From Yersinia bercovieri ATCC 43970 (lineage in GTDB: Bacteria > Pseudomonadota > Gammaproteobacteria > Enterobacterales > Enterobacteriaceae), in the NCBI RefSeq assembly GCF_013282745.1, contig NZ_CP054044.1, positions 2,914,001 to 2,978,000 of the forward strand: 64,000 nucleotides of DNA. The letters run 5' to 3'. Each line of letters starts with the position of its first letter. Position 1 is the stretch's first letter. Positions 1 through 64,000 of this stretch are shown one piece after another. Position numbers and translations under genes: made by a program. The notes beneath the pieces were generated by a model. The model had not been told where the DNA came from and made no database searches. It saw only the letters and a list, made by a program, of their open reading frames with translations.

Positions 1-1978
1 AGTGCTCTTTATGTAGGTTGTTAACTGATTTTATCTGCGTGGTATTGATATTGTAGCGCTCTAATATTCTCTCTAACTCCACCATGTCTTGTATATTTTT
101 TAGTTTCACTGCTGCATAGCGCTGGGCGCTGTTTTTAATGAAAATAAGTAAGGGAGAGGGAGCATCCTCTCGATCTGCCAGATAAAAGTCATCTATCACT
201 TTCAGTACTCTGACTGCTTGTTGGGAACCATTTTCGTTAATATAAAATAGATTGTTCAGTACCTGATCATAGGAGCGTAATCCCATTAAAGTTATAAACG
301 ATTTTGTGACAATAGCATGATACACATTGTTGTTGTCGCTGGGTAATAGTGGGTTCTCTTTACCTGCCACTATTTTTACTCCCCAGGTATTAATGAAATT
401 CTTATCTGCGGTGAGTGAGTTAACTGTACTTAGTTTGTCTTTCTCTTGCTGATTGTGATGGAATACCGAGGTATTAGTTCGCGACATATCAAATGGTCGC
501 CAGCTACTCATGGCGATATTATCAACTCCAATGGCGCTTCTTAATTCATCTTGTAAACTATTTATGACGGTTTTTGATTTCAATTCATCACTTAATGCAA
601 ATGTCACTACATTTTCTTTTTCATAGCCAAAGTTGTCATTTTGCATAAAACGCATCTGTGTCATTATACCTGCCCATAAATATATGATGGTGCCGGCAAT
701 AATAATTTGTATACAAAACATGATGCTATGTATATAGCGCAAGCGAGGTTGTTGAGCATAGAGGCTGATATCATAGGTGTTGTTGGGGAAAATAAAAGCA
801 CACAGAAAAATACAGTGAGCGAGTAAAATAGCAACATAAGTTGCTACTGATGTTATGGTCAATGCGGTTAAGAAATCGCGCTCACCTTGAATGAACATCA
901 ACTCCCTGATGCTATCTGAAAGTTGCGTGAGAGAGATTAAAATAAAAAGAACAAGTAACAGCATAAATGCTGTTTGTAATGTCGCGATAAAGAATGATTC
1001 AGTGAGTAACTGATAATGGGATGCGCCAACTGCTTTCTTTATATAAAAGCTGCTTCTCTTGTTTGTATTGATTACATTGTTGATATTGAAGAAATTCATC
1101 ATAGTCGCAAAAAAAACAAACAAACCTGAGGCGTAGAGAGTATTTAAGTAGGAGACTGAAATTACTGTGCTTATTTCATCTGGCAATGCATTGTCGTAAT
1201 GAATGTCGGTAATGTTTCTGGCGGAAAGTTGAATGAACTCTTCAGGGCTAAAGGGGGCGCCGGGGAGTTGAGGTGCGTGTTGGATAATGTGCGAATTTAA
1301 TTGTTCAGGAGTGGGCTTTATAGCTGATTTCATCGTGATAAAAGCATAGGCGTGTGTATCATACCAGTCATGCCTTTTATCATGGTAACCTTCCATTATC
1401 TCGGAGGAGAAGGCAATAACTGCAGTGGTTTTAAAACGGCTAGATGCGTTGAGTTCAACGACATCTTTAATGATATATTGCTCTTTATCCCCTAATGTAA
1501 TTATCTGCCCTTTAGGGGCATCCAAATGTAGATATTGCTGATTAAATTCAGGGGTGATGATGATTTCATTCTTCGCCAGATAGGGGATTTTTTGTTGATA
1601 TAGGTTTAAGGTGCTGAGAAGATTAGTGCTAACTGCATAGATATCAACATTTGAGTACGCCTTATCATTAACCTGCAAACGGGTAAGTATCCGTACGATA
1701 TAATCCACTTGCTTAATATTTTTATCACTTTTTAGTACTGAAATAAGTGGTAGAGGGACTTGCGCTGATTTAACTTCTTCCCCGTTAGGTAGATTAAATG
1801 TGGTCTCTACCCTATAGATATTATTATAGTTATTATTGTGTTTTTCAATACGATAATCTGTTAGGTAAAGAAGTAATACCAAAAAAGATGATATCAATCC
1901 AATAGCCGTTATTACTATTGCTAACAGGCTTGATAGCGGGCTTAGCTTCAGGTCATTGAAAAATTCACTTGTTAGCAT
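1..1978 (-). CDS. MacB/FtsX-type ABC transporter permease, DarB-like, 3' part outside the window
   Basis: Open from an ATG at 1978 down to base 1 without a stop, so at least 659 residues are visible and the C-terminus is missing. The translation starts MLTSEFFNDLKLSPLSSLL, with a membrane segment near residues 16-36 and then a large extracytoplasmic domain. Three hydrophobic segments follow at about residues 285-390, with the MacB-family signature KKAVGASHYQL after the first (near residue 320). A further membrane pair and a second soluble domain come next. This is the layout of SalY/MacB permeases with two FtsX modules. It lies 190 bases downstream of the WSWSKSF peptide gene on the same strand, as darB follows darA, so export of the mature peptide across the envelope is inferred. 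The partner ATPase and membrane-fusion genes would lie left of base 1. Family assignment is firm; the darobactin role rests on context. Confidence 0.82.
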   Translation of the reverse strand, partial: MLTSEFFNDLKLSPLSSLLAIVITAIGLISSFLVLLLYLTDYRIEKHNNNYNNIYRVETTFNLPNGEEVKSAQVPLPLISVLKSDKNIKQVDYIVRILTRLQVNDKAYSNVDIYAVSTNLLSTLNLYQQKIPYLAKNEIIITPEFNQQYLHLDAPKGQIITLGDKEQYIIKDVVELNASSRFKTTAVIAFSSEIMEGYHDKRHDWYDTHAYAFITMKSAIKPTPEQLNSHIIQHAPQLPGAPFSPEEFIQLSARNITDIHYDNALPDEISTVISVSYLNTLYASGLFVFFATMMNFFNINNVINTNKRSSFYIKKAVGASHYQLLTESFFIATLQTAFMLLLVLFILISLTQLSDSIRELMFIQGERDFLTALTITSVATYVAILLAHCIFLCAFIFPNNTYDISLYAQQPRLRYIHSIMFCIQIIIAGTIIYLWAGIMTQMRFMQNDNFGYEKENVVTFALSDELKSKTVINSLQDELRSAIGVDNIAMSSWRPFDMSRTNTSVFHHNQQEKDKLSTVNSLTADKNFINTWGVKIVAGKENPLLPSDNNNVYHAIVTKSFITLMGLRSYDQVLNNLFYINENGSQQAVRVLKVIDDFYLADREDAPSPLLIFIKNSAQRYAAVKLKNIQDMVELERILERYNINTTQIKSVNNLHKEH

Positions 1979-2106
1979 GGGATTTATCCATTGGCCTTAA
2001 TAAATTTTAGTGATGATGTTATTTATCGTTAATGGTTATACTAATTGTTGTCACCTCATCGAGGTATAATTTTTAAATGGCTTAATATCTCAAAAGAGTG
2101 CTATTA

Positions 2107-2138
2107 AGATTAAGATGCTTATAAAAGCATCTTAATCT
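2107..2138 (-). terminator. Perfect hairpin between peptide precursor and permease genes (attenuator candidate)
   Basis: A 14-base perfect inverted repeat (2107-2120 with 2125-2138, loop of 4) lies 30 bases after the stop of the peptide gene. On the minus strand, the direction of these genes, no U-run follows, so it is a weak or partial terminator at best. On the plus strand a T-rich stretch follows. A hairpin here could stabilise the short precursor mRNA and lower read-through into the exporter genes, as in other RiPP clusters. That role is inferred. Confidence 0.6.
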
Positions 2139-2167
2139 ATTTTTACTAAATGATTTCATTGGCTACT

Positions 2168-2380
2168 TTATTGTTGTGTAAAGCTTTTTGACCAGCTCCA
2201 GGCCGTTATTTCGTTATTGAAATTGTTATTTTTTAGATTTTCAATTTCATGGTCACTAATAGAGAGTAAATTACTTTTAAATGATTGGTCTAACGATTCT
2301 AACTTAGCTTTTAATGCCATTAAGTTACTATTGCTTGTTTTTCTATCTGTGTGGTGTGAAGTATACATATAATTCTCCAT
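2168..2380 (-). CDS. darA: Darobactin-type RiPP precursor peptide (core WSWSKSF)
   Basis: A 70-residue peptide with a polar leader that includes LLSISDHEIENLKN (residues 38-51), then EITA, the core W61-S-W-S-K-S-F67 and a three-residue tail TQQ. The core is encoded at 2180-2200. Darobactin A has the core WNWSKSF, with an ether link between W1 and W3 and a carbon-carbon link between W3 and K5. W1, W3 and K5 are all kept here and only position 2 (N to S) differs. An AAAGGA lies 8 bases before the ATG at 2380. A second ATG at codon 5 has GGAG 7 bases upstream, so a 66-residue form is possible. The next gene on this strand is a MacB-type permease, as in dar clusters. The maturase is not in the window, so production is inferred; the core match and synteny make the family call strong. 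Confidence 0.9.
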   Translation of the reverse strand: MENYMYTSHHTDRKTSNSNLMALKAKLESLDQSFKSNLLSISDHEIENLKNNNFNNEITAWSWSKSFTQQ

Positions 2381-2565
2381 TTAAATAGTTTCCTTTAGAT
2401 GCTGCTCAATATTGGTATCTATTGAGCCAGTTATTTGTAATTCTTTTTCACCATTTTATCAACGTTTTTTTGCAGTGAGTTTTATAATGCTTAATTAATT
2501 TTATTATTGCATTGAATACTTATTGGTTATTAACGTAACGAGAATAACTTTCGACATCCACTATT

Positions 2566-2589
2566 AAATAAAAAGCCCCGCAGGGGCTT
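2566..2589 (-). terminator. Rho-independent terminator of frmA-fghA
   Basis: The stem AAGCCCC (2573-2579) pairs with GGGGCTT (2583-2589) around a 3-base loop. On the minus strand it runs into a T-rich tail (2566-2572). It sits 40 bases after the stop of the S-formylglutathione hydrolase gene and separates that operon from the peptide cluster. Confidence 0.85.
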
Positions 2590-2629
2590 AAGGTATTTAT
2601 ATATAGATAATCCGGTCAGTTACCCCCTG

Positions 2630-3472
2630 TTAGGGGTGTAAATGCTCTGCATGGAAACGCAGATGATCTTCAATAAATGTCGCTATGGTAAAATAGCTAT
2701 GATCATAACCTGGCTGAATACGCAGAGTCAGTGGCCAGTCACGTTGGCGCGCCAGTTCGGCTAATTTTGCTGGTTGCAACTGCTCGGCAAGGAACTGATC
2801 GCCATCGCCTTGATCGACCAACATAGGTAACTGAACTGCTGCATGGGTCAGTAAATGGCAACTATCGTACTCTAGCCATTGGCTCTCATCACGGCCCAGA
2901 TAGGCAGTAAAGGCTTTGCGGCCCCAAGGCACCTGACACGGATTCACTATCGGCGCAAAAGCAGACGCTGACTTATATTGCAGCGGGTTGCGCAGCGCCA
3001 ACATCAGCGCTCCGTGACCACCCATTGAGTGGCCACTAATAGATTGACGTTCACTAACACTAAAGTGCTGGCGGATCAGGGCGGGCAACTCCTGGCTGAT
3101 ATAGTCGTACATCCGAAAATGTGTCGACCAAGGGGCTTGGGTTGCATTCAGATAAAACCCCGCCCCCTGACCCAAGTCATAACCATCGTCATTAGGAACG
3201 TCTTCGCCACGTGGGCTGGTATCGGGCATTACCAACACCAATCCCAGTTCCGCGGCAATTCGCTGTGCACCAGCTTTCAGTGTGAAATTTTCATCATTAC
3301 AGGTTAGCCCCGACAGCCAGTAGAGCACTGGCGGTGGGTTATCATCCCGTGGTGGTGGCAGATAGATGCTGAAAGTCATATTGCAATTCAGGCTGCTGGC
3401 GGCATGGCGATAGCGTTGCTGCCATCCACCAAACATCCGGTGCTCTTCGAGAAGTTCAAGTGACGTATTCAT
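2630..3472 (-). CDS. fghA: S-formylglutathione hydrolase
   Basis: 280 residues, the usual length for this esterase-D/FrmB/YeiG family. It hydrolyses S-formylglutathione to formate and glutathione, the second step of glutathione-dependent formaldehyde removal in the cytoplasm. The nucleophile elbow GHSMGGHGA puts the catalytic serine at residue 149. A GDGDQF acid motif and the histidine of YDHSYF near the C-terminus complete the triad. The gene starts 20 bases after frmA on the same strand, with GGAGG 10 bases before the ATG, so the two enzymes are co-transcribed. The formate it releases is also the substrate of the fdhF pathway in this window, but no direct link is implied. In E. coli the yeiG homologue is next to folE, as here within 4 kb. 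Confidence 0.95.
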
Positions 3473-3492
3473 GCGTTGTCTGCCTCCTTGCT

Positions 3493-4668
<1,176 letters not shown>

Positions 4669-4790
4669 TTATGATGTGTGTTATATAAATATATTCGTTA
4701 TGTATCATATATGTTGCGCGTGTTCTTGCGGGAAAACTGCAACTTATATTGTATGTATTATGACCGGAAACTTCAGTTTTGCTTGCTCAA

Positions 4791-5660
4791 TCAATGGGTT
4801 TCAATCTGTTCGATGATCAGCTCTTTCAGTGCGCGGACATTGGGGCTAAAGGCGTCTTTACGCCAAATAAGCCAGGTGGCGGTGTCGGCAATATCCGCTG
4901 GTAATTGATGGACTTGCACTCGTTCATAGCCCGGTAATAGCGCTAATACGGCGTGTGGGATCAGCGCCAGCCCGGCACCACTTGCCACACAGGCTAGCAT
5001 GGCATGGTAGGAGTGAATTTCCATAATATGGCCCGGCAGGACACCGGCCTGACGGAACCAACTCTCCAGCCGCAGCCGGTAAGAACAGCTGGGGCGAAAG
5101 GCGAAGAGCGTCTCATCCACGGCATCACGAGCTTGCAGAATAGGTGGGTGATCGAGACAAGAAATGATCACCAGTTGCTCCTCGAAAGAGCGGCAGCCGT
5201 GCAGTTCATCGTGCTGAACAGGGCCATCGACCAGGGCTGTCGCCAGGGTTCCGGCACGGACTTGCTCAATGATTTCACCTGAAGTCCCGGTGGTCAGCGA
5301 CAAAGAGACCTTGGGATAGCGCTGGTGATAAGCCGCCAACAAATTGGGCAGGCGGGTTGCCGCAGTGCTCTCCATTGAGCCTAGCGGGAAGTTGCCTGCC
5401 GGTTCACCCGCATGGGTAATGCGCATCGCCTCTTCGCTCAGCGCCAGAATTCGGTTGGCGTAGCAGAGAAAGTTGTGGCCCATGGGGGACAAGCGCAGGC
5501 GCTGCTTTTCGCGGATAAACAGGTCTGCGCCCAGCTCAATTTCAAGCTGACGCAGGCGTGTGGTTAAATTTGAAGGAACGCGGTGCATCTGCTCCGCTGC
5601 TCTGGCAACGGAACCGGTTTCCGCCACGCAGCAAAACATGCGTAGCTGGGTCAGATCCAT
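4791..5660 (-). CDS. LysR-family transcriptional regulator
   Basis: 289 residues with an N-terminal winged helix-turn-helix (about residues 1-60, starting MDLTQLRMFCCVAETGS) and a LysR substrate-binding domain (about 90-289). It is divergent from an MFS permease gene, with a 138-base gap between the starts, the usual arrangement in which a LysR protein controls its divergent neighbour. It could also affect frmA-fghA downstream. The ligand is unknown and no clear T-N11-A operator stood out in the shared promoter region. Confidence 0.88.
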   Translation of the reverse strand: MDLTQLRMFCCVAETGSVARAAEQMHRVPSNLTTRLRQLEIELGADLFIREKQRLRLSPMGHNFLCYANRILALSEEAMRITHAGEPAGNFPLGSMESTAATRLPNLLAAYHQRYPKVSLSLTTGTSGEIIEQVRAGTLATALVDGPVQHDELHGCRSFEEQLVIISCLDHPPILQARDAVDETLFAFRPSCSYRLRLESWFRQAGVLPGHIMEIHSYHAMLACVASGAGLALIPHAVLALLPGYERVQVHQLPADIADTATWLIWRKDAFSPNVRALKELIIEQIETH

Positions 5661-5798
5661 ATGTATTCTCTTTTTGTGATGAACTTAATGAGTATTATTC
5701 ATTTTTTGTGATTCTAATGCTCAGGCATGATATTGGCAACTCTCTTTTAACGGACTGGCAGAGTGATCCGCTGGCAGAGTAATGAATAGGTGGGGTGG

Positions 5799-6953
5799 AT
5801 GGCATTAAGAATCGCAATAAGTGGCTTTCTGGCATTAGTCGTTGCAATGGGGATTGGGCGGTTTGCTTTTACGCCACAAGTGCCACTGATGATTGCAGAG
5901 CATCAATTTACTTTGACCGGCGCGGGGTTAGTTGCGGCCTTTAATTATCTGGGCTATCTGTTTGGTGCCTTTGATGCTATGCGGGCCAGTCGCCATGTTG
6001 AACGGCGCTTATGGTTGGGGCTGTGGGGGGCAGTAGCCCTGACGCTACTGTCGGCGGTAGTTGACGGGCCGTGGTGGCATGGGGTGGTGCGGTTTGCCAT
6101 TGGTTGGGCCAGTGGTTGGTCGATGGTGCTGATCGCGGCCTGGACCAATGAACGTCTGGCGCATTTTGGTCGCCCCGCACTTAGCGCCGCCGTATTTGCC
6201 GGGCCGGGGGCCGGTATATTCATCAGCGGTATGCTCGCTGTGCTTATCCATAGTTATGAGTTATCAGCGGCACAGGCCTGGATCCTGTATGGCGTATTGG
6301 CACTGGTTATTATTGCCGCCATAAGTATCAATCTGCCACGGAGTGGGGAGCTGCATCGCCCCCATATTGCTGCGGTTCCGCTGATCTTAACCCCGGCGCT
6401 AAAACGTCTGGTTTGGAGCTACAGTCTGGCGGGATTTGGCTATATTCTGCCCGCCACTTTTCTGTCACAAATGGCCAGCGCGCGTTTTCCCGACAGCCTA
6501 TTTGCTCAGTTCGTTTGGCCGGTGTTCGGCGGGGCGGCAGTCATCGGGATCACTATCGGTATTCTGACTCGCCACTGTTTGACCGCACAGACGCGTCTGG
6601 CGCTGACATTATGGGTTCAGGCGCTGGGCGTACTCTGTGCCGAGTTAGTTCCTGGAGTCAGTGGGTTGGCATTAGGCGCACTATTGACCGGCGGCGGCTT
6701 CCTCAGTGTGGTTCAGCTCTCATTGCAGCATGGCCGTGAGTTGGCACCAGAACATACCCGCTATATGGCTGGGTTGTTGACCACGGGTTATGCCATTGGG
6801 CAGTTGGTCGGCCCGATACTGTCGGCTATCTCAACCGCATTAACCCATCGGCTGGAACCGGCGCTCTATGTGGCGGTGGTCGCGCTGGTGATTGCCGGTG
6901 CACTGGTGATTAAAACCCCGGCTCGCGCCCGTGAAGCGGTGGTGGTGGGATGA
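5799..6953 (+). CDS. MFS transporter of the YbfB/YjiJ type
   Basis: 384 residues, strongly hydrophobic throughout, with about 12 membrane helices. The N-terminus MALRIAISGFLALVVAMGIG followed by RFAFTPQVPLM is characteristic of the YbfB/YjiJ group of the major facilitator superfamily. I chose the ATG at 5799. A GTG at 5790 would add three residues (MGW), but the family pattern begins at the ATG. It is divergent from the LysR gene, which probably regulates it. The substrate is unknown. Confidence 0.86.
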   Translation: MALRIAISGFLALVVAMGIGRFAFTPQVPLMIAEHQFTLTGAGLVAAFNYLGYLFGAFDAMRASRHVERRLWLGLWGAVALTLLSAVVDGPWWHGVVRFAIGWASGWSMVLIAAWTNERLAHFGRPALSAAVFAGPGAGIFISGMLAVLIHSYELSAAQAWILYGVLALVIIAAISINLPRSGELHRPHIAAVPLILTPALKRLVWSYSLAGFGYILPATFLSQMASARFPDSLFAQFVWPVFGGAAVIGITIGILTRHCLTAQTRLALTLWVQALGVLCAELVPGVSGLALGALLTGGGFLSVVQLSLQHGRELAPEHTRYMAGLLTTGYAIGQLVGPILSAISTALTHRLEPALYVAVVALVIAGALVIKTPARAREAVVVG

Positions 6954-7127
6954 TTGGCGGCTAAGGGATAAGCCGAGACTGGCGCTCATCATGACAGAGA
7001 GAACCATTGGATATGAATAACAATCACTGGATAATCATTTTGCTCTCAACTACAGTGTGGTGCAAAATCTGGGTGTGATCTGCATCATGTTTATCTCGTC
7101 CGGACGCGTAGCCTGTTGGAGAAAAGA

Positions 7128-7790
7128 ATGTCATCGCTAAGTAAAGAAGCTGAGCTGGTTCATGAAGCGCTGCTGGCTCGTGGCCTCGAAACCCCATTGC
7201 GCAAGCAAGAGTTAGATGCCGAAACGCGCAAGACTTTGATTCAAGAGCATATGACCCAAGTCATGCAATTATTGAATCTGGATTTAACTGACGACAGCTT
7301 GGCTGATACGCCAAGACGTATTGCCAAAATGTATGTTGATGAGATTTTCTCCGGACTGGATTACGAAAATTTCCCCAAAATCACCTTGATTGAGAATAAA
7401 ATGAAGGTCGATGAGATGGTCACGGTACGGGATATCACCCTCACCAGCACCTGCGAACATCATTTTGTGACTATCGATGGTAAAGCCACGGTGGCGTATA
7501 TTCCTAAAGATAGCGTGATTGGGTTATCCAAAATCAACCGCATCGTGCAGTTCTTCGCCCAGCGCCCGCAAGTGCAGGAGCGATTGACGCAGCAAATTCT
7601 GCTGGCGTTACAGACGCTATTGGGCACAAATAATGTCGCTGTTTCGATTGATGCGGTGCATTATTGTGTCAAAGCACGGGGCATCCGTGATGCAACCAGT
7701 GCCACCACCACCACATCATTAGGCGGATTATTCAAATCCAGCCAGAATACTCGCCAGGAATTCCTGCGCGCTGTTCGTCATAATAGCTAA
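7128..7790 (+). CDS. folE: GTP cyclohydrolase I type 1
   Basis: 220 residues. It converts GTP to 7,8-dihydroneopterin triphosphate, the first step of tetrahydrofolate synthesis. The sequence is nearly E. coli Fol[17 protein letters not shown] at the start, the zinc ligands in CEHHF and VHYCVKARG, and the GLSKINR segment. A TTG at 7116 is in frame, but the ATG at 7128 has GGAG 6 bases upstream and matches the E. coli N-terminus. yeiB follows 45 bases later on the same strand, so the two may share a transcript. Confidence 0.97.
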
Positions 7791-7835
7791 TATCACCACG
7801 GCTAATTAGCCTTTTGTCACAGCGGGCACCAATGG

Positions 7836-9026
7836 GTGCCCATGCACAGGATGTCGGGTATGCGTCAACGCATCGCAACGTTAGACAGTGCGCGCGGGCT
7901 GGCCATTCTTGGCATTCTGCTGCTCAATATCAGCGCCTTTGGCCTGCCAAAGGCCGCTTATCTAAATCCCGCTTATCTGGGTCTCCCCTCACTGTCTGAT
8001 AGCTGGAGTTGGGCCATTCTCGATATTGTGGCGCAGGCGAAGTTTTTGTCCATTTTTGCCATTTTATTTGGCGCGGGCCTTGAACTGCTGCTTAAGCGGG
8101 GTAAGGGCTGGATACGGGCGCGCCTCTCCTTGCTGCTCTTACTGGGATTGATTCACGGCATCTTCTTCTGGGATGGAGACATCTTATTTGCTTATGGTTT
8201 GATTGGCCTGGTGTGTTGGCGAATGATCCGTGATGCTAAAGATGCCGCCAGCTTACTGCGTACTGGTGCGGTGCTTTACCTGCTCGGGGTCGCGGTACTA
8301 TTGCTACTGGGATTTGTCACCAGCGGAGAGCCGGGCCGCTTCTGGCAACCGGGGCCAGCAGATCTGCAATATGAGCAATTCTGGAAGCTGCAAGGGGGGA
8401 TGGAGGCGTGGAAGAATCGGCTGGATCTGTTGTCATCCAATTTGATCGCCATCGGCGCGCAATATGGCTGGGAACTGGCAGGCTCCATGCTATTTGGTGC
8501 AGGATTAATGCGCTCCGGCTGGCTGCGCGGCGAGTTCAGCTTACACCACTACCGGCTGATTGCAGCATGGTTGATACCGCTTTCATTGCTGATCCAGATA
8601 CCGGGAGTGGCGCTGCAATGGGCTGTCGGCTGGGATTACCGCTGGACGGGCTTTTTGCTGCAAGTCCCCCGTGAGTTAGGTGCGCCATTACAGGCGCTGG
8701 GGTATCTGGCACTACTCTATGGCTTCTGGCCGACATTGTCCGGCTTGCGTGTTAGCCATTGGCTGTCACAGGTTGGCCGAATGGCGCTAAGCAACTATTT
8801 GCTGCAAACATTGATATGCACGCTGCTCTTCTATCACTTCGGCTTATACCAGCAACTTGACCGCTTGCAGTTGCTGGCAGTAGTGCCGCTGGTCTGGCTG
8901 TGTAACATTCTCTTCTCTCTGTTTTGGCTAGGTTATTTTTCCCAAGGGCCGGTCGAATGGCTATGGCGAAAATTGACTGCATATGCCTGTGGTCAATCGT
9001 TACAACCTCGCAACACTAAGCCCTGA
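7836..9026 (+). CDS. yeiB: DUF418 inner-membrane protein YeiB
   Basis: About 390 residues with roughly ten hydrophobic segments; a DUF418 protein. The stretch LGILLLNISAFGLPKAAYLN is typical of E. coli YeiB, and the folE-yeiB-galS order is the same. The start is uncertain: GTG at 7836, or in-frame ATGs at 7842, 7851 and 7860. The conserved part begins at RIATLDSARG, so any of these would work. No biochemical function is established that I can rely on. Confidence 0.88.
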   Translation: MPMHRMSGMRQRIATLDSARGLAILGILLLNISAFGLPKAAYLNPAYLGLPSLSDSWSWAILDIVAQAKFLSIFAILFGAGLELLLKRGKGWIRARLSLLLLLGLIHGIFFWDGDILFAYGLIGLVCWRMIRDAKDAASLLRTGAVLYLLGVAVLLLLGFVTSGEPGRFWQPGPADLQYEQFWKLQGGMEAWKNRLDLLSSNLIAIGAQYGWELAGSMLFGAGLMRSGWLRGEFSLHHYRLIAAWLIPLSLLIQIPGVALQWAVGWDYRWTGFLLQVPRELGAPLQALGYLALLYGFWPTLSGLRVSHWLSQVGRMALSNYLLQTLICTLLFYHFGLYQQLDRLQLLAVVPLVWLCNILFSLFWLGYFSQGPVEWLWRKLTAYACGQSLQPRNTKP

Positions 9027-9069
9027 ATACGTCCACAAGATAAAAATGATGAGCGGGTTACAAATTTGT

Positions 9070-9104
9070 ATGTAAACGTTTTCTTTCTTGTGACGTATTT
9101 CACG
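9070..9104 (+). promoter_or_regulatory. Gal-type operator and CRP site upstream of galS
   Basis: 9070-9085 (core TGTAAACGTTTTC) resembles the GalR/GalS operator GTGTAANCGNTTNCAC. Next to it, 9089-9104 reads TGTGA-N6-TCACG, one base from the CRP consensus. They lie about 90 bases before the galS start, which suggests GalS autoregulation and cAMP-CRP activation as in E. coli. Confidence 0.68.
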
Positions 9105-9193
9105 TGGCAAATTCAACAAACTGGGTAGGATAGGCCACCTGCCATGCCCAGTGGATCACCAAGCGCATGGTGACTTATTGATAGGGTAAGGTC

Positions 9194-10231
9194 ATGGCCG
9201 CTCTGCATTCATCTGGCAACAGTATTACTATTCGCGATGTGGCCTCACGGGCTGGCGTTTCGTTGGCGACGGTATCGCGAGTTCTCAATAATAGCGCGGC
9301 TATCCGGCCAGAAACCCGTGCCGCAGTGCTGAAAGCGGTGTCTGAACTGGGTTACCGCCCGAATGCCAATGCGCAGGCGCTGGCGACACAAACTAGTGAC
9401 ACGGTTGGTGTGGTGGTGATGGATGTTTCAGATCCCTTTTTTGGTGCCTTGGTGAAAGCGGTAGACACTGTTGCTCAACGGCACCAAAAATACGTGCTGA
9501 TCGGCAATAGTTACCATCAGGCCGACAAAGAGCGTCATGCTATTGAGGTGCTACTCCGTCAGCGGTGTAACTCGTTGGTTGTGCACGCTAAGGCATTGAG
9601 TGACGGCGAGTTAATCGGCTTTTTAGAGCAAGTTCCCGGTATGGTTCTGATTAATCGAATTATTCCTGGGTTTGAGCATCGCTGTGTAGGATTAGACAAT
9701 GTTAGCGGTGCGCAAATGGCGTGCCGGTTGTTGCTCAAACAGGGCCATCAACGTATTGGTTTCCTCGGTTCAAATCACCCTATTGATGATGTCATGCAGC
9801 GCCAGACCGGCTACCGGAATGCACTTGAGGCTGCCGGTATCACTGCTCTCGATAGTTGGCGCGCCTATGGCACGCCAGACCTGGCAGGGGGGGAGCGCGC
9901 TATGATTGATTTGTTGGGGCGCAATTTACAGCTCAGTGCGGTGTTCGCCTATAACGACTCAATGGCTGCTGGCGCATTGGCTGCGCTGAAAGAGAACGGT
10001 ATCAGTGTCCCTGAGCAGTTCTCGCTGGTGGGCTTTGATGACATCCCCATTGCGCGCTATACCAGCCCCAAACTCAGCACAATCCGCTATCCAATTGTTT
10101 CTATGGCAACTTTAGCCACAGAATTGGCTCTGGCCGGTGCAAATCACCCCCTAGATCCTCAGGCGACCTACTGCTTTACACCGACGCTGGTGCCACGGCA
10201 CTCTGTCGCAATTTGTGGCGGCGCTCACTAG
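9194..10231 (+). CDS. galS: LacI-family repressor of the mgl operon, GalS
   Basis: 345 residues. The N-terminal LacI helix-turn-helix ([18 protein letters not shown], about residues 12-29) is followed by a hinge with [11 protein letters not shown] and a periplasmic-binding-like effector domain. It binds galactose or fucose-type inducers and represses mglBAC. Its position directly before mglB, with a Gal operator in front of each gene, supports GalS rather than GalR. AAGG precedes the ATG. Confidence 0.93.
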
Positions 10232-10247
10232 TTAGATATTTATTCTT

Positions 10248-10281
10248 GTGTAACCGTTTTCAATCTGTGAGAAAATTCACA
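10248..10281 (+). promoter_or_regulatory. mgl promoter control sites: Gal operator and perfect CRP site
   Basis: 10248-10263 (GTGTAACCGTTTTCAA) matches the left half and centre of the GalR/GalS operator. 10266-10281 is TGTGA-GAAAAT-TCACA, a perfect CRP palindrome. They overlap the expected mgl promoter region about 300 bases before mglB. The 350-base gap between galS and mglB contains no other gene that I can support. A long leader therefore lies between these sites and the mglB start at 10582. Confidence 0.82.
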
Positions 10282-10581
10282 GATTCTTAACAACGAGCCG
10301 TCTATGCTCTAGCTGTTTTCTACCTGAATGTATCAATATGTCATCGGTTGCCGGATAAAAAAACAGACGGTAGCGGGTTTTAGAATAGCGATTTACAGAC
10401 ATGTGTTCCGCAAACAACTTGTTTGTAAATGACATGGTTTATGACGACTCAGGCGGCTTTTTCGGAGTGGAGTGCGCTCAAGGACGATATATATTCAGTG
10501 TCAGCCGCTTTACGACAGTTTTCTCTCGTTAGGCGATGGTGTTATCACCCTGTACTACCCTACATAAACCCGGAGATACAA

Positions 10582-11574
10582 ATGAATAAGAAGGTTTTCA
10601 CATTAGCAACCTTGGCTGCCAGCATGTTGTTTGGCGCGGCTGCTCAAGCTGATACCCGTATTGGTGTCACCATCTATAAATATGATGACAACTTTATGTC
10701 CGTGGTCCGTAAAGCGATAGAGAAAGATGCTAAAGCATCTCCTGACGTTACCCTACTGATGAATGACTCCCAGAATGATCAATCCAAGCAAAACGATCAA
10801 ATCGACGTATTGTTGGCTAAGGGGGTAAAAGCGCTGGCAATTAACCTGGTTGACCCAGCAGCAGCGCCAGTGGTTATCGATAAAGCCCGCGCAAACGATG
10901 TACCGATTGTGTTTTATAACAAAGAACCTTCACGTAAAGCCTTGGATAGCTATGACAAAGCTTACTATGTGGGCACAGACTCTAAAGAGTCCGGTGTTAT
11001 TCAGGGTGAGCTGATTGCTAAACATTGGCAAGCCAACCCAGCATGGGATCTGAATAAAGACGGTAAAATTCAATTTGTGTTGCTGAAAGGTGAACCGGGT
11101 CATCCAGATGCTGAAGCACGTACCACTTACGTGATTAAGACATTGAATGAAAAAGGTATTCCAACTCAACAATTGCAGTTAGATACCGCAATGTGGGATA
11201 CCGCGCAGGCCAAAGATAAGATGGATGCATGGTTATCTGGCCCTAACGCAAACAAAATCGAAGTGGTTATTGCCAACAATGATGCGATGGCAATGGGTGC
11301 AGTAGAAGCATTGAAAGCACACAATAAAACCAGCGTTCCAGTGTTCGGTGTTGATGCCTTGCCAGAAGCGTTAGCGATGGTGAAATCAGGTCAAATGGCC
11401 GGTACAGTGTTGAATGATGCCAACAATCAGGCCAAAGCGACCTTTGATCTGGCTAAAAACCTGGCTGCCGGTAAACCTGCTGCTGAAGGCACAACCTGGA
11501 AAATCGACAACAAAATCGTACGTATCCCGTATGTAGGCGTCGATAAAGATAACCTGGCTGAATTTACTAAATAA
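10582..11574 (+). CDS. mglB: Periplasmic D-galactose/D-glucose-binding protein
   Basis: 330 residues with a signal peptide [20 protein letters not shown] ending AQA, and a mature protein beginning [13 protein letters not shown]. It delivers galactose to MglAC and, in E. coli, also to the Trg chemoreceptor. The EF-hand-like calcium loop DLNKDGKIQ is present. An in-frame upstream start at 10429 would hide the signal peptide inside the protein. The ATG at 10582 has GGAG 7 bases upstream and gives the normal precursor. Confidence 0.97.
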
Positions 11575-11621
11575 CAGGCGAAACACGATTTACACCCAAG
11601 TATTAAGGGTAGAAAGTCATT

Positions 11622-11687
11622 AACCTTCTAGCCCCGGCACCGAGAATTCGGTACACGGAGCCTGGCACCGGGGCTGAAGGTTTTTTT
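11622..11687 (+). terminator. mglB-mglA intergenic terminator/attenuator
   Basis: A long GC-rich stem starts AACCTTC-T-AGCCCCGG (11622 on) and closes with CCGGGGCTGAAGGTT, with one or two mispairs, and is followed by a run of seven T (11681-11687). It sits 48 bases after mglB and 90 before mglA. A partial terminator here would give far more binding protein than transporter, as is known for mgl operons. Confidence 0.85.
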
Positions 11688-11777
11688 GTTGCATTGATCC
11701 CTATTTTAGAGCGCGCGCTTATTGGTGGGTGGCTATATATCCAGCAAGTCGGTGGCGGTTCTTAGCCAGGTATAATT

Positions 11778-13298
11778 ATGGCCGATATTAATACAGCACA
11801 ACCCCGCGAGTGGTTGCTGGAAATGAGTAATATCAATAAATCATTTCCGGGTGTAAAGGCGTTAGATAACGTAAATCTTAAAGTGCGGCCAAATTCGATC
11901 CATGCCTTAATGGGAGAAAATGGTGCCGGTAAGTCAACGTTATTAAAATGTCTGTTTGGTATCTATAAAAAAGACTCCGGAAGTATTATCTTTCAGGGGC
12001 AAGAAATAGAGTTTAAAAGTTCGAAAGAAGCATTAGAGCATGGTGTCTCTATGGTGCATCAGGAATTAAACCTGGTGTTACAACGTACAGTGATGGACAA
12101 CATGTGGCTGGGCCGCTACCCAACCAAAGGTTTTTTTGTCGATCAAGATAAAATGTACAAAGATACCAAAGCCATCTTCGATGAATTGGATATTGATATT
12201 GATCCTCGTGACAAAGTTGCCACGTTATCAGTATCGCAAATGCAAATGATCGAGATAGCCAAGGCATTTTCTTACAATGCCAAGATCGTCATTATGGATG
12301 AGCCGACCTCTTCATTAACCGAGAAAGAAGTTAATCATCTTTTTACGATTATCCGCAAATTAAAAGAGCGTGGCTGCGGAATTGTTTATATCTCCCACAA
12401 AATGGAAGAGATATTCCAGCTGTGCGACGAAATCACGATATTACGTGATGGTCAGTGGATTGCCACTCAGCCGCTGGAAGGGCTGACCATGGATCAGATA
12501 ATTTCTATGATGGTGGGGCGCTCACTGAGCCAACGTTTTCCTGACCGCCTGAATACACCCGGTGAGGTTATTCTGGAAGTGAAGAATTTGACCTCGCTGC
12601 GCCAACCCTCTATCCGCGATATCTCCTTTGATTTACATAAAGGCGAGATCTTGGGTATTGCCGGGCTGGTGGGAGCAAAACGTACTGATATCGTTGAAAC
12701 CTTATTTGGTATCCGCGAAAAAGTCTCCGGAACCATTAAATTACACGGCAAAAGTATTAATAACCACAGTGCTAATGAAGCCATTAATCATGGATTTGCA
12801 CTGGTGACTGAAGAGCGCCGCTCAACCGGAATTTACGCTTATCTCGATGTGGGTTTTAATTCCCTAATATCTAATATTCGTAACTATAAAAATAAATTTG
12901 GGCTGCTGGATAATACGCGCATGAAGAGCGATACCCAATGGGTTATCGATGCGATGCGAGTAAAAACGCCGGGTCACCGTACCAGTATCGGTTCATTATC
13001 AGGTGGTAATCAGCAGAAAGTAATTATTGGCCGTTGGCTACTGACTCAACCAGAAATATTAATGTTGGATGAGCCGACTCGGGGAATTGATGTCGGTGCG
13101 AAGTTTGAAATCTATCAGTTAATGACTGAACTAGCGAAGAAAAACAAAGGGATCATTATTATCTCCTCTGAAATGCCTGAGCTATTAGGGATCACTGACA
13201 GAATTTTGGTAATGAGTAATGGTCAGGTTGCAGGAATTGTTGAAACCAAACAAACCACGCAAAATGAAATATTACGCCTTGCATCCTTGCATCTCTAA
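11778..13298 (+). CDS. mglA: Galactose/methyl-galactoside ABC transporter ATPase
   Basis: 506 residues with two fused nucleotide-binding domains, the carbohydrate-uptake type. The first has a canonical Walker A (GENGAGKST) and Walker B ending in MDEPTSSL. The second has the degenerate P-loop GLVGAKRTD known in MglA and a signature SGGNQQKV. It energises uptake through MglC, 20 bases downstream. Cytoplasmic, on the inner-membrane face. Confidence 0.97.
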
Positions 13299-13318
13299 TC
13301 TAGTCGAAGGTTCTTATT

Positions 13319-14329
13319 ATGAATGCGTTAAATAAGAAAAGTATGCTCACTTACCTTAAAGAGAGCGGGATTTACGTCGTGTTATTCGTATTGCTGGCAA
13401 TAATTATTGTCAAGGACCCGACATTTTTAAGCCTGATGAACTTAAGTAATATTCTAACCCAATCTTCCGTGCGTATTATTATCGCACTGGGTGTAGCGGG
13501 TCTGATTGTGACTCAAGGGACGGATCTGTCAGCCGGTCGTCAGGTAGGTTTGGCGGCGGTAGTTGCCGCAACCATGCTGCAAGCCATGGACAACGTTAAT
13601 AAAGTTTTCCCTGATTTACAGACTGTGCCTATTCCAATTGTTATCTTAACCGTCTGTCTGATTGGTGCGATTATTGGTCTGATCAACGGTATTATCATCG
13701 CTTATCTGAATGTGACTCCATTTATTACCACATTGGGTACGATGATTATTGTTTACGGTATTAACTCCCTGTATTACGACTTTGTTGGCGCATCACCAAT
13801 TGCTGGTTTTGACCCTGCATTCTCAACCTTTGCGCAAGGATTTTTACGGTTTGGTGATTTCAAACTCTCCTACATTACTTTCTATGCGCTCATTGCTATC
13901 GGCTTTGTTTGGGTATTGTGGAATAAAACTCGCTTTGGCAAAAATATCTTCGCCATCGGCGGCAACCCAGAAGCGGCAAAAGTTTCTGGTGTTAATGTGC
14001 CACTGAACTTAATCATGATTTATGCCTTGTCCGGTGTATTCTATGCATTCGGCGGGATGTTGGAAGCTGGCCGTATTGGTAGTGCGACCAACAACCTCGG
14101 GTTTATGTATGAGCTAGATGCGATCGCGGCTTGTGTGGTAGGCGGGGTCTCCTTTAGTGGTGGTGTCGGTACGGTTATCGGCGTGGTGACTGGGGTTATT
14201 ATCTTTACCGTCATTAACTACGGGCTGACTTATATCGGCGTGAACCCTTACTGGCAATACATTATCAAGGGTGCGATCATTATCTTTGCGGTAGCACTGG
14301 ACTCACTGAAATACGCGAAGAAGAAATAA
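13319..14329 (+). CDS. mglC: Galactose/methyl-galactoside ABC transporter permease
   Basis: 336 residues, mostly hydrophobic with 8-10 helices, of the RbsC/MglC branched family. The stretch GTDLSAGRQVGLAA is the family's conserved loop. It is the third gene of mglBAC and forms the membrane channel with MglA. A terminator follows 33 bases after the stop. Confidence 0.97.
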   Translation: MNALNKKSMLTYLKESGIYVVLFVLLAIIIVKDPTFLSLMNLSNILTQSSVRIIIALGVAGLIVTQGTDLSAGRQVGLAAVVAATMLQAMDNVNKVFPDLQTVPIPIVILTVCLIGAIIGLINGIIIAYLNVTPFITTLGTMIIVYGINSLYYDFVGASPIAGFDPAFSTFAQGFLRFGDFKLSYITFYALIAIGFVWVLWNKTRFGKNIFAIGGNPEAAKVSGVNVPLNLIMIYALSGVFYAFGGMLEAGRIGSATNNLGFMYELDAIAACVVGGVSFSGGVGTVIGVVTGVIIFTVINYGLTYIGVNPYWQYIIKGAIIIFAVALDSLKYAKKK

Positions 14330-14362
14330 TCAGTTATTGGCCGTAAAGCCACGATAAAAATG

Positions 14363-14400
14363 AAAACCAGTCTGGGAATATCCTGACTGGTTTTTACTTT
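14363..14400 (+). terminator. Rho-independent terminator of mglBAC
   Basis: AAAACCAGTC (14363-14372) pairs perfectly with GACTGGTTTT (14385-14394) around a 12-base loop, and the T-rich tail continues to 14400. Confidence 0.88.
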
Positions 14401-14565
14401 TTGATGTAAATGAGAAGTGATTTCAATAGGCGGGGAGATCACTAAATTTTGATTAAATTGTTTATTAACCCAGATCAAGCTTATCGCGGGTTAATATATA
14501 TTTCTTTATTTCAATGCCTTAAAGTATCCACCATCTATTTTTGAGCTTAATGACTTTGGGAATAT

Positions 14566-16728
14566 ATGGATAGCGCAAAAAAACTACCCCGTCCCACATT
14601 GGCTCAGGTTTGGCAAGACACACTACTCACGGTATCGAAAAAATTATTATTACTCCGAGATATCACCGAGTTAGTTAATGAGCTCAGCAAGATCTCTTTT
14701 TCGGTAGTGCGTTTTCAACGTGTCAATTTATTGCTGCTTAATCCGCTGTATAACCAAATAACTCTTTATACCCATGATGATGTCACCGATACAGTCACAG
14801 GGTCGCAAAATATCCTATTTGCTGAAGGCCCGGGCGCTCTGGCATGGCAGCAACAAATACCTTTGCAGAGTGATCATCCGCGTATGCAAAGGGAATTTGC
14901 GTCTGTCTGTAATTTGGGGCCTTATCAGCGGCTACATTCAGGCTGCCATTTTCCCTTGGGCCATGATAATCACTGGTCAGGTTGTGTTGAGTTTATTAAG
15001 ACTGACGACAGTGAGTTCGATGAGCAGGCGATGACCTTTCTGGGATTATTGGCCGATGTAGTCGCTATTGCGGTGGATAATATCGCTGAAATAGATCGGG
15101 CATTTTCTGAACGTGAAAAACTGCGCTTTGAACGGGATCACTACCGGATATTAGTGGATGTCACTAATACGGTTATTTCTAAACTAGAATTGGATGTCTT
15201 AGCGGCCGAGGTTTCGAAAGAGATACACCGCTTTTTCAATATCGATTATATCAGTCTGGCGATATGCGGCAGCCAAAACGATAAAAATAAACTGCATCTC
15301 TTTTCGGCCCGCTACCAAACGGGTAAAACAGTGCAGCATCAGCAAGCCAGGATGGATATCACCGGCACCTTAGCGGGGCAAGTTTTACACAGCCGGGAAT
15401 TATTGCTAGTTAATTTGGCGGATATTTCTCTCTTGGCCCCTGAAGATAAACAATTGGCGAATATGTTGGATGATGGTTTGCAGGTAGTTTGCCTGTTACC
15501 ACTCTTTTTCGGCCATAAGATGCTGGGTATATTAACACTGGCGCAATGTCAGAGTGATATTTTCACCGACAGTAATCTCAAACTGTTACGGCAAATTGCC
15601 GCCCGCATTGCCATTGCTGTGGACAATGCCTTAGCTTATAACGAAATTAGCCGTCTGAAAGACTCACTGGTAAATGAGAATCTCTATCTAACGGATCAGA
15701 TTATTCATAATGAGGAGTTCGGCGAAATAATTGGTCATAGTGCTGGCATTAAAGCGGTGCTGGAACAGGTCGAAATGGTGGCGTCCAGTGATTGCACGGT
15801 ACTGATCCTCGGCGAAACTGGCACCGGTAAAGAGTTAATTGCCCGCGCGATCCATAATTTAAGTCAGCGTAAGAATAAGCGCATGGTGAAAATGAACTGT
15901 GCGGCGATCCCCTCCGGATTAATGGAGAGTGATCTGTTTGGTCATGAAAAGGGGGCATATACCGGTGCGTCATCACAGCGTATTGGCCGATTTGAGATGG
16001 CCGATGGCGGTACACTCTTTCTCGATGAAGTTGGGGATATTCCCCTGGAGCTGCAACCGAAACTCCTGCGGGTATTACAAGAGCGGGAAATAGAGCGTTT
16101 GGGGGGCAGTAAAATTATTCCGGTGGATGTTCGGCTGATTGCAGCAACCAATCGTGACTTAAAATTGATGATGGTCAATCGCGAATATCGCAGTGATCTC
16201 TACTATCGACTCAATGTTTTTCCTATTGTGATCCCCCCCCTTCGCGAGCGGCCAGAAGATATCCCCCTGCTGGTGAAATTTTTCACTAAGAAAATAGCCA
16301 AACGCATGAATCGCGTCATCGATACTATTCCCAGTGAAACATTACGTTTACTGAGTCGTTTACCCTGGCCGGGGAATATTCGCGAACTGGAGAATGTAAT
16401 TGAGCGAGCGGTCATTCTCAGCCGGGGCACAACACTGAATTTGCAGTTACAAGAGTTGGAATATCACTTATCGCCGTTAGAGGTCGCCAAACCGGCAGCG
16501 GAACGGGTCGTTCGTAAAGCGTTGTTACCTGAAAGCGAAGAGCCGGAATTTTCAGAATCTGAACGCGCACGCATTATTCGCGTATTACGTGAGACCAATG
16601 GTGTGGTCGCTGGCGCAAAAGGAGCGGCAATTAAGCTGGGGTTAAAACGCACCACCTTGTTATCTCGTATGCAACGATTAGGAATATCAGTAAAAAGTAT
16701 TGAAGAAGAGGATGGGATAGCTGAGTAA
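14566..16728 (+). CDS. fhlA: Sigma-54-dependent formate-hydrogenlyase activator FhlA
   Basis: 720 residues. Two GAF-type sensor domains occupy about residues 30-180 and 195-355. The AAA+ domain (about 385-625) has Walker A GETGTGKE (416-423) and the sigma-54 contact loop as GAYTGA (463-468) instead of the more usual GAFTGA. A Fis-type helix-turn-helix lies at about 675-710. FhlA binds formate and activates sigma-54 promoters of hyf/hyc, hyp and fdhF genes. Three such promoters are present downstream in this window. The E. coli homologues FhlA (692) and HyfR (670) are slightly shorter; which of the two it equals cannot be settled by eye. There is no response-regulator receiver domain. Confidence 0.92.
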   Translation: MDSAKKLPRPTLAQVWQDTLLTVSKKLLLLRDITELVNELSKISFSVVRFQRVNLLLLNPLYNQITLYTHDDVTDTVTGSQNILFAEGPGALAWQQQIPLQSDHPRMQREFASVCNLGPYQRLHSGCHFPLGHDNHWSGCVEFIKTDDSEFDEQAMTFLGLLADVVAIAVDNIAEIDRAFSEREKLRFERDHYRILVDVTNTVISKLELDVLAAEVSKEIHRFFNIDYISLAICGSQNDKNKLHLFSARYQTGKTVQHQQARMDITGTLAGQVLHSRELLLVNLADISLLAPEDKQLANMLDDGLQVVCLLPLFFGHKMLGILTLAQCQSDIFTDSNLKLLRQIAARIAIAVDNALAYNEISRLKDSLVNENLYLTDQIIHNEEFGEIIGHSAGIKAVLEQVEMVASSDCTVLILGETGTGKELIARAIHNLSQRKNKRMVKMNCAAIPSGLMESDLFGHEKGAYTGASSQRIGRFEMADGGTLFLDEVGDIPLELQPKLLRVLQEREIERLGGSKIIPVDVRLIAATNRDLKLMMVNREYRSDLYYRLNVFPIVIPPLRERPEDIPLLVKFFTKKIAKRMNRVIDTIPSETLRLLSRLPWPGNIRELENVIERAVILSRGTTLNLQLQELEYHLSPLEVAKPAAERVVRKALLPESEEPEFSESERARIIRVLRETNGVVAGAKGAAIKLGLKRTTLLSRMQRLGISVKSIEEEDGIAE

Positions 16729-16837
16729 ATCTGTTTTTGTCAGTGCTGATTACCAATAGAGTTGAATCAAGGGGAAACACGCCGTTGGGATTGTAGCGGC
16801 GTAAGTCACCGAACTGCCCCAGGGCGTGGTCAATCTT

Positions 16838-16871
16838 GACTCACTACAGCTTATACGCCGTGTAGTGAGTC
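16838..16871. terminator. Hairpin between convergent fhlA and fdhF
   Basis: A perfect 11-base inverted repeat, GACTCACTACA (16838-16848) with TGTAGTGAGTC (16861-16871), lies between the two convergent stops. It has no clear U-tract on either strand. A shared, possibly Rho-assisted terminator is the simplest reading. Confidence 0.55.
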
Positions 16872-16880
16872 ATCACTATT

Positions 16881-19028
16881 TCAATTAACGGCGGCTGCTC
16901 TACTTAACCGTGCTTTTAACTGGCTATACTCCTGTTGGACATAGTTCTCCGCCCAGCCCTGATCCGGTATCGCCTCCAGTTTCACCGCGCAATATTTGTA
17001 CTCTGGTGTTTTAGAGATGGGATCAAGATGGTCTAACGTCAGCTCATTACAGGCCCCAATCCACCACTGGTAAGTCATATATACCGCGCCGACATTAATG
17101 CGCTCACTGACGGAAACCCGCGTGATCACCTTGCCGCGCCGCGACTCAACCCAGACCAGCTGTTGATCCCGCAAATGCAGTTTCTCTGCATCCTGCGGAC
17201 TGATTTGCACATAACCCGGCTCATCGGCTAATGTTTGCAGCGCCGAACAGTTACCGGTCATTGAGCGGCAAGAGTAGTGGCCCACTTCACGCACGGTACA
17301 GAGCACCAGTGGGTAATCCTCATCCACCTGCTCCATTGGCGCCCGCCACTCGCTGGCAAACAGCAATCCTTTACCGCCGGGGCGGTCAAACTTATTATCG
17401 GCATATAACCACGGCGTACCGGGGCTATCCTCGGTAGTACATGGCCACGGGATATAGCCCAATCCAGCCATTTTCTCGTAGGTTGCGCCGTAATAGAGCG
17501 GGCAGAGTTCGCGCAGCTCGTCCCAAATCTCTTTGGTATTGTGATATTTCATCGGATAGCCGAGGGCGGTCGCCATCAGACTGATGATCTCCCAATCCGG
17601 TTTCACGTCACCCTGGGCATCAACCGCTTTTTCAAAGCGCTGGAAACCCCGGTCGGCGGCGGAGTAGACCCCCTCATGTTCGCCCCATGAAGTGGCAGGG
17701 AAAATCACATCCGCCTCGGCGGCGGTTTTGGTCATAAAGATATCCTGCACAATCAGCAGCTCCAACTCGCTGAAAGCTTCGCGCATCATTGAAAGGTCTG
17801 GCTCAGTTTGCAGCGGATCTTCGCCCATCACGTAGTTGGCTTTGATTTTGCCCTCTTTCACTTTGTGTGGTACATCGGTCAGTGAGTAGCCGATTTTTCC
17901 GGATAGGGAAGGGACGCCCCAGGCTTTGGCAAACTTCTCCAGTGTGGCGGGATCGGTAACGGGCTGGTAGCCGGGATACATATTGGGCAGAGCGCCCATG
18001 TCACAGGCACCTTGCACGTTATTCTGCCCACGAACCGGGCCGACACCCACATTAGGGCGGCCGAGGTTGCCGGTCAGCAGCGCCAATCCTGATAATCCCT
18101 TAACTACATCCACACCTTGGCCCCATTGAGTCACGCCCATGCCCCACAAAATGGTGGCAGATGGCGCGGCGGCATAGATGCGCATTGCTTCGCGAATAGT
18201 CTGCGCTGGCAGGCCAGTGATACCTTCGACATACTCAGGGGTGTATTTGGCGACAATTTCGCGATATTCGTCGAAACCTTCGGTATAGCGCGAGACATAA
18301 TCTTTATCGTATAACTCTTCGCTAATCAATACGTTGGCAAAGGCATTAACCAGCGCCATATTTGAACCGTTGTTCAGTGGTAGCCACAGATCAGCTATAC
18401 GTGCCGTTTCGATATGGCGCGGATCACAAACAATCACTTTCGCCCCTTTCTCCTTGGCTTTGAGGATCCGGCGGGCGACGATTGGGTGGGAGTCGGCGGC
18501 GTTGTAGCCAAAGACCAAAATGCACTTGGTCTCTTCAATCTCGCAGATTGAGTTGCTCATCGCGCCATTGCCCAGTGTCACTTGCAAGCCTGCCACTGAC
18601 GGGCCGTGACAAACACGGGCGCAGCAGTCAATGTTGTTGCTGCCGGTCACTGCGCGGGCAAATTTTTGCATCACATAGTTGGTTTCATTGCCCGGCCCAC
18701 GGGATGAACCGGTGTGCATAATGGCTTCCGGGCCATATTTCTCTTTAATTGCCCGCAACTTGCTACTGGCGAACTCAATGGCCTCATCCCAAGAGACCGC
18801 TTCCAGTGTGCCGCCTTTTTGGCGACGGATCATCGGCTGTTTCAGGCGTGGCGTCAGTAGCTTGGTATCATTGAGAAAATCCCAGCCGTAGTAGCCTTTT
18901 AGGCAGAGTTCACCTTGATTGGTGACCCCATTAGCGCCCTGTGCGCCGACGACTTTGCCGTTTTCAACCAATAAGTTGATTTTGCAGCCAGAGCCGCAGT
19001 AAGGACAGACAGTGAGTGCTTTGTGCAT
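16881..19028 (-). CDS. fdhF: Formate dehydrogenase H, cysteine (non-selenium) form
   Basis: 715 residues, the same length as E. coli FdhF. It oxidises formate to CO2 on a molybdopterin cofactor and feeds electrons to hydrogenase. The N-terminal [4Fe-4S] cysteines are C8, C11, C15 and C42. At the catalytic position the sequence reads DCCARVCHGPS: residue 140 is a TGT cysteine where the E. coli enzyme has selenocysteine (UGA). Selenocysteine insertion is therefore not needed, at a likely cost in turnover. It lies 37 bases after hydN on the same strand, so it is expressed from the hydN sigma-54 promoter. Confidence 0.96.
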   Translation of the reverse strand: MHKALTVCPYCGSGCKINLLVENGKVVGAQGANGVTNQGELCLKGYYGWDFLNDTKLLTPRLKQPMIRRQKGGTLEAVSWDEAIEFASSKLRAIKEKYGPEAIMHTGSSRGPGNETNYVMQKFARAVTGSNNIDCCARVCHGPSVAGLQVTLGNGAMSNSICEIEETKCILVFGYNAADSHPIVARRILKAKEKGAKVIVCDPRHIETARIADLWLPLNNGSNMALVNAFANVLISEELYDKDYVSRYTEGFDEYREIVAKYTPEYVEGITGLPAQTIREAMRIYAAAPSATILWGMGVTQWGQGVDVVKGLSGLALLTGNLGRPNVGVGPVRGQNNVQGACDMGALPNMYPGYQPVTDPATLEKFAKAWGVPSLSGKIGYSLTDVPHKVKEGKIKANYVMGEDPLQTEPDLSMMREAFSELELLIVQDIFMTKTAAEADVIFPATSWGEHEGVYSAADRGFQRFEKAVDAQGDVKPDWEIISLMATALGYPMKYHNTKEIWDELRELCPLYYGATYEKMAGLGYIPWPCTTEDSPGTPWLYADNKFDRPGGKGLLFASEWRAPMEQVDEDYPLVLCTVREVGHYSCRSMTGNCSALQTLADEPGYVQISPQDAEKLHLRDQQLVWVESRRGKVITRVSVSERINVGAVYMTYQWWIGACNELTLDHLDPISKTPEYKYCAVKLEAIPDQGWAENYVQQEYSQLKARLSRAAAVN

Positions 19029-19065
19029 AATTAATTACCCTCGTTCTTGTCGCCGCAGTATCGGC

Positions 19066-19608
19066 TTAGAAGTTCATCTCGTTGGCTTCATCCAGCGCGG
19101 CGCGCATCTGTTTTTTGCGCAGCATGGCTTGCAGGGTGTCGCGGCCAATCATATGTAGCGCTTGAGTTGGGCAAACAGAAATACAGGCCGGCCCTGCAGC
19201 ACGCCCTTCGCACAGGTCACATTTCTGCGCTTCGGCTTTGAGACAAAAGCCCTGCGAGAGGCCGTTGAACATCACTTCGACCTGTTTGGTCACCACTGTC
19301 ATGGCACCGTACGGGCAGGCAACGACGCAGGTTTTGCAGCCAATGCACTTCTCTTGCAGCACCTGAATGCTATCAGCCGCTCGCACAATCGCGCCGTTCG
19401 GGCAAACATTGGCACAAGGCGCGTCTTCGCAGTGACGGCACATAATGGCGGTACTGACATTCAACCCTTTAACCACTTTCAGCCGTGGAGCGAAATTGGC
19501 CTTGGTCATGGCCTCCAGTCGGCCACCATTGTGTGCCAGCACACAGGCGACCTCACAGGTGCGGCAGCCAATGCACTTTTTGGGGTCGGCGATTATGAAC
19601 CGGTTCAT
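19066..19608 (-). CDS. hydN: Ferredoxin-like electron carrier HydN
   Basis: 180 residues with four 4Fe-4S cysteine clusters, the first being CIGCRTCEVAC. It is a HydN/HycB-like electron carrier paired with FdhF, the next gene. The ATG at 19608 has AAGGAG about 7 bases upstream. That Shine-Dalgarno directly touches the end of a short ERIC-like element, which fills most of the leader. Confidence 0.94.
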   Translation of the reverse strand: MNRFIIADPKKCIGCRTCEVACVLAHNGGRLEAMTKANFAPRLKVVKGLNVSTAIMCRHCEDAPCANVCPNGAIVRAADSIQVLQEKCIGCKTCVVACPYGAMTVVTKQVEVMFNGLSQGFCLKAEAQKCDLCEGRAAGPACISVCPTQALHMIGRDTLQAMLRKKQMRAALDEANEMNF

Positions 19609-19621
19609 TGTGTAATCTCCT

Positions 19622-19679
19622 TACCCTTCATCTTTCAAGTTGCAGGTGTGTTGGTGCACCTTGAAATCGATGGGGTATA
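19622..19679. repeat. Shortened ERIC-like element in the hydN leader
   Basis: 58 bases bounded by TACCC and GGGGTATA. It carries the ERIC left arm (CATCTTTCAAGTTGCAGGTG, then TGTTGG) joined directly to an ERIC right terminus. Compared with the 127-base copy at 33670-33796, the middle is missing. It lies in the hydN 5' untranslated region, between the sigma-54 promoter at 19730-19744 and the Shine-Dalgarno. Confidence 0.78.
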
Positions 19680-19729
19680 AATTGAGCAGTCTGGACACAT
19701 GGCCCTACCGCGATATTCACCTACATATT

Positions 19730-19744
19730 GCATGGTTTATGCCA
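19730..19744 (-). promoter_or_regulatory. Sigma-54 (-24/-12) promoter for hydN-fdhF
   Basis: On the minus strand this reads TGGCAT-AAACC-ATGC. The invariant GG and GC have the exact spacing of TGGCAC-N5-TTGC. The predicted start lies about 110 bases before the hydN ATG, and fhlA, an activator for such promoters, is nearby. Confidence 0.75.
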
Positions 19745-19834
19745 AGTTGAATGAGTGAAGTGAAAGTGAATAAATCTATTTGTTTTATAAGGAATTTGTT
19801 GGGATTTTATGCGGTTGGGCGAAATGCGGGAAAC

Positions 19835-19876
19835 TGTCGGTGGGTGTGACGTCGGCAAATTTGACGACGTCACACC
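19835..19876. promoter_or_regulatory. Candidate FhlA upstream site overlapping a 12-base inverted repeat
   Basis: TGTCG-N7-TGACG at 19835-19851 overlaps a perfect inverted repeat GGTGTGACGTCG / CGACGTCACACC (19843-19854 and 19865-19876). It lies about 105 bases upstream of the hydN sigma-54 promoter, a typical enhancer distance, and just after the hycI stop. The same TGTCG-N7-TGACG occurs in the hyfA-hypA gap. The inverted repeat could also end the hyf transcript, but it has no U-run. Confidence 0.45.
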
Positions 19877-19885
19877 GTCACTCAA

Positions 19886-20359
19886 TTAAAGATGGGTAAA
19901 ACCGCCGTCACCTTGCCAGTGGGGCAGCTGTTGATAGAGTGTTTCTACGGCTTGTTTGACGATATCGCTCATCGGAAAGTAGAACGCGACCAGTGTCGGC
20001 TGGATGCCAACGAAAATCACTTCACTAATATCCTCCTTGAGCTGATCGATCAGAAAATTGAGCGGCAGATTATGGGTGCTCATGATGAACATTTCAGCAA
20101 TTCGCTCGGGTTCAATGATTCGAATCTCCCCCGGGGCTAACGCCATATCCGCCGCATCCACGATAATCAGCCGCGTGGGGTGTAAGGCGCGGATACTATG
20201 TACCACATTTTCCGGCGCTGAACCGCCATCAATCACCTGCCAATTCGCTAAGGGCTGCTGGCTCATGCGCTCAGCCAGCAATGGGCCTGCGCCATCATCA
20301 CCCATCATGCTGTTGCCGACGGTTAAGACTAGATTCGTGACTGCATTGAGATGGCTCAT
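19886..20359 (-). CDS. hycI: Hydrogenase maturation endopeptidase HycI
   Basis: 157 residues. It has the HycI/HybD fold signature VGNSMMGDDGAGPLLAERM near the N-terminus, with the metal-binding aspartate of DGAG, and the nickel-sensing aspartate in IIVDAADMA. It cleaves the C-terminal extension of the large subunit after nickel insertion, here HyfG. It overlaps the 3' end of hycH by four bases and is the last gene of the hyf operon. Confidence 0.93.
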   Translation of the reverse strand: MSHLNAVTNLVLTVGNSMMGDDGAGPLLAERMSQQPLANWQVIDGGSAPENVVHSIRALHPTRLIIVDAADMALAPGEIRIIEPERIAEMFIMSTHNLPLNFLIDQLKEDISEVIFVGIQPTLVAFYFPMSDIVKQAVETLYQQLPHWQGDGGFTHL

Positions 20360-20760
20360 GGGCGGCGTTTCACCATTAAGTAGATGGCCGGTTCCTGCTC
20401 GATATCGTACAGGGTTTGCAGCAGTTGTTGGCTCCAGGGCCGATGGAGTGAGGCGGCATCTTCCGCCAGTGGCGCAAAAGCCTTCGCCAGCAACTGGGTG
20501 TGGGTGCTGTCGATGGTGATTTCACCAAACTTCAGCAGGCCGGCCATTTTGCGGCGCGCTTCGCCCTCAGGCAACTGGCTGAACCACTGCTCATACTCGG
20601 CCAGCGGGCACTCCATTATCGCTTTCAGGCAATCAATTACCCCCACATGGTGGCCGATCGCCAGTGAGTAATAGATCACCTGCTGCGCCTGTTCGGGCAT
20701 CTGATCGTCACTGTCGAGAAACTTCTGGTTCAGCGCATAAAAAATCACCTTAGCGCTCAT
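20356..20760 (-). CDS. hyfJ: Formate hydrogenlyase maturation protein HycH/HyfJ
   Basis: 134 residues, like E. coli HycH (136) and HyfJ. It is a small soluble protein required for maturation of the hydrogenase large subunit; its exact action is unknown. It overlaps hyfI by 11 bases and hycI by four, so translation is coupled. Confidence 0.87.
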
Positions 20761-21556
20761 AGCTGAGGCCCCCTGCCAGTTGCATTAACGTGATCTGTTG
20801 CAGGCTGGCAAATATCTCGCTCAGGCGCGGATCATCTTGCTGACTGAGATAGTGCTGGCAGCGCTGCTCTAGCCCGGGCAAGGGCTGATTGACCAGCAGT
20901 GACAAAAAGCGGTCAGTGATCTCCCGCCCGTGGCGATAACCGGCCATGCGGCGTGCTTCACGCTCCAGCAGCACACGTAGTGTCAGCGGCGCATCAGGGT
21001 GAATTAGGGCGACCCGCTCGTCAGCGGCCTCCTGACTCTCTTCCCCCTTGAGTTTTTGCTCCAGCAGGCCGAGCGCCACCGCAAAGCCATAAAGGGTGGC
21101 GGCCGGTGTCGGCGGGCAACCGGGGATATAAACATCAATTGGTACAATGGTATCGCTGCCGCCCCAGACACAATAGAGGTCGTGGAAGATGCCACCGCCG
21201 CAGCCACAAGCACCGTAAGAGATGCAGATTTTAGGATCTGGTGCCGATTGATAGGCGCGCAGCGCGGGGCTGCGCATAGCGCGGGTGACCGCTCCAGTGA
21301 ACAGCAAGATATCCGCATGACGCGGCGAGGCGACGACCTTGATACCAAAACGCTCGGTGTCGAATAGCGGTGTAATCGAGGAGAAAATCTCAATTTCACA
21401 GCCGTTGCAGCCGCCGCAATCCACCCGATAGACATAGGCGGAGCGTTTGATATCTTTCAGCAATTTACTTTTTAACTGCGCGATAGCAGGATCAAGCGCA
21501 ACCGGCTGGCTAACATGATGCCCCCAAGCCGGTTTTGATGAATGTGGCTGGCTCAT
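20750..21556 (-). CDS. hyfI: Hydrogenase 4 small subunit HyfI
   Basis: 268 residues, of the NuoB/HycG family (HyfI is 252 in E. coli). It carries the proximal [4Fe-4S] cluster next to the [NiFe] site. The first ligands are in [11 protein letters not shown], with further cysteines in YGACGCGGG and GCPPTP. I chose the ATG at 21556 (MSQPHSSK), which overlaps the hyfH stop as ATGA and has GGAG 7 bases upstream. A start at 21577 would add seven residues inside hyfH. Confidence 0.93.
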
Positions 21557-22179
21557 GGATGGCTCCCCCCTTCGCACTGGTGATTCGGTATCATACTGTT
21601 ATTTATGGAAATACTGTTATTTATGGAAATACTGTTACTCATGGAGATACTGCTCTTCATGGCGATATTGCTATTGCCGATGATATTGTGTTGGCGCTTA
21701 CACTCAGGGCAGGTTTCAAAATGGGGGCGTTGCCGCTCGACATCCTCCGCGCTCACTCCTGAATGGATCAGCAGCGCCATGACATAATCCACCTCTTTTT
21801 TCGGCGCAAAAGGTCTCTGGCACTGCTGGCAAGAGGTGAGCGTAAAGGTGGCGCGTTGATATAAATCCGCTTTATTGAACACCGCCAACTCAAACTCTGG
21901 CGACAGCACAATCGCGCGGGTCGGGCAGACCTCTTCACAGCGGCCGCAGAAAATGCAGCGCCCAAGGAACAACTGCCACTGGCGAGTTCCACGGGCGATA
22001 TCTGTCTCCATGGTCAGCGCATTGGCCGGGCAGGCCATAGTACAGGCGCCGCAAGCAATACACTGCGCGGCCTCATATTGTGGTTTGCCACGAAATCCGT
22101 GACTGACCTCAAGCGGCTTAAACGGATATTTCACCGTGGTATCGCCGACTTTCAGGATGGTTTTAAACAGTTTTAACAT
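21553..22179 (-). CDS. hyfH: Hydrogenase 4 ferredoxin subunit HyfH, with repeat-expanded C-terminus
   Basis: 208 residues, NuoI-like. Two [4Fe-4S] motifs, [12 protein letters not shown] and [12 protein letters not shown], carry electrons from HyfA to HyfI. A C-terminal pair of CxxC motifs (CQQC, CPEC) follows. The last 40 residues are low-complexity ([14 protein letters not shown]) and are encoded by five 18-base repeats; such a tail is unusual for the family. It overlaps hyfI. Confidence 0.92.
21593..21682. repeat. 18-base tandem repeat (5 units) inside hyfH
   Basis: Units of 18 bases: 21593-21610 and 21611-21628 are identical (ATACTGTTATTTATGGAA). 21629-21646, 21647-21664 and 21665-21682 are progressively diverged. 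The unit is a multiple of three, so copy changes lengthen or shorten the HyfH tail by six residues without a frameshift. Confidence 0.92.
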
Positions 22180-22190
22180 TCTTCATCCCT

Positions 22191-23981
22191 CTATTTGAGC
22201 GGCGAATGGGTGCGCTCGATGCCATAACGCGCGATCTCTTTGTAGGGCACAGTGACGGATTTCTGCTTGCGCACATCCACCAAAGTGACCCGATCAGTGC
22301 AGGAGTAGCAAGGGTCAAGACTGCCGATGATCAGTGGCGCGTCAGAGACGGTATTGCCGCGCAGCATATAGCGCAGCACTGGCCAATTGGCGTAGGTGGC
22401 GGCCCGACAGCGCCAGCGGAACAGTTTTTGGTTATCGCCGGTCATGCTCCAGTGCACATCTTCGCCACGGGGCGCTTCGGAGAAGCCGAGGGCAAATTTG
22501 TAGGGCTGATAGTGGACTCTCTCTTCCAGCAATGGGCCGCCAGGCATATGGTTTAGGCCATATTCAATCATCACCAGCGAGTCAAAGAACTCCCGCACCC
22601 GCACTAGCAGGCGTGAGTTCACGTCGCAGCCATCAAGGCTAAACAGCTCTTTAGGCACATTGGCATAGTTGGCGTAGGTGTGGTCGTGGCGCATATCGCG
22701 GGCAAAACCACTGGCGCGGATCATCGGGCCGACTGGGCTGAAATCGCGGGCAATTTTACGATCTAACAGACCAACACCCACAGTGCGCTGCTCAATATTG
22801 GCGGTGCTCATCAGCATATCCACCAACTGGCCGATATCGGCGCGCATCTCTGTCACCAACTGTAGGGTTTTAATGCGATCGGCTTTCAGGATATCGCGGC
22901 GGACCCCGCCAATCAGATTCAGACCGTAGGTTTTACGCGCCCCTGTCAGCATCTCGGCGATGGTCATGGCTTTTTCACGCACGCGGAAAAACTGCATAAA
23001 ACCGGTATCGAAACCGACGAAGTGGCAAGACAAACCGATATTAAGCAGGTGGCTGTGTAGCCGCTCCACCTCCAGCAAAATGGTGCGGATCATCTGCGCT
23101 CGTGGCGGCACGATAATGCCCAGCGCATTCTCAATCGATGAGGTGTAGGCCACACTGTGAGTGAAGCCGCAAATGCCGCAAATACGGTCTGATAGGAAGG
23201 TGACATCGTTATAGCCCATGCGGGTTTCAGCCAGTTTTTCCATGCCGCGATGGACATAAAACAGGCGGTAATCGGCATCGATAATATCCTCACCATCAAC
23301 AAACAGGCGGAAGTGGCCCGGTTCATCGGAGGTAATGTGCATCGGGCCGATAGGCACCACGCGGCTACTGCTGCCCGCCTCATTCTCAAACTGATAGGTT
23401 TCGGTGTCGCCGGTTGGTGTGGGGCGCTGGCGATAATCCATAGTATCTTTGCGCAGCGGATAGAGGTCATCCGGCCAATCATCGGGCAGCACTAAACGGC
23501 GCTCATCGGGCAGACCCACCGGTTGCAGGCCATACATATCGCGCACTTCGCGCTCTCCCCAGACCGCCGCCGGAACCCTTGGTGTGACGGATGGGAACTC
23601 AGGCCGCTCAGGGCTTATCAGCGCTTTGACAATCACCCAGCACTTGTCGCCATAGCGTTTTCCAGTCTGTGCGCCATACTGTTCGCGCCCCTCCATCGAT
23701 AGCACATAGTAAATGGCAAAATAGCCATTCAGGCTGCGCTCATCATTACCGAACAGCACTGATAGCCAGCCGCCTTGCTGGTAATAGAGGTGCTCCACCA
23801 CCTCCGGCAGGCTGTTTAGCTTAATGGTAATGGTCAGTTGGTCGTGGGTCTGCCACTCCTCATCGAGGATTGCCGCCGGAAATTGTTCACGCAGGCGGGC
23901 GACATAGGCGGCCCCCCGTTTTTCACCGCCTGCTGGTTGGCCTGAAAGGGTATTGGCTGAAATGGGCGTTTCGTGAGTCAC
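22191..23981 (-). CDS. hyfG: Hydrogenase 4 large catalytic subunit HyfG
   Basis: About 596 residues. An N-terminal NuoC-like part (about residues 1-180) is fused to the NuoD/HycE-like catalytic part. The four nickel-site cysteines are visible in RICGICGFTH and, near the C-terminus, DPCYSC. The short tail after the second motif is the part expected to be removed by HycI. I chose the GTG at 23981 because AGGAG lies 7 bases before it and it directly follows the hyfF stop. An ATG at 24029 inside hyfF is the alternative (612 residues). Confidence 0.94.
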   Translation of the reverse strand: MTHETPISANTLSGQPAGGEKRGAAYVARLREQFPAAILDEEWQTHDQLTITIKLNSLPEVVEHLYYQQGGWLSVLFGNDERSLNGYFAIYYVLSMEGREQYGAQTGKRYGDKCWVIVKALISPERPEFPSVTPRVPAAVWGEREVRDMYGLQPVGLPDERRLVLPDDWPDDLYPLRKDTMDYRQRPTPTGDTETYQFENEAGSSSRVVPIGPMHITSDEPGHFRLFVDGEDIIDADYRLFYVHRGMEKLAETRMGYNDVTFLSDRICGICGFTHSVAYTSSIENALGIIVPPRAQMIRTILLEVERLHSHLLNIGLSCHFVGFDTGFMQFFRVREKAMTIAEMLTGARKTYGLNLIGGVRRDILKADRIKTLQLVTEMRADIGQLVDMLMSTANIEQRTVGVGLLDRKIARDFSPVGPMIRASGFARDMRHDHTYANYANVPKELFSLDGCDVNSRLLVRVREFFDSLVMIEYGLNHMPGGPLLEERVHYQPYKFALGFSEAPRGEDVHWSMTGDNQKLFRWRCRAATYANWPVLRYMLRGNTVSDAPLIIGSLDPCYSCTDRVTLVDVRKQKSVTVPYKEIARYGIERTHSPLK

Positions 23982-23982
23982 G

Positions 23983-25620
23983 TTACATCTCCTGACGTGT
24001 CGGGGTGAGTTGCAGGGCGGTATGGGCATCTGCGACGGAAGGGGCCGGTTGAGCCGGAGAGATTGCTGTTATTGGCGAGCGCGATTGCCACGGCAACATA
24101 AAGGGCTGAACTGTGGGGGCACTGCTGTCACTTTTGAGGACAATCTGCGCCGCATCGGTGAGTAAACGGGTCACTGGCGAGGGAATGTGCACCCCGAGTA
24201 GTAGCATCAGCAGCAGTAAAATCACCATTGGCGCAGTGGTGAGGATCCCCAGTTCACCTTTGCTGACCGCAGGGGGCGGGGTGCCCAGCACCGTGCTGGC
24301 AATCATGCGTACCAATCCGGCCAGCACCAGTGTCAGCAGCAACAGCAGCACAATCACCAGCCAGAGATGGCCGGCTTTAATGGTGGCGGCCACCAGCATA
24401 AATTCGCTGATAAATAGGCTAAATGGCGGCATCCCCGCTAGCGCCAGTGCGCCACCGGCCAGTAACACTGCGGTGAGGGGGGCGACGCGGATAATGCCTT
24501 TAATCGCCCCCATATCCCGCGTGCCATATTTCAGCAGCACATTACCGGAGCCACAGAACAGCAAGGTTTTTGCCAGACTGTGATTTAAGGTGTGGAACAG
24601 CGCGGCCACTACCCCCAGCGGGCCACCAATCCCCAGCGCTACAGCAATCAGCCCCATATTCTCGACGCTGGAGTAGGCCAGCAGACGTTTCATGTCGCGC
24701 TGCGCCAGAATAAAGAGCGCGGAGACGGCAACCGACATCATGCCGAACACCAATAGCAGCATTTGTGGGAAGTGCGGCCCAATAGCGGCGCTGATAATGA
24801 TGTAATAGCGGATGATCACCAGCAGGGCGCAGTTGAGCAGCACCGCAGATAGCAGGGCACTGGTGGGGCTGGGCGCTTCGCTGTGGGCATCCGGTAACCA
24901 CGAATGCATCGGGAACAACCCGGTTTTGGTGCCAAAGCCAATCAGGATAAAGACAAATGCCAGATGCATCAGGCGAGGGTCTAGCTCTTTGGCGTGCTCA
25001 GCGACCACCGTCCAGAAAATGGCGCTACCGGGATCGGCCAACACACTAGCCGCATTGGCGTACACCAACACCGTGCCATACAGCCCAAATGCCACCCCCA
25101 CCGTACAGATAATAATGTATTTCCAGGCCGCTTCTAGCGAGGATCGCTGACCATATAACCCCACCAAAAAGGCCGAGCTGAGGGTGGTGGCTTCAATGCC
25201 CACCCACATCAGAATCAGGTTATTACTGGTAACCACCAGCAGCATGGTGAACAGGAACAGATGGAAGAAACCATAATAGTTGCACAGTGTGCCGACAGTA
25301 ATTTCGCCATTATTCACCTCATGGCGCATATAGCCGAGCGAGTAGAGGCCGGTGATAAAACCGATAATCCCCAGAATGGCGAGGAATAGTGCACTGAGGC
25401 TGTCGATATGCAGCCAGTGGTGAGCTGCCAGAATCTCCCCGCCGAGGGCCACCCGACACACCAGCGTCAAGGCCACCAGCAGCAGCAAACTGATGCCGAT
25501 AAAGTGCACCCAAGTGGAAGCCATGCGGGCGGCACTGCCGAGGGCGCGACAGGCAAAGGCCAGTAGTGAGGCTATCAGAGGTATCGCCAGCAGTAACAGC
25601 AGCAGGTCAGTATTGCTCAT
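23983..25620 (-). CDS. hyfF: Hydrogenase 4 membrane subunit HyfF (NuoN/M/L-like)
   Basis: 545 residues, a polytopic membrane protein of the complex I antiporter family (HyfF is 526 in E. coli). It has the family segments [15 protein letters not shown] and [20 protein letters not shown]. With HyfB and HyfD it forms the putative proton-pumping arm that distinguishes hydrogenase 4 from hydrogenase 3. It is separated from hyfE by four bases. Confidence 0.93.
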
Positions 25621-25624
25621 TTCA

Positions 25625-26305
25625 TTACCCCTTTAGCGCCGTCAGTTGTTTAACATCCAGCGTGTGCAGCGTGCGGTAAATTTTGCGCGCCATAAGCGTC
25701 ATCACCACCACCGCGAAGATGGCATCGGTGGCAATGCCAATCTCCACCAGCTCCGGTGCGCGGAAAGCTAGCAGCGCTAGCATCAAATGCGCGCCATTCT
25801 CCATCAGGCAGTAGCCAAAGATATTTTTCAGAATATTGCGCTGGGTGACGATACACAGCAGGCCAATCAGGAAGTGCCCCAGTGAGACCGCCAGTGCCGG
25901 TTTCAGGGCGCTGACCATCGGCAACTGCACCGGCTCGACCACGAAGTAGCTCAGCAAGATGATGATGGCGGCGATAAAAATCAGACTGGCAGTACCTATC
26001 ACGCCGCCATTGGCTTTGGGGTCCTCCATCTGGCGAAAGGCGCGGTACATAATCCACGGCACCAGCACCACCTTGGTGATAAAGGCGGTTAACGACCACA
26101 GATACAACTCATGGGCGTTGAGTGTTTCAGCCAGCACCAGGAAAATCAGTACCAAAACCAGTGACTGCAAAGCATAAAACAGCGCTGAAGTGGCGGGTCT
26201 CTTCACGATAATTACCAGCAGCGAGGTAATGATCAGCAGCCCTGCCAGATTGTTGATGACAAGATTGTTGATGACAAGATTGTTGATGAATAGTGTTCCG
26301 GTCAT
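25625..26305 (-). CDS. hyfE: Hydrogenase 4 membrane subunit HyfE (NuoK-like), N-terminal repeat expansion
   Basis: 226 residues with about seven hydrophobic helices. The N-terminus reads [24 protein letters not shown], where INNLV occurs as a tandem repeat. Against the recalled E. coli start (MTGSMIVNNLAGL) there are two extra five-residue copies, which matches the 10-residue length difference (226 against 216). The rest, such as [19 protein letters not shown], is conserved. Confidence 0.92.
26246..26290. repeat. 15-base tandem repeat (3 units) at the 5' end of hyfE
   Basis: Three units, 26246-26260, 26261-26275 and 26276-26290 (AAGATTGTTGATGAC with end variants), encode the INNLV pentads of HyfE. 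The frame is kept at any copy number. Confidence 0.92.
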
Positions 26306-26316
26306 TATTTACTCCC

Positions 26317-27771
26317 TTATCCAAGCCAGGCGACGGCAATAAAGCTTGAGCACACTGACATGATCACCAGTATCACCAGCACTGCCTGCATCGCCAGCGG
26401 CAGTGGTTTAGCACTGGCGACCTCTTCTGATGGCTTACCCGGCACTGTTTGCCCGAACCAGTAGAGAAACCAGCCGAAGCTCGCCACTGACTCAATCAGC
26501 GCTAAGATCAGCAGTGGTATCAGTAGCCAATGTTCGTGCGAGAGTGAGAAGCCGGCGGCAAAAATAGGGAATTTGCTGAAGAAGCCGTTGAATGGCGGTA
26601 CTCCGGTTATCGCCAGCGCGGCGACACAGAATCCCACCCCCAATAGTGGCATTTTGCCCATGATGCCTTTGAGTTTCGGCAACATGCGGGTGCCGCAGCT
26701 GTAGCTCAGCGCACCTGCCACCAGGAAGAACAGGCTCTTGGCGAAGGCATGGTTAAAGATGTAGGCAATACCGCCATCAAAGGCCATTTTCGAGCCGTAG
26801 ATAGCCAGTGACAGCGCGAAGAAGATGTAAGAGAGCTGGGTAATGGTGGAGTAGGCGAGCAGCCGCTTCATATCTTTTTGCGGCAAATACATGAAGAAAC
26901 CATAAATCAGCGTGATAACCGCCATCACCATGCCCACAGTGCCGATAATTTGCGGCACGTCACCCGCCGAGTAAATAGCGCGAGCAAAGATATAGACGCC
27001 CACTTTGACCATTGACGCGGCGTGCAGATAGGAGCTGACCGGGGTCGGCGCTTCCATTGCATCGGGTAACCAAATATGCAGCGGTAGCTGGGCTGATTTC
27101 CCCCACGCGGCAAACAAGATACCGCCAAACACGATGATTTTGGTGCTGCTATCCAACTGTGCCAGCGCCGTCAGGGCAAAGGTGCCGGTGTTGACCAGCA
27201 GCACCGCCGCCGCCAAATAGAGGCCGATGGCCGCCACATGCGTCACCAACAGCGCTTTTAGCGCCGAGCGCAGGGACTTTTGGCTCTGGTAGTAGCCAAT
27301 CAATCCCCATGAGCAGCCGCCGGTGATTTCAAAGAAGAACAGCTGACCCAGCAGGGTGGATGATAAAACTAAACCCGCCATTGCACCGATGAATACCAGT
27401 AGCAGCGCGTAGTAGCGGTTGGTGCCTTCGTGCGGATGCTCGCGGTTCCCCAGAGTCAGATAGCCGGTGGAGTAGAGACTCACCAGCAGCCCGAGAAATA
27501 CCACGGCGAAAGCAATCAGTGTGCTGATGCGATCGATAGTCAGACCAAACAGCGCCATATCACCGTAATGAATCAATTCAAAAGTGACATCAATCTTCCC
27601 GCCCGCTAAGTAGCCATAGGCCAACAGCACCGTCCCTAGTGTGGCCAGCAGCGCGAAGAGGGTACAGGACCATTTCGCCATGCGCTGTGGCAGACAGGCG
27701 GTGAGGATTGCCCCCACAAACGGGAGTAAAATAGTCGCCAGGGCTATGTTCATAAGAGCCAGGTTCTCCAT
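26317..27771 (-). CDS. hyfD: Hydrogenase 4 membrane subunit HyfD (NuoN/M/L-like)
   Basis: 484 residues with about 14 hydrophobic helices (HyfD is 479 in E. coli). The antiporter-family segments KSAQLPLHIWLPDAMEAPTP and [13 protein letters not shown] are present. It is one of three related proton-channel subunits of this complex and sits 19 bases after hyfC in the operon. Confidence 0.93.
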   Translation of the reverse strand: MENLALMNIALATILLPFVGAILTACLPQRMAKWSCTLFALLATLGTVLLAYGYLAGGKIDVTFELIHYGDMALFGLTIDRISTLIAFAVVFLGLLVSLYSTGYLTLGNREHPHEGTNRYYALLLVFIGAMAGLVLSSTLLGQLFFFEITGGCSWGLIGYYQSQKSLRSALKALLVTHVAAIGLYLAAAVLLVNTGTFALTALAQLDSSTKIIVFGGILFAAWGKSAQLPLHIWLPDAMEAPTPVSSYLHAASMVKVGVYIFARAIYSAGDVPQIIGTVGMVMAVITLIYGFFMYLPQKDMKRLLAYSTITQLSYIFFALSLAIYGSKMAFDGGIAYIFNHAFAKSLFFLVAGALSYSCGTRMLPKLKGIMGKMPLLGVGFCVAALAITGVPPFNGFFSKFPIFAAGFSLSHEHWLLIPLLILALIESVASFGWFLYWFGQTVPGKPSEEVASAKPLPLAMQAVLVILVIMSVCSSFIAVAWLG

Positions 27772-27789
27772 GATGAGGTTAGTAGCGCC

Positions 27790-28743
27790 TTAAAGACCGG
27801 TGAGATAGAAAACCAGGGAGAGGGCGGCAACACCAAACCCTAGCCAGGTAACACGGGAGGTCAACAGGAAGCGCCCACGGGCAATGCTGTTCTCCACCAT
27901 GGAGGCGAGGACAAATATCAGCGCCAATTTGGCAACGCAGGCCACCAGCGCCCATAGCAAGCCGGGGCCGCTGAGTACCGCCAGCTTGCCGAACGGGATA
28001 AATACCGCGAGGAACAGTTGCGCCACCACCACTTGCTTGAGGCTAATCCCCCACTTGACCAGCCCCAGTGACGCGCCGGAGTATTCAGTCAGCGGCCCCT
28101 CCTGTAGCTCTTGCTCAGCTTCGGCGACATCAAACGGGATTTTGCCCATCTCGATAAATACCGCGAAACCGCAGGCCAGCAACGCCAGCGCGGTGGCGGT
28201 CGGCGACTGCCAGTGGCCCTCAGACAGGGTGGTACTGATGGTGCCGATATTGGTGGAGCCGGCAATCAGCCCGACCACTAGCAGCGAGAGGATTAGCGTC
28301 GGCTCCACCAGCACCCCCAGTGTCAACTCACGACTGGCACCGATACCGGCGAAGATGCTGCCGCTATCCAGACCAGCCAGTGAGAAGAAGAAGCGGAATA
28401 GCGCGAACAGATAGAGCAGCGCTATCAGATCCCCCGCTACCCCAAACGGCGAGGCCAGAGTGAAAATCGGCAGCGCCATGGCAATCAGCAACATGCTGCC
28501 CAGTAGCACATAGGGCATTAGGCGGAAGATGATGCCAGCATTGGCCGGTGCCACATCTTGCCGTTTCAGCAGCTTGGCTAAATCGCGATACTCTTGCAGC
28601 ACCCCCGGCCCACGGCGAGAGTGCATTCGGGCTTTCACCATGCGCGAAATGCCGGACATCAACGGAGCCAGCGCCAGCATGAAAAGCGCCTGCCCGCAGG
28701 CGAAGGCAATCATAGAGACCGTAGGCATATCGGTAGTTGGCAT
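27790..28743 (-). CDS. hyfC: Hydrogenase 4 membrane subunit HyfC (NuoH-like)
   Basis: 317 residues, eight or so membrane helices, like E. coli HyfC (322) and HycD. The NuoH-type loops GPGVLQEYRDLAKLLKRQ and PFDVAEAEQELQEGPLTEYS connect the hydrogenase module to the membrane arm. The gene is 11 bases after hyfB. Confidence 0.94.
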   Translation of the reverse strand: MPTTDMPTVSMIAFACGQALFMLALAPLMSGISRMVKARMHSRRGPGVLQEYRDLAKLLKRQDVAPANAGIIFRLMPYVLLGSMLLIAMALPIFTLASPFGVAGDLIALLYLFALFRFFFSLAGLDSGSIFAGIGASRELTLGVLVEPTLILSLLVVGLIAGSTNIGTISTTLSEGHWQSPTATALALLACGFAVFIEMGKIPFDVAEAEQELQEGPLTEYSGASLGLVKWGISLKQVVVAQLFLAVFIPFGKLAVLSGPGLLWALVACVAKLALIFVLASMVENSIARGRFLLTSRVTWLGFGVAALSLVFYLTGL

Positions 28744-28754
28744 TGCTCGTCTCC

Positions 28755-30782
28755 TTAAATAGCCGCCACAATCAGCAGAATCACCAGCGCGGCGACCACA
28801 TACAGACAGTAGAGGCGGAAATCACCCTGTTGCAGCCATTGAATACGCTGGCTGAGCCATTGGATCAGGCGGATAAGCGGGGCCACAACTTTGTCGTCCC
28901 ATACCGGCTCCACCCGTGTTGCGCCGCTGATTGAGTGCTCCAGCGCACTCTGCATCATCGGTGCCGGGTCCAGCTTTTTGCGCATCCGGTAGAGCGGGGC
29001 GAACATGACCCGCAGTGGCTGAGTAAAGCCCCCGGCGGAGACGGTCATCGCCTGCTCATAGGCATAACCGCAGGCCCAAGGGTCGCCGCCATGACGAAAT
29101 GCCAGCCGGCTGCCTTTGTAGAGGCTGGCGACCAGTAAAATCACCAGCGGCAAGATCAGTAAGCCAAAGAAGATGCAGAGGGTGGAGAGCATCGCCTGCG
29201 AGCTATGTTGCGGGAACAGCACTACCCCTTGTGCCACCTGTATCGCGGGTGTTTGCGGGGCCGTGATTAAGCTGGCGGCGATGCGAGCAATAATCGGTGC
29301 CACCTGAGTCGCGCCAATCCCCAACGCCAAACAGAGCAGTGCTAGCAGCAGCATGGCGGCGGTCATCGGCCACGGCACTTCCCGCGCAAGGGCGGCTTTC
29401 TCGGTGCGCGGCAGGCCACAGAAGCTGATGCCGTACACTTTAACGAAGCACATCGCCGCCAGTGCGCCGGTGATAGCCAGCATCACGATGGCAATCGGCC
29501 CCGCCAGGCGAATCATAAAACCGCCATTTTTGGTCATGGTAAACAGTGATTGATAGGTGAACCATTCACTGACGAAACCATTAAATGGCGGCAGGGCCGA
29601 GATCGCCATACAGCCAACCAAAAAGGCCAACGCGGTGTAAGGCATCACTCTGGCGAGCCCGCCCATCTTCTCCATATCCTTGGTGTGCAAGCGGTAGATG
29701 ATGGCACCGGCACCGAGGAACAGCAGCCCTTTGAAAACGGCGTGGTTAAGCAGATGGTAGAGTGCGCCGAGCAGACCCAAAGCGGCCAAGACCGGTTGCT
29801 GGCTGGCGATACCTATCATGCCGACCCCGACGCCCATTAGGATAATGCCGATATTTTCGACAGTGTGATAAGCCAGCAGCCGCTTGATATCGTGCTCCGC
29901 CAGCGCATAGAGCACCCCCAACACCGACGACACTGCGCCGAATGCCAGCACCACCACGCCCCACCACAGCTGGCTGGCACCCAGTAAATCAATGCCCACC
30001 TTGATGATGCCGAAGATGCCAATTTTCACCATCACACCGGACATCAGGGCCGAGGCATGAGAGGGGGCAGCCGGGTGCGCGCGCGGTAACCAGCCATGGA
30101 GTGGCAGCATCCCCGCTTTGGCACCAAAGCCGAAGAGGGCCAACAAGAAGATAATCGAGGCCATAACCGGTTGCGGTTCCACCTGCCGGAAAGCGGCAAA
30201 CTCCAGACTGCCGCTGAGGCGATAGAGCAGGAAGAAGGCGACCATAATCAGTACCGAACCGGCATGGGCAATCAGAAAGTAGAGTAGGCCGGCGCTGATG
30301 GCATCGTCATCCTGATCGGCTATCACCAGGAAGTATGAGGCCAGTGACATCATTTCGAAAAACACGATGAAATAGAAGGCGTTATCCACCACCACCAGAG
30401 CCACCATTGAGGCGATGAACAGATTCATAAACACCCCCATTCCCCAGGCGCCGCGCCCTTTGTACTCCTGCACGTAGGCCAATGAGTAGAGTGCAGTTAT
30501 CACCACCAGCAATGAAATGACCAGCAGCATAAAGGCGGCGAGTGGGTCAAGGCGCAGAGTGAATGCCGCGAAGGGGAATGGCCCCGCAGTAGCAAAAGTA
30601 ATAGTGCCGCCAGCCAGTAAGGTGGGCGTGGCAGCCAACAGACCGGCAATGCCTCCCAGCAATGAAGCCAGCCCAGAGGCATAGATAGCCGCAGTTTCGC
30701 GCCGTGCCAACAGCAAGGAGAGCAGCGCACCTGCCAGATAGAGCAATAAAGAGAGCCACAATAGCTCAAGTGAAGTCATCAT
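28755..30782 (-). CDS. hyfB: Hydrogenase 4 membrane subunit HyfB (NuoL-like)
   Basis: 675 residues (672 in E. coli HyfB), highly hydrophobic, complex I antiporter family. The conserved stretches are KAGMLPLHGWLPRAHPAAPS and EHDIKRLLAYHTVENIG. It overlaps the hyfA stop by four bases (ATGA), so translation is coupled. Confidence 0.94.
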   Translation of the reverse strand: MMTSLELLWLSLLLYLAGALLSLLLARRETAAIYASGLASLLGGIAGLLAATPTLLAGGTITFATAGPFPFAAFTLRLDPLAAFMLLVISLLVVITALYSLAYVQEYKGRGAWGMGVFMNLFIASMVALVVVDNAFYFIVFFEMMSLASYFLVIADQDDDAISAGLLYFLIAHAGSVLIMVAFFLLYRLSGSLEFAAFRQVEPQPVMASIIFLLALFGFGAKAGMLPLHGWLPRAHPAAPSHASALMSGVMVKIGIFGIIKVGIDLLGASQLWWGVVVLAFGAVSSVLGVLYALAEHDIKRLLAYHTVENIGIILMGVGVGMIGIASQQPVLAALGLLGALYHLLNHAVFKGLLFLGAGAIIYRLHTKDMEKMGGLARVMPYTALAFLVGCMAISALPPFNGFVSEWFTYQSLFTMTKNGGFMIRLAGPIAIVMLAITGALAAMCFVKVYGISFCGLPRTEKAALAREVPWPMTAAMLLLALLCLALGIGATQVAPIIARIAASLITAPQTPAIQVAQGVVLFPQHSSQAMLSTLCIFFGLLILPLVILLVASLYKGSRLAFRHGGDPWACGYAYEQAMTVSAGGFTQPLRVMFAPLYRMRKKLDPAPMMQSALEHSISGATRVEPVWDDKVVAPLIRLIQWLSQRIQWLQQGDFRLYCLYVVAALVILLIVAAI

Positions 30783-31420
30783 CTTTTCTGCTCCTCGTGA
30801 GAGATAGCGGGCGCGCTGTCCATGGCCAGAAAGGCCCTGTTATCTGCTAACCCACAGGCCGCCGCCATGCGCTTAGCCCGATTGGCCTGTTCGATGCGCT
30901 GTTCATCCACCAGTATCAAGGCGTTGGTCGGGCAGACCCGCACGCACTCCGGTCCTTGGGGCTGGAAGCGGCATAAGTCACATTTCACCGCCACTGTGCG
31001 CACCCCGGCGCTCCAGGCGAGGAGGGGGTGCATGTTAGCGGGGCTGAACGGCACATCGGACAGTTCGCTCATCGGAATGAACTCCGGGAAAGTGTCCGGC
31101 ACCGCCAGTGGTTTGCTGCCCGCCGGGGTGATTGCGCCAAATGGGCAGGCGATGGCACAGAGTTTGCAGCCGATGCAGGTGGTTTCATCCAATTCAACCG
31201 AGTGATTGGTCATGGTGATGGCATTGATCGGGCAAACCCGTGCACACCACGCATCCTCACAGTGGCGACAGAGAATTGGTGCCGTAACCGTGGCGTTACG
31301 CATCACGGTCAATCTGGGATGCTCTTGTAAACCCTCGGCTTTATGCACCTGGCTGCAAGCAGCCATGCAGGTATTGCATCCAATACAAAGCCTCGGCTCC
31401 GCAATCACAAAGCGGTTCAT
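30779..31420 (-). CDS. hyfA: Hydrogenase 4 ferredoxin-like subunit HyfA
   Basis: 213 residues, HycB/HydN-like, with four [4Fe-4S] motifs (first CIGCNTCMAAC, second CRHCEDAWCARVCP). It links formate dehydrogenase H to the hydrogenase. I chose the ATG at 31420 (MNRFVIAEPR) because it matches the E. coli N-terminus and has GGAGGG 7 bases upstream. An in-frame start at 31630 would place the sigma-54 promoter at 31488-31502 inside the coding region. First gene of the hyf operon. Confidence 0.95.
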   Translation of the reverse strand: MNRFVIAEPRLCIGCNTCMAACSQVHKAEGLQEHPRLTVMRNATVTAPILCRHCEDAWCARVCPINAITMTNHSVELDETTCIGCKLCAIACPFGAITPAGSKPLAVPDTFPEFIPMSELSDVPFSPANMHPLLAWSAGVRTVAVKCDLCRFQPQGPECVRVCPTNALILVDEQRIEQANRAKRMAAACGLADNRAFLAMDSAPAISHEEQKR

Positions 31421-31487
31421 AGCCATACCCTCCGGGACAAAAATCTGGTGACAGTCAGGCTGATAGCGATCATTTCCCAGCTCTAAA

Positions 31488-31502
31488 GCATATTTTGTGC
31501 CA
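31488..31502 (-). promoter_or_regulatory. Sigma-54 promoter for the hyf operon
   Basis: On the minus strand this reads TGGCAC-AAAAT-ATGC: a perfect -24 box and a -12 GC at the right spacing. The predicted start is about 55 bases before the hyfA ATG at 31420. Confidence 0.8.
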
Positions 31503-31621
31503 GCACGGTAGCCGCGGTGGGAAAAGCCGCGTGGAGGCCCATAGGCTATGGCCTCGACCAATGGCGGATAGTGAAGCGAGAGGTAAAATGCCGCCAACAC
31601 AGCATGGTTGCCAGCCTGAAG

Positions 31622-31668
31622 TGTCGACATTAGTGACGAAAGCCATGCTCGACGATGACACTTCGACA
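31622..31668. promoter_or_regulatory. Candidate FhlA sites between divergent hyf and hyp promoters
   Basis: TGTCG-N7-TGACG at 31622-31638 repeats the element found upstream of hydN (19835-19851). A second TGTCG lies on the minus strand at 31664-31668 next to TGACAC. The sites lie about 120 bases from the hyfA promoter and 135 from the hypA promoter, so one set could serve both. The binding protein is inferred from the nearby fhlA. Confidence 0.45.
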
Positions 31669-31772
31669 GTGATTATTCGCATGATGAATCTGTCGCGAGG
31701 AACATCTGGCTAATAACTTTATTTATCAGATTGTTATATGGGGTGATGAACTGCGAAAAAGCGCTGTATTGC

Positions 31773-31788
31773 TGGCATCTTCTTTGCA
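31773..31788 (+). promoter_or_regulatory. Sigma-54 promoter for hypA-hypC
   Basis: TGGCAT-CTTCT-TTGCA with exact -24/-12 spacing (GG at 31774-31775, GC at 31786-31787). The predicted start is about 45 bases before the hypA ATG at 31846. The remainder of the 425-base hyfA-hypA gap holds the hyfA promoter and the candidate FhlA sites, and no gene. Confidence 0.82.
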
Positions 31789-31845
31789 TCACTTAGCACA
31801 GAGCAATACCTCGCACAGAGCAATCACCACAGGAGCAGCAGAGTC

Positions 31846-32193
31846 ATGCATGAGATAACCTTATGCCAAAACGCGCTTACCATGATGGAGCAGCAGGCGC
31901 GGCTGCATGGCGCGCAGCGGATTACCGGCGTGTGGCTGGAGACTGGTGCATTTTCCTGTGTCGAGCCGCAGGCATTGGTGTTCTGTTTTGAGCTAGTGTG
32001 TCGTGGCACGCTGGCGGAAGGTTGCGTTCTACACCTTAGCCAGCAGCAGTCACAGGTGTGGTGCCACGACTGCCAGCAGGAGGTTAATTTACTTAGCAGC
32101 AAAGTGACGCGCTGCCCGTTGTGCGCGGGGAGTCATTTACGTATTGGTGCCGCGGATGATGGGGTGATGATTAAGCGGTTGGAGGTGGAGTGA
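31846..32193 (+). CDS. hypA: Hydrogenase nickel-incorporation protein HypA/HybF
   Basis: 115 residues, the normal length. The N-terminus MHEITLC supplies the nickel-binding histidine 2. The zinc site is CHDC followed by CPLC. HypA delivers nickel to the hydrogenase large subunit together with HypB. hypB is not next to it: the following gene is hypC. HybF is the paralogue name if a second hyp set exists elsewhere. Confidence 0.9.
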   Translation: MHEITLCQNALTMMEQQARLHGAQRITGVWLETGAFSCVEPQALVFCFELVCRGTLAEGCVLHLSQQQSQVWCHDCQQEVNLLSSKVTRCPLCAGSHLRIGAADDGVMIKRLEVE

Positions 32194-32245
32194 GTTTACT
32201 TTTTATAGCTAGAACCGCGCGGCGGGAAGAGACAGAGGCCAGATT

Positions 32246-32524
32246 ATGTGTATAGGTATTCCAGGGCAAATTGTGGCATTGGATGAGACGCAGGCGGGTA
32301 CAGCTTGGGTGGATGTGTGCGGTGTGCGGCGCAGTGTCAATATTATGCTGGTGGCCGAGGATGCCCCGGGCCGCGCGGCATTGATCGGCCATTGGGTGTT
32401 GGTGCATGTGGGGTTTGCGATGAGTCGGCTGGATGAAGATGAGGCGCTGGAGACCTTGCAGTTGTTGCAGGAGATGGGGGAGGTTGAGAGTGATGTAGGA
32501 CTGTTTTTGGGGCAAAGGGAGTAG
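32246..32524 (+). CDS. hypC: Hydrogenase maturation chaperone HypC/HybG
   Basis: 92 residues beginning MCIGIPGQI, the HypC signature in which Cys2 binds the Fe(CN)2CO precursor and the large subunit. It follows hypA by 52 bases on the same strand, without the usual hypB between them. It ends in an acidic, glutamate-rich tail. Whether it is a dedicated partner of HyfG or a general HypC cannot be told here. Confidence 0.92.
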   Translation: MCIGIPGQIVALDETQAGTAWVDVCGVRRSVNIMLVAEDAPGRAALIGHWVLVHVGFAMSRLDEDEALETLQLLQEMGEVESDVGLFLGQRE

Positions 32525-32663
32525 TTTTTGCTAGCGGTTGAGGCGCGAGAGGCCAAGTGAACACCTATCTCATGTCAACCGAAGCGATCACCTCCCCATC
32601 CTCTAATTGCGCTCAAGGCCAAAGGCGAAGACCAAACCTATTCAAAAACCAAACCCAGAACGA

Positions 32664-32826
32664 GGTTATTGACAAAGTGCCGGTGTGGAGAGAACAGCTA
32701 GATCGTAAAGACGCCGTCAATCCGTCCCTGGAGGCTCGAGCCGCGCCATCCCTGGCGCGGACGCTTTACTCTTCTACCCGTCCTCTCCGCTCCAGATCGC
32801 GTCATCGTGTTTTGTCAGCGGTCTGC
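32664..32826. repeat. YPAL-like palindromic repeat, copy 1
   Basis: About 163 bases from GGTTATTGACAAAGTG to GTCAGCGGTCTGC. It shares AGATCGTAAAGACGCCGT, GCGCGGACGCTTTACTCTTC and the terminal TGTCAG...GTCTG with copies at 33922-34083 and 51189-51318. It contains internal inverted segments. The repeat fills the 308-base gap between the convergent hypC and sanA. The name is from memory of Yersinia palindromic repeats; the sequence relation between the copies is direct. Confidence 0.78.
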
Positions 32827-32832
32827 CAGAAC

Positions 32833-33618
<786 letters not shown>

Positions 33619-33669
33619 TCACTGGTGATAGTTGCAAGGCTACTGTACCCGTCCATGTTGCGCAATACC

Positions 33670-33796
33670 TATCCCCATCATCTTTCAAGCTACAGGTGTG
33701 TTGGCTGCGCTCAATCACCCGAATCACTTACTGATGTAAGCTCATCGGGATTCTCTTGCTTGCCGCCTTCCTGCAACTCGAAATCTATTGGGGATA
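33670..33796. repeat. Complete ERIC element (127 bases)
   Basis: Exactly 127 bases from TATCCCC to GGGGATA. It contains CATCTTTCAAG, GTGTTGGCTGCGCTC, the central ATGTAAGCTCATCGGGATTC (close to the ERIC1R primer site) and CTTGCCGCCTTCCTGCAACT. It begins 75 bases upstream of the sanA start. Confidence 0.93.
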
Positions 33797-33926
33797 ATTG
33801 TCATCTTTCAAGCTGCAGGTGTGTTGGCTGCGCTCAATACTCGGCCCATCCATGGGCCTCGCCTCTGCGAGGCCGCTGCCAGCAGCGTTCAAATCTGCTC
33901 CCGACAGATTTGTCACCCGAATCACT
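33797..33926. repeat. Interrupted partial ERIC element
   Basis: It abuts the complete ERIC and repeats its left arm (TCATCTTTCAAGCTGCAGGT to GCTCAAT at 33838). A 75-base segment (33839-33913) with its own short inverted repeats interrupts it. The ERIC sequence then resumes as CACCCGAATCACT (33914-33926). The right half is missing, and a YPAL-like element takes over. Confidence 0.82.
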
Positions 33927-34083
33927 GACAATGTACTTGAACGGTGAGAACAAGTAGATCGTAAAGACGCCGTAGATCCATCCATGGAGGCTCGAGCCGC
34001 GCCCTCCCTGGCGCGGACGCTTTACTCTTCTACCTGTCCTCACCTTTTTAGAGTGAGTAACTGAGGTTTGTCAGTGGTCTGAT
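33922..34083. repeat. YPAL-like palindromic repeat, copy 2
   Basis: It runs from about CACTGACAATG to TTTGTCAGTGGTCTGA. It shares AGATCGTAAAGACGCCGT, GGAGGCTCGAGCCGCGCC and GCGCGGACGCTTTACTCTTC with copy 1. It starts inside the residual ERIC sequence, so the two elements are fused. It ends about 100 bases before the maeA stop. Confidence 0.78.
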
Positions 34084-34179
34084 GTTTGCTGTCTAACTGC
34101 AATTCTAATTAATTTGGATATCCCTTCGTTCTTGCTGTTGCAGGGGGCGGCCCATGCCGAAGCACAGGCCGAATTAGGT

Positions 34180-35895
<1,716 letters not shown>

Positions 35896-36051
35896 TTATC
35901 AGATAGTTGACGTTATCAGGTAGTTGCCCCGATCCTAAAAGATAAGAGAAATATGTACAGCTTTTGTTAGTTAAATATGTCGGTTACAGGTGGAAATGCG
36001 AGTTATCTTGCAGATTTAGTTATTAGCGGTGGGAATGTGTTGTTTGGTTAA

Positions 36052-36075
36052 CTGGGGTTAACGATATAACCCCAG
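36052..36075 (-). terminator. Hairpin after cdd
   Basis: CTGGGGTTA (36052-36060) pairs perfectly with TAACCCCAG (36067-36075) around a 6-base loop, 36 bases past the cdd stop. The U-rich tail on the minus strand is weak. Confidence 0.6.
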
Positions 36076-36110
36076 CAAATCAGGTCTTTTTAGCTTAAAA
36101 AATAACCAAC

Positions 36111-36995
36111 TTAAAAAGTGACGCGGTTGACCTCTGAGCAACCTAAGGCCGCGAGTGTTGCATGAGTAGCATCCCACTGACTTAAAATCGCGTTATTACC
36201 TTCCACCAGCACTGCGCGGCGAATAGCAGCACAATCTTTGCCGGACAGATTCGCTAAAATCAATGCGGCTTGCAGTGGCGGCAGGCTCGGGTTGAACGCC
36301 GCGTTTTCAGCATAACGGCCAGTATAAATCGTGCCATCAGCCAGTTCGACGGCAACACCACTGTGAGAAAGGCTGTAAGGCGCATGGCTATGGTTGGCAC
36401 CATGAAGTGCGGCTTGTGTCAGAGGATCGGTTGCTGCCACCGAGTAACCGTGATCCACCGGGTCCATTAGCAGGGTGGTGATCGCCAGATCTTTCGGGCC
36501 GAAGGCATCCGGTAGATATTGGCCCAGTGTAGACGCAGGGCGACCTGGCAGATGAATATGCAAATCAGTGCCACTGTTTAGCTCATTCATAAACTGGCGG
36601 CAGTGGCCACAAGGCGTGTAATTGACGGTAATGGACACCAGACCGGTTTCACCACGTAGCCAGGCGTGAGTGACCGCACACTGCTCAGCATGGATGGTTT
36701 GCTGCAATGGCGCGCCGCTGAACTCCATATTGGCACCGAAATAGAGATTGCCGCTTTTCCCGCGCGCAATGGCCCCGACCATAAAGTGGGATATGGGCGT
36801 GAGTGCGCAAGCAGCAGCCAGGGGCAGTAGTGCAAAAGCCAGTGTATCGTCATCTAACTCACTGATCTCTTTTACCGTTTTCACTTGCTCGGCGGTCAGC
36901 ATGGCAGGGAAATCGTTTGCGCTCAGAATAGGTTCAAGTGCGGATTGCAGTGCAGCGGGCAGCTCAGCCCAAGGGGCGTGAAAACGTGCTTGCAT
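36111..36995 (-). CDS. cdd: Cytidine deaminase
   Basis: 294 residues, the large dimeric enterobacterial type. It converts cytidine and deoxycytidine to uridine forms in pyrimidine salvage. The catalytic zinc site is visible as H102-A-E104 and C129-G-H-C132. The C-terminal half is the inactive duplicated domain. The yohK-yohJ-cdd order equals E. coli. The 169-base gap upstream probably holds its promoter. Confidence 0.97.
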
Positions 36996-37164
36996 GGGAT
37001 TATCTCCAATTGTAACGGGAAGCTATTTTAGGCAGCTTAGGAGACTATTAGTGTGATGTGTATCCCGTTATATATGAAATTTATGCAAGTAAAATAACTA
37101 ATGAGAGATGTATCTCAAATTTATACATTAATCTTGGTGATTAACCGCCGTCAGGGAGATGCCA

Positions 37165-37860
37165 TCAGCCAAACAAATGTAGTAGCACTGGGAATAAGAA
37201 CGGCGCCACCAGAGAGGTGATAATCCCGCAGATAACCAGTGCCAGCGAGCTGAACGCCCCCTCCTGATAATCCAACTCCGCACAGCGGGCGGTACCCAGA
37301 GCATGGGAAGCCGTCCCCATCGCCAAACCTCGCGAGGCTTTAGTGGTGATTTTCAATAAATTCAGCAAGCTGTGACCAAATACCGCCCCCAGAATACCGA
37401 CGAAAATCACACATACCGCACTGATAGCCGGCAAACCATGAATAGATTCGGCCACCGCCATGGCGATGGGGGTCGTCACCGATTTAGGCAATACTGACGC
37501 GGCAATTTCGGGTGTCGCCCCCATCCACAGGGCCACGGCGGTGCCACTCACCATGGCAGTAATACTGCCTATAAAACAGATGGTTATGATGGATTTCCAG
37601 CGCGCGCGAATTTGATGCAACTGTTCGTACAGCGGGAAAGCCAATGCCACCACCGCCGGTTGTAGCAGGTCATTTAGGATTTTGCTGCCAGCAAAATAGT
37701 TGGCGTAGGGCATCTGTGTGACCAACAGTAATGGAATGATCACAACCATAGATATCAGTAATGGGTTAAGCAGCGGCATTTTTAGCCAGCGGGCCAGATA
37801 GCGGGCAGCGAAGAAGACAATTAAGGTCAGTGGCAGTGACCACCATAAGTTGCTGATCAT
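37165..37860 (-). CDS. yohK: LrgB-family membrane protein YohK
   Basis: 231 residues, six or more helices, LrgB/CidB family. [20 protein letters not shown] is the family core. It overlaps yohJ (LrgA type) by four bases. LrgAB pairs are annotated as holin/antiholin-like, and some homologues export pyruvate or glycolate. The role in enterobacteria is unsettled. Confidence 0.92.
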
Positions 37861-38264
37861 TTGTCATCCTCCGTATGGGTTGGAGAGCCGATAACTTTGC
37901 GCTCGCGGTGGACATAATGTGAGCTATACGCCACCACTAACATCACGATCAGGGTGCTGACAAAGCAGGAGACGACAATGGGGCCGAATTGCTTGGTAAG
38001 TTGATCGTAATACTGCATCACGCCGACACCGATTGGGACAAACAGCAGCGCCATGTAGCGGATCAGTATGCGGCAACCGGGCTTGACCCAGCTTGAGGGC
38101 AAGATTTGCGATGCAAGCAGGGTAAACAGAATCAGCATACCGATGATACTGCCGGGGATGGTGATGGGCAGTAGCAAGGCGACAAATTTACCGACCCATA
38201 GGCAGAGGTAAATAATGGCGAAAGCCCGTAAGTACTGCCAGCAAAGTGAAATCACATTGCGCAT
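37857..38264 (-). CDS. yohJ: LrgA-family membrane protein YohJ
   Basis: 135 residues from the ATG at 38264 ([15 protein letters not shown]), which matches the E. coli N-terminus and has AGGA 8 bases upstream. A longer start at 38303 lacks a ribosome site. Four helices, with the motif [15 protein letters not shown] and the [17 protein letters not shown] segment of the LrgA family. Confidence 0.92.
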
Positions 38265-38362
38265 AGAGAGGATCCTGAGTAACGGAATTGATTCATCATA
38301 CAATTAACTTTGGTTATGTGCCAGCCATCACACTATGAATAATTTTAATGGAATTATGCCAA

Positions 38363-39577
38363 TCACGACTGATTCTGCTGGTGGCCAGCAGCGGGTGCTT
38401 TAGCCAGCAGATAACCGCGATAGAAGAAGGCCAGTCCCAGAATAGCCGCGATAATCAGCATATAGAACATCATCTGCGGCGCAGCATAGGCTAACAAAAA
38501 ACCACAAAGCACGGGGTTAACGGCTCCGCCTAGTTGACCGAGATTCTGCGCCCCATAGTAACTGCCTTTAAGATTCGCTGGCGCAATAAAATCGATAAAC
38601 AAGTACTCGACCGGAATAACAATAATTTCGCCCAATGAGAAGATCGCCATTGCCAGCATCCATAATGGGATCGAGTCCTGAGCGGCCATAAACCCAAGCA
38701 AGCCGATGATAAAGAACAGGGTGCCGAGCATCAACCAGCGCATTAAATTCTGCTGATTCATGCGGCGGCTCAATAGGTATTGCAGAGTGATCACAATCAC
38801 GGCATTCACGGTCATGACCGCCCCAATCACCTGATAGGCGAATTGGGCATCGGCAACGGTAATCAGATATTGCGATAAATATCCGGAGAATTGGCCAAAG
38901 ACAATCGCGCTAAACATGCCGCCGAGGGTGAAGTAAATCAGTCGCTTATCGTGGCGCAAGATGCGGAATGTTTGGCGAAAATCAGGTGCAGGTTCTGTCA
39001 GTGTCGATTTAGCGGCTGACATATCAGCGCTGCTAATCCTGAATTTTAGGGTGATGGCAACCAGCAATGCCAGCGCGCCTGAAATGATAAATGGCACTTG
39101 CGGGCCGATATTGACCACTAACACCCCTAATGCCGGGCCGACCGCCCAACCGACATTAACTAGCGTGTAGTTGGCAGAAAAGGCTTTGATGCGTTCGTTG
39201 ACCGGCAGCCAGTCGGCAAAGCAGGCTTTAATGGCAATGCCATAGACCGAGTAAGCTGAGTGCAGCAGGGCCAATATCAAGATAATCCAGGCGGGATGTT
39301 CTACCCACGGCAGCGTAAAGAAGGTGGCTGCAAACAGTGTGATTGCCAGCAAGATCAACTGTTTTTTGTTGAATTTATCCACCAGATAGCCGCCATAGAG
39401 GCTGGTGAAAATACCCAATGTCAAACTCGCCCCTAGCACTAGCCCAACTTTATCCGGTGCCAATTGAAAATGCTCAGCAAGATAGATGGTGATAAAGGGC
39501 AGGGTAACGGCTCGACCAATGGTTAACACCAGCGAAGCAATCAGCAGATTGGTGACACGTGAGGGAAATCCTTTCAT
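38363..39577 (-). CDS. MFS exporter similar to YdeE
   Basis: 404 residues, 12 predicted helices, DHA1-type major facilitator. The start MKGFPSRVTNLLIASLVLTI followed by GRAVTLPFITIYL resembles E. coli YdeE, a dipeptide exporter. The motif-A loop GGYLVDKFNKKQ lies between helices 2 and 3. It is monocistronic and its substrate is not known. Confidence 0.85.
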   Translation of the reverse strand: MKGFPSRVTNLLIASLVLTIGRAVTLPFITIYLAEHFQLAPDKVGLVLGASLTLGIFTSLYGGYLVDKFNKKQLILLAITLFAATFFTLPWVEHPAWIILILALLHSAYSVYGIAIKACFADWLPVNERIKAFSANYTLVNVGWAVGPALGVLVVNIGPQVPFIISGALALLVAITLKFRISSADMSAAKSTLTEPAPDFRQTFRILRHDKRLIYFTLGGMFSAIVFGQFSGYLSQYLITVADAQFAYQVIGAVMTVNAVIVITLQYLLSRRMNQQNLMRWLMLGTLFFIIGLLGFMAAQDSIPLWMLAMAIFSLGEIIVIPVEYLFIDFIAPANLKGSYYGAQNLGQLGGAVNPVLCGFLLAYAAPQMMFYMLIIAAILGLAFFYRGYLLAKAPAAGHQQNQS

Positions 39578-39773
39578 GGTATTTTCTTATTTGTAATTAT
39601 TTGGATAACAAACTGTTTTTATGCGGATTTTCTAATAAAAATGGCACGCGTACAGCACGACGACAGTAGCTCAACCAATTACATTAGACTATTGCGGCAG
39701 GAAGAGAGAGGGGGGCGCGGAAATATATTTTGCAAACAGTAGAGCTGCCAGTAATAAGCTTGCCCAAAATTAT

Positions 39774-39876
39774 TGGCGTTGCAGGTAGGCAGCAAGCGCG
39801 GGCACCCCGATGAGCTGACTCAGGTCAGTGATTTGGGTAAGCGCGCGTAGCTAACCCCCTGCAACTTCAAGGGCAA
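39774..39876. repeat. Degenerate ERIC-like element
   Basis: About 100 bases in inverted orientation (GTTGCAGGTAGGCAGCAAGCG ... CCCCTGCAACTTCAAGGG) that follow the outline of ERIC with many differences: TTGCAGG-AGGC-GCAAGCG, GATGAGCT, TCAGTGA, GGGT-AGCG, CTGCAACTT. It lies directly after the stop of the LVIVD gene. The rest of the 308-base gap (39578-39885) is upstream sequence of the MFS gene and shows nothing else I can name. Confidence 0.6.
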
Positions 39877-39885
39877 AGGGAATTT

Positions 39886-41139
39886 TTAACCTAAGTACTC
39901 GATGATTGATAACCCACCATTATAATCGGTGCTGTAGATAATCCCTTGTGCATCAACAAATACATCACATGACTGAATGACTTGTGGGCGACCAGGGCGT
40001 TTATCCATCATTTTTTCCGGTGCGGCGGGCACCAAAGCGCCGGTCTCCTTCGGCTGATAGGGGTTGCTGATGTCATAAGCGCGGACACCGGCATTCTGAT
40101 AAGTGGCAAAAATCAGTGATGAGCTGATAAAACTACCCGGGCGGTTTTCGTGTAGGTTATGTGGGCCAAAATGTGCACCTTTTTTCACATAATCCCGCTC
40201 ATCGGGTTGCGGGAATGTCGAGATACTCACCGGATTGCTTGGCTCGCGAATGTCAAATAGCCAGATATGCTTCTCACCATCTTCCTGATTATCCAGCACC
40301 GCCTCATCCAGCACTACAAGCAGGTCGCGGTCGGGTAGCGGCAGCGCGGTATGGGTGCCACCGCCAAAAGGGGGGCTCCAGTTACGATGACTAATCAGTT
40401 TGGGCGCGTGCCGATCACTGACATCTAATAGGGTCAGTCCACCATCGCGCCAACTACCATAGGCGGTGTCACCACTGATAATGGCATGATGCAGTGCGTA
40501 GCGTTTACCCTCCGGCCAGCTGGCTTGTTCACCGGCGGCAGTATGCATACCGGGTAGCGCATAACGACCTGCAACCTCGGGGTTTTGTGGGTCAGCCAGA
40601 TCAATGGTCAGGAAGATATAATCACTGTAACCATCGAGTAGCGCAGAGACATAGGCCCAGCGCCCACCGACGTACCAGATGCGGTGAATGCCGATGCCAT
40701 CAAGTGGCAAGAAGCTGATTTCGCGCGGTTTATCTGGTGTCGAAATATCAAAAATACGTAATCCGGCGCTCCAGTTACGGCCCTCCTGACGGGTGCTGAC
40801 GGTCTGTGCCACCGAGCGGGTGTAATAGACCTTCTCTTCGGCAAAACTGGCGTCAGCAAACAGGTCGCGGGCATTAATCACCAGTAGCAGGTCATCATGG
40901 GCCTGTAAGTGTACATTCCAGGTATTGGCGGGTGCGGCGATAAAACCGGCAGGGCGCGGATTTTTCGCGTCCCGGACATCAATAATCGATACTCCTTGTG
41001 ACACCATATGGCCGACATAGGCGTAGCCACGATGTACCATTACCTGCACACCATCTGGTTTGCCGCCCTGATCACTATGACCAATCAGCCGCATATTGCG
41101 GCTGTATTCTGGTGTCGGCAAGGTTACTTGCGTTGCCAT
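39886..41139 (-). CDS. LVIVD-repeat beta-propeller protein
   Basis: 417 residues without a signal peptide. It contains recurring units such as GVSIIDVRDAKNPRPAGF, LTLLDVSDRHAPKLISH and GLSIIEYLG, the LVIVD-repeat pattern expected to form a beta-propeller. No catalytic residues are known for the family. It lies 98 bases downstream of a periplasmic sugar-binding-like protein on the same strand, so they may be co-expressed. Function is unknown. Confidence 0.85.
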   Translation of the reverse strand: MATQVTLPTPEYSRNMRLIGHSDQGGKPDGVQVMVHRGYAYVGHMVSQGVSIIDVRDAKNPRPAGFIAAPANTWNVHLQAHDDLLLVINARDLFADASFAEEKVYYTRSVAQTVSTRQEGRNWSAGLRIFDISTPDKPREISFLPLDGIGIHRIWYVGGRWAYVSALLDGYSDYIFLTIDLADPQNPEVAGRYALPGMHTAAGEQASWPEGKRYALHHAIISGDTAYGSWRDGGLTLLDVSDRHAPKLISHRNWSPPFGGGTHTALPLPDRDLLVVLDEAVLDNQEDGEKHIWLFDIREPSNPVSISTFPQPDERDYVKKGAHFGPHNLHENRPGSFISSSLIFATYQNAGVRAYDISNPYQPKETGALVPAAPEKMMDKRPGRPQVIQSCDVFVDAQGIIYSTDYNGGLSIIEYLG

Positions 41140-41237
41140 CTATTTCACTCCAAATCAATTGGCCATGTAGGCCCCTTACTGACGGTGATTAGCTACCGTG
41201 CTTAGCTACCATGACTCGCCACTCTAACTGCTGGCCG

Positions 41238-42314
41238 TTACTGCGCGTTTTTAGCCGCAAGGGTGGCAAACCAGGGTGAGTTGAAGTCATCAGACTGGCC
41301 CCAGCCGGGAATGATTTTACTCAAACCTGCCACGTTAACCGGGCCGGGTTGGCTGGCTAGCAATGCTTGAGGAATGGAGGCGGCGCGGAACTCATAGCTG
41401 GCAGGTGTGGCTTCACCCGCAATTTTCTTGGCAATTAGACGCAAGTTCACGGCACCGATCAGTTTAGGGTCTACGGCGACACTGACTTTCCACGGACTAT
41501 TGGCTTCGCGCATCAGTTGCAGATCCTGATTCGAGATATCAATGCTGTACAGTTTGATTTCGGTACGGCCATTCTCTTGTAAGGCTTTATAAGCGCCTTG
41601 AGAAAATGCATCCCAAGTGCCCCAGATCGCGTCAATTTTGCCTTTCGGGTATTTCGCCAATACCGCACCCACTTTATTGGCGGTATCCCCTTGAACATCC
41701 GAAGAGACAGCACCGATAGACTCCAACTCATTAATACCCGGATTCTGTTTCAGCAGCGTCTGGTAAGCCGCCTGACGGCGCTCCATGGGTGGGAAACCGG
41801 CCACCCACAGTTTGATGATATTGGCTTTACCATTGAAGTCTTTGACCAATTGACCAAAGGATTCATTGGTGAGGGAAGCATCATCCTGCTGAGTCACTGT
41901 CAGACCGGGGATCTCACCTTGAATCGCGGTGTCAAACACCGAGACGGCGATGCCGCTGGCCGCAATGCGCTTCACCAGCTCAGTTGAGTAAGGATCACGG
42001 CCTTGAGAAAGAATAATGCCGTCATATTTTTGGCTGATAGCTTGGTTCACGAAGTCCTGAAAACGGGCGTCATCACCATTGCTCAGGAAGGTATCCACCT
42101 TGAAACCGAGCTTTTTGCCCTCTTTCAACACGCCAGAGAGAAACTGTGTGGTGTTGTCGTCGGAACCCAAATTACGGATCACCGCGATCTTAATCTGCCC
42201 TGGATGTTTGGCGATAGCATCAGGGATTGGGGCTAATGTGGCGGTGTCCGCAGCGAATACCGGCAGTGCCGTCAGCAGGCTCAGGGCCAGTAATGGGGAA
42301 GCAATTTTTTTCAT
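41238..42314 (-). CDS. Orphan periplasmic substrate-binding protein (RbsB/TorT-like, type 1)
   Basis: About 358 residues from the ATG at 42314 (MKKIASPLLALSLLTALPVFA, cleaved after AFA). This start has GGAG 8 bases upstream; a start at 42329 adds five residues. The fold is that of sugar-binding proteins (IKIAVIRNLGSDDNTTQFLS, YDGIILSQGRD, YSIDISNQDLQLM). No ATPase or permease gene is beside it, so it is an orphan in this window; the partner may be elsewhere or it may be a sensor. Confidence 0.85.
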   Translation of the reverse strand: MKKIASPLLALSLLTALPVFAADTATLAPIPDAIAKHPGQIKIAVIRNLGSDDNTTQFLSGVLKEGKKLGFKVDTFLSNGDDARFQDFVNQAISQKYDGIILSQGRDPYSTELVKRIAASGIAVSVFDTAIQGEIPGLTVTQQDDASLTNESFGQLVKDFNGKANIIKLWVAGFPPMERRQAAYQTLLKQNPGINELESIGAVSSDVQGDTANKVGAVLAKYPKGKIDAIWGTWDAFSQGAYKALQENGRTEIKLYSIDISNQDLQLMREANSPWKVSVAVDPKLIGAVNLRLIAKKIAGEATPASYEFRAASIPQALLASQPGPVNVAGLSKIIPGWGQSDDFNSPWFATLAAKNAQ

Positions 42315-42569
42315 CCGGAACTCCGTCATGGTGTCGATAAGTTAGGCAATGTGTGTGTTGCTGCTGTTGTTATAGCTATCTTTGTGTCTAGACGTCTATC
42401 TGTCTCTATGCAGCATCATAACCATAACTTTTTTGATAAGGAATTAACTTTGTTATGAATTTTTCGATCGCGTTATATCTTTTAGTTTGGATGGCTTAAA
42501 TAAGCAGCAAAGGCGAGGGGGGCAAGAGGCGGGGGAGCGGGAAGCAGTGATAACCATAGCGGCAAAGGC

Positions 42570-42604
42570 AAAAAAAATGCCGATCAGGTCTCCCTCATCG
42601 GCAT
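42570..42604 (-). terminator. Rho-independent terminator of metG
   Basis: On the minus strand, ATGCCGAT pairs with ATCGGCAT (42577-42584 and 42597-42604) and is followed by a run of seven T (42570-42576), 20 bases after the metG stop. The remaining 310-base gap up to the binding-protein gene shows only its leader. Confidence 0.92.
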
Positions 42605-42624
42605 AGTGGTAAAAGCACTCTATT

Positions 42625-44652
42625 TTACTTCACTTGCATACCCGGCTGAGCGCCAGCGTCTGGGCTGAGCAGGAAGATATCCTTGCCGCCAGGGCCGGCT
42701 GCCATCACCATGCCTTCAGAAATACCGAAGCGCATTTTGCGTGGAGCCAGGTTTGCTACCATCATGGTCAAACGGCCTTCCAACACTTTTGGATCCGGGT
42801 ACGCCGAGCGAATGCCAGAGAATACCTGACGGGTTTCGCCACCGATATCCAGTGTCAGTTTTAGCAATTTATCGGAGCCTTCGACAAATTCTGCTTGTTG
42901 AATCAGTGCGATACGCATATCCACTTTAGCAAAATCATCGAAACTGATAACTTCCTGAATCGGGTCATCGGCTAATGGGCCAGTTGCCACCACGGTTGCC
43001 GCCATATCTTCTTTAGAAGAGGCGACCATCTCGTTCACCTTGTCCAAATCGATACGGTTAAACAGCGCTTTAAAGCCATTAATCTGATGGCCCAGCAGCG
43101 GTTGTTCGATGCTATCCCACGTCAATTCGGTATTGAGGAAAGCCTCAGTACGCTCATTGAGGGATGGCAATACCGGTTTCAGATAAGTCATCAGCACGCG
43201 GAACAAGTTGATGCCCATAGAGCAGATGGCTTGCAGCTCGGCGTCACGGCCCTCTTCTTTCGCCACCACCCACGGCGCTTGCTCATCAATATAGCGGTTG
43301 GCAACATCAGCCAGCGCCATGATCTCACGGATTGCTTTGCTTGATTCGCGGCTGTTGTAGGCATCAGCAATGCTGACAGCTGCATCGGTGAAGGTTTTAT
43401 ACAGCGCGGGATCTGCCAGTTGGTCAGCTAACTTGCCGGCAAAACGTTTGTTGATAAAACCGGCATTACGGGAGGCCAGATTCACCACTTTGTTGACGAT
43501 GTCGGCGTTAACGCGCTGGACGAAATCTTCCAGATTCAAATCGATATCATCAATGCGGGAGGAGAGCTTCGCGGCATAGTAATAACGCAGGCAATCGGCA
43601 TCCAGATGCTTTAGGTAAGTACCCGCTTTGATGAATGTGCCACGGGATTTCGACATTTTTGCGCCGTTGACCGTGACATAACCATGGACGAACAGATTGG
43701 TGGGTTTGCGGAAGTTACTGCCCTCCAGCATCGCCGGCCAGAACAGGCTATGGAAGTAAACGATGTCTTTACCGATGAAGTGATAAAGATCGGTTTCAGC
43801 GCCTTCACGCCAGAACTCATCGAAGTCCAAATCACCCCGTTTGTCACACAGGTTTTTAAACGCCCCCATATAACCGATAGGGGCATCTAGCCACACGTAG
43901 AAATATTTACCCGGTGCATCAGGCACTTCAAAACCAAAATAGGGTGCATCGCGGGTGATATCCCACTGTTGCAGGCCTGATTCAAACCACTCCTGCATTT
44001 TGTTGGCAACTTGCTCTTGCAGTGCGCCAGAACGCGTCCAGGCTTGCAGCATCTCGCTGAATGCAGGTAGGTCAAAGAAGAAGTGCTTAGATTCGCGCAT
44101 CACCGGTGTGGCACCGGAAACGGCAGATTTTGGATCAATAAGCTCAGTCGGGCTGTAGGTCGCGCCGCAGACTTCGCAGTTGTCGCCATATTGATCTGGC
44201 GCTTTACACTTCGGGCAGGTGCCTTTAACAAAACGATCGGGCAGGAACATGCCTTTCTCAGGATCATAGAGCTGAGAGATAGTGCGATTCTTGATATAGC
44301 CGTTTGCCTTCAGGCGGCTGTATATCAGGCTCGACAGTTCACGGTTTTCATCACTGTGGGTGGAGTGATAGTTATCATAACTGATAGCGAAACCGGCGAA
44401 ATCCTGTTGGTGCTCCTGGCTCATTTCGGCAATCATCTGCTCCGGTTCGATACCCAATTGCTGAGCTTTCAACATGATTGGAGTGCCGTGAGCATCATCT
44501 GCACAGATAAAATGAACCTGGTTGCCGCGCATTCGCTGGAAACGGACCCAGATGTCTGCCTGGATGTGCTCGAGCATGTGACCGAGATGAATAGAACCGT
44601 TAGCGTATGGTAGCGCGCACGTCACCAATATTTTTTTCGCGACTTGAGCCAT
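42625..44652 (-). CDS. metG: Methionyl-tRNA synthetase
   Basis: 675 residues (677 in E. coli). Class I synthetase signatures: GSIHLGHML near the N-terminus and [10 protein letters not shown]. The zinc-binding insert has CPKC and CEVC. The C-terminal tRNA-binding domain (about 570-675) includes [20 protein letters not shown]. It charges initiator and elongator tRNA-Met. Divergent from mrp, with a 267-base gap. Confidence 0.97.
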
Positions 44653-44919
44653 AGTGGGAAATTGCTTTCTTTATGTCGATTAAAGGGTCTTTGATGTTAA
44701 CCGATAAGCCGGTTTGCCGCTAGGGTAAGGCCGCTGGGATCTTGCCTTAAGTCATAACGAATAGATTTTCACCTGTTTTCAGTCTATTTGGTTATTAACC
44801 CTGGCGGTTATGTGGCCTGAGCCGATTTTCTCTCTATTCGGCCCACACAGGCGCTAATGAGTTCTGGTACACTATTGCTATTATCCATAGGTTAATAACG
44901 ATAAATTCAAGGAGCCGGG

Positions 44920-46032
44920 ATGAGCCAAAAATCCCCTGAGCAGACCACCGCCGATCTGCTGCAATCACAAATTTCAAAGGTTCTTACCGCCTTTAGCCAC
45001 CCAACCCTGCAAAAGGATCTCGGCACGTTGCGCGCCATTCATCACTGTGCCTTATTGGACAATGTGCTCCATATTGAGCTGGTGATGCCTTTTGCCTGGC
45101 AGTTTGGTTTTGATGTATTGAAAGAGAGCGTCAGTGAAGAGTTGCTGGCGGTGACAGGTGCTAAAGCTATTGACTGGAAGTTGTCCCACAACATCACCAC
45201 GCTAAAACGTGCCAATGACCAGCCGGGCATCAAAGGGGTGCGCAATATTCTGGCGGTCAGCTCCGGCAAAGGCGGTGTAGGGAAATCGAGTACCGCAGTG
45301 AATCTGGCGCTAGCATTGGCGGAGGAGGGGGCGAAAGTCGGTATTCTGGATGCTGATATTTATGGCCCGTCGATCCCGAACATGCTGGGCACTATGAATC
45401 AGCGGCCAACCTCACCTGATGGCAAGCATATGGCGCCGATTATGGCCCATGGTCTGGCGACTAACTCCATCGGCTATCTGGTGACTGACGAGAACGCCAT
45501 GGTGTGGCGCGGCCCAATGGCCAGTAAGGCCTTGATGCAGATGCTACAAGATACCCTATGGCCGGATCTGGATTATCTGGTGATTGATATGCCGCCGGGG
45601 ACCGGTGATATTCAACTGACTCTTTCGCAAAACATTCCGGTGACAGGCGCGCTGGTGGTGACAACACCACAAGATATCGCCTTGATAGATGCCATGAAGG
45701 GCATTGTAATGTTCGAGAAAGTTCATGTGCCAGTGCTGGGTATCGTGGAGAATATGAGCATGCATATTTGCAGCAATTGCGGCCATCTGGAGCCTATTTT
45801 CGGTACTGGTGGTGCAGAGAAACTGGCGCAGAAATACCATTGCAAGTTGTTGGGTCAAATCCCACTGCATATCTCACTGCGCGAAGACCTTGATCGTGGC
45901 GAACCAACGGTTGTTAGCCATCCTGACAGTGAATTTGCTGACATCTACCGCCAGTTAGCCTCCAATGTTGCCGCAGAAATGTACTGGCAAGGTGAAGCGA
46001 TCCCAACGGAAATATCATTCCGCGCAGTATAG
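44920..46032 (+). CDS. mrp: Iron-sulfur cluster carrier ATPase Mrp (ApbC)
   Basis: 370 residues. An N-terminal MIP18-like part (about 1-90) precedes a P-loop ATPase with GKGGVGKSSTAVNLA. The cluster-binding CSNC pair lies in the C-terminal third. Mrp carries Fe-S clusters to apo-proteins in the cytoplasm; many targets exist here, including Hyf and FdhF. Divergent from metG, as in E. coli. Confidence 0.96.
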   Translation: MSQKSPEQTTADLLQSQISKVLTAFSHPTLQKDLGTLRAIHHCALLDNVLHIELVMPFAWQFGFDVLKESVSEELLAVTGAKAIDWKLSHNITTLKRANDQPGIKGVRNILAVSSGKGGVGKSSTAVNLALALAEEGAKVGILDADIYGPSIPNMLGTMNQRPTSPDGKHMAPIMAHGLATNSIGYLVTDENAMVWRGPMASKALMQMLQDTLWPDLDYLVIDMPPGTGDIQLTLSQNIPVTGALVVTTPQDIALIDAMKGIVMFEKVHVPVLGIVENMSMHICSNCGHLEPIFGTGGAEKLAQKYHCKLLGQIPLHISLREDLDRGEPTVVSHPDSEFADIYRQLASNVAAEMYWQGEAIPTEISFRAV

Positions 46033-46210
46033 AAGCGGCTTTATTGATAGATGGACGTTATTGGAATTGCTGCGGCCAACACCGTGGTAATTTCAATGAC
46101 GCAGGGTATAGGGCTGGCATCGAACCAGCTAACTCCCTATAATTGGTGCGCTCGAAGCACCTCACGTGCTTTGTCTCCCCCTCACACTTCGTAATCAGGT
46201 CTTTAATTTT

Positions 46211-46852
46211 ATGACTGACAAAGCACACCAGTGCGTCATTATTGGGATAGCCGGTGCCTCTGCCTCCGGTAAAAGTCTTATCGCCAGCACCTTGTATCGT
46301 GAATTGCGCGATCAGGTCGGTGACCAACATATTGGTGTCATCCCTGAAGATGGTTATTACAAAGATCAGAGTCATCTGTCGATGGAAGAGCGGGTTAAAA
46401 CCAACTATGACCACCCCAGCGCCATGGACCACAACTTATTGCTGGAACATTTGCAATCGTTGAAAGCGGGTAAGTCCGTTGAATTACCGCTTTACAGCTA
46501 CACTGAGCACACCCGTAAAAAAGAGACCGTCCATTTAGAGCCGAAAAAAGTCATTATTCTGGAAGGGATCTTGCTGCTAACCGATATTCGCCTGCGCCAA
46601 GAGATGAACTTTTCTATCTTTGTCGACACGCCATTAGATATCTGCCTGATGCGCCGGATGAAGCGTGATGTTAATGAACGCGGCCGCTCAATGGATTCAG
46701 TTATGGCTCAATACCAGAAAACTGTGCGCCCAATGTTTCTGCAATTTATCGAACCCTCCAAACAATATGCTGACATTATTGTTCCGCGTGGCGGCAAGAA
46801 CCGAATTGCGATCGATATTCTAAAAGCGAAAATCAGTCAGTTCTTTGAGTAA
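46211..46852 (+). CDS. udk: Uridine kinase
   Basis: 213 residues. It phosphorylates uridine and cytidine with GTP or ATP. P-loop GASASGKS. The ATG at 46211 ([15 protein letters not shown]) matches the E. coli N-terminus; a TTG at 46166 in frame is not supported. Followed by dcd 84 bases later on the same strand. Confidence 0.97.
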
Positions 46853-46936
46853 TGTTAGTCTGGATCTTTGCTGCTTAATATGGCAGTTTTCGTAGTATGC
46901 AGCTGTAACATGTGAATTTTGATGGAGATTTTGGCA

Positions 46937-47518
46937 ATGAGACTGTGCGATCGTGACATAGAAGCTTGGCTGGACAACGGTAAATTGGGTATTGATCCTC
47001 GTCCACCGGTAGAACGTATCAATGGTGCCACGGTCGATGTTCGCTTAGGTAATCAGTTTCGTGTTTTCACCGGCCACACGGCGGCATTTATTGACTTAAG
47101 CGGCCCGAAAGATGAAGTCAGCGCCGCGCTAGAACGGGTCATGAGTGATGAGATCAATCTGCCAGAAGGGGAGGCATTCTTCCTGCATCCGGGGGAGTTG
47201 GCACTAGCGGTGACGTTGGAGTCAGTAACTATCCCCGATGATCTGGTCGGCTGGCTTGATGGTCGCTCCTCATTAGCCCGCCTTGGGCTGATGGTGCATG
47301 TGACGGCACACCGCATTGATCCCGGTTGGCAAGGCAAGATCGTGCTGGAGTTCTATAATTCAGGTAAATTGCCGTTGGCGCTGCGCCCAGGAATGCTCAT
47401 TGGCGCACTGAGTTTTGAACCACTCTCCGGCCCGGCCGCCCGCCCTTACAATAGCCGTCAGGATGCAAAATATCGAGGTCAACAAGGTGCTGTGGCCAGT
47501 AGGATTGATAAAGACTAG
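46937..47518 (+). CDS. dcd: dCTP deaminase
   Basis: 193 residues. It makes dUTP from dCTP for thymidylate synthesis. [13 protein letters not shown] and [16 protein letters not shown] contain the active-site arginine, serine and glutamate. The ATG at 46937 ([11 protein letters not shown]) is the family start and has GGAG 11 bases upstream; the in-frame 46919 start adds six residues. udk-dcd-asmA is the usual enterobacterial order. Confidence 0.97.
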
Positions 47519-47536
47519 CCATTTTTCTCGCTGAGA

Positions 47537-47587
47537 TTTTAGCCTGTTTAGACTTTTAGCTTGTTTAGACTTTTAGCTTGTTTAGAC
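47537..47587. repeat. 17-base tandem repeat (3 units) between dcd and asmA
   Basis: TTTTAGCCTGTTTAGAC (47537-47553) and two identical TTTTAGCTTGTTTAGAC units (47554-47570, 47571-47587) fill most of the 82-base gap and end just before the asmA ribosome site. Confidence 0.95.
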
Positions 47588-47600
47588 AACAGAGGATGTT

Positions 47601-49448
47601 ATGAGACGATTGCTGACGACGTTAATTATCCTGCTGGTTGTCATTGTGGCAGGAATGAGCGCATTAGTATTGCTGGTAAATCCTAATGATTTCCGTGCTT
47701 ACATGGTCAAACAGGTCGAGAAGAAAAGTGGCTATCACCTACAATTAGAGGGCGATTTACGTTGGCATGTCTGGCCACAACTCAGCATCATTGTTGGCCG
47801 AACTGCACTAACCGCACCGGGCGCGACAGCGCCGATTGTCAGTGCTGAAAACATGCGCCTTGATGTCAAACTGTGGCCGCTGTTGTCACATCAACTTGAT
47901 GTCAAACAGGTGATGCTGAAAGGGGCGGTTATCCGCTTAACCCCAGATAGTGAGGCTCAGCAGCAGCCCGGCGCACCTGTAGCGCCATCCGGCAGTGCAC
48001 CACTCAATGAGCACCGCGCCTGGAAGCTCGATATCAATAAAGTGCAGATAGCCGATAGCCTGCTAATCTGGCAGCGAACAGATAATGATCAGGTCAATGT
48101 TCGCGATCTCAATCTTGAACTGAAACAAGACGATCAGCGCCAAGTGCATATCACCCTGTCTAGCCGCGTTAACCGTAATCAGCGGGATGTGACTTTTTCC
48201 ATGGTCGCTGATGCCGATATGCGGCACTACCCGCAGCAATTCAGCGCCAATATCAGCCAATTCGCCTATAAATTGGAAGGTGCGGATATTCCTGTTGGTG
48301 GCGTGAGTGGTGAGGGGACATTACAAGCCAGCTATCAAAGTGATATTCAGCAATTATTGTTAAACCAGCTGAGTTTCTCTGCCAATAACAACCAGTTGAC
48401 CGGGAGTGCTAAAGCCACTCTGGGCGACATCCCCGATTACACCATCAATCTTGCCGCCGATAATCTCAACCTTGACACTATCTTTGGTTGGGAGTCGAAA
48501 AGTGCTGCAGTCAGTAAAGATGCGGGCAAACAGTCTACCGTGACAGCTCCGGTTATCGCGATCCAGGCCGATGAGGATGTCGGGCAGGACTTGCAGTCGT
48601 TACGTGACTTCAACGCACAAATCTCGCTCACTGCAAATAATCTGGTTTATCGCGCAATTAGCGTCAATCAACTGCATCTGCAAGGGGCAAATCAGCGTGG
48701 TGATGTGCAGATTAGCCGCTTAACGGGCAGTGGGTTGGGCGGTGATTTTTCACTGCCTGGAACACTGGATGTGACGGGTAAAAAGGTACTGGCGAGTGTC
48801 AATCCCGTGATAAATCATATGGAACTGGCACCGGTGTTACAGGCGGCGGGCTTACCAAAGGTCATGACGGGTAAATTCTCCCTGAAGGCGCAGTTGTCGG
48901 GGGATGGCCTCAATGTTGAGTCATTCAACCACCGCTGGAAAGGTGATGCGCAGTTCAGCATGAACAGTGCACGGTTGGAGGGATTGAATATCCAGCAGCT
49001 TATTCAGCAAGCGGTTACCCGCAGCTCCAGTGATGTTAAAGGTCAAGACCGCTATGAGCGTTACACGGAGGTTAAACAGCTGCAAGCGAATCTGGCCCTC
49101 AATCGTGGGGCAATGAAAATCAGTAATCTCATCGCGGATTCAGAGCTGATCGCCATTAAAGGTAGCGGCGCGCTCAATTTACCGGCACAACAGTGTGACA
49201 TGAATTTGTCTGTGCGGGTGCTGGAAGGCTGGAGTGGGCAAGATAACTTGGTCAGGCTATTACAAAATACCGATATTCCACTGCGTATATATGGGCCATG
49301 GACTCAGCTCAGCTACCAATTGAATGTCGAGCAACTGTTGCGTGGTGAATTACAGCAACGCGCTAAAAAAGCACTCAATGATTGGACTGAGCGTAATCAG
49401 TCCAGTCGCGGTAGTCAGGATCTTAAAAAGTTGATCGATAAACTTTAA
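47601..49448 (+). CDS. asmA: AsmA family outer-membrane assembly/lipid protein
   Basis: 615 residues (617 in E. coli). An N-terminal membrane anchor (about 4-26) is followed by a large periplasmic region with the AsmA-type N-terminal (VKQVEKKSGYHLQLEGDL) and C-terminal domains. AsmA-like proteins are thought to bridge the periplasm for phospholipid transport. AGAGGA lies 4 bases before the ATG. Confidence 0.95.
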   Translation: MRRLLTTLIILLVVIVAGMSALVLLVNPNDFRAYMVKQVEKKSGYHLQLEGDLRWHVWPQLSIIVGRTALTAPGATAPIVSAENMRLDVKLWPLLSHQLDVKQVMLKGAVIRLTPDSEAQQQPGAPVAPSGSAPLNEHRAWKLDINKVQIADSLLIWQRTDNDQVNVRDLNLELKQDDQRQVHITLSSRVNRNQRDVTFSMVADADMRHYPQQFSANISQFAYKLEGADIPVGGVSGEGTLQASYQSDIQQLLLNQLSFSANNNQLTGSAKATLGDIPDYTINLAADNLNLDTIFGWESKSAAVSKDAGKQSTVTAPVIAIQADEDVGQDLQSLRDFNAQISLTANNLVYRAISVNQLHLQGANQRGDVQISRLTGSGLGGDFSLPGTLDVTGKKVLASVNPVINHMELAPVLQAAGLPKVMTGKFSLKAQLSGDGLNVESFNHRWKGDAQFSMNSARLEGLNIQQLIQQAVTRSSSDVKGQDRYERYTEVKQLQANLALNRGAMKISNLIADSELIAIKGSGALNLPAQQCDMNLSVRVLEGWSGQDNLVRLLQNTDIPLRIYGPWTQLSYQLNVEQLLRGELQQRAKKALNDWTERNQSSRGSQDLKKLIDKL

Positions 49449-49460
49449 AGCGCGAGCGGT

Positions 49461-49488
49461 CTCCGATAAGTCGCTATGCTTATCGGAG
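49461..49488 (+). terminator. Hairpin after asmA
   Basis: CTCCGATAAG (49461-49470) and CTTATCGGAG (49479-49488) form a perfect 10-base stem, 12 bases after the asmA stop. The tail is only moderately T-rich. The rest of the gap to dcuC (49489-49802) is AT-rich and contains GCCCAT/ATGGGC and a direct repeat TGCGTTTTAACAA near 49662 and 49683; no gene is visible. Confidence 0.72.
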
Positions 49489-49802
49489 ATGATGGCTTGT
49501 TTGTTATATTTCTGTTGTACTCTTGTTCGCCAATCTCGTTGTTCTAAATATAAAATTCTCCCTTCTGCTCACAAATTGATATTTGTTTCTAAAATCTCTG
49601 CGAATAATTGATAGATGTCATAAACTCGCCCATGGACTATGGGCAGAGTGCAGAGCTATTTCTGCGTTTTAACAATTATTTATGCGTTTTAACAACAATA
49701 AAGACTTATACCTAAAGCATTTGGCGTATCGCGAACAATATTGCAGCGCCAAAAATACAGGGTATACACAGCAACAGGCGAGTATTCGGTGAGAGAGGGT
49801 AT

Positions 49803-51161
49803 ATGTTAGATCTTTTGATTGGGATTGTCGTGGCCGTTGGTGTAGGCCGTTATATCATTAAGGGCTATTCAGCAACCGGTGTGCTGATGGTCGGCGGGTT
49901 ATTACTATTAATTATCAGCGCCCTGATGGGCAAAAACGTATTGCCCGCCAGCGCGACCTCAACCGGTTGGCGTGCGACGGACATCGTTGAGTATGTCAAA
50001 ATCCTGCTGATGAGCCGTGGTGGCGATCTCGGCATGATGATCATGATGTTATGCGGTTTTGCGGCTTATATGACGCATATCGGTGCGAATGATGTGGTGG
50101 TCAAGATTGCGTCCAAACCACTACAAATGATCAACTCCCCCTATTTACTGATGGTTGCCGCTTATATTGTGGCCTGCCTGATGTCTTTGGCGGTCTCATC
50201 TGCAACCGGGCTAGGGGTGCTGCTAATGGCGACGCTATTCCCGGTGATGGTCAATGTGGGCATTAGTCGTGGCGCAGCAGCAGCCATTTGCGCCTCACCG
50301 GCAGCCATTATTCTGGCCCCGACCTCTGGTGACGTGGTGCTGGCGGCCAAAGCCTCTGAAATGCCACTGGTCGATTTCGCCTTCAAAACCACCTTACCCA
50401 TCTCTATTGCCGCGATTGTCTGCATGGCTATCGCCCACTTCTTCTGGCAGCGCTATCTGGATAATAAAAGCCAGGAGAAGCATGAGATGATGGATGTCAA
50501 CGACATCACCACCAATGCGCCAGCTTTTTATGCCATTTTACCTTTCACCCCCATTATTGGCGTGCTGATTTTTGATGGTAAGTGGGGGCCGGAGCTGCAT
50601 ATCATCACGGTCTTGGTTATCTGTATGCTGGTTGCCGCGGTGATTGAGTTTATCCGCAGTTTCAGCGCAAAAACCGTATTTACCGGCCTTGAGGTCGCTT
50701 ACCGTGGTATGGCTGATGCATTCGCCACCGTGGTGATGCTGTTGGTCGCCGCTGGGGTATTTGCGCAGGGCTTGAGTACCGTCGGTTTTATCAGCGGCTT
50801 GATTGGATTGGCTCAATCCTTTGGCACTGGTGGCATTATTATGATGCTGGTACTGGTGGTGATCACTATGTTAGCGGCAATGACAACCGGTTCAGGTAAT
50901 GCGCCGTTTTATGCGTTTGTCGAATTGATCCCAAAACTGGCGGCGCAAATGGGTATAAATCCGGCTTATCTGGTTATCCCGATGCTACAAGCCTCGAATT
51001 TGGGACGTACCTTATCCCCAGTGTCGGGTGTGGTGGTGGCAGTCGCCGGTATGGCAAAAATCTCACCTTTTGAAGTGGTGAAACGTACCTCTGTGCCGGT
51101 GTTGGTGGGGTTGGTAGTGGTGATTGTGGCCACTGAAATTCTGGTGCCTGTGCACTTATAA
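49803..51161 (+). CDS. dcuC: Anaerobic C4-dicarboxylate transporter DcuC
   Basis: 452 residues (461 in E. coli), 10-12 helices. It has the DcuC pattern MLDLLIGIVVAVGVGRYIIK and SPAAIILAPTSGDVVLAAKA. It exchanges or exports succinate during anaerobic growth, which fits with the fermentative hyf locus in the same window. It is followed by a YPAL-like repeat and a terminator. Confidence 0.92.
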   Translation: MLDLLIGIVVAVGVGRYIIKGYSATGVLMVGGLLLLIISALMGKNVLPASATSTGWRATDIVEYVKILLMSRGGDLGMMIMMLCGFAAYMTHIGANDVVVKIASKPLQMINSPYLLMVAAYIVACLMSLAVSSATGLGVLLMATLFPVMVNVGISRGAAAAICASPAAIILAPTSGDVVLAAKASEMPLVDFAFKTTLPISIAAIVCMAIAHFFWQRYLDNKSQEKHEMMDVNDITTNAPAFYAILPFTPIIGVLIFDGKWGPELHIITVLVICMLVAAVIEFIRSFSAKTVFTGLEVAYRGMADAFATVVMLLVAAGVFAQGLSTVGFISGLIGLAQSFGTGGIIMMLVLVVITMLAAMTTGSGNAPFYAFVELIPKLAAQMGINPAYLVIPMLQASNLGRTLSPVSGVVVAVAGMAKISPFEVVKRTSVPVLVGLVVVIVATEILVPVHL

Positions 51162-51188
51162 TATCCGCAGCATGAATCATAAAGCGGA

Positions 51189-51318
51189 GGTTATTGGCAA
51201 AGTGCCCACAGCGGAGAGAACAGGCAGATCGTAAAGACGGCGTAAAATCATCCCGATGGCGCGGACGCTTTACTCTTCTGCCTGCCCTCGCCGTCATCGG
51301 CGTTTGTCAGCAGTCTGA
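51189..51318. repeat. YPAL-like palindromic repeat, copy 3 (shorter)
   Basis: About 130 bases from GGTTATTGGCAAAGTG to GTTTGTCAGCAGTCTGA. It shares AGATCGTAAAGACG and GGCGCGGACGCTTTACTCTTC with copies 1 and 2 but lacks part of the middle. It lies between the dcuC stop and the dcuC terminator. Confidence 0.76.
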
Positions 51319-51365
51319 AGCCGGGAGCGATATGAACTGACTCCATAAAGCAACCCGGCTTTTTT
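51318..51365 (+). terminator. Rho-independent terminator of dcuC
   Basis: AAGCCGGG (51318-51325) pairs with CCCGGCTT (51354-51361), followed by TTTTT. It lies between the convergent dcuC and yegH, behind the YPAL-like element. Confidence 0.78.
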
Positions 51366-51400
51366 ATCTGTTTGTTCGACTTAATTTAATAGTCAGCCAG

Positions 51401-52987
51401 TTACACTTCATAATCAGGATCTGGGGCTTTCAGCGGCGTTATCTTCACCTTCAAGATACGATGGCTGCTCACTTCCAGTGGTTCAAACAGATAGTCACCA
51501 ATCTTCAACTGTTCGCCCACCTGAGGTATCCGCTGGCTATACTCCATCAACAATCCAGCCAATGTATGATATTCACGTTTATCATCAATCGGCAGTGGCA
51601 GATAGAGCACCAAATCCTCCAGTGGCATATAGCCATTCGCAATCCAGCAGCCATCCTCGATTTGCTGAATATCGTGGCGGGCATCCAACTCTTCACCCGC
51701 CACCGGTAGATTCCCGGCAATAGTCTCCATCACATCGGTCAGGGTGACTACCCCCTCAATGGAGCCGAACTCATCGACCACAAAGGCAAAATGGGTCTGC
51801 GCCTGACGGAACTGTTCCAATGCCATCAACAGTGAAACTTGTTCAGGGAAAATCAATGGCTGGCGAATCAGCGCCCGCAAATCGAGTTTTTCGCCTGATA
51901 ACTGCTGCTTCAACAGATCAATGACGTGAATAACACCTAGCGGTTCATCTGTTGAGCTATCTTCAGTGACCACAATTCGCGTATGCAGATTTTTCGTCAG
52001 TAGTTGAGTCAACTTCTCTGGTGGATCATTAAGGTCAAGATATTCAACATCATGGCGTGATGTCATGATGCTACTGACGGTACGCTGTGCCAGCCCTAAT
52101 ACCCGCTCGATCATCCGGCGCTCCTGCTCATTGAACACCTCCTGACCGCCACTGCTACTGTCTGCTATCAAGCTGGCGGTGTGGTTATCCAGCTCCGCCT
52201 CTTCGTGCTTACCGCTCAGCATACGCAGCACCGCCTCTGCGGTTCTTTCACGTAACGGGCGCACTGTCGACAGGAAGCGACGGCGGTTGAATTGAGCAAA
52301 CTGATTCAGTGATTCAATGATTACGGAGAAACCAATCGCGGCGTAGAGATATCCTTTCGGAATATGGTAGCCAAAACCTTCAGCCACTAAGCTAAAGCCG
52401 ATCATCAGTAAGAAACTCAGGCAGAGAATAACAATGGTTGGATGGGCATTCACGAAGCGAGTCAATGGCTTGCTGGCTAATAACATCAAACCAATCGCAA
52501 TACAGACCGCCGCCATCATCACTGCGAGGTGATCCACCATACCGACGGCAGTAATCACTGAGTCGAGGGAGAAGATGGCATCCAACACCACGATCTGTGC
52601 TACAACAGGCCAGAAGCGTGCGCCTTTGCGTTGCTGGTTCTGCTGATGATCCTTGCCCTCAAGGCGCTCATTAAGCTCCATGGTGGCTTTGAAGAGCAGG
52701 AATATCCCCCCGACGAGCATAATCAAGTCACGGGCACTAAATGGATGTCCGGAAAGGGTAACTAATGGCGCGGTTAATGTGGCTAACCACGAGATACAGG
52801 CCAGTAGCACCAAACGCATCAACAATGCGCACAGCAGACCTGTGACTCTGGCTTTATCCCGTTGATGGCGAGGTAATTTTTCTGCTAAAATGGCAATAAA
52901 TATTAGGTTATCAATACCTAACACAATTTCGAGCACAACCAGCGTCGCCAGTCCTGCCCAAATAGTAGGATCTGCGATCCATTCCAT
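51401..52987 (-). CDS. yegH: TerC/CBS-domain membrane protein YegH
   Basis: 528 residues (527 in E. coli). The TerC membrane domain (about 1-240) includes the motif [24 protein letters not shown] pair (about 300-425) and a CorC/HlyC transporter-associated domain (about 440-525) follow. Possibly a metal-ion exporter, but function is not established. In E. coli it flanks the colanic-acid cluster; here it flanks the polysaccharide cluster on its right. Confidence 0.93.
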
Positions 52988-53317
52988 ATTTCGCGTTTCA
53001 CCTTTTATTTCTACGGCTTATGCCACTGATGTGAATCATGTGCTCAAATCGTGAGGTTTTCAAATTTTAATATAAGAAATGGATGATATTTAAAAAATTT
53101 TCTCAAGGTAAATAAAAAATGTAACCAATTGAAAACAAGCTATAACTATATAGGGGTGCTTATGGAAAATAGTGGGAAACTAACAGATATTTCCTAGTTT
53201 AAACTAATGTCATATAATGGATAATCATAAAAAATAGTTATGTGAGTGTGTTTTTTCAACTCAATAGTGTAATTGAGTGTAAGCCCACAATGCAATTAAG
53301 CGTTGCAAATATGAATA

Positions 53318-53357
53318 GTTAGTTATAGGTAGCTGCAAAGCTAAGGGCGGTAGCGTT
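53318..53357 (+). promoter_or_regulatory. JUMPstart sequence with ops element (RfaH recruitment)
   Basis: The segment ends GGTAGCTGCAAAGCTAAG then GGCGGTAGCGT (53346-53356), which matches JUMPstart and its ops core GGCGGTAGCG. It lies 95 bases before manC in the 462-base yegH-manC gap, the usual leader position of polysaccharide operons. RfaH loaded at ops lets RNA polymerase read long distal operons. The rest of the gap is AT-rich; I could not fix a -35/-10 pair. Confidence 0.9.
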
Positions 53358-53449
53358 GCTAAATCGATTAGATATACTGGTTATTATTTCAAATGAAATG
53401 ATTACCGTTCTCATTTGAGTGCATCTTTCATAGTGACTAAGGATATATA

Positions 53450-54865
53450 ATGTTACTTCCGGTGATTATGGCTGGCGGAACAGGCAGTCGCTTGTGGCCG
53501 ATGTCAAGAGAACTTTATCCTAAGCAATTTTTACGCCTGCACGGGGTGAATTCGATGCTACAGGAGACCGTGAATCGGTTAGAGGGAATTTCCGTCAGAG
53601 AACCAGTTGTGATTTGCAATGAAGAACATCGTTTCTTGGTCGCAGAGCAGTTAAGACAAATAAACAAATTATCACATAATATTATTCTGGAACCTATTGG
53701 GCGTAACACTGCTCCTGCCATTGCACTAGCTGCACTCAATGCTATTTCTCAAGGTGACGATCCGATAATGTTGGTGTTGGCTGCTGATCATATTATCAAT
53801 AATTGCGACGCCTTCCACCAAGCTATTACCCGCGCTACCCCATTTGCTGAAAAAGACTGTTTGGTCACTTTCGGAATTGTACCAACAGGTCCAGAAACCG
53901 GCTACGGCTACATTCATCGAGGTGATGTGATCCTCAGTGATATATCTGAAGCTTTTAAAGTTAAGCGCTTTGTTGAAAAACCTAATTTAGATACCGCAGA
54001 ACAATACATCAATTCGGGGGAGTACTACTGGAATAGTGGTATGTTTATGTTCCGCGCCAAACGGTATATACAAGAACTGGAAAAATTCAGGCCAGATATT
54101 CTTGATGCTTGCAAAGCAGCAATCAAAGATTCGGATTCGGATAAAGACTTTATCACTATCGATAAAGATCGATTTAGTGCTTGCCCAGATGAGTCAATTG
54201 ACTATGCCGTAATGGAGCAAACTAGCAGCGCCGTTGTTGTGCCACTTGATGCGGGCTGGAGTGATGTCGGTTCCTGGTCCGCATTATGGGATGTCAGCAA
54301 GAAAGATAAGTCGGGCAACGCCGTAACGGGTGATACATTCTTACACGATACACAGAATTGCTATATCAATACGGATGAAAAATTAGTCGCTGCAGTAGGT
54401 GTTGACAATTTGGTTATTGTCAGCACGAAAGATGCGGTACTGGTGGTAGATAAATCTAAAGTTCAAGATGTTAAAAAAATTGTTGAACATCTTAAGCAAA
54501 CCAAACGCAGTGAATATCGCCGTCATAGAGAAACTTATCGACCTTGGGGCCGTTGCGATATTGTTGTTAATGAGCAACGCTTCAACGTTAACCGCATCAC
54601 GGTTAAGCCTGGCGGTGCATTTTCTATGCAGATGCACCATCATCGGGCCGAGCATTGGATTGTATTGTCGGGCACGGCAAAAGTAACGATTGGGGATAAA
54701 ACATTCTTAATCACAGAAAACCAGTCTACATTTATTCCTATTGGTTCTCTTCATATGCTGGAAAATCCAGGTAAAATTTCACTTGAATTGATTGAAGTTC
54801 AGTCAGGATCTTACTTGGGTGATGACGATATTATTAGAATTAAAGATCATTATGGCCGCTGCTGA
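53450..54865 (+). CDS. manC: Mannose-1-phosphate guanylyltransferase
   Basis: 471 residues, type II PMI/GMP family. The pyrophosphorylase signature [19 protein letters not shown] at the start, the substrate motif FVEKP, and a C-terminal cupin with [16 protein letters not shown]. It makes GDP-mannose from mannose-1-phosphate and GTP. First gene of the polysaccharide cluster, 13 bases before manB. Confidence 0.96.
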
Positions 54866-54878
54866 TTTAAGGGAAACA

Positions 54879-56255
54879 ATGAAGACGTTAACTTGTTTTA
54901 AAGCCTATGACATCCGTGGTCAGTTGGGTTCAGAATTAAATGAAGATATTGCTTACCGCATTGGTCGAGCCTTCGGTGAATATTTAAAGCCTAAAACAGT
55001 TGTTGTCGGTGGTGATGTTCGTTTGACAAGTGAACCCTTAAAAATGGCCTTGGCTGAAGGACTGATGGATGCTGGAAGTGATGTCTTGGATATTGGATTA
55101 AGTGGTACGGAGGAAATTTATTTCGCTACTTTTTATTTAGGAGTCGATGGCGGAATAGAAGTGACAGCTAGTCATAATCCAATCGATTATAACGGTATGA
55201 AGCTAGTTCGAGATAATGCTAAGCCAATAAGTGGTGATACTGGTTTACGCGATATACAAGAATTGGCTGAACAAAATAATTTTAAGCCGGTCGATAAGAG
55301 TAAAAGAGGTAGCTATAAAACAATCTCGATACTTAAAGAGTATGTTGATCACTTAATGAGCTATATCGATTTTAAAAACTTCACTCGCCCACTAAAATTA
55401 GTCATTAACTCTGGTAATGGCGCTTCAGGGCATATTATTGATGAAATAGAAAAACGTTTTATTGCTGCGCATCTACCCATCGAATTCGTAAAACTTCATC
55501 ACCATCCTGATGGTAACTTCCCAAATGGTATTCCCAATCCGCTATTACCTGAATGTCGCGCTGATACTGAAAAGTTAGTCATTGAGTCTCGTGCAGATAT
55601 GGGGATTGCATTTGATGGCGATTTTGATCGCTGTTTCCTGTTTGATGAAAATGGAAAGTTCATTGAAGGTTACTATATTGTAGGATTACTGGCTGAGGCC
55701 TTTTTAAAGAAAGAACCCGGTGCCAAGATAATTCATGACCCTCGCTTAACCTGGAATACGATTGATATCGTTGAAAATTCAGGCGGTATTCCAGTCATGT
55801 CAAAAACGGGACATGCTTTTATCAAAGAACGTATGCGCAAAGAAGATGCAGTGTATGGTGGTGAAATGAGCGCACACCATTATTTCAGAGACTTCGCATA
55901 TTGTGACAGTGGAATGATTCCATGGTTGCTGGTTGCGGAGTTATTATGTGTGAAGAATAAATCCTTGAGTCAATTAGTGGGTGATCGTATTCAAGAGTTT
56001 CCTGCGTCAGGTGAAATTAACCTCCAACTAAAAGATGCTAAAGACAGTATTACTAAAATTAGAACTATTTACGAGCTCGACGCTGTTACTATTGATTTAA
56101 CGGATGGAGTAAGTATCGAGTATAGTGATTGGCGGTTTAATTTAAGAGTGTCTAATACAGAACCAGTGGTCCGCTTAAATGTTGAGTCGATGGGGAGTAT
56201 GGTACTGATGCAGAATAAGACAAAAGAAATATTAGCACTGCTAGGTGGAAAATAA
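54879..56255 (+). CDS. manB: Phosphomannomutase
   Basis: 458 residues from the ATG at 54879 ([17 protein letters not shown]), as in E. coli CpsG. A longer start at 54792 would overlap manC and is not supported. The phosphoserine loop TASHNP, the metal loop DGDFDR and [10 protein letters not shown] are intact. It interconverts mannose-6- and mannose-1-phosphate for GDP-mannose. Confidence 0.97.
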
Positions 56256-56257
56256 TT

Positions 56258-57052
56258 GTGAAAGAGATGTTGCAAGCCATCTATCGCTATAGAGGCTTTA
56301 TAATTGGTTCGTCTAGACGAGAATTTCAGTCAAGATATCAATCTAGTATACTTGGACCTCTTTGGCTCATTATTCAACCTTTATCATTGATACTTGTATA
56401 TACAATCGTTTTCTCTGCAATAATGAAAGCTAAGTTACCAGGAAATCCAAGTCATGTAGCATACAGTATTTATCTTTGTTCAGGGATTATACTGTGGAAT
56501 TTATTTTCAGAGGTTATATCAAAAAGTGTGACGGTTTTTATACGACACGCTAATCTAATTAAGAAGATTAATTTCCCCAAAATATGCTTGCCTGTTGTAA
56601 TAATAGCTACCAGTACCATTAACTTCTTCTTGATATTTGCTATATTCTTTATCTTTCTTGTGGTTTCGAACAGTCTACAAGGGTTGTCTATATTATTTAT
56701 TATTCCTGTAGTGTTACTGACTCTTCTATTCTCTATAAGTTTGGGAATGATTATAGCTGTACTCAATGTTTTTTTCAGGGACGTTGGTCAGTTCATAATA
56801 GTTATACTCCAATTTTGGTTCTGGTTAACACCAATAGTATATCCTGTTTCTATTTTACCTATATGGGTTCAAAATATCATTCACTATAATCCGTTAACGG
56901 GTTTGGTTATTTCCGCACAAAAAATATTTGTTGCTGGTGAAGCTCCCCTGTTAAGCAATTTACTGCCTGCAGTAATAGCTATAGTGATATTTTCTATATT
57001 GGGATTAGGCTTGTTTAAAAAATATGGAAACGATATGGTAGATGAATTATGA
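56258..57052 (+). CDS. wzm: Polysaccharide ABC exporter permease Wzm
   Basis: 264 residues, six helices, ABC-2 type. SRREFQSRYQSSILGPLWLI is the amphipathic N-terminal element of Wzm/KpsM proteins. Start is GTG at 56258, three bases after the manB stop; the wzt start overlaps by four bases. It forms the channel moving lipid-linked polymer to the periplasm. AT-rich compared with manB. Confidence 0.93.
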   Translation: MKEMLQAIYRYRGFIIGSSRREFQSRYQSSILGPLWLIIQPLSLILVYTIVFSAIMKAKLPGNPSHVAYSIYLCSGIILWNLFSEVISKSVTVFIRHANLIKKINFPKICLPVVIIATSTINFFLIFAIFFIFLVVSNSLQGLSILFIIPVVLLTLLFSISLGMIIAVLNVFFRDVGQFIIVILQFWFWLTPIVYPVSILPIWVQNIIHYNPLTGLVISAQKIFVAGEAPLLSNLLPAVIAIVIFSILGLGLFKKYGNDMVDEL

Positions 57053-58266
57053 TTAGTTCAGTATCAGTAAAAAATTTAGGTAAGGCCTATAAGCAATATC
57101 CAACAAAATTAAGCAGACTTAAAGAATGGATATTGGCAAAAAAATACCACTCCCTCAAATGGGTTCTCAGAGATATTAATTTTAATATTAATCCTGGGGA
57201 TTCGGTTGGAATAATAGGTATAAATGGGGCGGGAAAGAGTACATTATTAAAATTGATTACCGGCACTGCAACTCCTACGGAGGGTGACGTTACAATTAGA
57301 GGCCGTGTAGCTGCTCTATTAGAGCTTGGTATGGGATTTCATCCAGATTTTACAGGTAGACAAAATGTCTTTATGTCTGGCCAACTTCTAGGCTTAAGTG
57401 TACCTGAACTTGAAAAGTTAATGCCTGAAATAATAAAATTTTCTGAAATAGGGGATTATATTGATCAGCCTGTCAGGGTGTATTCCAGTGGAATGCAAGT
57501 AAGGCTTGCATTCAGTGTTGCCACTGCGGTAAGACCTGATGTACTTATCATTGATGAGGCTCTTTCTGTTGGAGATGCCTACTTCCAACATAAAAGTTTT
57601 GAGCGTATCAAAGAATTTAAAAAACAGGGTACAACCTTGCTTATTGTCTCTCACGACAAGCAAGCGATTCAAAATATTTGTGATAAAGTTATTTTAATTT
57701 CTAATGGTCAGAAAATAATGGAAGGAGAACCTGAAGCCGTTCTCGATTATTATAATGCGTTATTATCTGATAACAGCGGAAAAGTGAATGCTTCACAAAA
57801 TATTTCTAATGGAAATATCCAAACTATTTCTGGCAATGGTGATGCTACGTTTGTACACGTCAATATTACTGATGTAAATGGTAAACCAATAGAAGTTATC
57901 ACTGTTGGTCAGCGTGTCACTTTGAAAATCGAACTGGCCGTAAATAGAGATTTAAAAGATTTATGCGTAGGTTATTTGATCAAAAATAGATTAGGAGAAG
58001 AGATTTTTGGCACAAATACTTATTATCATTCTAAAGTAATAGATAAAGTAATGGCAGGCGAGACTATACATTACAAATTCACGTTTGATGCAAACATAGG
58101 TGAAGGAAATTATTCGGTTTCCGTCGCAGCTCATATGGGGCATAACCATTTAAGTAAAAATTATGAATGGAAGGATTTAGCATTTGTATTTACTATTGTT
58201 AATACATCTAAAAATAATTTTGTTGGTTCTTCTTGGATACCCCCAACTGTAGAGTATTGCAAATAA
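57049..58266 (+). CDS. wzt: Polysaccharide ABC exporter ATPase Wzt with C-terminal carbohydrate-binding domain
   Basis: 405 residues. An ATPase domain (about 1-245) has Walker A GINGAGKST, signature YSSGMQVRLAFS and Walker B LIIDEALSVGD. A C-terminal extension of about 150 residues (255-400) matches the Wzt_C beta-sandwich, which in O8/O9a systems recognises the capped end of the polymer. Its presence predicts that export depends on a chain-end modification, and the next gene encodes a methyltransferase. Confidence 0.94.
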   Translation: MISSVSVKNLGKAYKQYPTKLSRLKEWILAKKYHSLKWVLRDINFNINPGDSVGIIGINGAGKSTLLKLITGTATPTEGDVTIRGRVAALLELGMGFHPDFTGRQNVFMSGQLLGLSVPELEKLMPEIIKFSEIGDYIDQPVRVYSSGMQVRLAFSVATAVRPDVLIIDEALSVGDAYFQHKSFERIKEFKKQGTTLLIVSHDKQAIQNICDKVILISNGQKIMEGEPEAVLDYYNALLSDNSGKVNASQNISNGNIQTISGNGDATFVHVNITDVNGKPIEVITVGQRVTLKIELAVNRDLKDLCVGYLIKNRLGEEIFGTNTYYHSKVIDKVMAGETIHYKFTFDANIGEGNYSVSVAAHMGHNHLSKNYEWKDLAFVFTIVNTSKNNFVGSSWIPPTVEYCK

Positions 58267-59849
58267 TGGCTGATTTTTATCGTGCATTTGAAGATAAATA
58301 TAGAGGTTCGCAGGCTTCAATTAAAGAAAGATTAATGGTTTACTCTCCTTTAATTGAAAAGATAAAAGAGTTGCATGGAGGATTAACTTCTTTAGATCTG
58401 GGTTGTGGTCGAGGGGAGTGGATGTCACTTCTGAGAGATCTTGGGGTTGAAACTTTTGGTATCGATCTGGATGATGCGATGCTCGAGGAATGTAGAATTA
58501 GAAATTTCTCAGTTAGAAATGTAGATGCAATTTCCTTTTTAAACTCTTGTGAGGCTGAGAAGTATCATATAATCACTGCATTCCATTTTGTTGAACATAT
58601 AGCATTTGATGACTTATGTACCGTTATTGATAACGCTATTCGTGCACTTAAACCGGGTGGGATTTTGATTTTAGAAACACCAAACGCTGAGAATATAATC
58701 GTCGGGACAAATAATTTTTATCTTGATCCCACACATAAAAAACCTATTCCTGCTCTTTTACTCAATTTCTTATGTGAGTATTATGGGTTGAGAAATAGTT
58801 ATATCATGCGATTGCAACATCCGCAAGGATTAATGGAGAAAGCCGATTTTGGCTTATATGATGTCATTACAGGGGTTAGTTTTGATTATTCAGTTATTGC
58901 ACAGAAAAAAGATATCAATGCTATTGATGTTAATATAGAAGAAATTTTGGGTGGAAAATCAGGGTATAATTTAGAAAAGTTATCCAAATTATATGATAAA
59001 AAAACCGCGGCAAAATTTGAAGAAAGTAAAGAAAACTATAATTTATTAGAAGAGAAAATTAATTTATTAGAGAATAGCCTACAAGATGTTCAGTTAGAAT
59101 TTAAGCTTCTAATTGAAGACCGAACGAAAGAGTTGGCAATGCTTGAAAATAGAATTGAGCTTATTTACAAAAGTAACTCATGGAAATTTACAGCACCGTT
59201 CAGATTTATTTCTTCAAAGATAAATAAACAACGTACAAAAAAAATAAGTAATAGTAATAATGCCAAGCTTATTTCTGTTAGGAATAATAAATATGCCATT
59301 AAGGCATATTTATTATTGAAAAAATTAAACCCAAGTAGTGCGGTTTTTTTGAAATTGAAATATGATGAAGTAATCTTTAACACGGAAGTGAATAATTTCA
59401 ACAAAAATAAAAAAGCTCAAGAAGAACTTGCGATAGCTAGTAAAAATAAAACGGCAGACAACCTCAATGAACTTAATCATTTCGACTTGGTTTCAGAAGT
59501 AAATCATATAAATATGATGTCGACTGATAGTTATATTAATTACCTCCAAGATGTGATTAAAAGTAATGGTTTTCAACATTTAAACTCTAGTCTTCCCGTT
59601 GGTACGGATACTTGGATTTTAAAAATTAAAGAAGCTTTGTATCTTAATAAGCCACTTGACGAATTATTCTCTGAAAACAATGAGAATATAGCTGCAGCAA
59701 CTGCTTTGTATATTGTACTGCTAAATAGAATGCCTGAAAATGATATAGTTAGAAGTAAGCCAATAAGACATTTATGCATGGTAATACAGCAAAGTGAAGA
59801 ATATAAAAAAGCTTCTGGGAATAATTTGAAGAATTGGTGTAATTTATGA
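58266..59849 (+). CDS. SAM methyltransferase with coiled coil, probable O-chain terminator (WbdD-like)
   Basis: 527 residues from the ATG at 58266, which overlaps the wzt stop (TAATG). The methyltransferase domain (about 35-215) has DLGCGRGEW at 44-52 and ETPN after strand 4. A heptad-rich coiled coil spans about 248-302, ending in KSNSWKFTAPFR. The C-terminal 480-515 (LYIVLLNRMPEND, SEEYK) resembles DUF4214. Unlike the O9a terminator there is no room for a kinase between methyltransferase and coiled coil. Methyl capping that stops elongation and licenses Wzt export is inferred. Confidence 0.82.
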   Translation: MADFYRAFEDKYRGSQASIKERLMVYSPLIEKIKELHGGLTSLDLGCGRGEWMSLLRDLGVETFGIDLDDAMLEECRIRNFSVRNVDAISFLNSCEAEKYHIITAFHFVEHIAFDDLCTVIDNAIRALKPGGILILETPNAENIIVGTNNFYLDPTHKKPIPALLLNFLCEYYGLRNSYIMRLQHPQGLMEKADFGLYDVITGVSFDYSVIAQKKDINAIDVNIEEILGGKSGYNLEKLSKLYDKKTAAKFEESKENYNLLEEKINLLENSLQDVQLEFKLLIEDRTKELAMLENRIELIYKSNSWKFTAPFRFISSKINKQRTKKISNSNNAKLISVRNNKYAIKAYLLLKKLNPSSAVFLKLKYDEVIFNTEVNNFNKNKKAQEELAIASKNKTADNLNELNHFDLVSEVNHINMMSTDSYINYLQDVIKSNGFQHLNSSLPVGTDTWILKIKEALYLNKPLDELFSENNENIAAATALYIVLLNRMPENDIVRSKPIRHLCMVIQQSEEYKKASGNNLKNWCNL

Positions 59850-62161
59850 TTTATGTTAATATTACTAGTACTTTCAGTAGTAAACGTAAAACTGGGATTC
59901 AGCGTGTTGTTGTTACTTTAAGTGAGTTTTTGTCAAAAAATATAAATTACAAATTCATCACTTATGATAATAATAATTCAGAGTTCAAATTAATTAGTGA
60001 CTACGAATGTATCAGCCACGCTATATATGATGAAGAATGTAAGCTACTTACGTTTAATTTTAATGAACTGAAACAGGGGGATATATTTTTCGATATTGAT
60101 GCTGCTTGGAGTGATGGTGTTAATCGAAAGTTTCTCTATGAGATTCTCAAGAGAAAAGGGGTGAAAATATACAACCTACATTATGATAGTGTGCCATTAG
60201 TTAATTCCGCTTGGTCTCATCAGAATACTGTAATAAGTTACATTGAATCATTCTATGCTAAAATTGCATATAGTGATTATATATTCTCAATTTCTAACTT
60301 TGTAAAAAAGGAACTTGATGATTTTAGTAGAGATTTTATAGGTGTATCAAAGGATGGATCAGTAATTGATTTGGGCCCATTGCCCGTACATGAAGAAATA
60401 GATATAAAAAAATTATCTCAGATAGATAAAAAACTCACGCATGTACTAAAAAATAACTTTCTTCTTGCTGTTGGTACTCTTGAACCAAGGAAAAATTATT
60501 CGCAGTTACTTTCCTCCTTTCTAAAAATAGATAATGGAAATACGAATTTAGTTATTGTTGGTCGTAAGGGATGGAATATTGATGAGTTTGTCGAGGAACT
60601 TACTTCTCACCCTAGATATAATAAAGATATATTCTGGCTCGATGATGTTAGCGATGAAGAATTAGCATTTTTGTATAAGAGATGTCGAGCTTATATCACG
60701 ACATCTCTTTATGAAGGTTATGGCTTGCCAGCGATGGAGGCATTATCGTTTGGTGCGGCGACAATTGTATCTAATGGCGGGGCTTTGCCAGAAGTTGTCA
60801 GTCAGTTTGCATTTGTTTTCGATCTAAATAATAATATAGAACTAGAAAAAGCACTCACAGATGTTATCCATTCAGATGATTTTTACTCTGTACTAAAAAA
60901 TAAGGCAGAGGATTTTCAGTATACTTCTTGGGATACTGTTGCGTGTTCAATTATATCTAAAATTGATGAGCTAGAGAATTGCGCCGCCGATTATTCTTTC
61001 GAAGAGAAGGTTAATCAAGCGGTTTATATTTCTATAGATATAAATAAATTTAGATTAAGCATCAAGTCTTTGAAAGATAAGATGAAATTCATTAATGAAA
61101 TCGTTGTCTTAACTAAAAAAGAGTATGTAAACGATTTTGAAGCGGAGATTTCTAATCTAGGTTTCTCACCACATGTTTTTTGTGACGAAGATATTCTTGC
61201 CGATATTGGTCTCAGTATATTAGATCACCAAGAAAGAAATACGTTATTGAGGAAAGAGCTTTATACTCAAGTAGTCATAAAAGATAACTTTATTGCAGCT
61301 GATGATGATTATATTGCACTTAATAACATAAGTGAGGAATACTTCAGAAGTAATAATGTTCACAACTGCTATTATTATTATAATTCGCTTGAATCTTGGC
61401 TTGGCAGTTACCCAAATAGAAGTAGTTATGATCGCGGTCTTTTAAAAACAGCTCAGTTGCTTAAGTCGTATGGTTTTCATACGAAGGCTTATTCATCACA
61501 TATGCCGCAAATAATAAATAAGAAATTAGTGAACGAGATTTACGGTAAATATTTGGCTAGTGATAAAAACAAAGGGGTGGATGAATGGAGTGTTTATTTT
61601 AATATTGCTACGTTCTATTTCCCTAATAATTTCTCCATTAAAGAGTATAGATGTTTTTCTTGGCCAGGAAATCCATCTGACTGGCCTTGTGATGTCATTC
61701 CAGTAGAGTTTGATTTTCAAAACTATTATGACTCATTAGAAAATGGATTTAATGAAATTGTAGAGGATCCTGATAAAATTCTTGAATATAAAAAGGGTCT
61801 AGAAAAAGTAAAAATGACTGAAGTGCAAAAAATGAATGAGAAAGTGAGGCCGATTTGTTTACTCGTAGATGTAAATAAATTTACATTCATGCAACCATCA
61901 TTTGAACTTATCTCCGGTCCCATTCATCTTCGTCGTATCATTGTACTCAATAAATCAAGTGAACATTTTGATATAGAAATGCAGATAATTGACTCTGGTT
62001 CAGTGAAAATTAGAGAAGAGTATTTTAATACTAGAAATAGTAGTTGGATTCCTCTATTCCCACCAAATGAACCGGGTGTATATTTTATGGAGTGTAAATT
62101 GCTCCAATCTGGTAAAGTGATAAGTACAACTAATGTTGAGTTAAGTGTCGCATCTAATTAG
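59846..62161 (+). CDS. Multidomain glycosyltransferase (GT4 module plus second catalytic-like module)
   Basis: 771 residues, overlapping the previous gene by four bases. Residues about 1-385 form a GT4 glycosyltransferase: GTLEPRKNYSQLLSSF and the E-x7-E segment EGYGLPAMEALSFG at 290-303. A second region (about 395-640) carries IAADDDYIAL with three aspartates at 486-488, suggesting a metal-dependent GT-A-like or stealth-like domain. The last 110 residues look like a beta-sandwich. This is the only polymerising transferase visible before the window ends, so it may make more than one linkage. Acceptor and donor are unknown. Confidence 0.82.
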   Translation: MIYVNITSTFSSKRKTGIQRVVVTLSEFLSKNINYKFITYDNNNSEFKLISDYECISHAIYDEECKLLTFNFNELKQGDIFFDIDAAWSDGVNRKFLYEILKRKGVKIYNLHYDSVPLVNSAWSHQNTVISYIESFYAKIAYSDYIFSISNFVKKELDDFSRDFIGVSKDGSVIDLGPLPVHEEIDIKKLSQIDKKLTHVLKNNFLLAVGTLEPRKNYSQLLSSFLKIDNGNTNLVIVGRKGWNIDEFVEELTSHPRYNKDIFWLDDVSDEELAFLYKRCRAYITTSLYEGYGLPAMEALSFGAATIVSNGGALPEVVSQFAFVFDLNNNIELEKALTDVIHSDDFYSVLKNKAEDFQYTSWDTVACSIISKIDELENCAADYSFEEKVNQAVYISIDINKFRLSIKSLKDKMKFINEIVVLTKKEYVNDFEAEISNLGFSPHVFCDEDILADIGLSILDHQERNTLLRKELYTQVVIKDNFIAADDDYIALNNISEEYFRSNNVHNCYYYYNSLESWLGSYPNRSSYDRGLLKTAQLLKSYGFHTKAYSSHMPQIINKKLVNEIYGKYLASDKNKGVDEWSVYFNIATFYFPNNFSIKEYRCFSWPGNPSDWPCDVIPVEFDFQNYYDSLENGFNEIVEDPDKILEYKKGLEKVKMTEVQKMNEKVRPICLLVDVNKFTFMQPSFELISGPIHLRRIIVLNKSSEHFDIEMQIIDSGSVKIREEYFNTRNSSWIPLFPPNEPGVYFMECKLLQSGKVISTTNVELSVASN

Positions 62162-63210
<1,049 letters not shown>

Positions 63211-63211
<1 letters not shown>

Positions 63212-64000
63212 TGGTAATGAATGGCAAGCGTGCCCTGATCACCGGTATCCAGGGATTTACGGGCCATTACATGGCAGTGGAATTATCCGCTGCTGGTTAC
63301 CGGGTGTTTGGTTTAGGCTCACAGCCATCAAATGAACCTGATTATTTTGAAGTAGATTTACTTGATGCTAACAGACTTACTTCTATCATTGAGCAGGTGA
63401 GACCTCATTTTGTTGTTCACCTTGCTGCCATTGCATTTGTCGGACATGGCGATCCAGGCGCTTTTTATGATGTTAATGTTGTTGGTACCAGGAATTTATT
63501 AGCCGCGTTGAATAGGATTTCCGACACTATAGACGCAGTTTTACTTGCCAGCAGTGCTAATGTTTATGGTAACACCCAAGCTGGCATGTTGAGTGAAACA
63601 GCCGTGGTAAATCCTGCTAATGATTATGCCGTCAGCAAGTTAGCCATGGAGTATATGGCTAAATTATGGTCTGATAAATTACCCATTATCATTGTTCGTC
63701 CCTTTAACTATACTGGTGTTGGGCAATCAGATAATTTCTTACTGCCTAAAATAGTTTCTCACTTCAAACGTAAAGCCGATCAAATAGAGTTAGGAAATTT
63801 AGATGTATGGCGCGACTTTACGGATGTTAGGGCATTAGCAAAAGCATATTTAGGTCTATTAGCAGCCAAACCTATTGGCGAGATTGTTAACGTCTGTTCT
63901 GGTCGGGCCTATTCATTACGTGAAGTGATTAGCCTATGTGAAGAAATAACCTCGCATAACCTAGCTATTCATGTTAATCCAGCCTTTGTTCGTGCTAATG
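63211..64000 (+). CDS. rmd: GDP-4-keto-6-deoxy-D-mannose reductase (Rmd-like), 3' end outside the window
   Basis: 263 residues visible; open at base 64000. Extended SDR fold: GIQGFTGHY cofactor loop, LLASSANVYGN, catalytic DYAVSKLAMEY, then RPFNYTGVGQSDNFLLPK and NVCSGRAYSLREV, all typical of Rmd. The likely product is GDP-D-rhamnose, but the closely related 6-deoxy-talose synthases cannot be excluded. Start is ATG at 63211; ATG 63217 is an alternative. Confidence 0.85.

What the first reader, a model, noticed from the sequence alone, without database searches (positions are those of the whole stretch)
1..2380. Darobactin-type RiPP locus: precursor with core WSWSKSF and a MacB-like exporter
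Seen: a 70-residue peptide ends in W-S-W-S-K-S-F plus a short tail, preceded by EITA, and is followed on the same strand by a large MacB/FtsX permease. Known: darobactin A comes from a precursor with core WNWSKSF, the darA gene is followed by exporter genes darB-D and a radical SAM enzyme, and the bicyclic peptide inhibits BamA. Inference: this locus makes a darobactin analogue differing at residue 2.
Basis: partly seen in the sequence, partly recalled or inferred. Interest (0 to 1): 0.95.

Follow-up and report, generated by a model that had tools for sequence, protein, structure and literature searches.

The report
Darobactin E antibiotic gene cluster
The window begins inside a complete five-gene cluster for darobactin E, a small antibiotic peptide aimed at Gram-negative bacteria whose precursor has already been published from Yersinia; the cluster is known, but its relatives show a conserved RNA hairpin and species that kept only the exporter.

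Summary
Window 2168-2380 (minus) encodes DarA with core WSWSKSF; window 2-1978 is the first 659 codons of DarB. Outside the window the operon is complete: darC, darD and the radical SAM/SPASM gene darE follow on the same strand, darE 2.3-3.6 kb left of base 1. All five proteins pass NCBIfam's darobactin-specific cut-offs. That paper made darobactin E in E. coli; its MIC was 32 ug/ml in 6 of 8 strains, where darobactin A gave 4-8. Five predicted natural producers, one Y. bercovieri, gave no detectable compound.

Side results: a hairpin between darA and darB in 17 of 18 Yersinia genomes with darA; one Yersinia genome with full-length darBCD but no darA or darE; a BamA segment (residues 416-446) identical in 25 of 25 Yersinia genomes, so no sign there of target-based self-resistance.

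The parts
2168..2380 (-). darA, precursor peptide (70 codons from the first ATG; published start is the second ATG, 66 aa)
   Evidence: NF038004, 76.9 bits, cut-off 45; identical to a published Y. bercovieri precursor from the second Met
2180..2200 (-). core codons of WSWSKSF (darobactin E); Ser2 codon AGC
2..1978 (-). first 659 of 790 codons of darB, exporter permease; continues 395 bases left of base 1 (L018:12606-14978)
   Evidence: NF038008, 1237 bits, cut-off 700. darC, darD and darE lie wholly outside the window at L018:11347-12600, 10686-11345 and 9358-10668, minus strand
2107..2138 (-). hairpin between darA and darB, 14-bp stem and 4-base loop
   Evidence: pairing kept in relatives
2431..2444 (-). 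AGAATTACAAATAA, conserved leader motif upstream of darA; role unknown
   Evidence: seen with small variations upstream of darA in 18 of 18 Yersinia darA loci and upstream of the orphan darB of G015
2573..2589 (-). terminator-like hairpin behind frmB, separating frmAB from darA
   Evidence: four terminator-like sites in window 2000-2700, 0.4 expected

Best explanation
This is the edge-cut view of a complete darobactin operon (darABCDE) on the chromosome of a Yersinia, very probably Y. bercovieri, between frmAB on one side and a DUF924 gene and moeAB on the other. DarA carries the core WSWSKSF. DarE, a radical SAM/SPASM enzyme, installs the Trp1-O-Trp3 ether and the Trp3-Lys5 C-C crosslink; host hydrolases remove leader and follower; DarBCD, a MacB-like tripartite exporter, expels the heptapeptide, which blocks BamA of competing Gram-negative bacteria. 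Shown here: the genes, their order, their family membership and the identity of the precursor with a published one. Taken from published work on relatives: crosslinks, trimming, target. Inferred: export by DarBCD in this strain and the ecological role. Not shown: that this strain makes the peptide.
For: All five proteins are over equivalog cut-offs (bits/cut-off): DarA 76.9/45, DarB 1237/700, DarC 709/450, DarD 429/375, DarE 834/650. Genes B to E are 1-17 bp apart on one strand. DarE is 76-84% identical to eight named Yersinia DarE proteins, with C84, C88 and C91 invariant. The same neighbours flank the operon in named Yersinia loci. A printed Y. bercovieri E-type precursor is identical from the second Met. 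Darobactin E was made by core exchange in the P. khanii system and tested. DarE alone was reported to form the bicycle, and E. coli lysate to release darobactin (PMC9055067 passages).
Against: Published fermentations of five predicted producers, including Y. bercovieri ATCC 43970, gave no congruent activity and no detectable compound. Darobactin E as made heterologously is weak (32 ug/ml in 6 of 8 strains, 64 in one, >64 in one), although an engineered Ser2 derivative in another core background is active (D64). The operon is broken or gone in several sister species, so it is dispensable.
Confidence: 0.96

Rival explanations
1. The operon is intact but silent: AT-rich foreign DNA kept off (for example by H-NS-like silencing), so that it makes little or no darobactin E outside some unknown condition.
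For: dar genes are 30-38% G+C against 45-52% for the seven flanking-side genes measured... of which frmA, frmB, moeA, moeB, DUF924 and the ABC-F-like gene were measured. Published predicted producers gave no compound in three media.
Against: No silencing was measured; the low G+C is only suggestive. In at least one published predicted producer (Y. aldovae ATCC 35236) the held record has darE split by a frameshift, so silence need not be regulatory there.
Confidence: 0.5
2. The locus is a decaying remnant on its way out, without present use.
For: Among 25 Yersinia genomes, 18 hold darA and 14 hold darE over cut-off; four have darA without an intact darE.
Against: In this genome all five genes are full length without internal stops, and DarE of nine genomes keeps all Cys of the radical SAM motif.
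Confidence: 0.07
3. A different radical SAM peptide (dynobactin- or DarW-type) rather than a darobactin.
For: The maturase is related to both.
Against: DynA model 197.7 bits against a cut-off of 450; DarW 507.5 against 650; DarE 834 against 650.
Confidence: 0.01

Closest known systems
Darobactin E (DAR E, WSWSKSF); Y. bercovieri precursor in PMC8694152 Table 1
   Same: Precursor identical from the second Met; same core and TQQ follower.
Darobactin A operon of Photorhabdus khanii
   Same: darABCDE with radical SAM DarE and DarBCD exporter.
   Different: Ser for Asn at core position 2; follower TQQ, not QEI; divergent leader.
Darobactins C and D (WSWSRSF, WNWSRSF), also from Yersinia
   Same: Same genus and operon type; WNWSRSF cores in 5 of 18 Yersinia darA genes here.
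   Different: Arg at the crosslinked position 5; here Lys.
Dynobactin and DarW-type maturases
   Same: Related radical SAM/SPASM enzymes.
   Different: Both models score below their cut-offs.

Membership tests
Darobactin (daropeptide) operon | DarA precursor with a W-x-W-x-(K/R)-x-F core near its C-terminus | tested here: met
   WSWSKSF; NF038004 76.9 bits, cut-off 45
Darobactin (daropeptide) operon | DarE radical SAM/SPASM maturase with CxxxCxxC | tested here: met
   NF038005 834 bits, cut-off 650; C84, C88, C91 invariant in 9 of 9 aligned
Darobactin (daropeptide) operon | DarB, DarC, DarD exporter genes, order A-B-C-D-E | tested here: met
Darobactin (daropeptide) operon | Bicyclic product with ether and C-C crosslinks | not testable with these tools
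   Published for relatives (PMC9055067 passages); MS/MS of heterologous DAR E reported in PMC8694152
Darobactin (daropeptide) operon | Product acts on Gram-negative bacteria through BamA | not testable with these tools
   Published MICs of DAR E in eight strains: 32 in six, 64 in one, >64 in one
Dynobactin operon | DynA maturase over cut-off | tested here: not met
   197.7 bits, cut-off 450
DarW-type maturase | DarW model over cut-off | tested here: not met
   507.5 bits, cut-off 650

The most novel reading that the evidence does not exclude
DarBCD is kept as a stand-alone darobactin-immunity module in bacteria that no longer make the peptide: non-producing kin keep the pump to live beside producers. 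One Yersinia genome (G015) lacks darA and darE but keeps darB, darC and darD at full length behind the old dar leader motif; a second genus (G164) carries darBCD without a recognisable darA or darE. Because the BamA segment examined is identical in all 25 Yersinia genomes, protection would have to come from export or another route. Added to this, the hairpin after darA is an old element that sets the ratio of precursor to pump.
Probability: 0.4. Interest if true: 0.45.

Novelty: already known. Interest (0 to 1): 0.2.

Why it matters
Darobactins hit BamA, a surface target of Gram-negative bacteria that no marketed antibiotic addresses (PMC10726357 passage), so correct naming of a natural analogue is useful. 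But this analogue, its precursor sequence, its heterologous production and its MICs are in print. What could still matter: how producers protect themselves (the BamA segment examined does not differ between Yersinia genomes with and without the operon), whether orphan DarBCD is an immunity gene set, and why predicted Yersinia producers yield no compound.

Tried and rejected
Rejected: dynobactin- or DarW-type maturase (below cut-off). Rejected: a permease of an unrelated cluster with its own ATPase (the ATPase next to it is DarD). Rejected: chance ORF.

Led nowhere: Rfam has no match in L018:9000-16500 at E up to 0.5. The sigma-70-type scan found two promoter-like sites in window 2000-2700, fewer than the 4.0 expected by chance, and none upstream of darA. 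A two-sequence alignment added nothing. dN/dS for darBCD is unreliable because synonymous sites are near saturation (pS 0.585-0.742). A paper search for the hairpin listed 15 of 5,508 papers and no darobactin paper among those 15, so it says little about whether the hairpin is in print.

Considered: that WSWSKSF is a new core. It is not.

Full report
Observation. The window starts inside an operon on the minus strand. Window 2168-2380 is a 70-codon ORF ending EITA-WSWSKSF-TQQ, and window 2-1978 holds the first 659 codons of a large permease.

Completing the operon. The window is G000:C1:2914001-2978000. Fetching the DNA to its left (L018) gives on the minus strand darA (L018:15168-15380), darB (12606-14978, 790 aa), darC (11347-12600, 417 aa), darD (10686-11345, 219 aa) and darE (9358-10668, 436 aa). 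NCBIfam scores against curated cut-offs: DarA 76.9/45, DarB 1237/700, DarC 709/450, DarD 429/375, DarE 834/650 bits. The dynobactin (197.7/450) and DarW (507.5/650) maturase models fall short. DarE has CNLRCTYC; its cysteines are invariant in nine aligned DarE proteins, the other eight being 76-84% identical.

Host. A scan of named genomes with DarE found nine loci, all Yersinia; the window's own species may be left out by that tool. In the eight named loci that reach it, frmA-frmB precede darA; moeA-moeB follow darE in all nine, and a DUF924 gene lies between in eight of nine, L025 being the exception. The species is inferred, not named by a tool: Y. bercovieri, from the identical published precursor.

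Already known. PMC8694152 (sections 5, 6 and 7 read; other passages) names WSWSKSF darobactin E and prints for Y. bercovieri a precursor identical to this one from the second Met. The same table prints a Y. bercovieri A-type precursor that differs only by Asn2, so A and E are alleles within that species, one base apart if the codons are AAC and AGC (inference; only AGC was seen here). The paper made DAR E in E. coli by core exchange (under 10% of the DAR A signal; about 1 mg isolated) and found MICs of 32 in six of eight strains, 64 in one and >64 in one. Five predicted producers gave no congruent activity and no detectable compound. PMC10726357 (passages) also cites DE (WSWSKSF) as rather inactive, while its engineered Ser2 derivative D64 is active. 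The original 2019 discovery paper was not seen.

Core survey. Of 25 Yersinia genomes, 18 hold darA and 14 hold DarE over cut-off. Cores: WNWSKSF in 12 of 18, WNWSRSF in 5, WSWSKSF in this genome alone. DarE is over cut-off in 12 of 13 Lys5 genomes and 2 of 5 Arg5 genomes (one-sided hypergeometric 0.044, worked by hand, no correction for relatedness). A protein search returned 26 relatives of DarA; I read 13 of the 26: two WSWSKSF (one a shorter copy of the other), ten WNWSKSF, one ending before the core.

Decay and the orphan exporter. Pieces were located separately. G001 (contig length equal to Y. aldovae ATCC 35236, L027) has darE in two frames; this is a draft and may hold a sequencing error. 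G007 keeps darE residues 1-69 and darB in two pieces; G010 keeps darE 350-434 and darB in four pieces; G017 has darA, darB pieces at contig ends, darD in two pieces and no darE; G002 keeps darB 1-84 only; G014 shows no dar match; G023 has darE 226-435 at a contig end. In G008 and G016, frmB lies about 500 bp from DUF924 with no dar match between. G015 is different: darB (791 aa), darC (420) and darD (219) are full length and over cut-off (1170/700, 711/450, 436/375 bits), while darA and darE give no hit better than E 4.9 in its 15 kb stretch. The dar leader motif stands directly upstream of its darB. Outside Yersinia, DarB is over cut-off in 9 genomes of a family sample of 295 that also gave 3 Yersinia. 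Of those nine, seven have DarE over cut-off, G046 has broken darE pieces and G164 has none. G164 has DarB 959/700, DarC 591/450 and DarD just under cut-off (368.5/375), with ada next to darD. Against the immunity reading: one genome per species; loss could be recent; dN/dS (G015 pairs 0.036-0.2) rests on near-saturated synonymous sites. In favour: PMC11559228 (passages) reports darobactin MIC rising from 1.6 to >16 ug/ml in its engineered strain and then names the darBCD cluster in its concern about spread.

Self-protection. BamA residues 416-446, which include the FGIGYG segment, are identical in all 25 Yersinia genomes, with or without dar. That this is the strand darobactin binds is recalled, not tested; no E. 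coli BamA was compared here. So no difference in that segment marks producers.

The hairpin. Between darA and darB a stem of 9-15 pairs occurs in 17 of 18 genomes with darA; G022 lacks it. On the 17 (15 distinct; G022 left out) 93.9% of cells pair (shuffled mean 79.1, 0/500), 31 cells change on both sides (11.2, 0/500) and the covariation score is 0.518 (0.254, 0/500). Two measures do not exceed the shuffles: pairs with a two-sided change, 7 (123/500), and further pair types, 11 (500/500). Sliding the partners drops pairing to 22-49%. The stretches were chosen because they fold, and most two-sided changes separate two sequence types, so few independent events are involved. No T-run follows on the coding strand; the scan lists it as terminator-like only on the other strand. 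I think it stabilises darA mRNA or thins transcription into darB (inference).

Verdict. A real, complete and already published kind of operon with an already published core. Novelty: already known. The side results on the hairpin and the orphan exporters are modest and preliminary.

Noticed in passing
L187:4135-4320 (+), genome G028: A 61-aa precursor-like ORF ending LAWNWSFRF stands directly before darB in an operon with DarE over cut-off (719.6/650). Phe replaces the Lys/Arg of the crosslinked position 5. NF038004 does not detect it; the string WNWSFRF was in no held paper.
   Followed up: partly
L180, L182-L185: Natural core variants outside Yersinia: WNWSKAF (G258) and WNWSKGF (G046, G190, G273, G308). 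WNWSKGF was in no held paper; WNWSKAF occurs once, in PMC10107326.
   Followed up: partly
L129:3515-7850 (-), genome G015: Full-length darBCD without darA and darE.
   Followed up: partly
L186:4373-8668 (-), genome G164: darBCD without recognisable darA or darE in another genus; DarD just under cut-off.
   Followed up: partly
L027:8001-9298 and G001:C208: darE of Y. aldovae ATCC 35236, a published 'silent' predicted producer, is split into two frames in the held draft. It may be a sequencing error.
   Followed up: partly
L129: The flanking DUF924 protein of G015 is 95% identical to the window's genome, but its DarB only 58%, with dN no lower than to Y. massiliensis, Y. similis and Y. aldovae DarB: dar alleles do not follow their flanks.
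   Followed up: no
window 2404-2427 (-): A second small hairpin (GCTCAATA...TATTGAGC) just upstream of darA.
   Followed up: no
L129:2073-3401 (+): An MFS transporter gene (NF007710, 809/550 bits) lies between DUF924 and darD in G015; several other species have a gap of about 1.7 kb there that may hold it, while in the window's genome DUF924 and darE are about 115 bp apart.
   Followed up: partly
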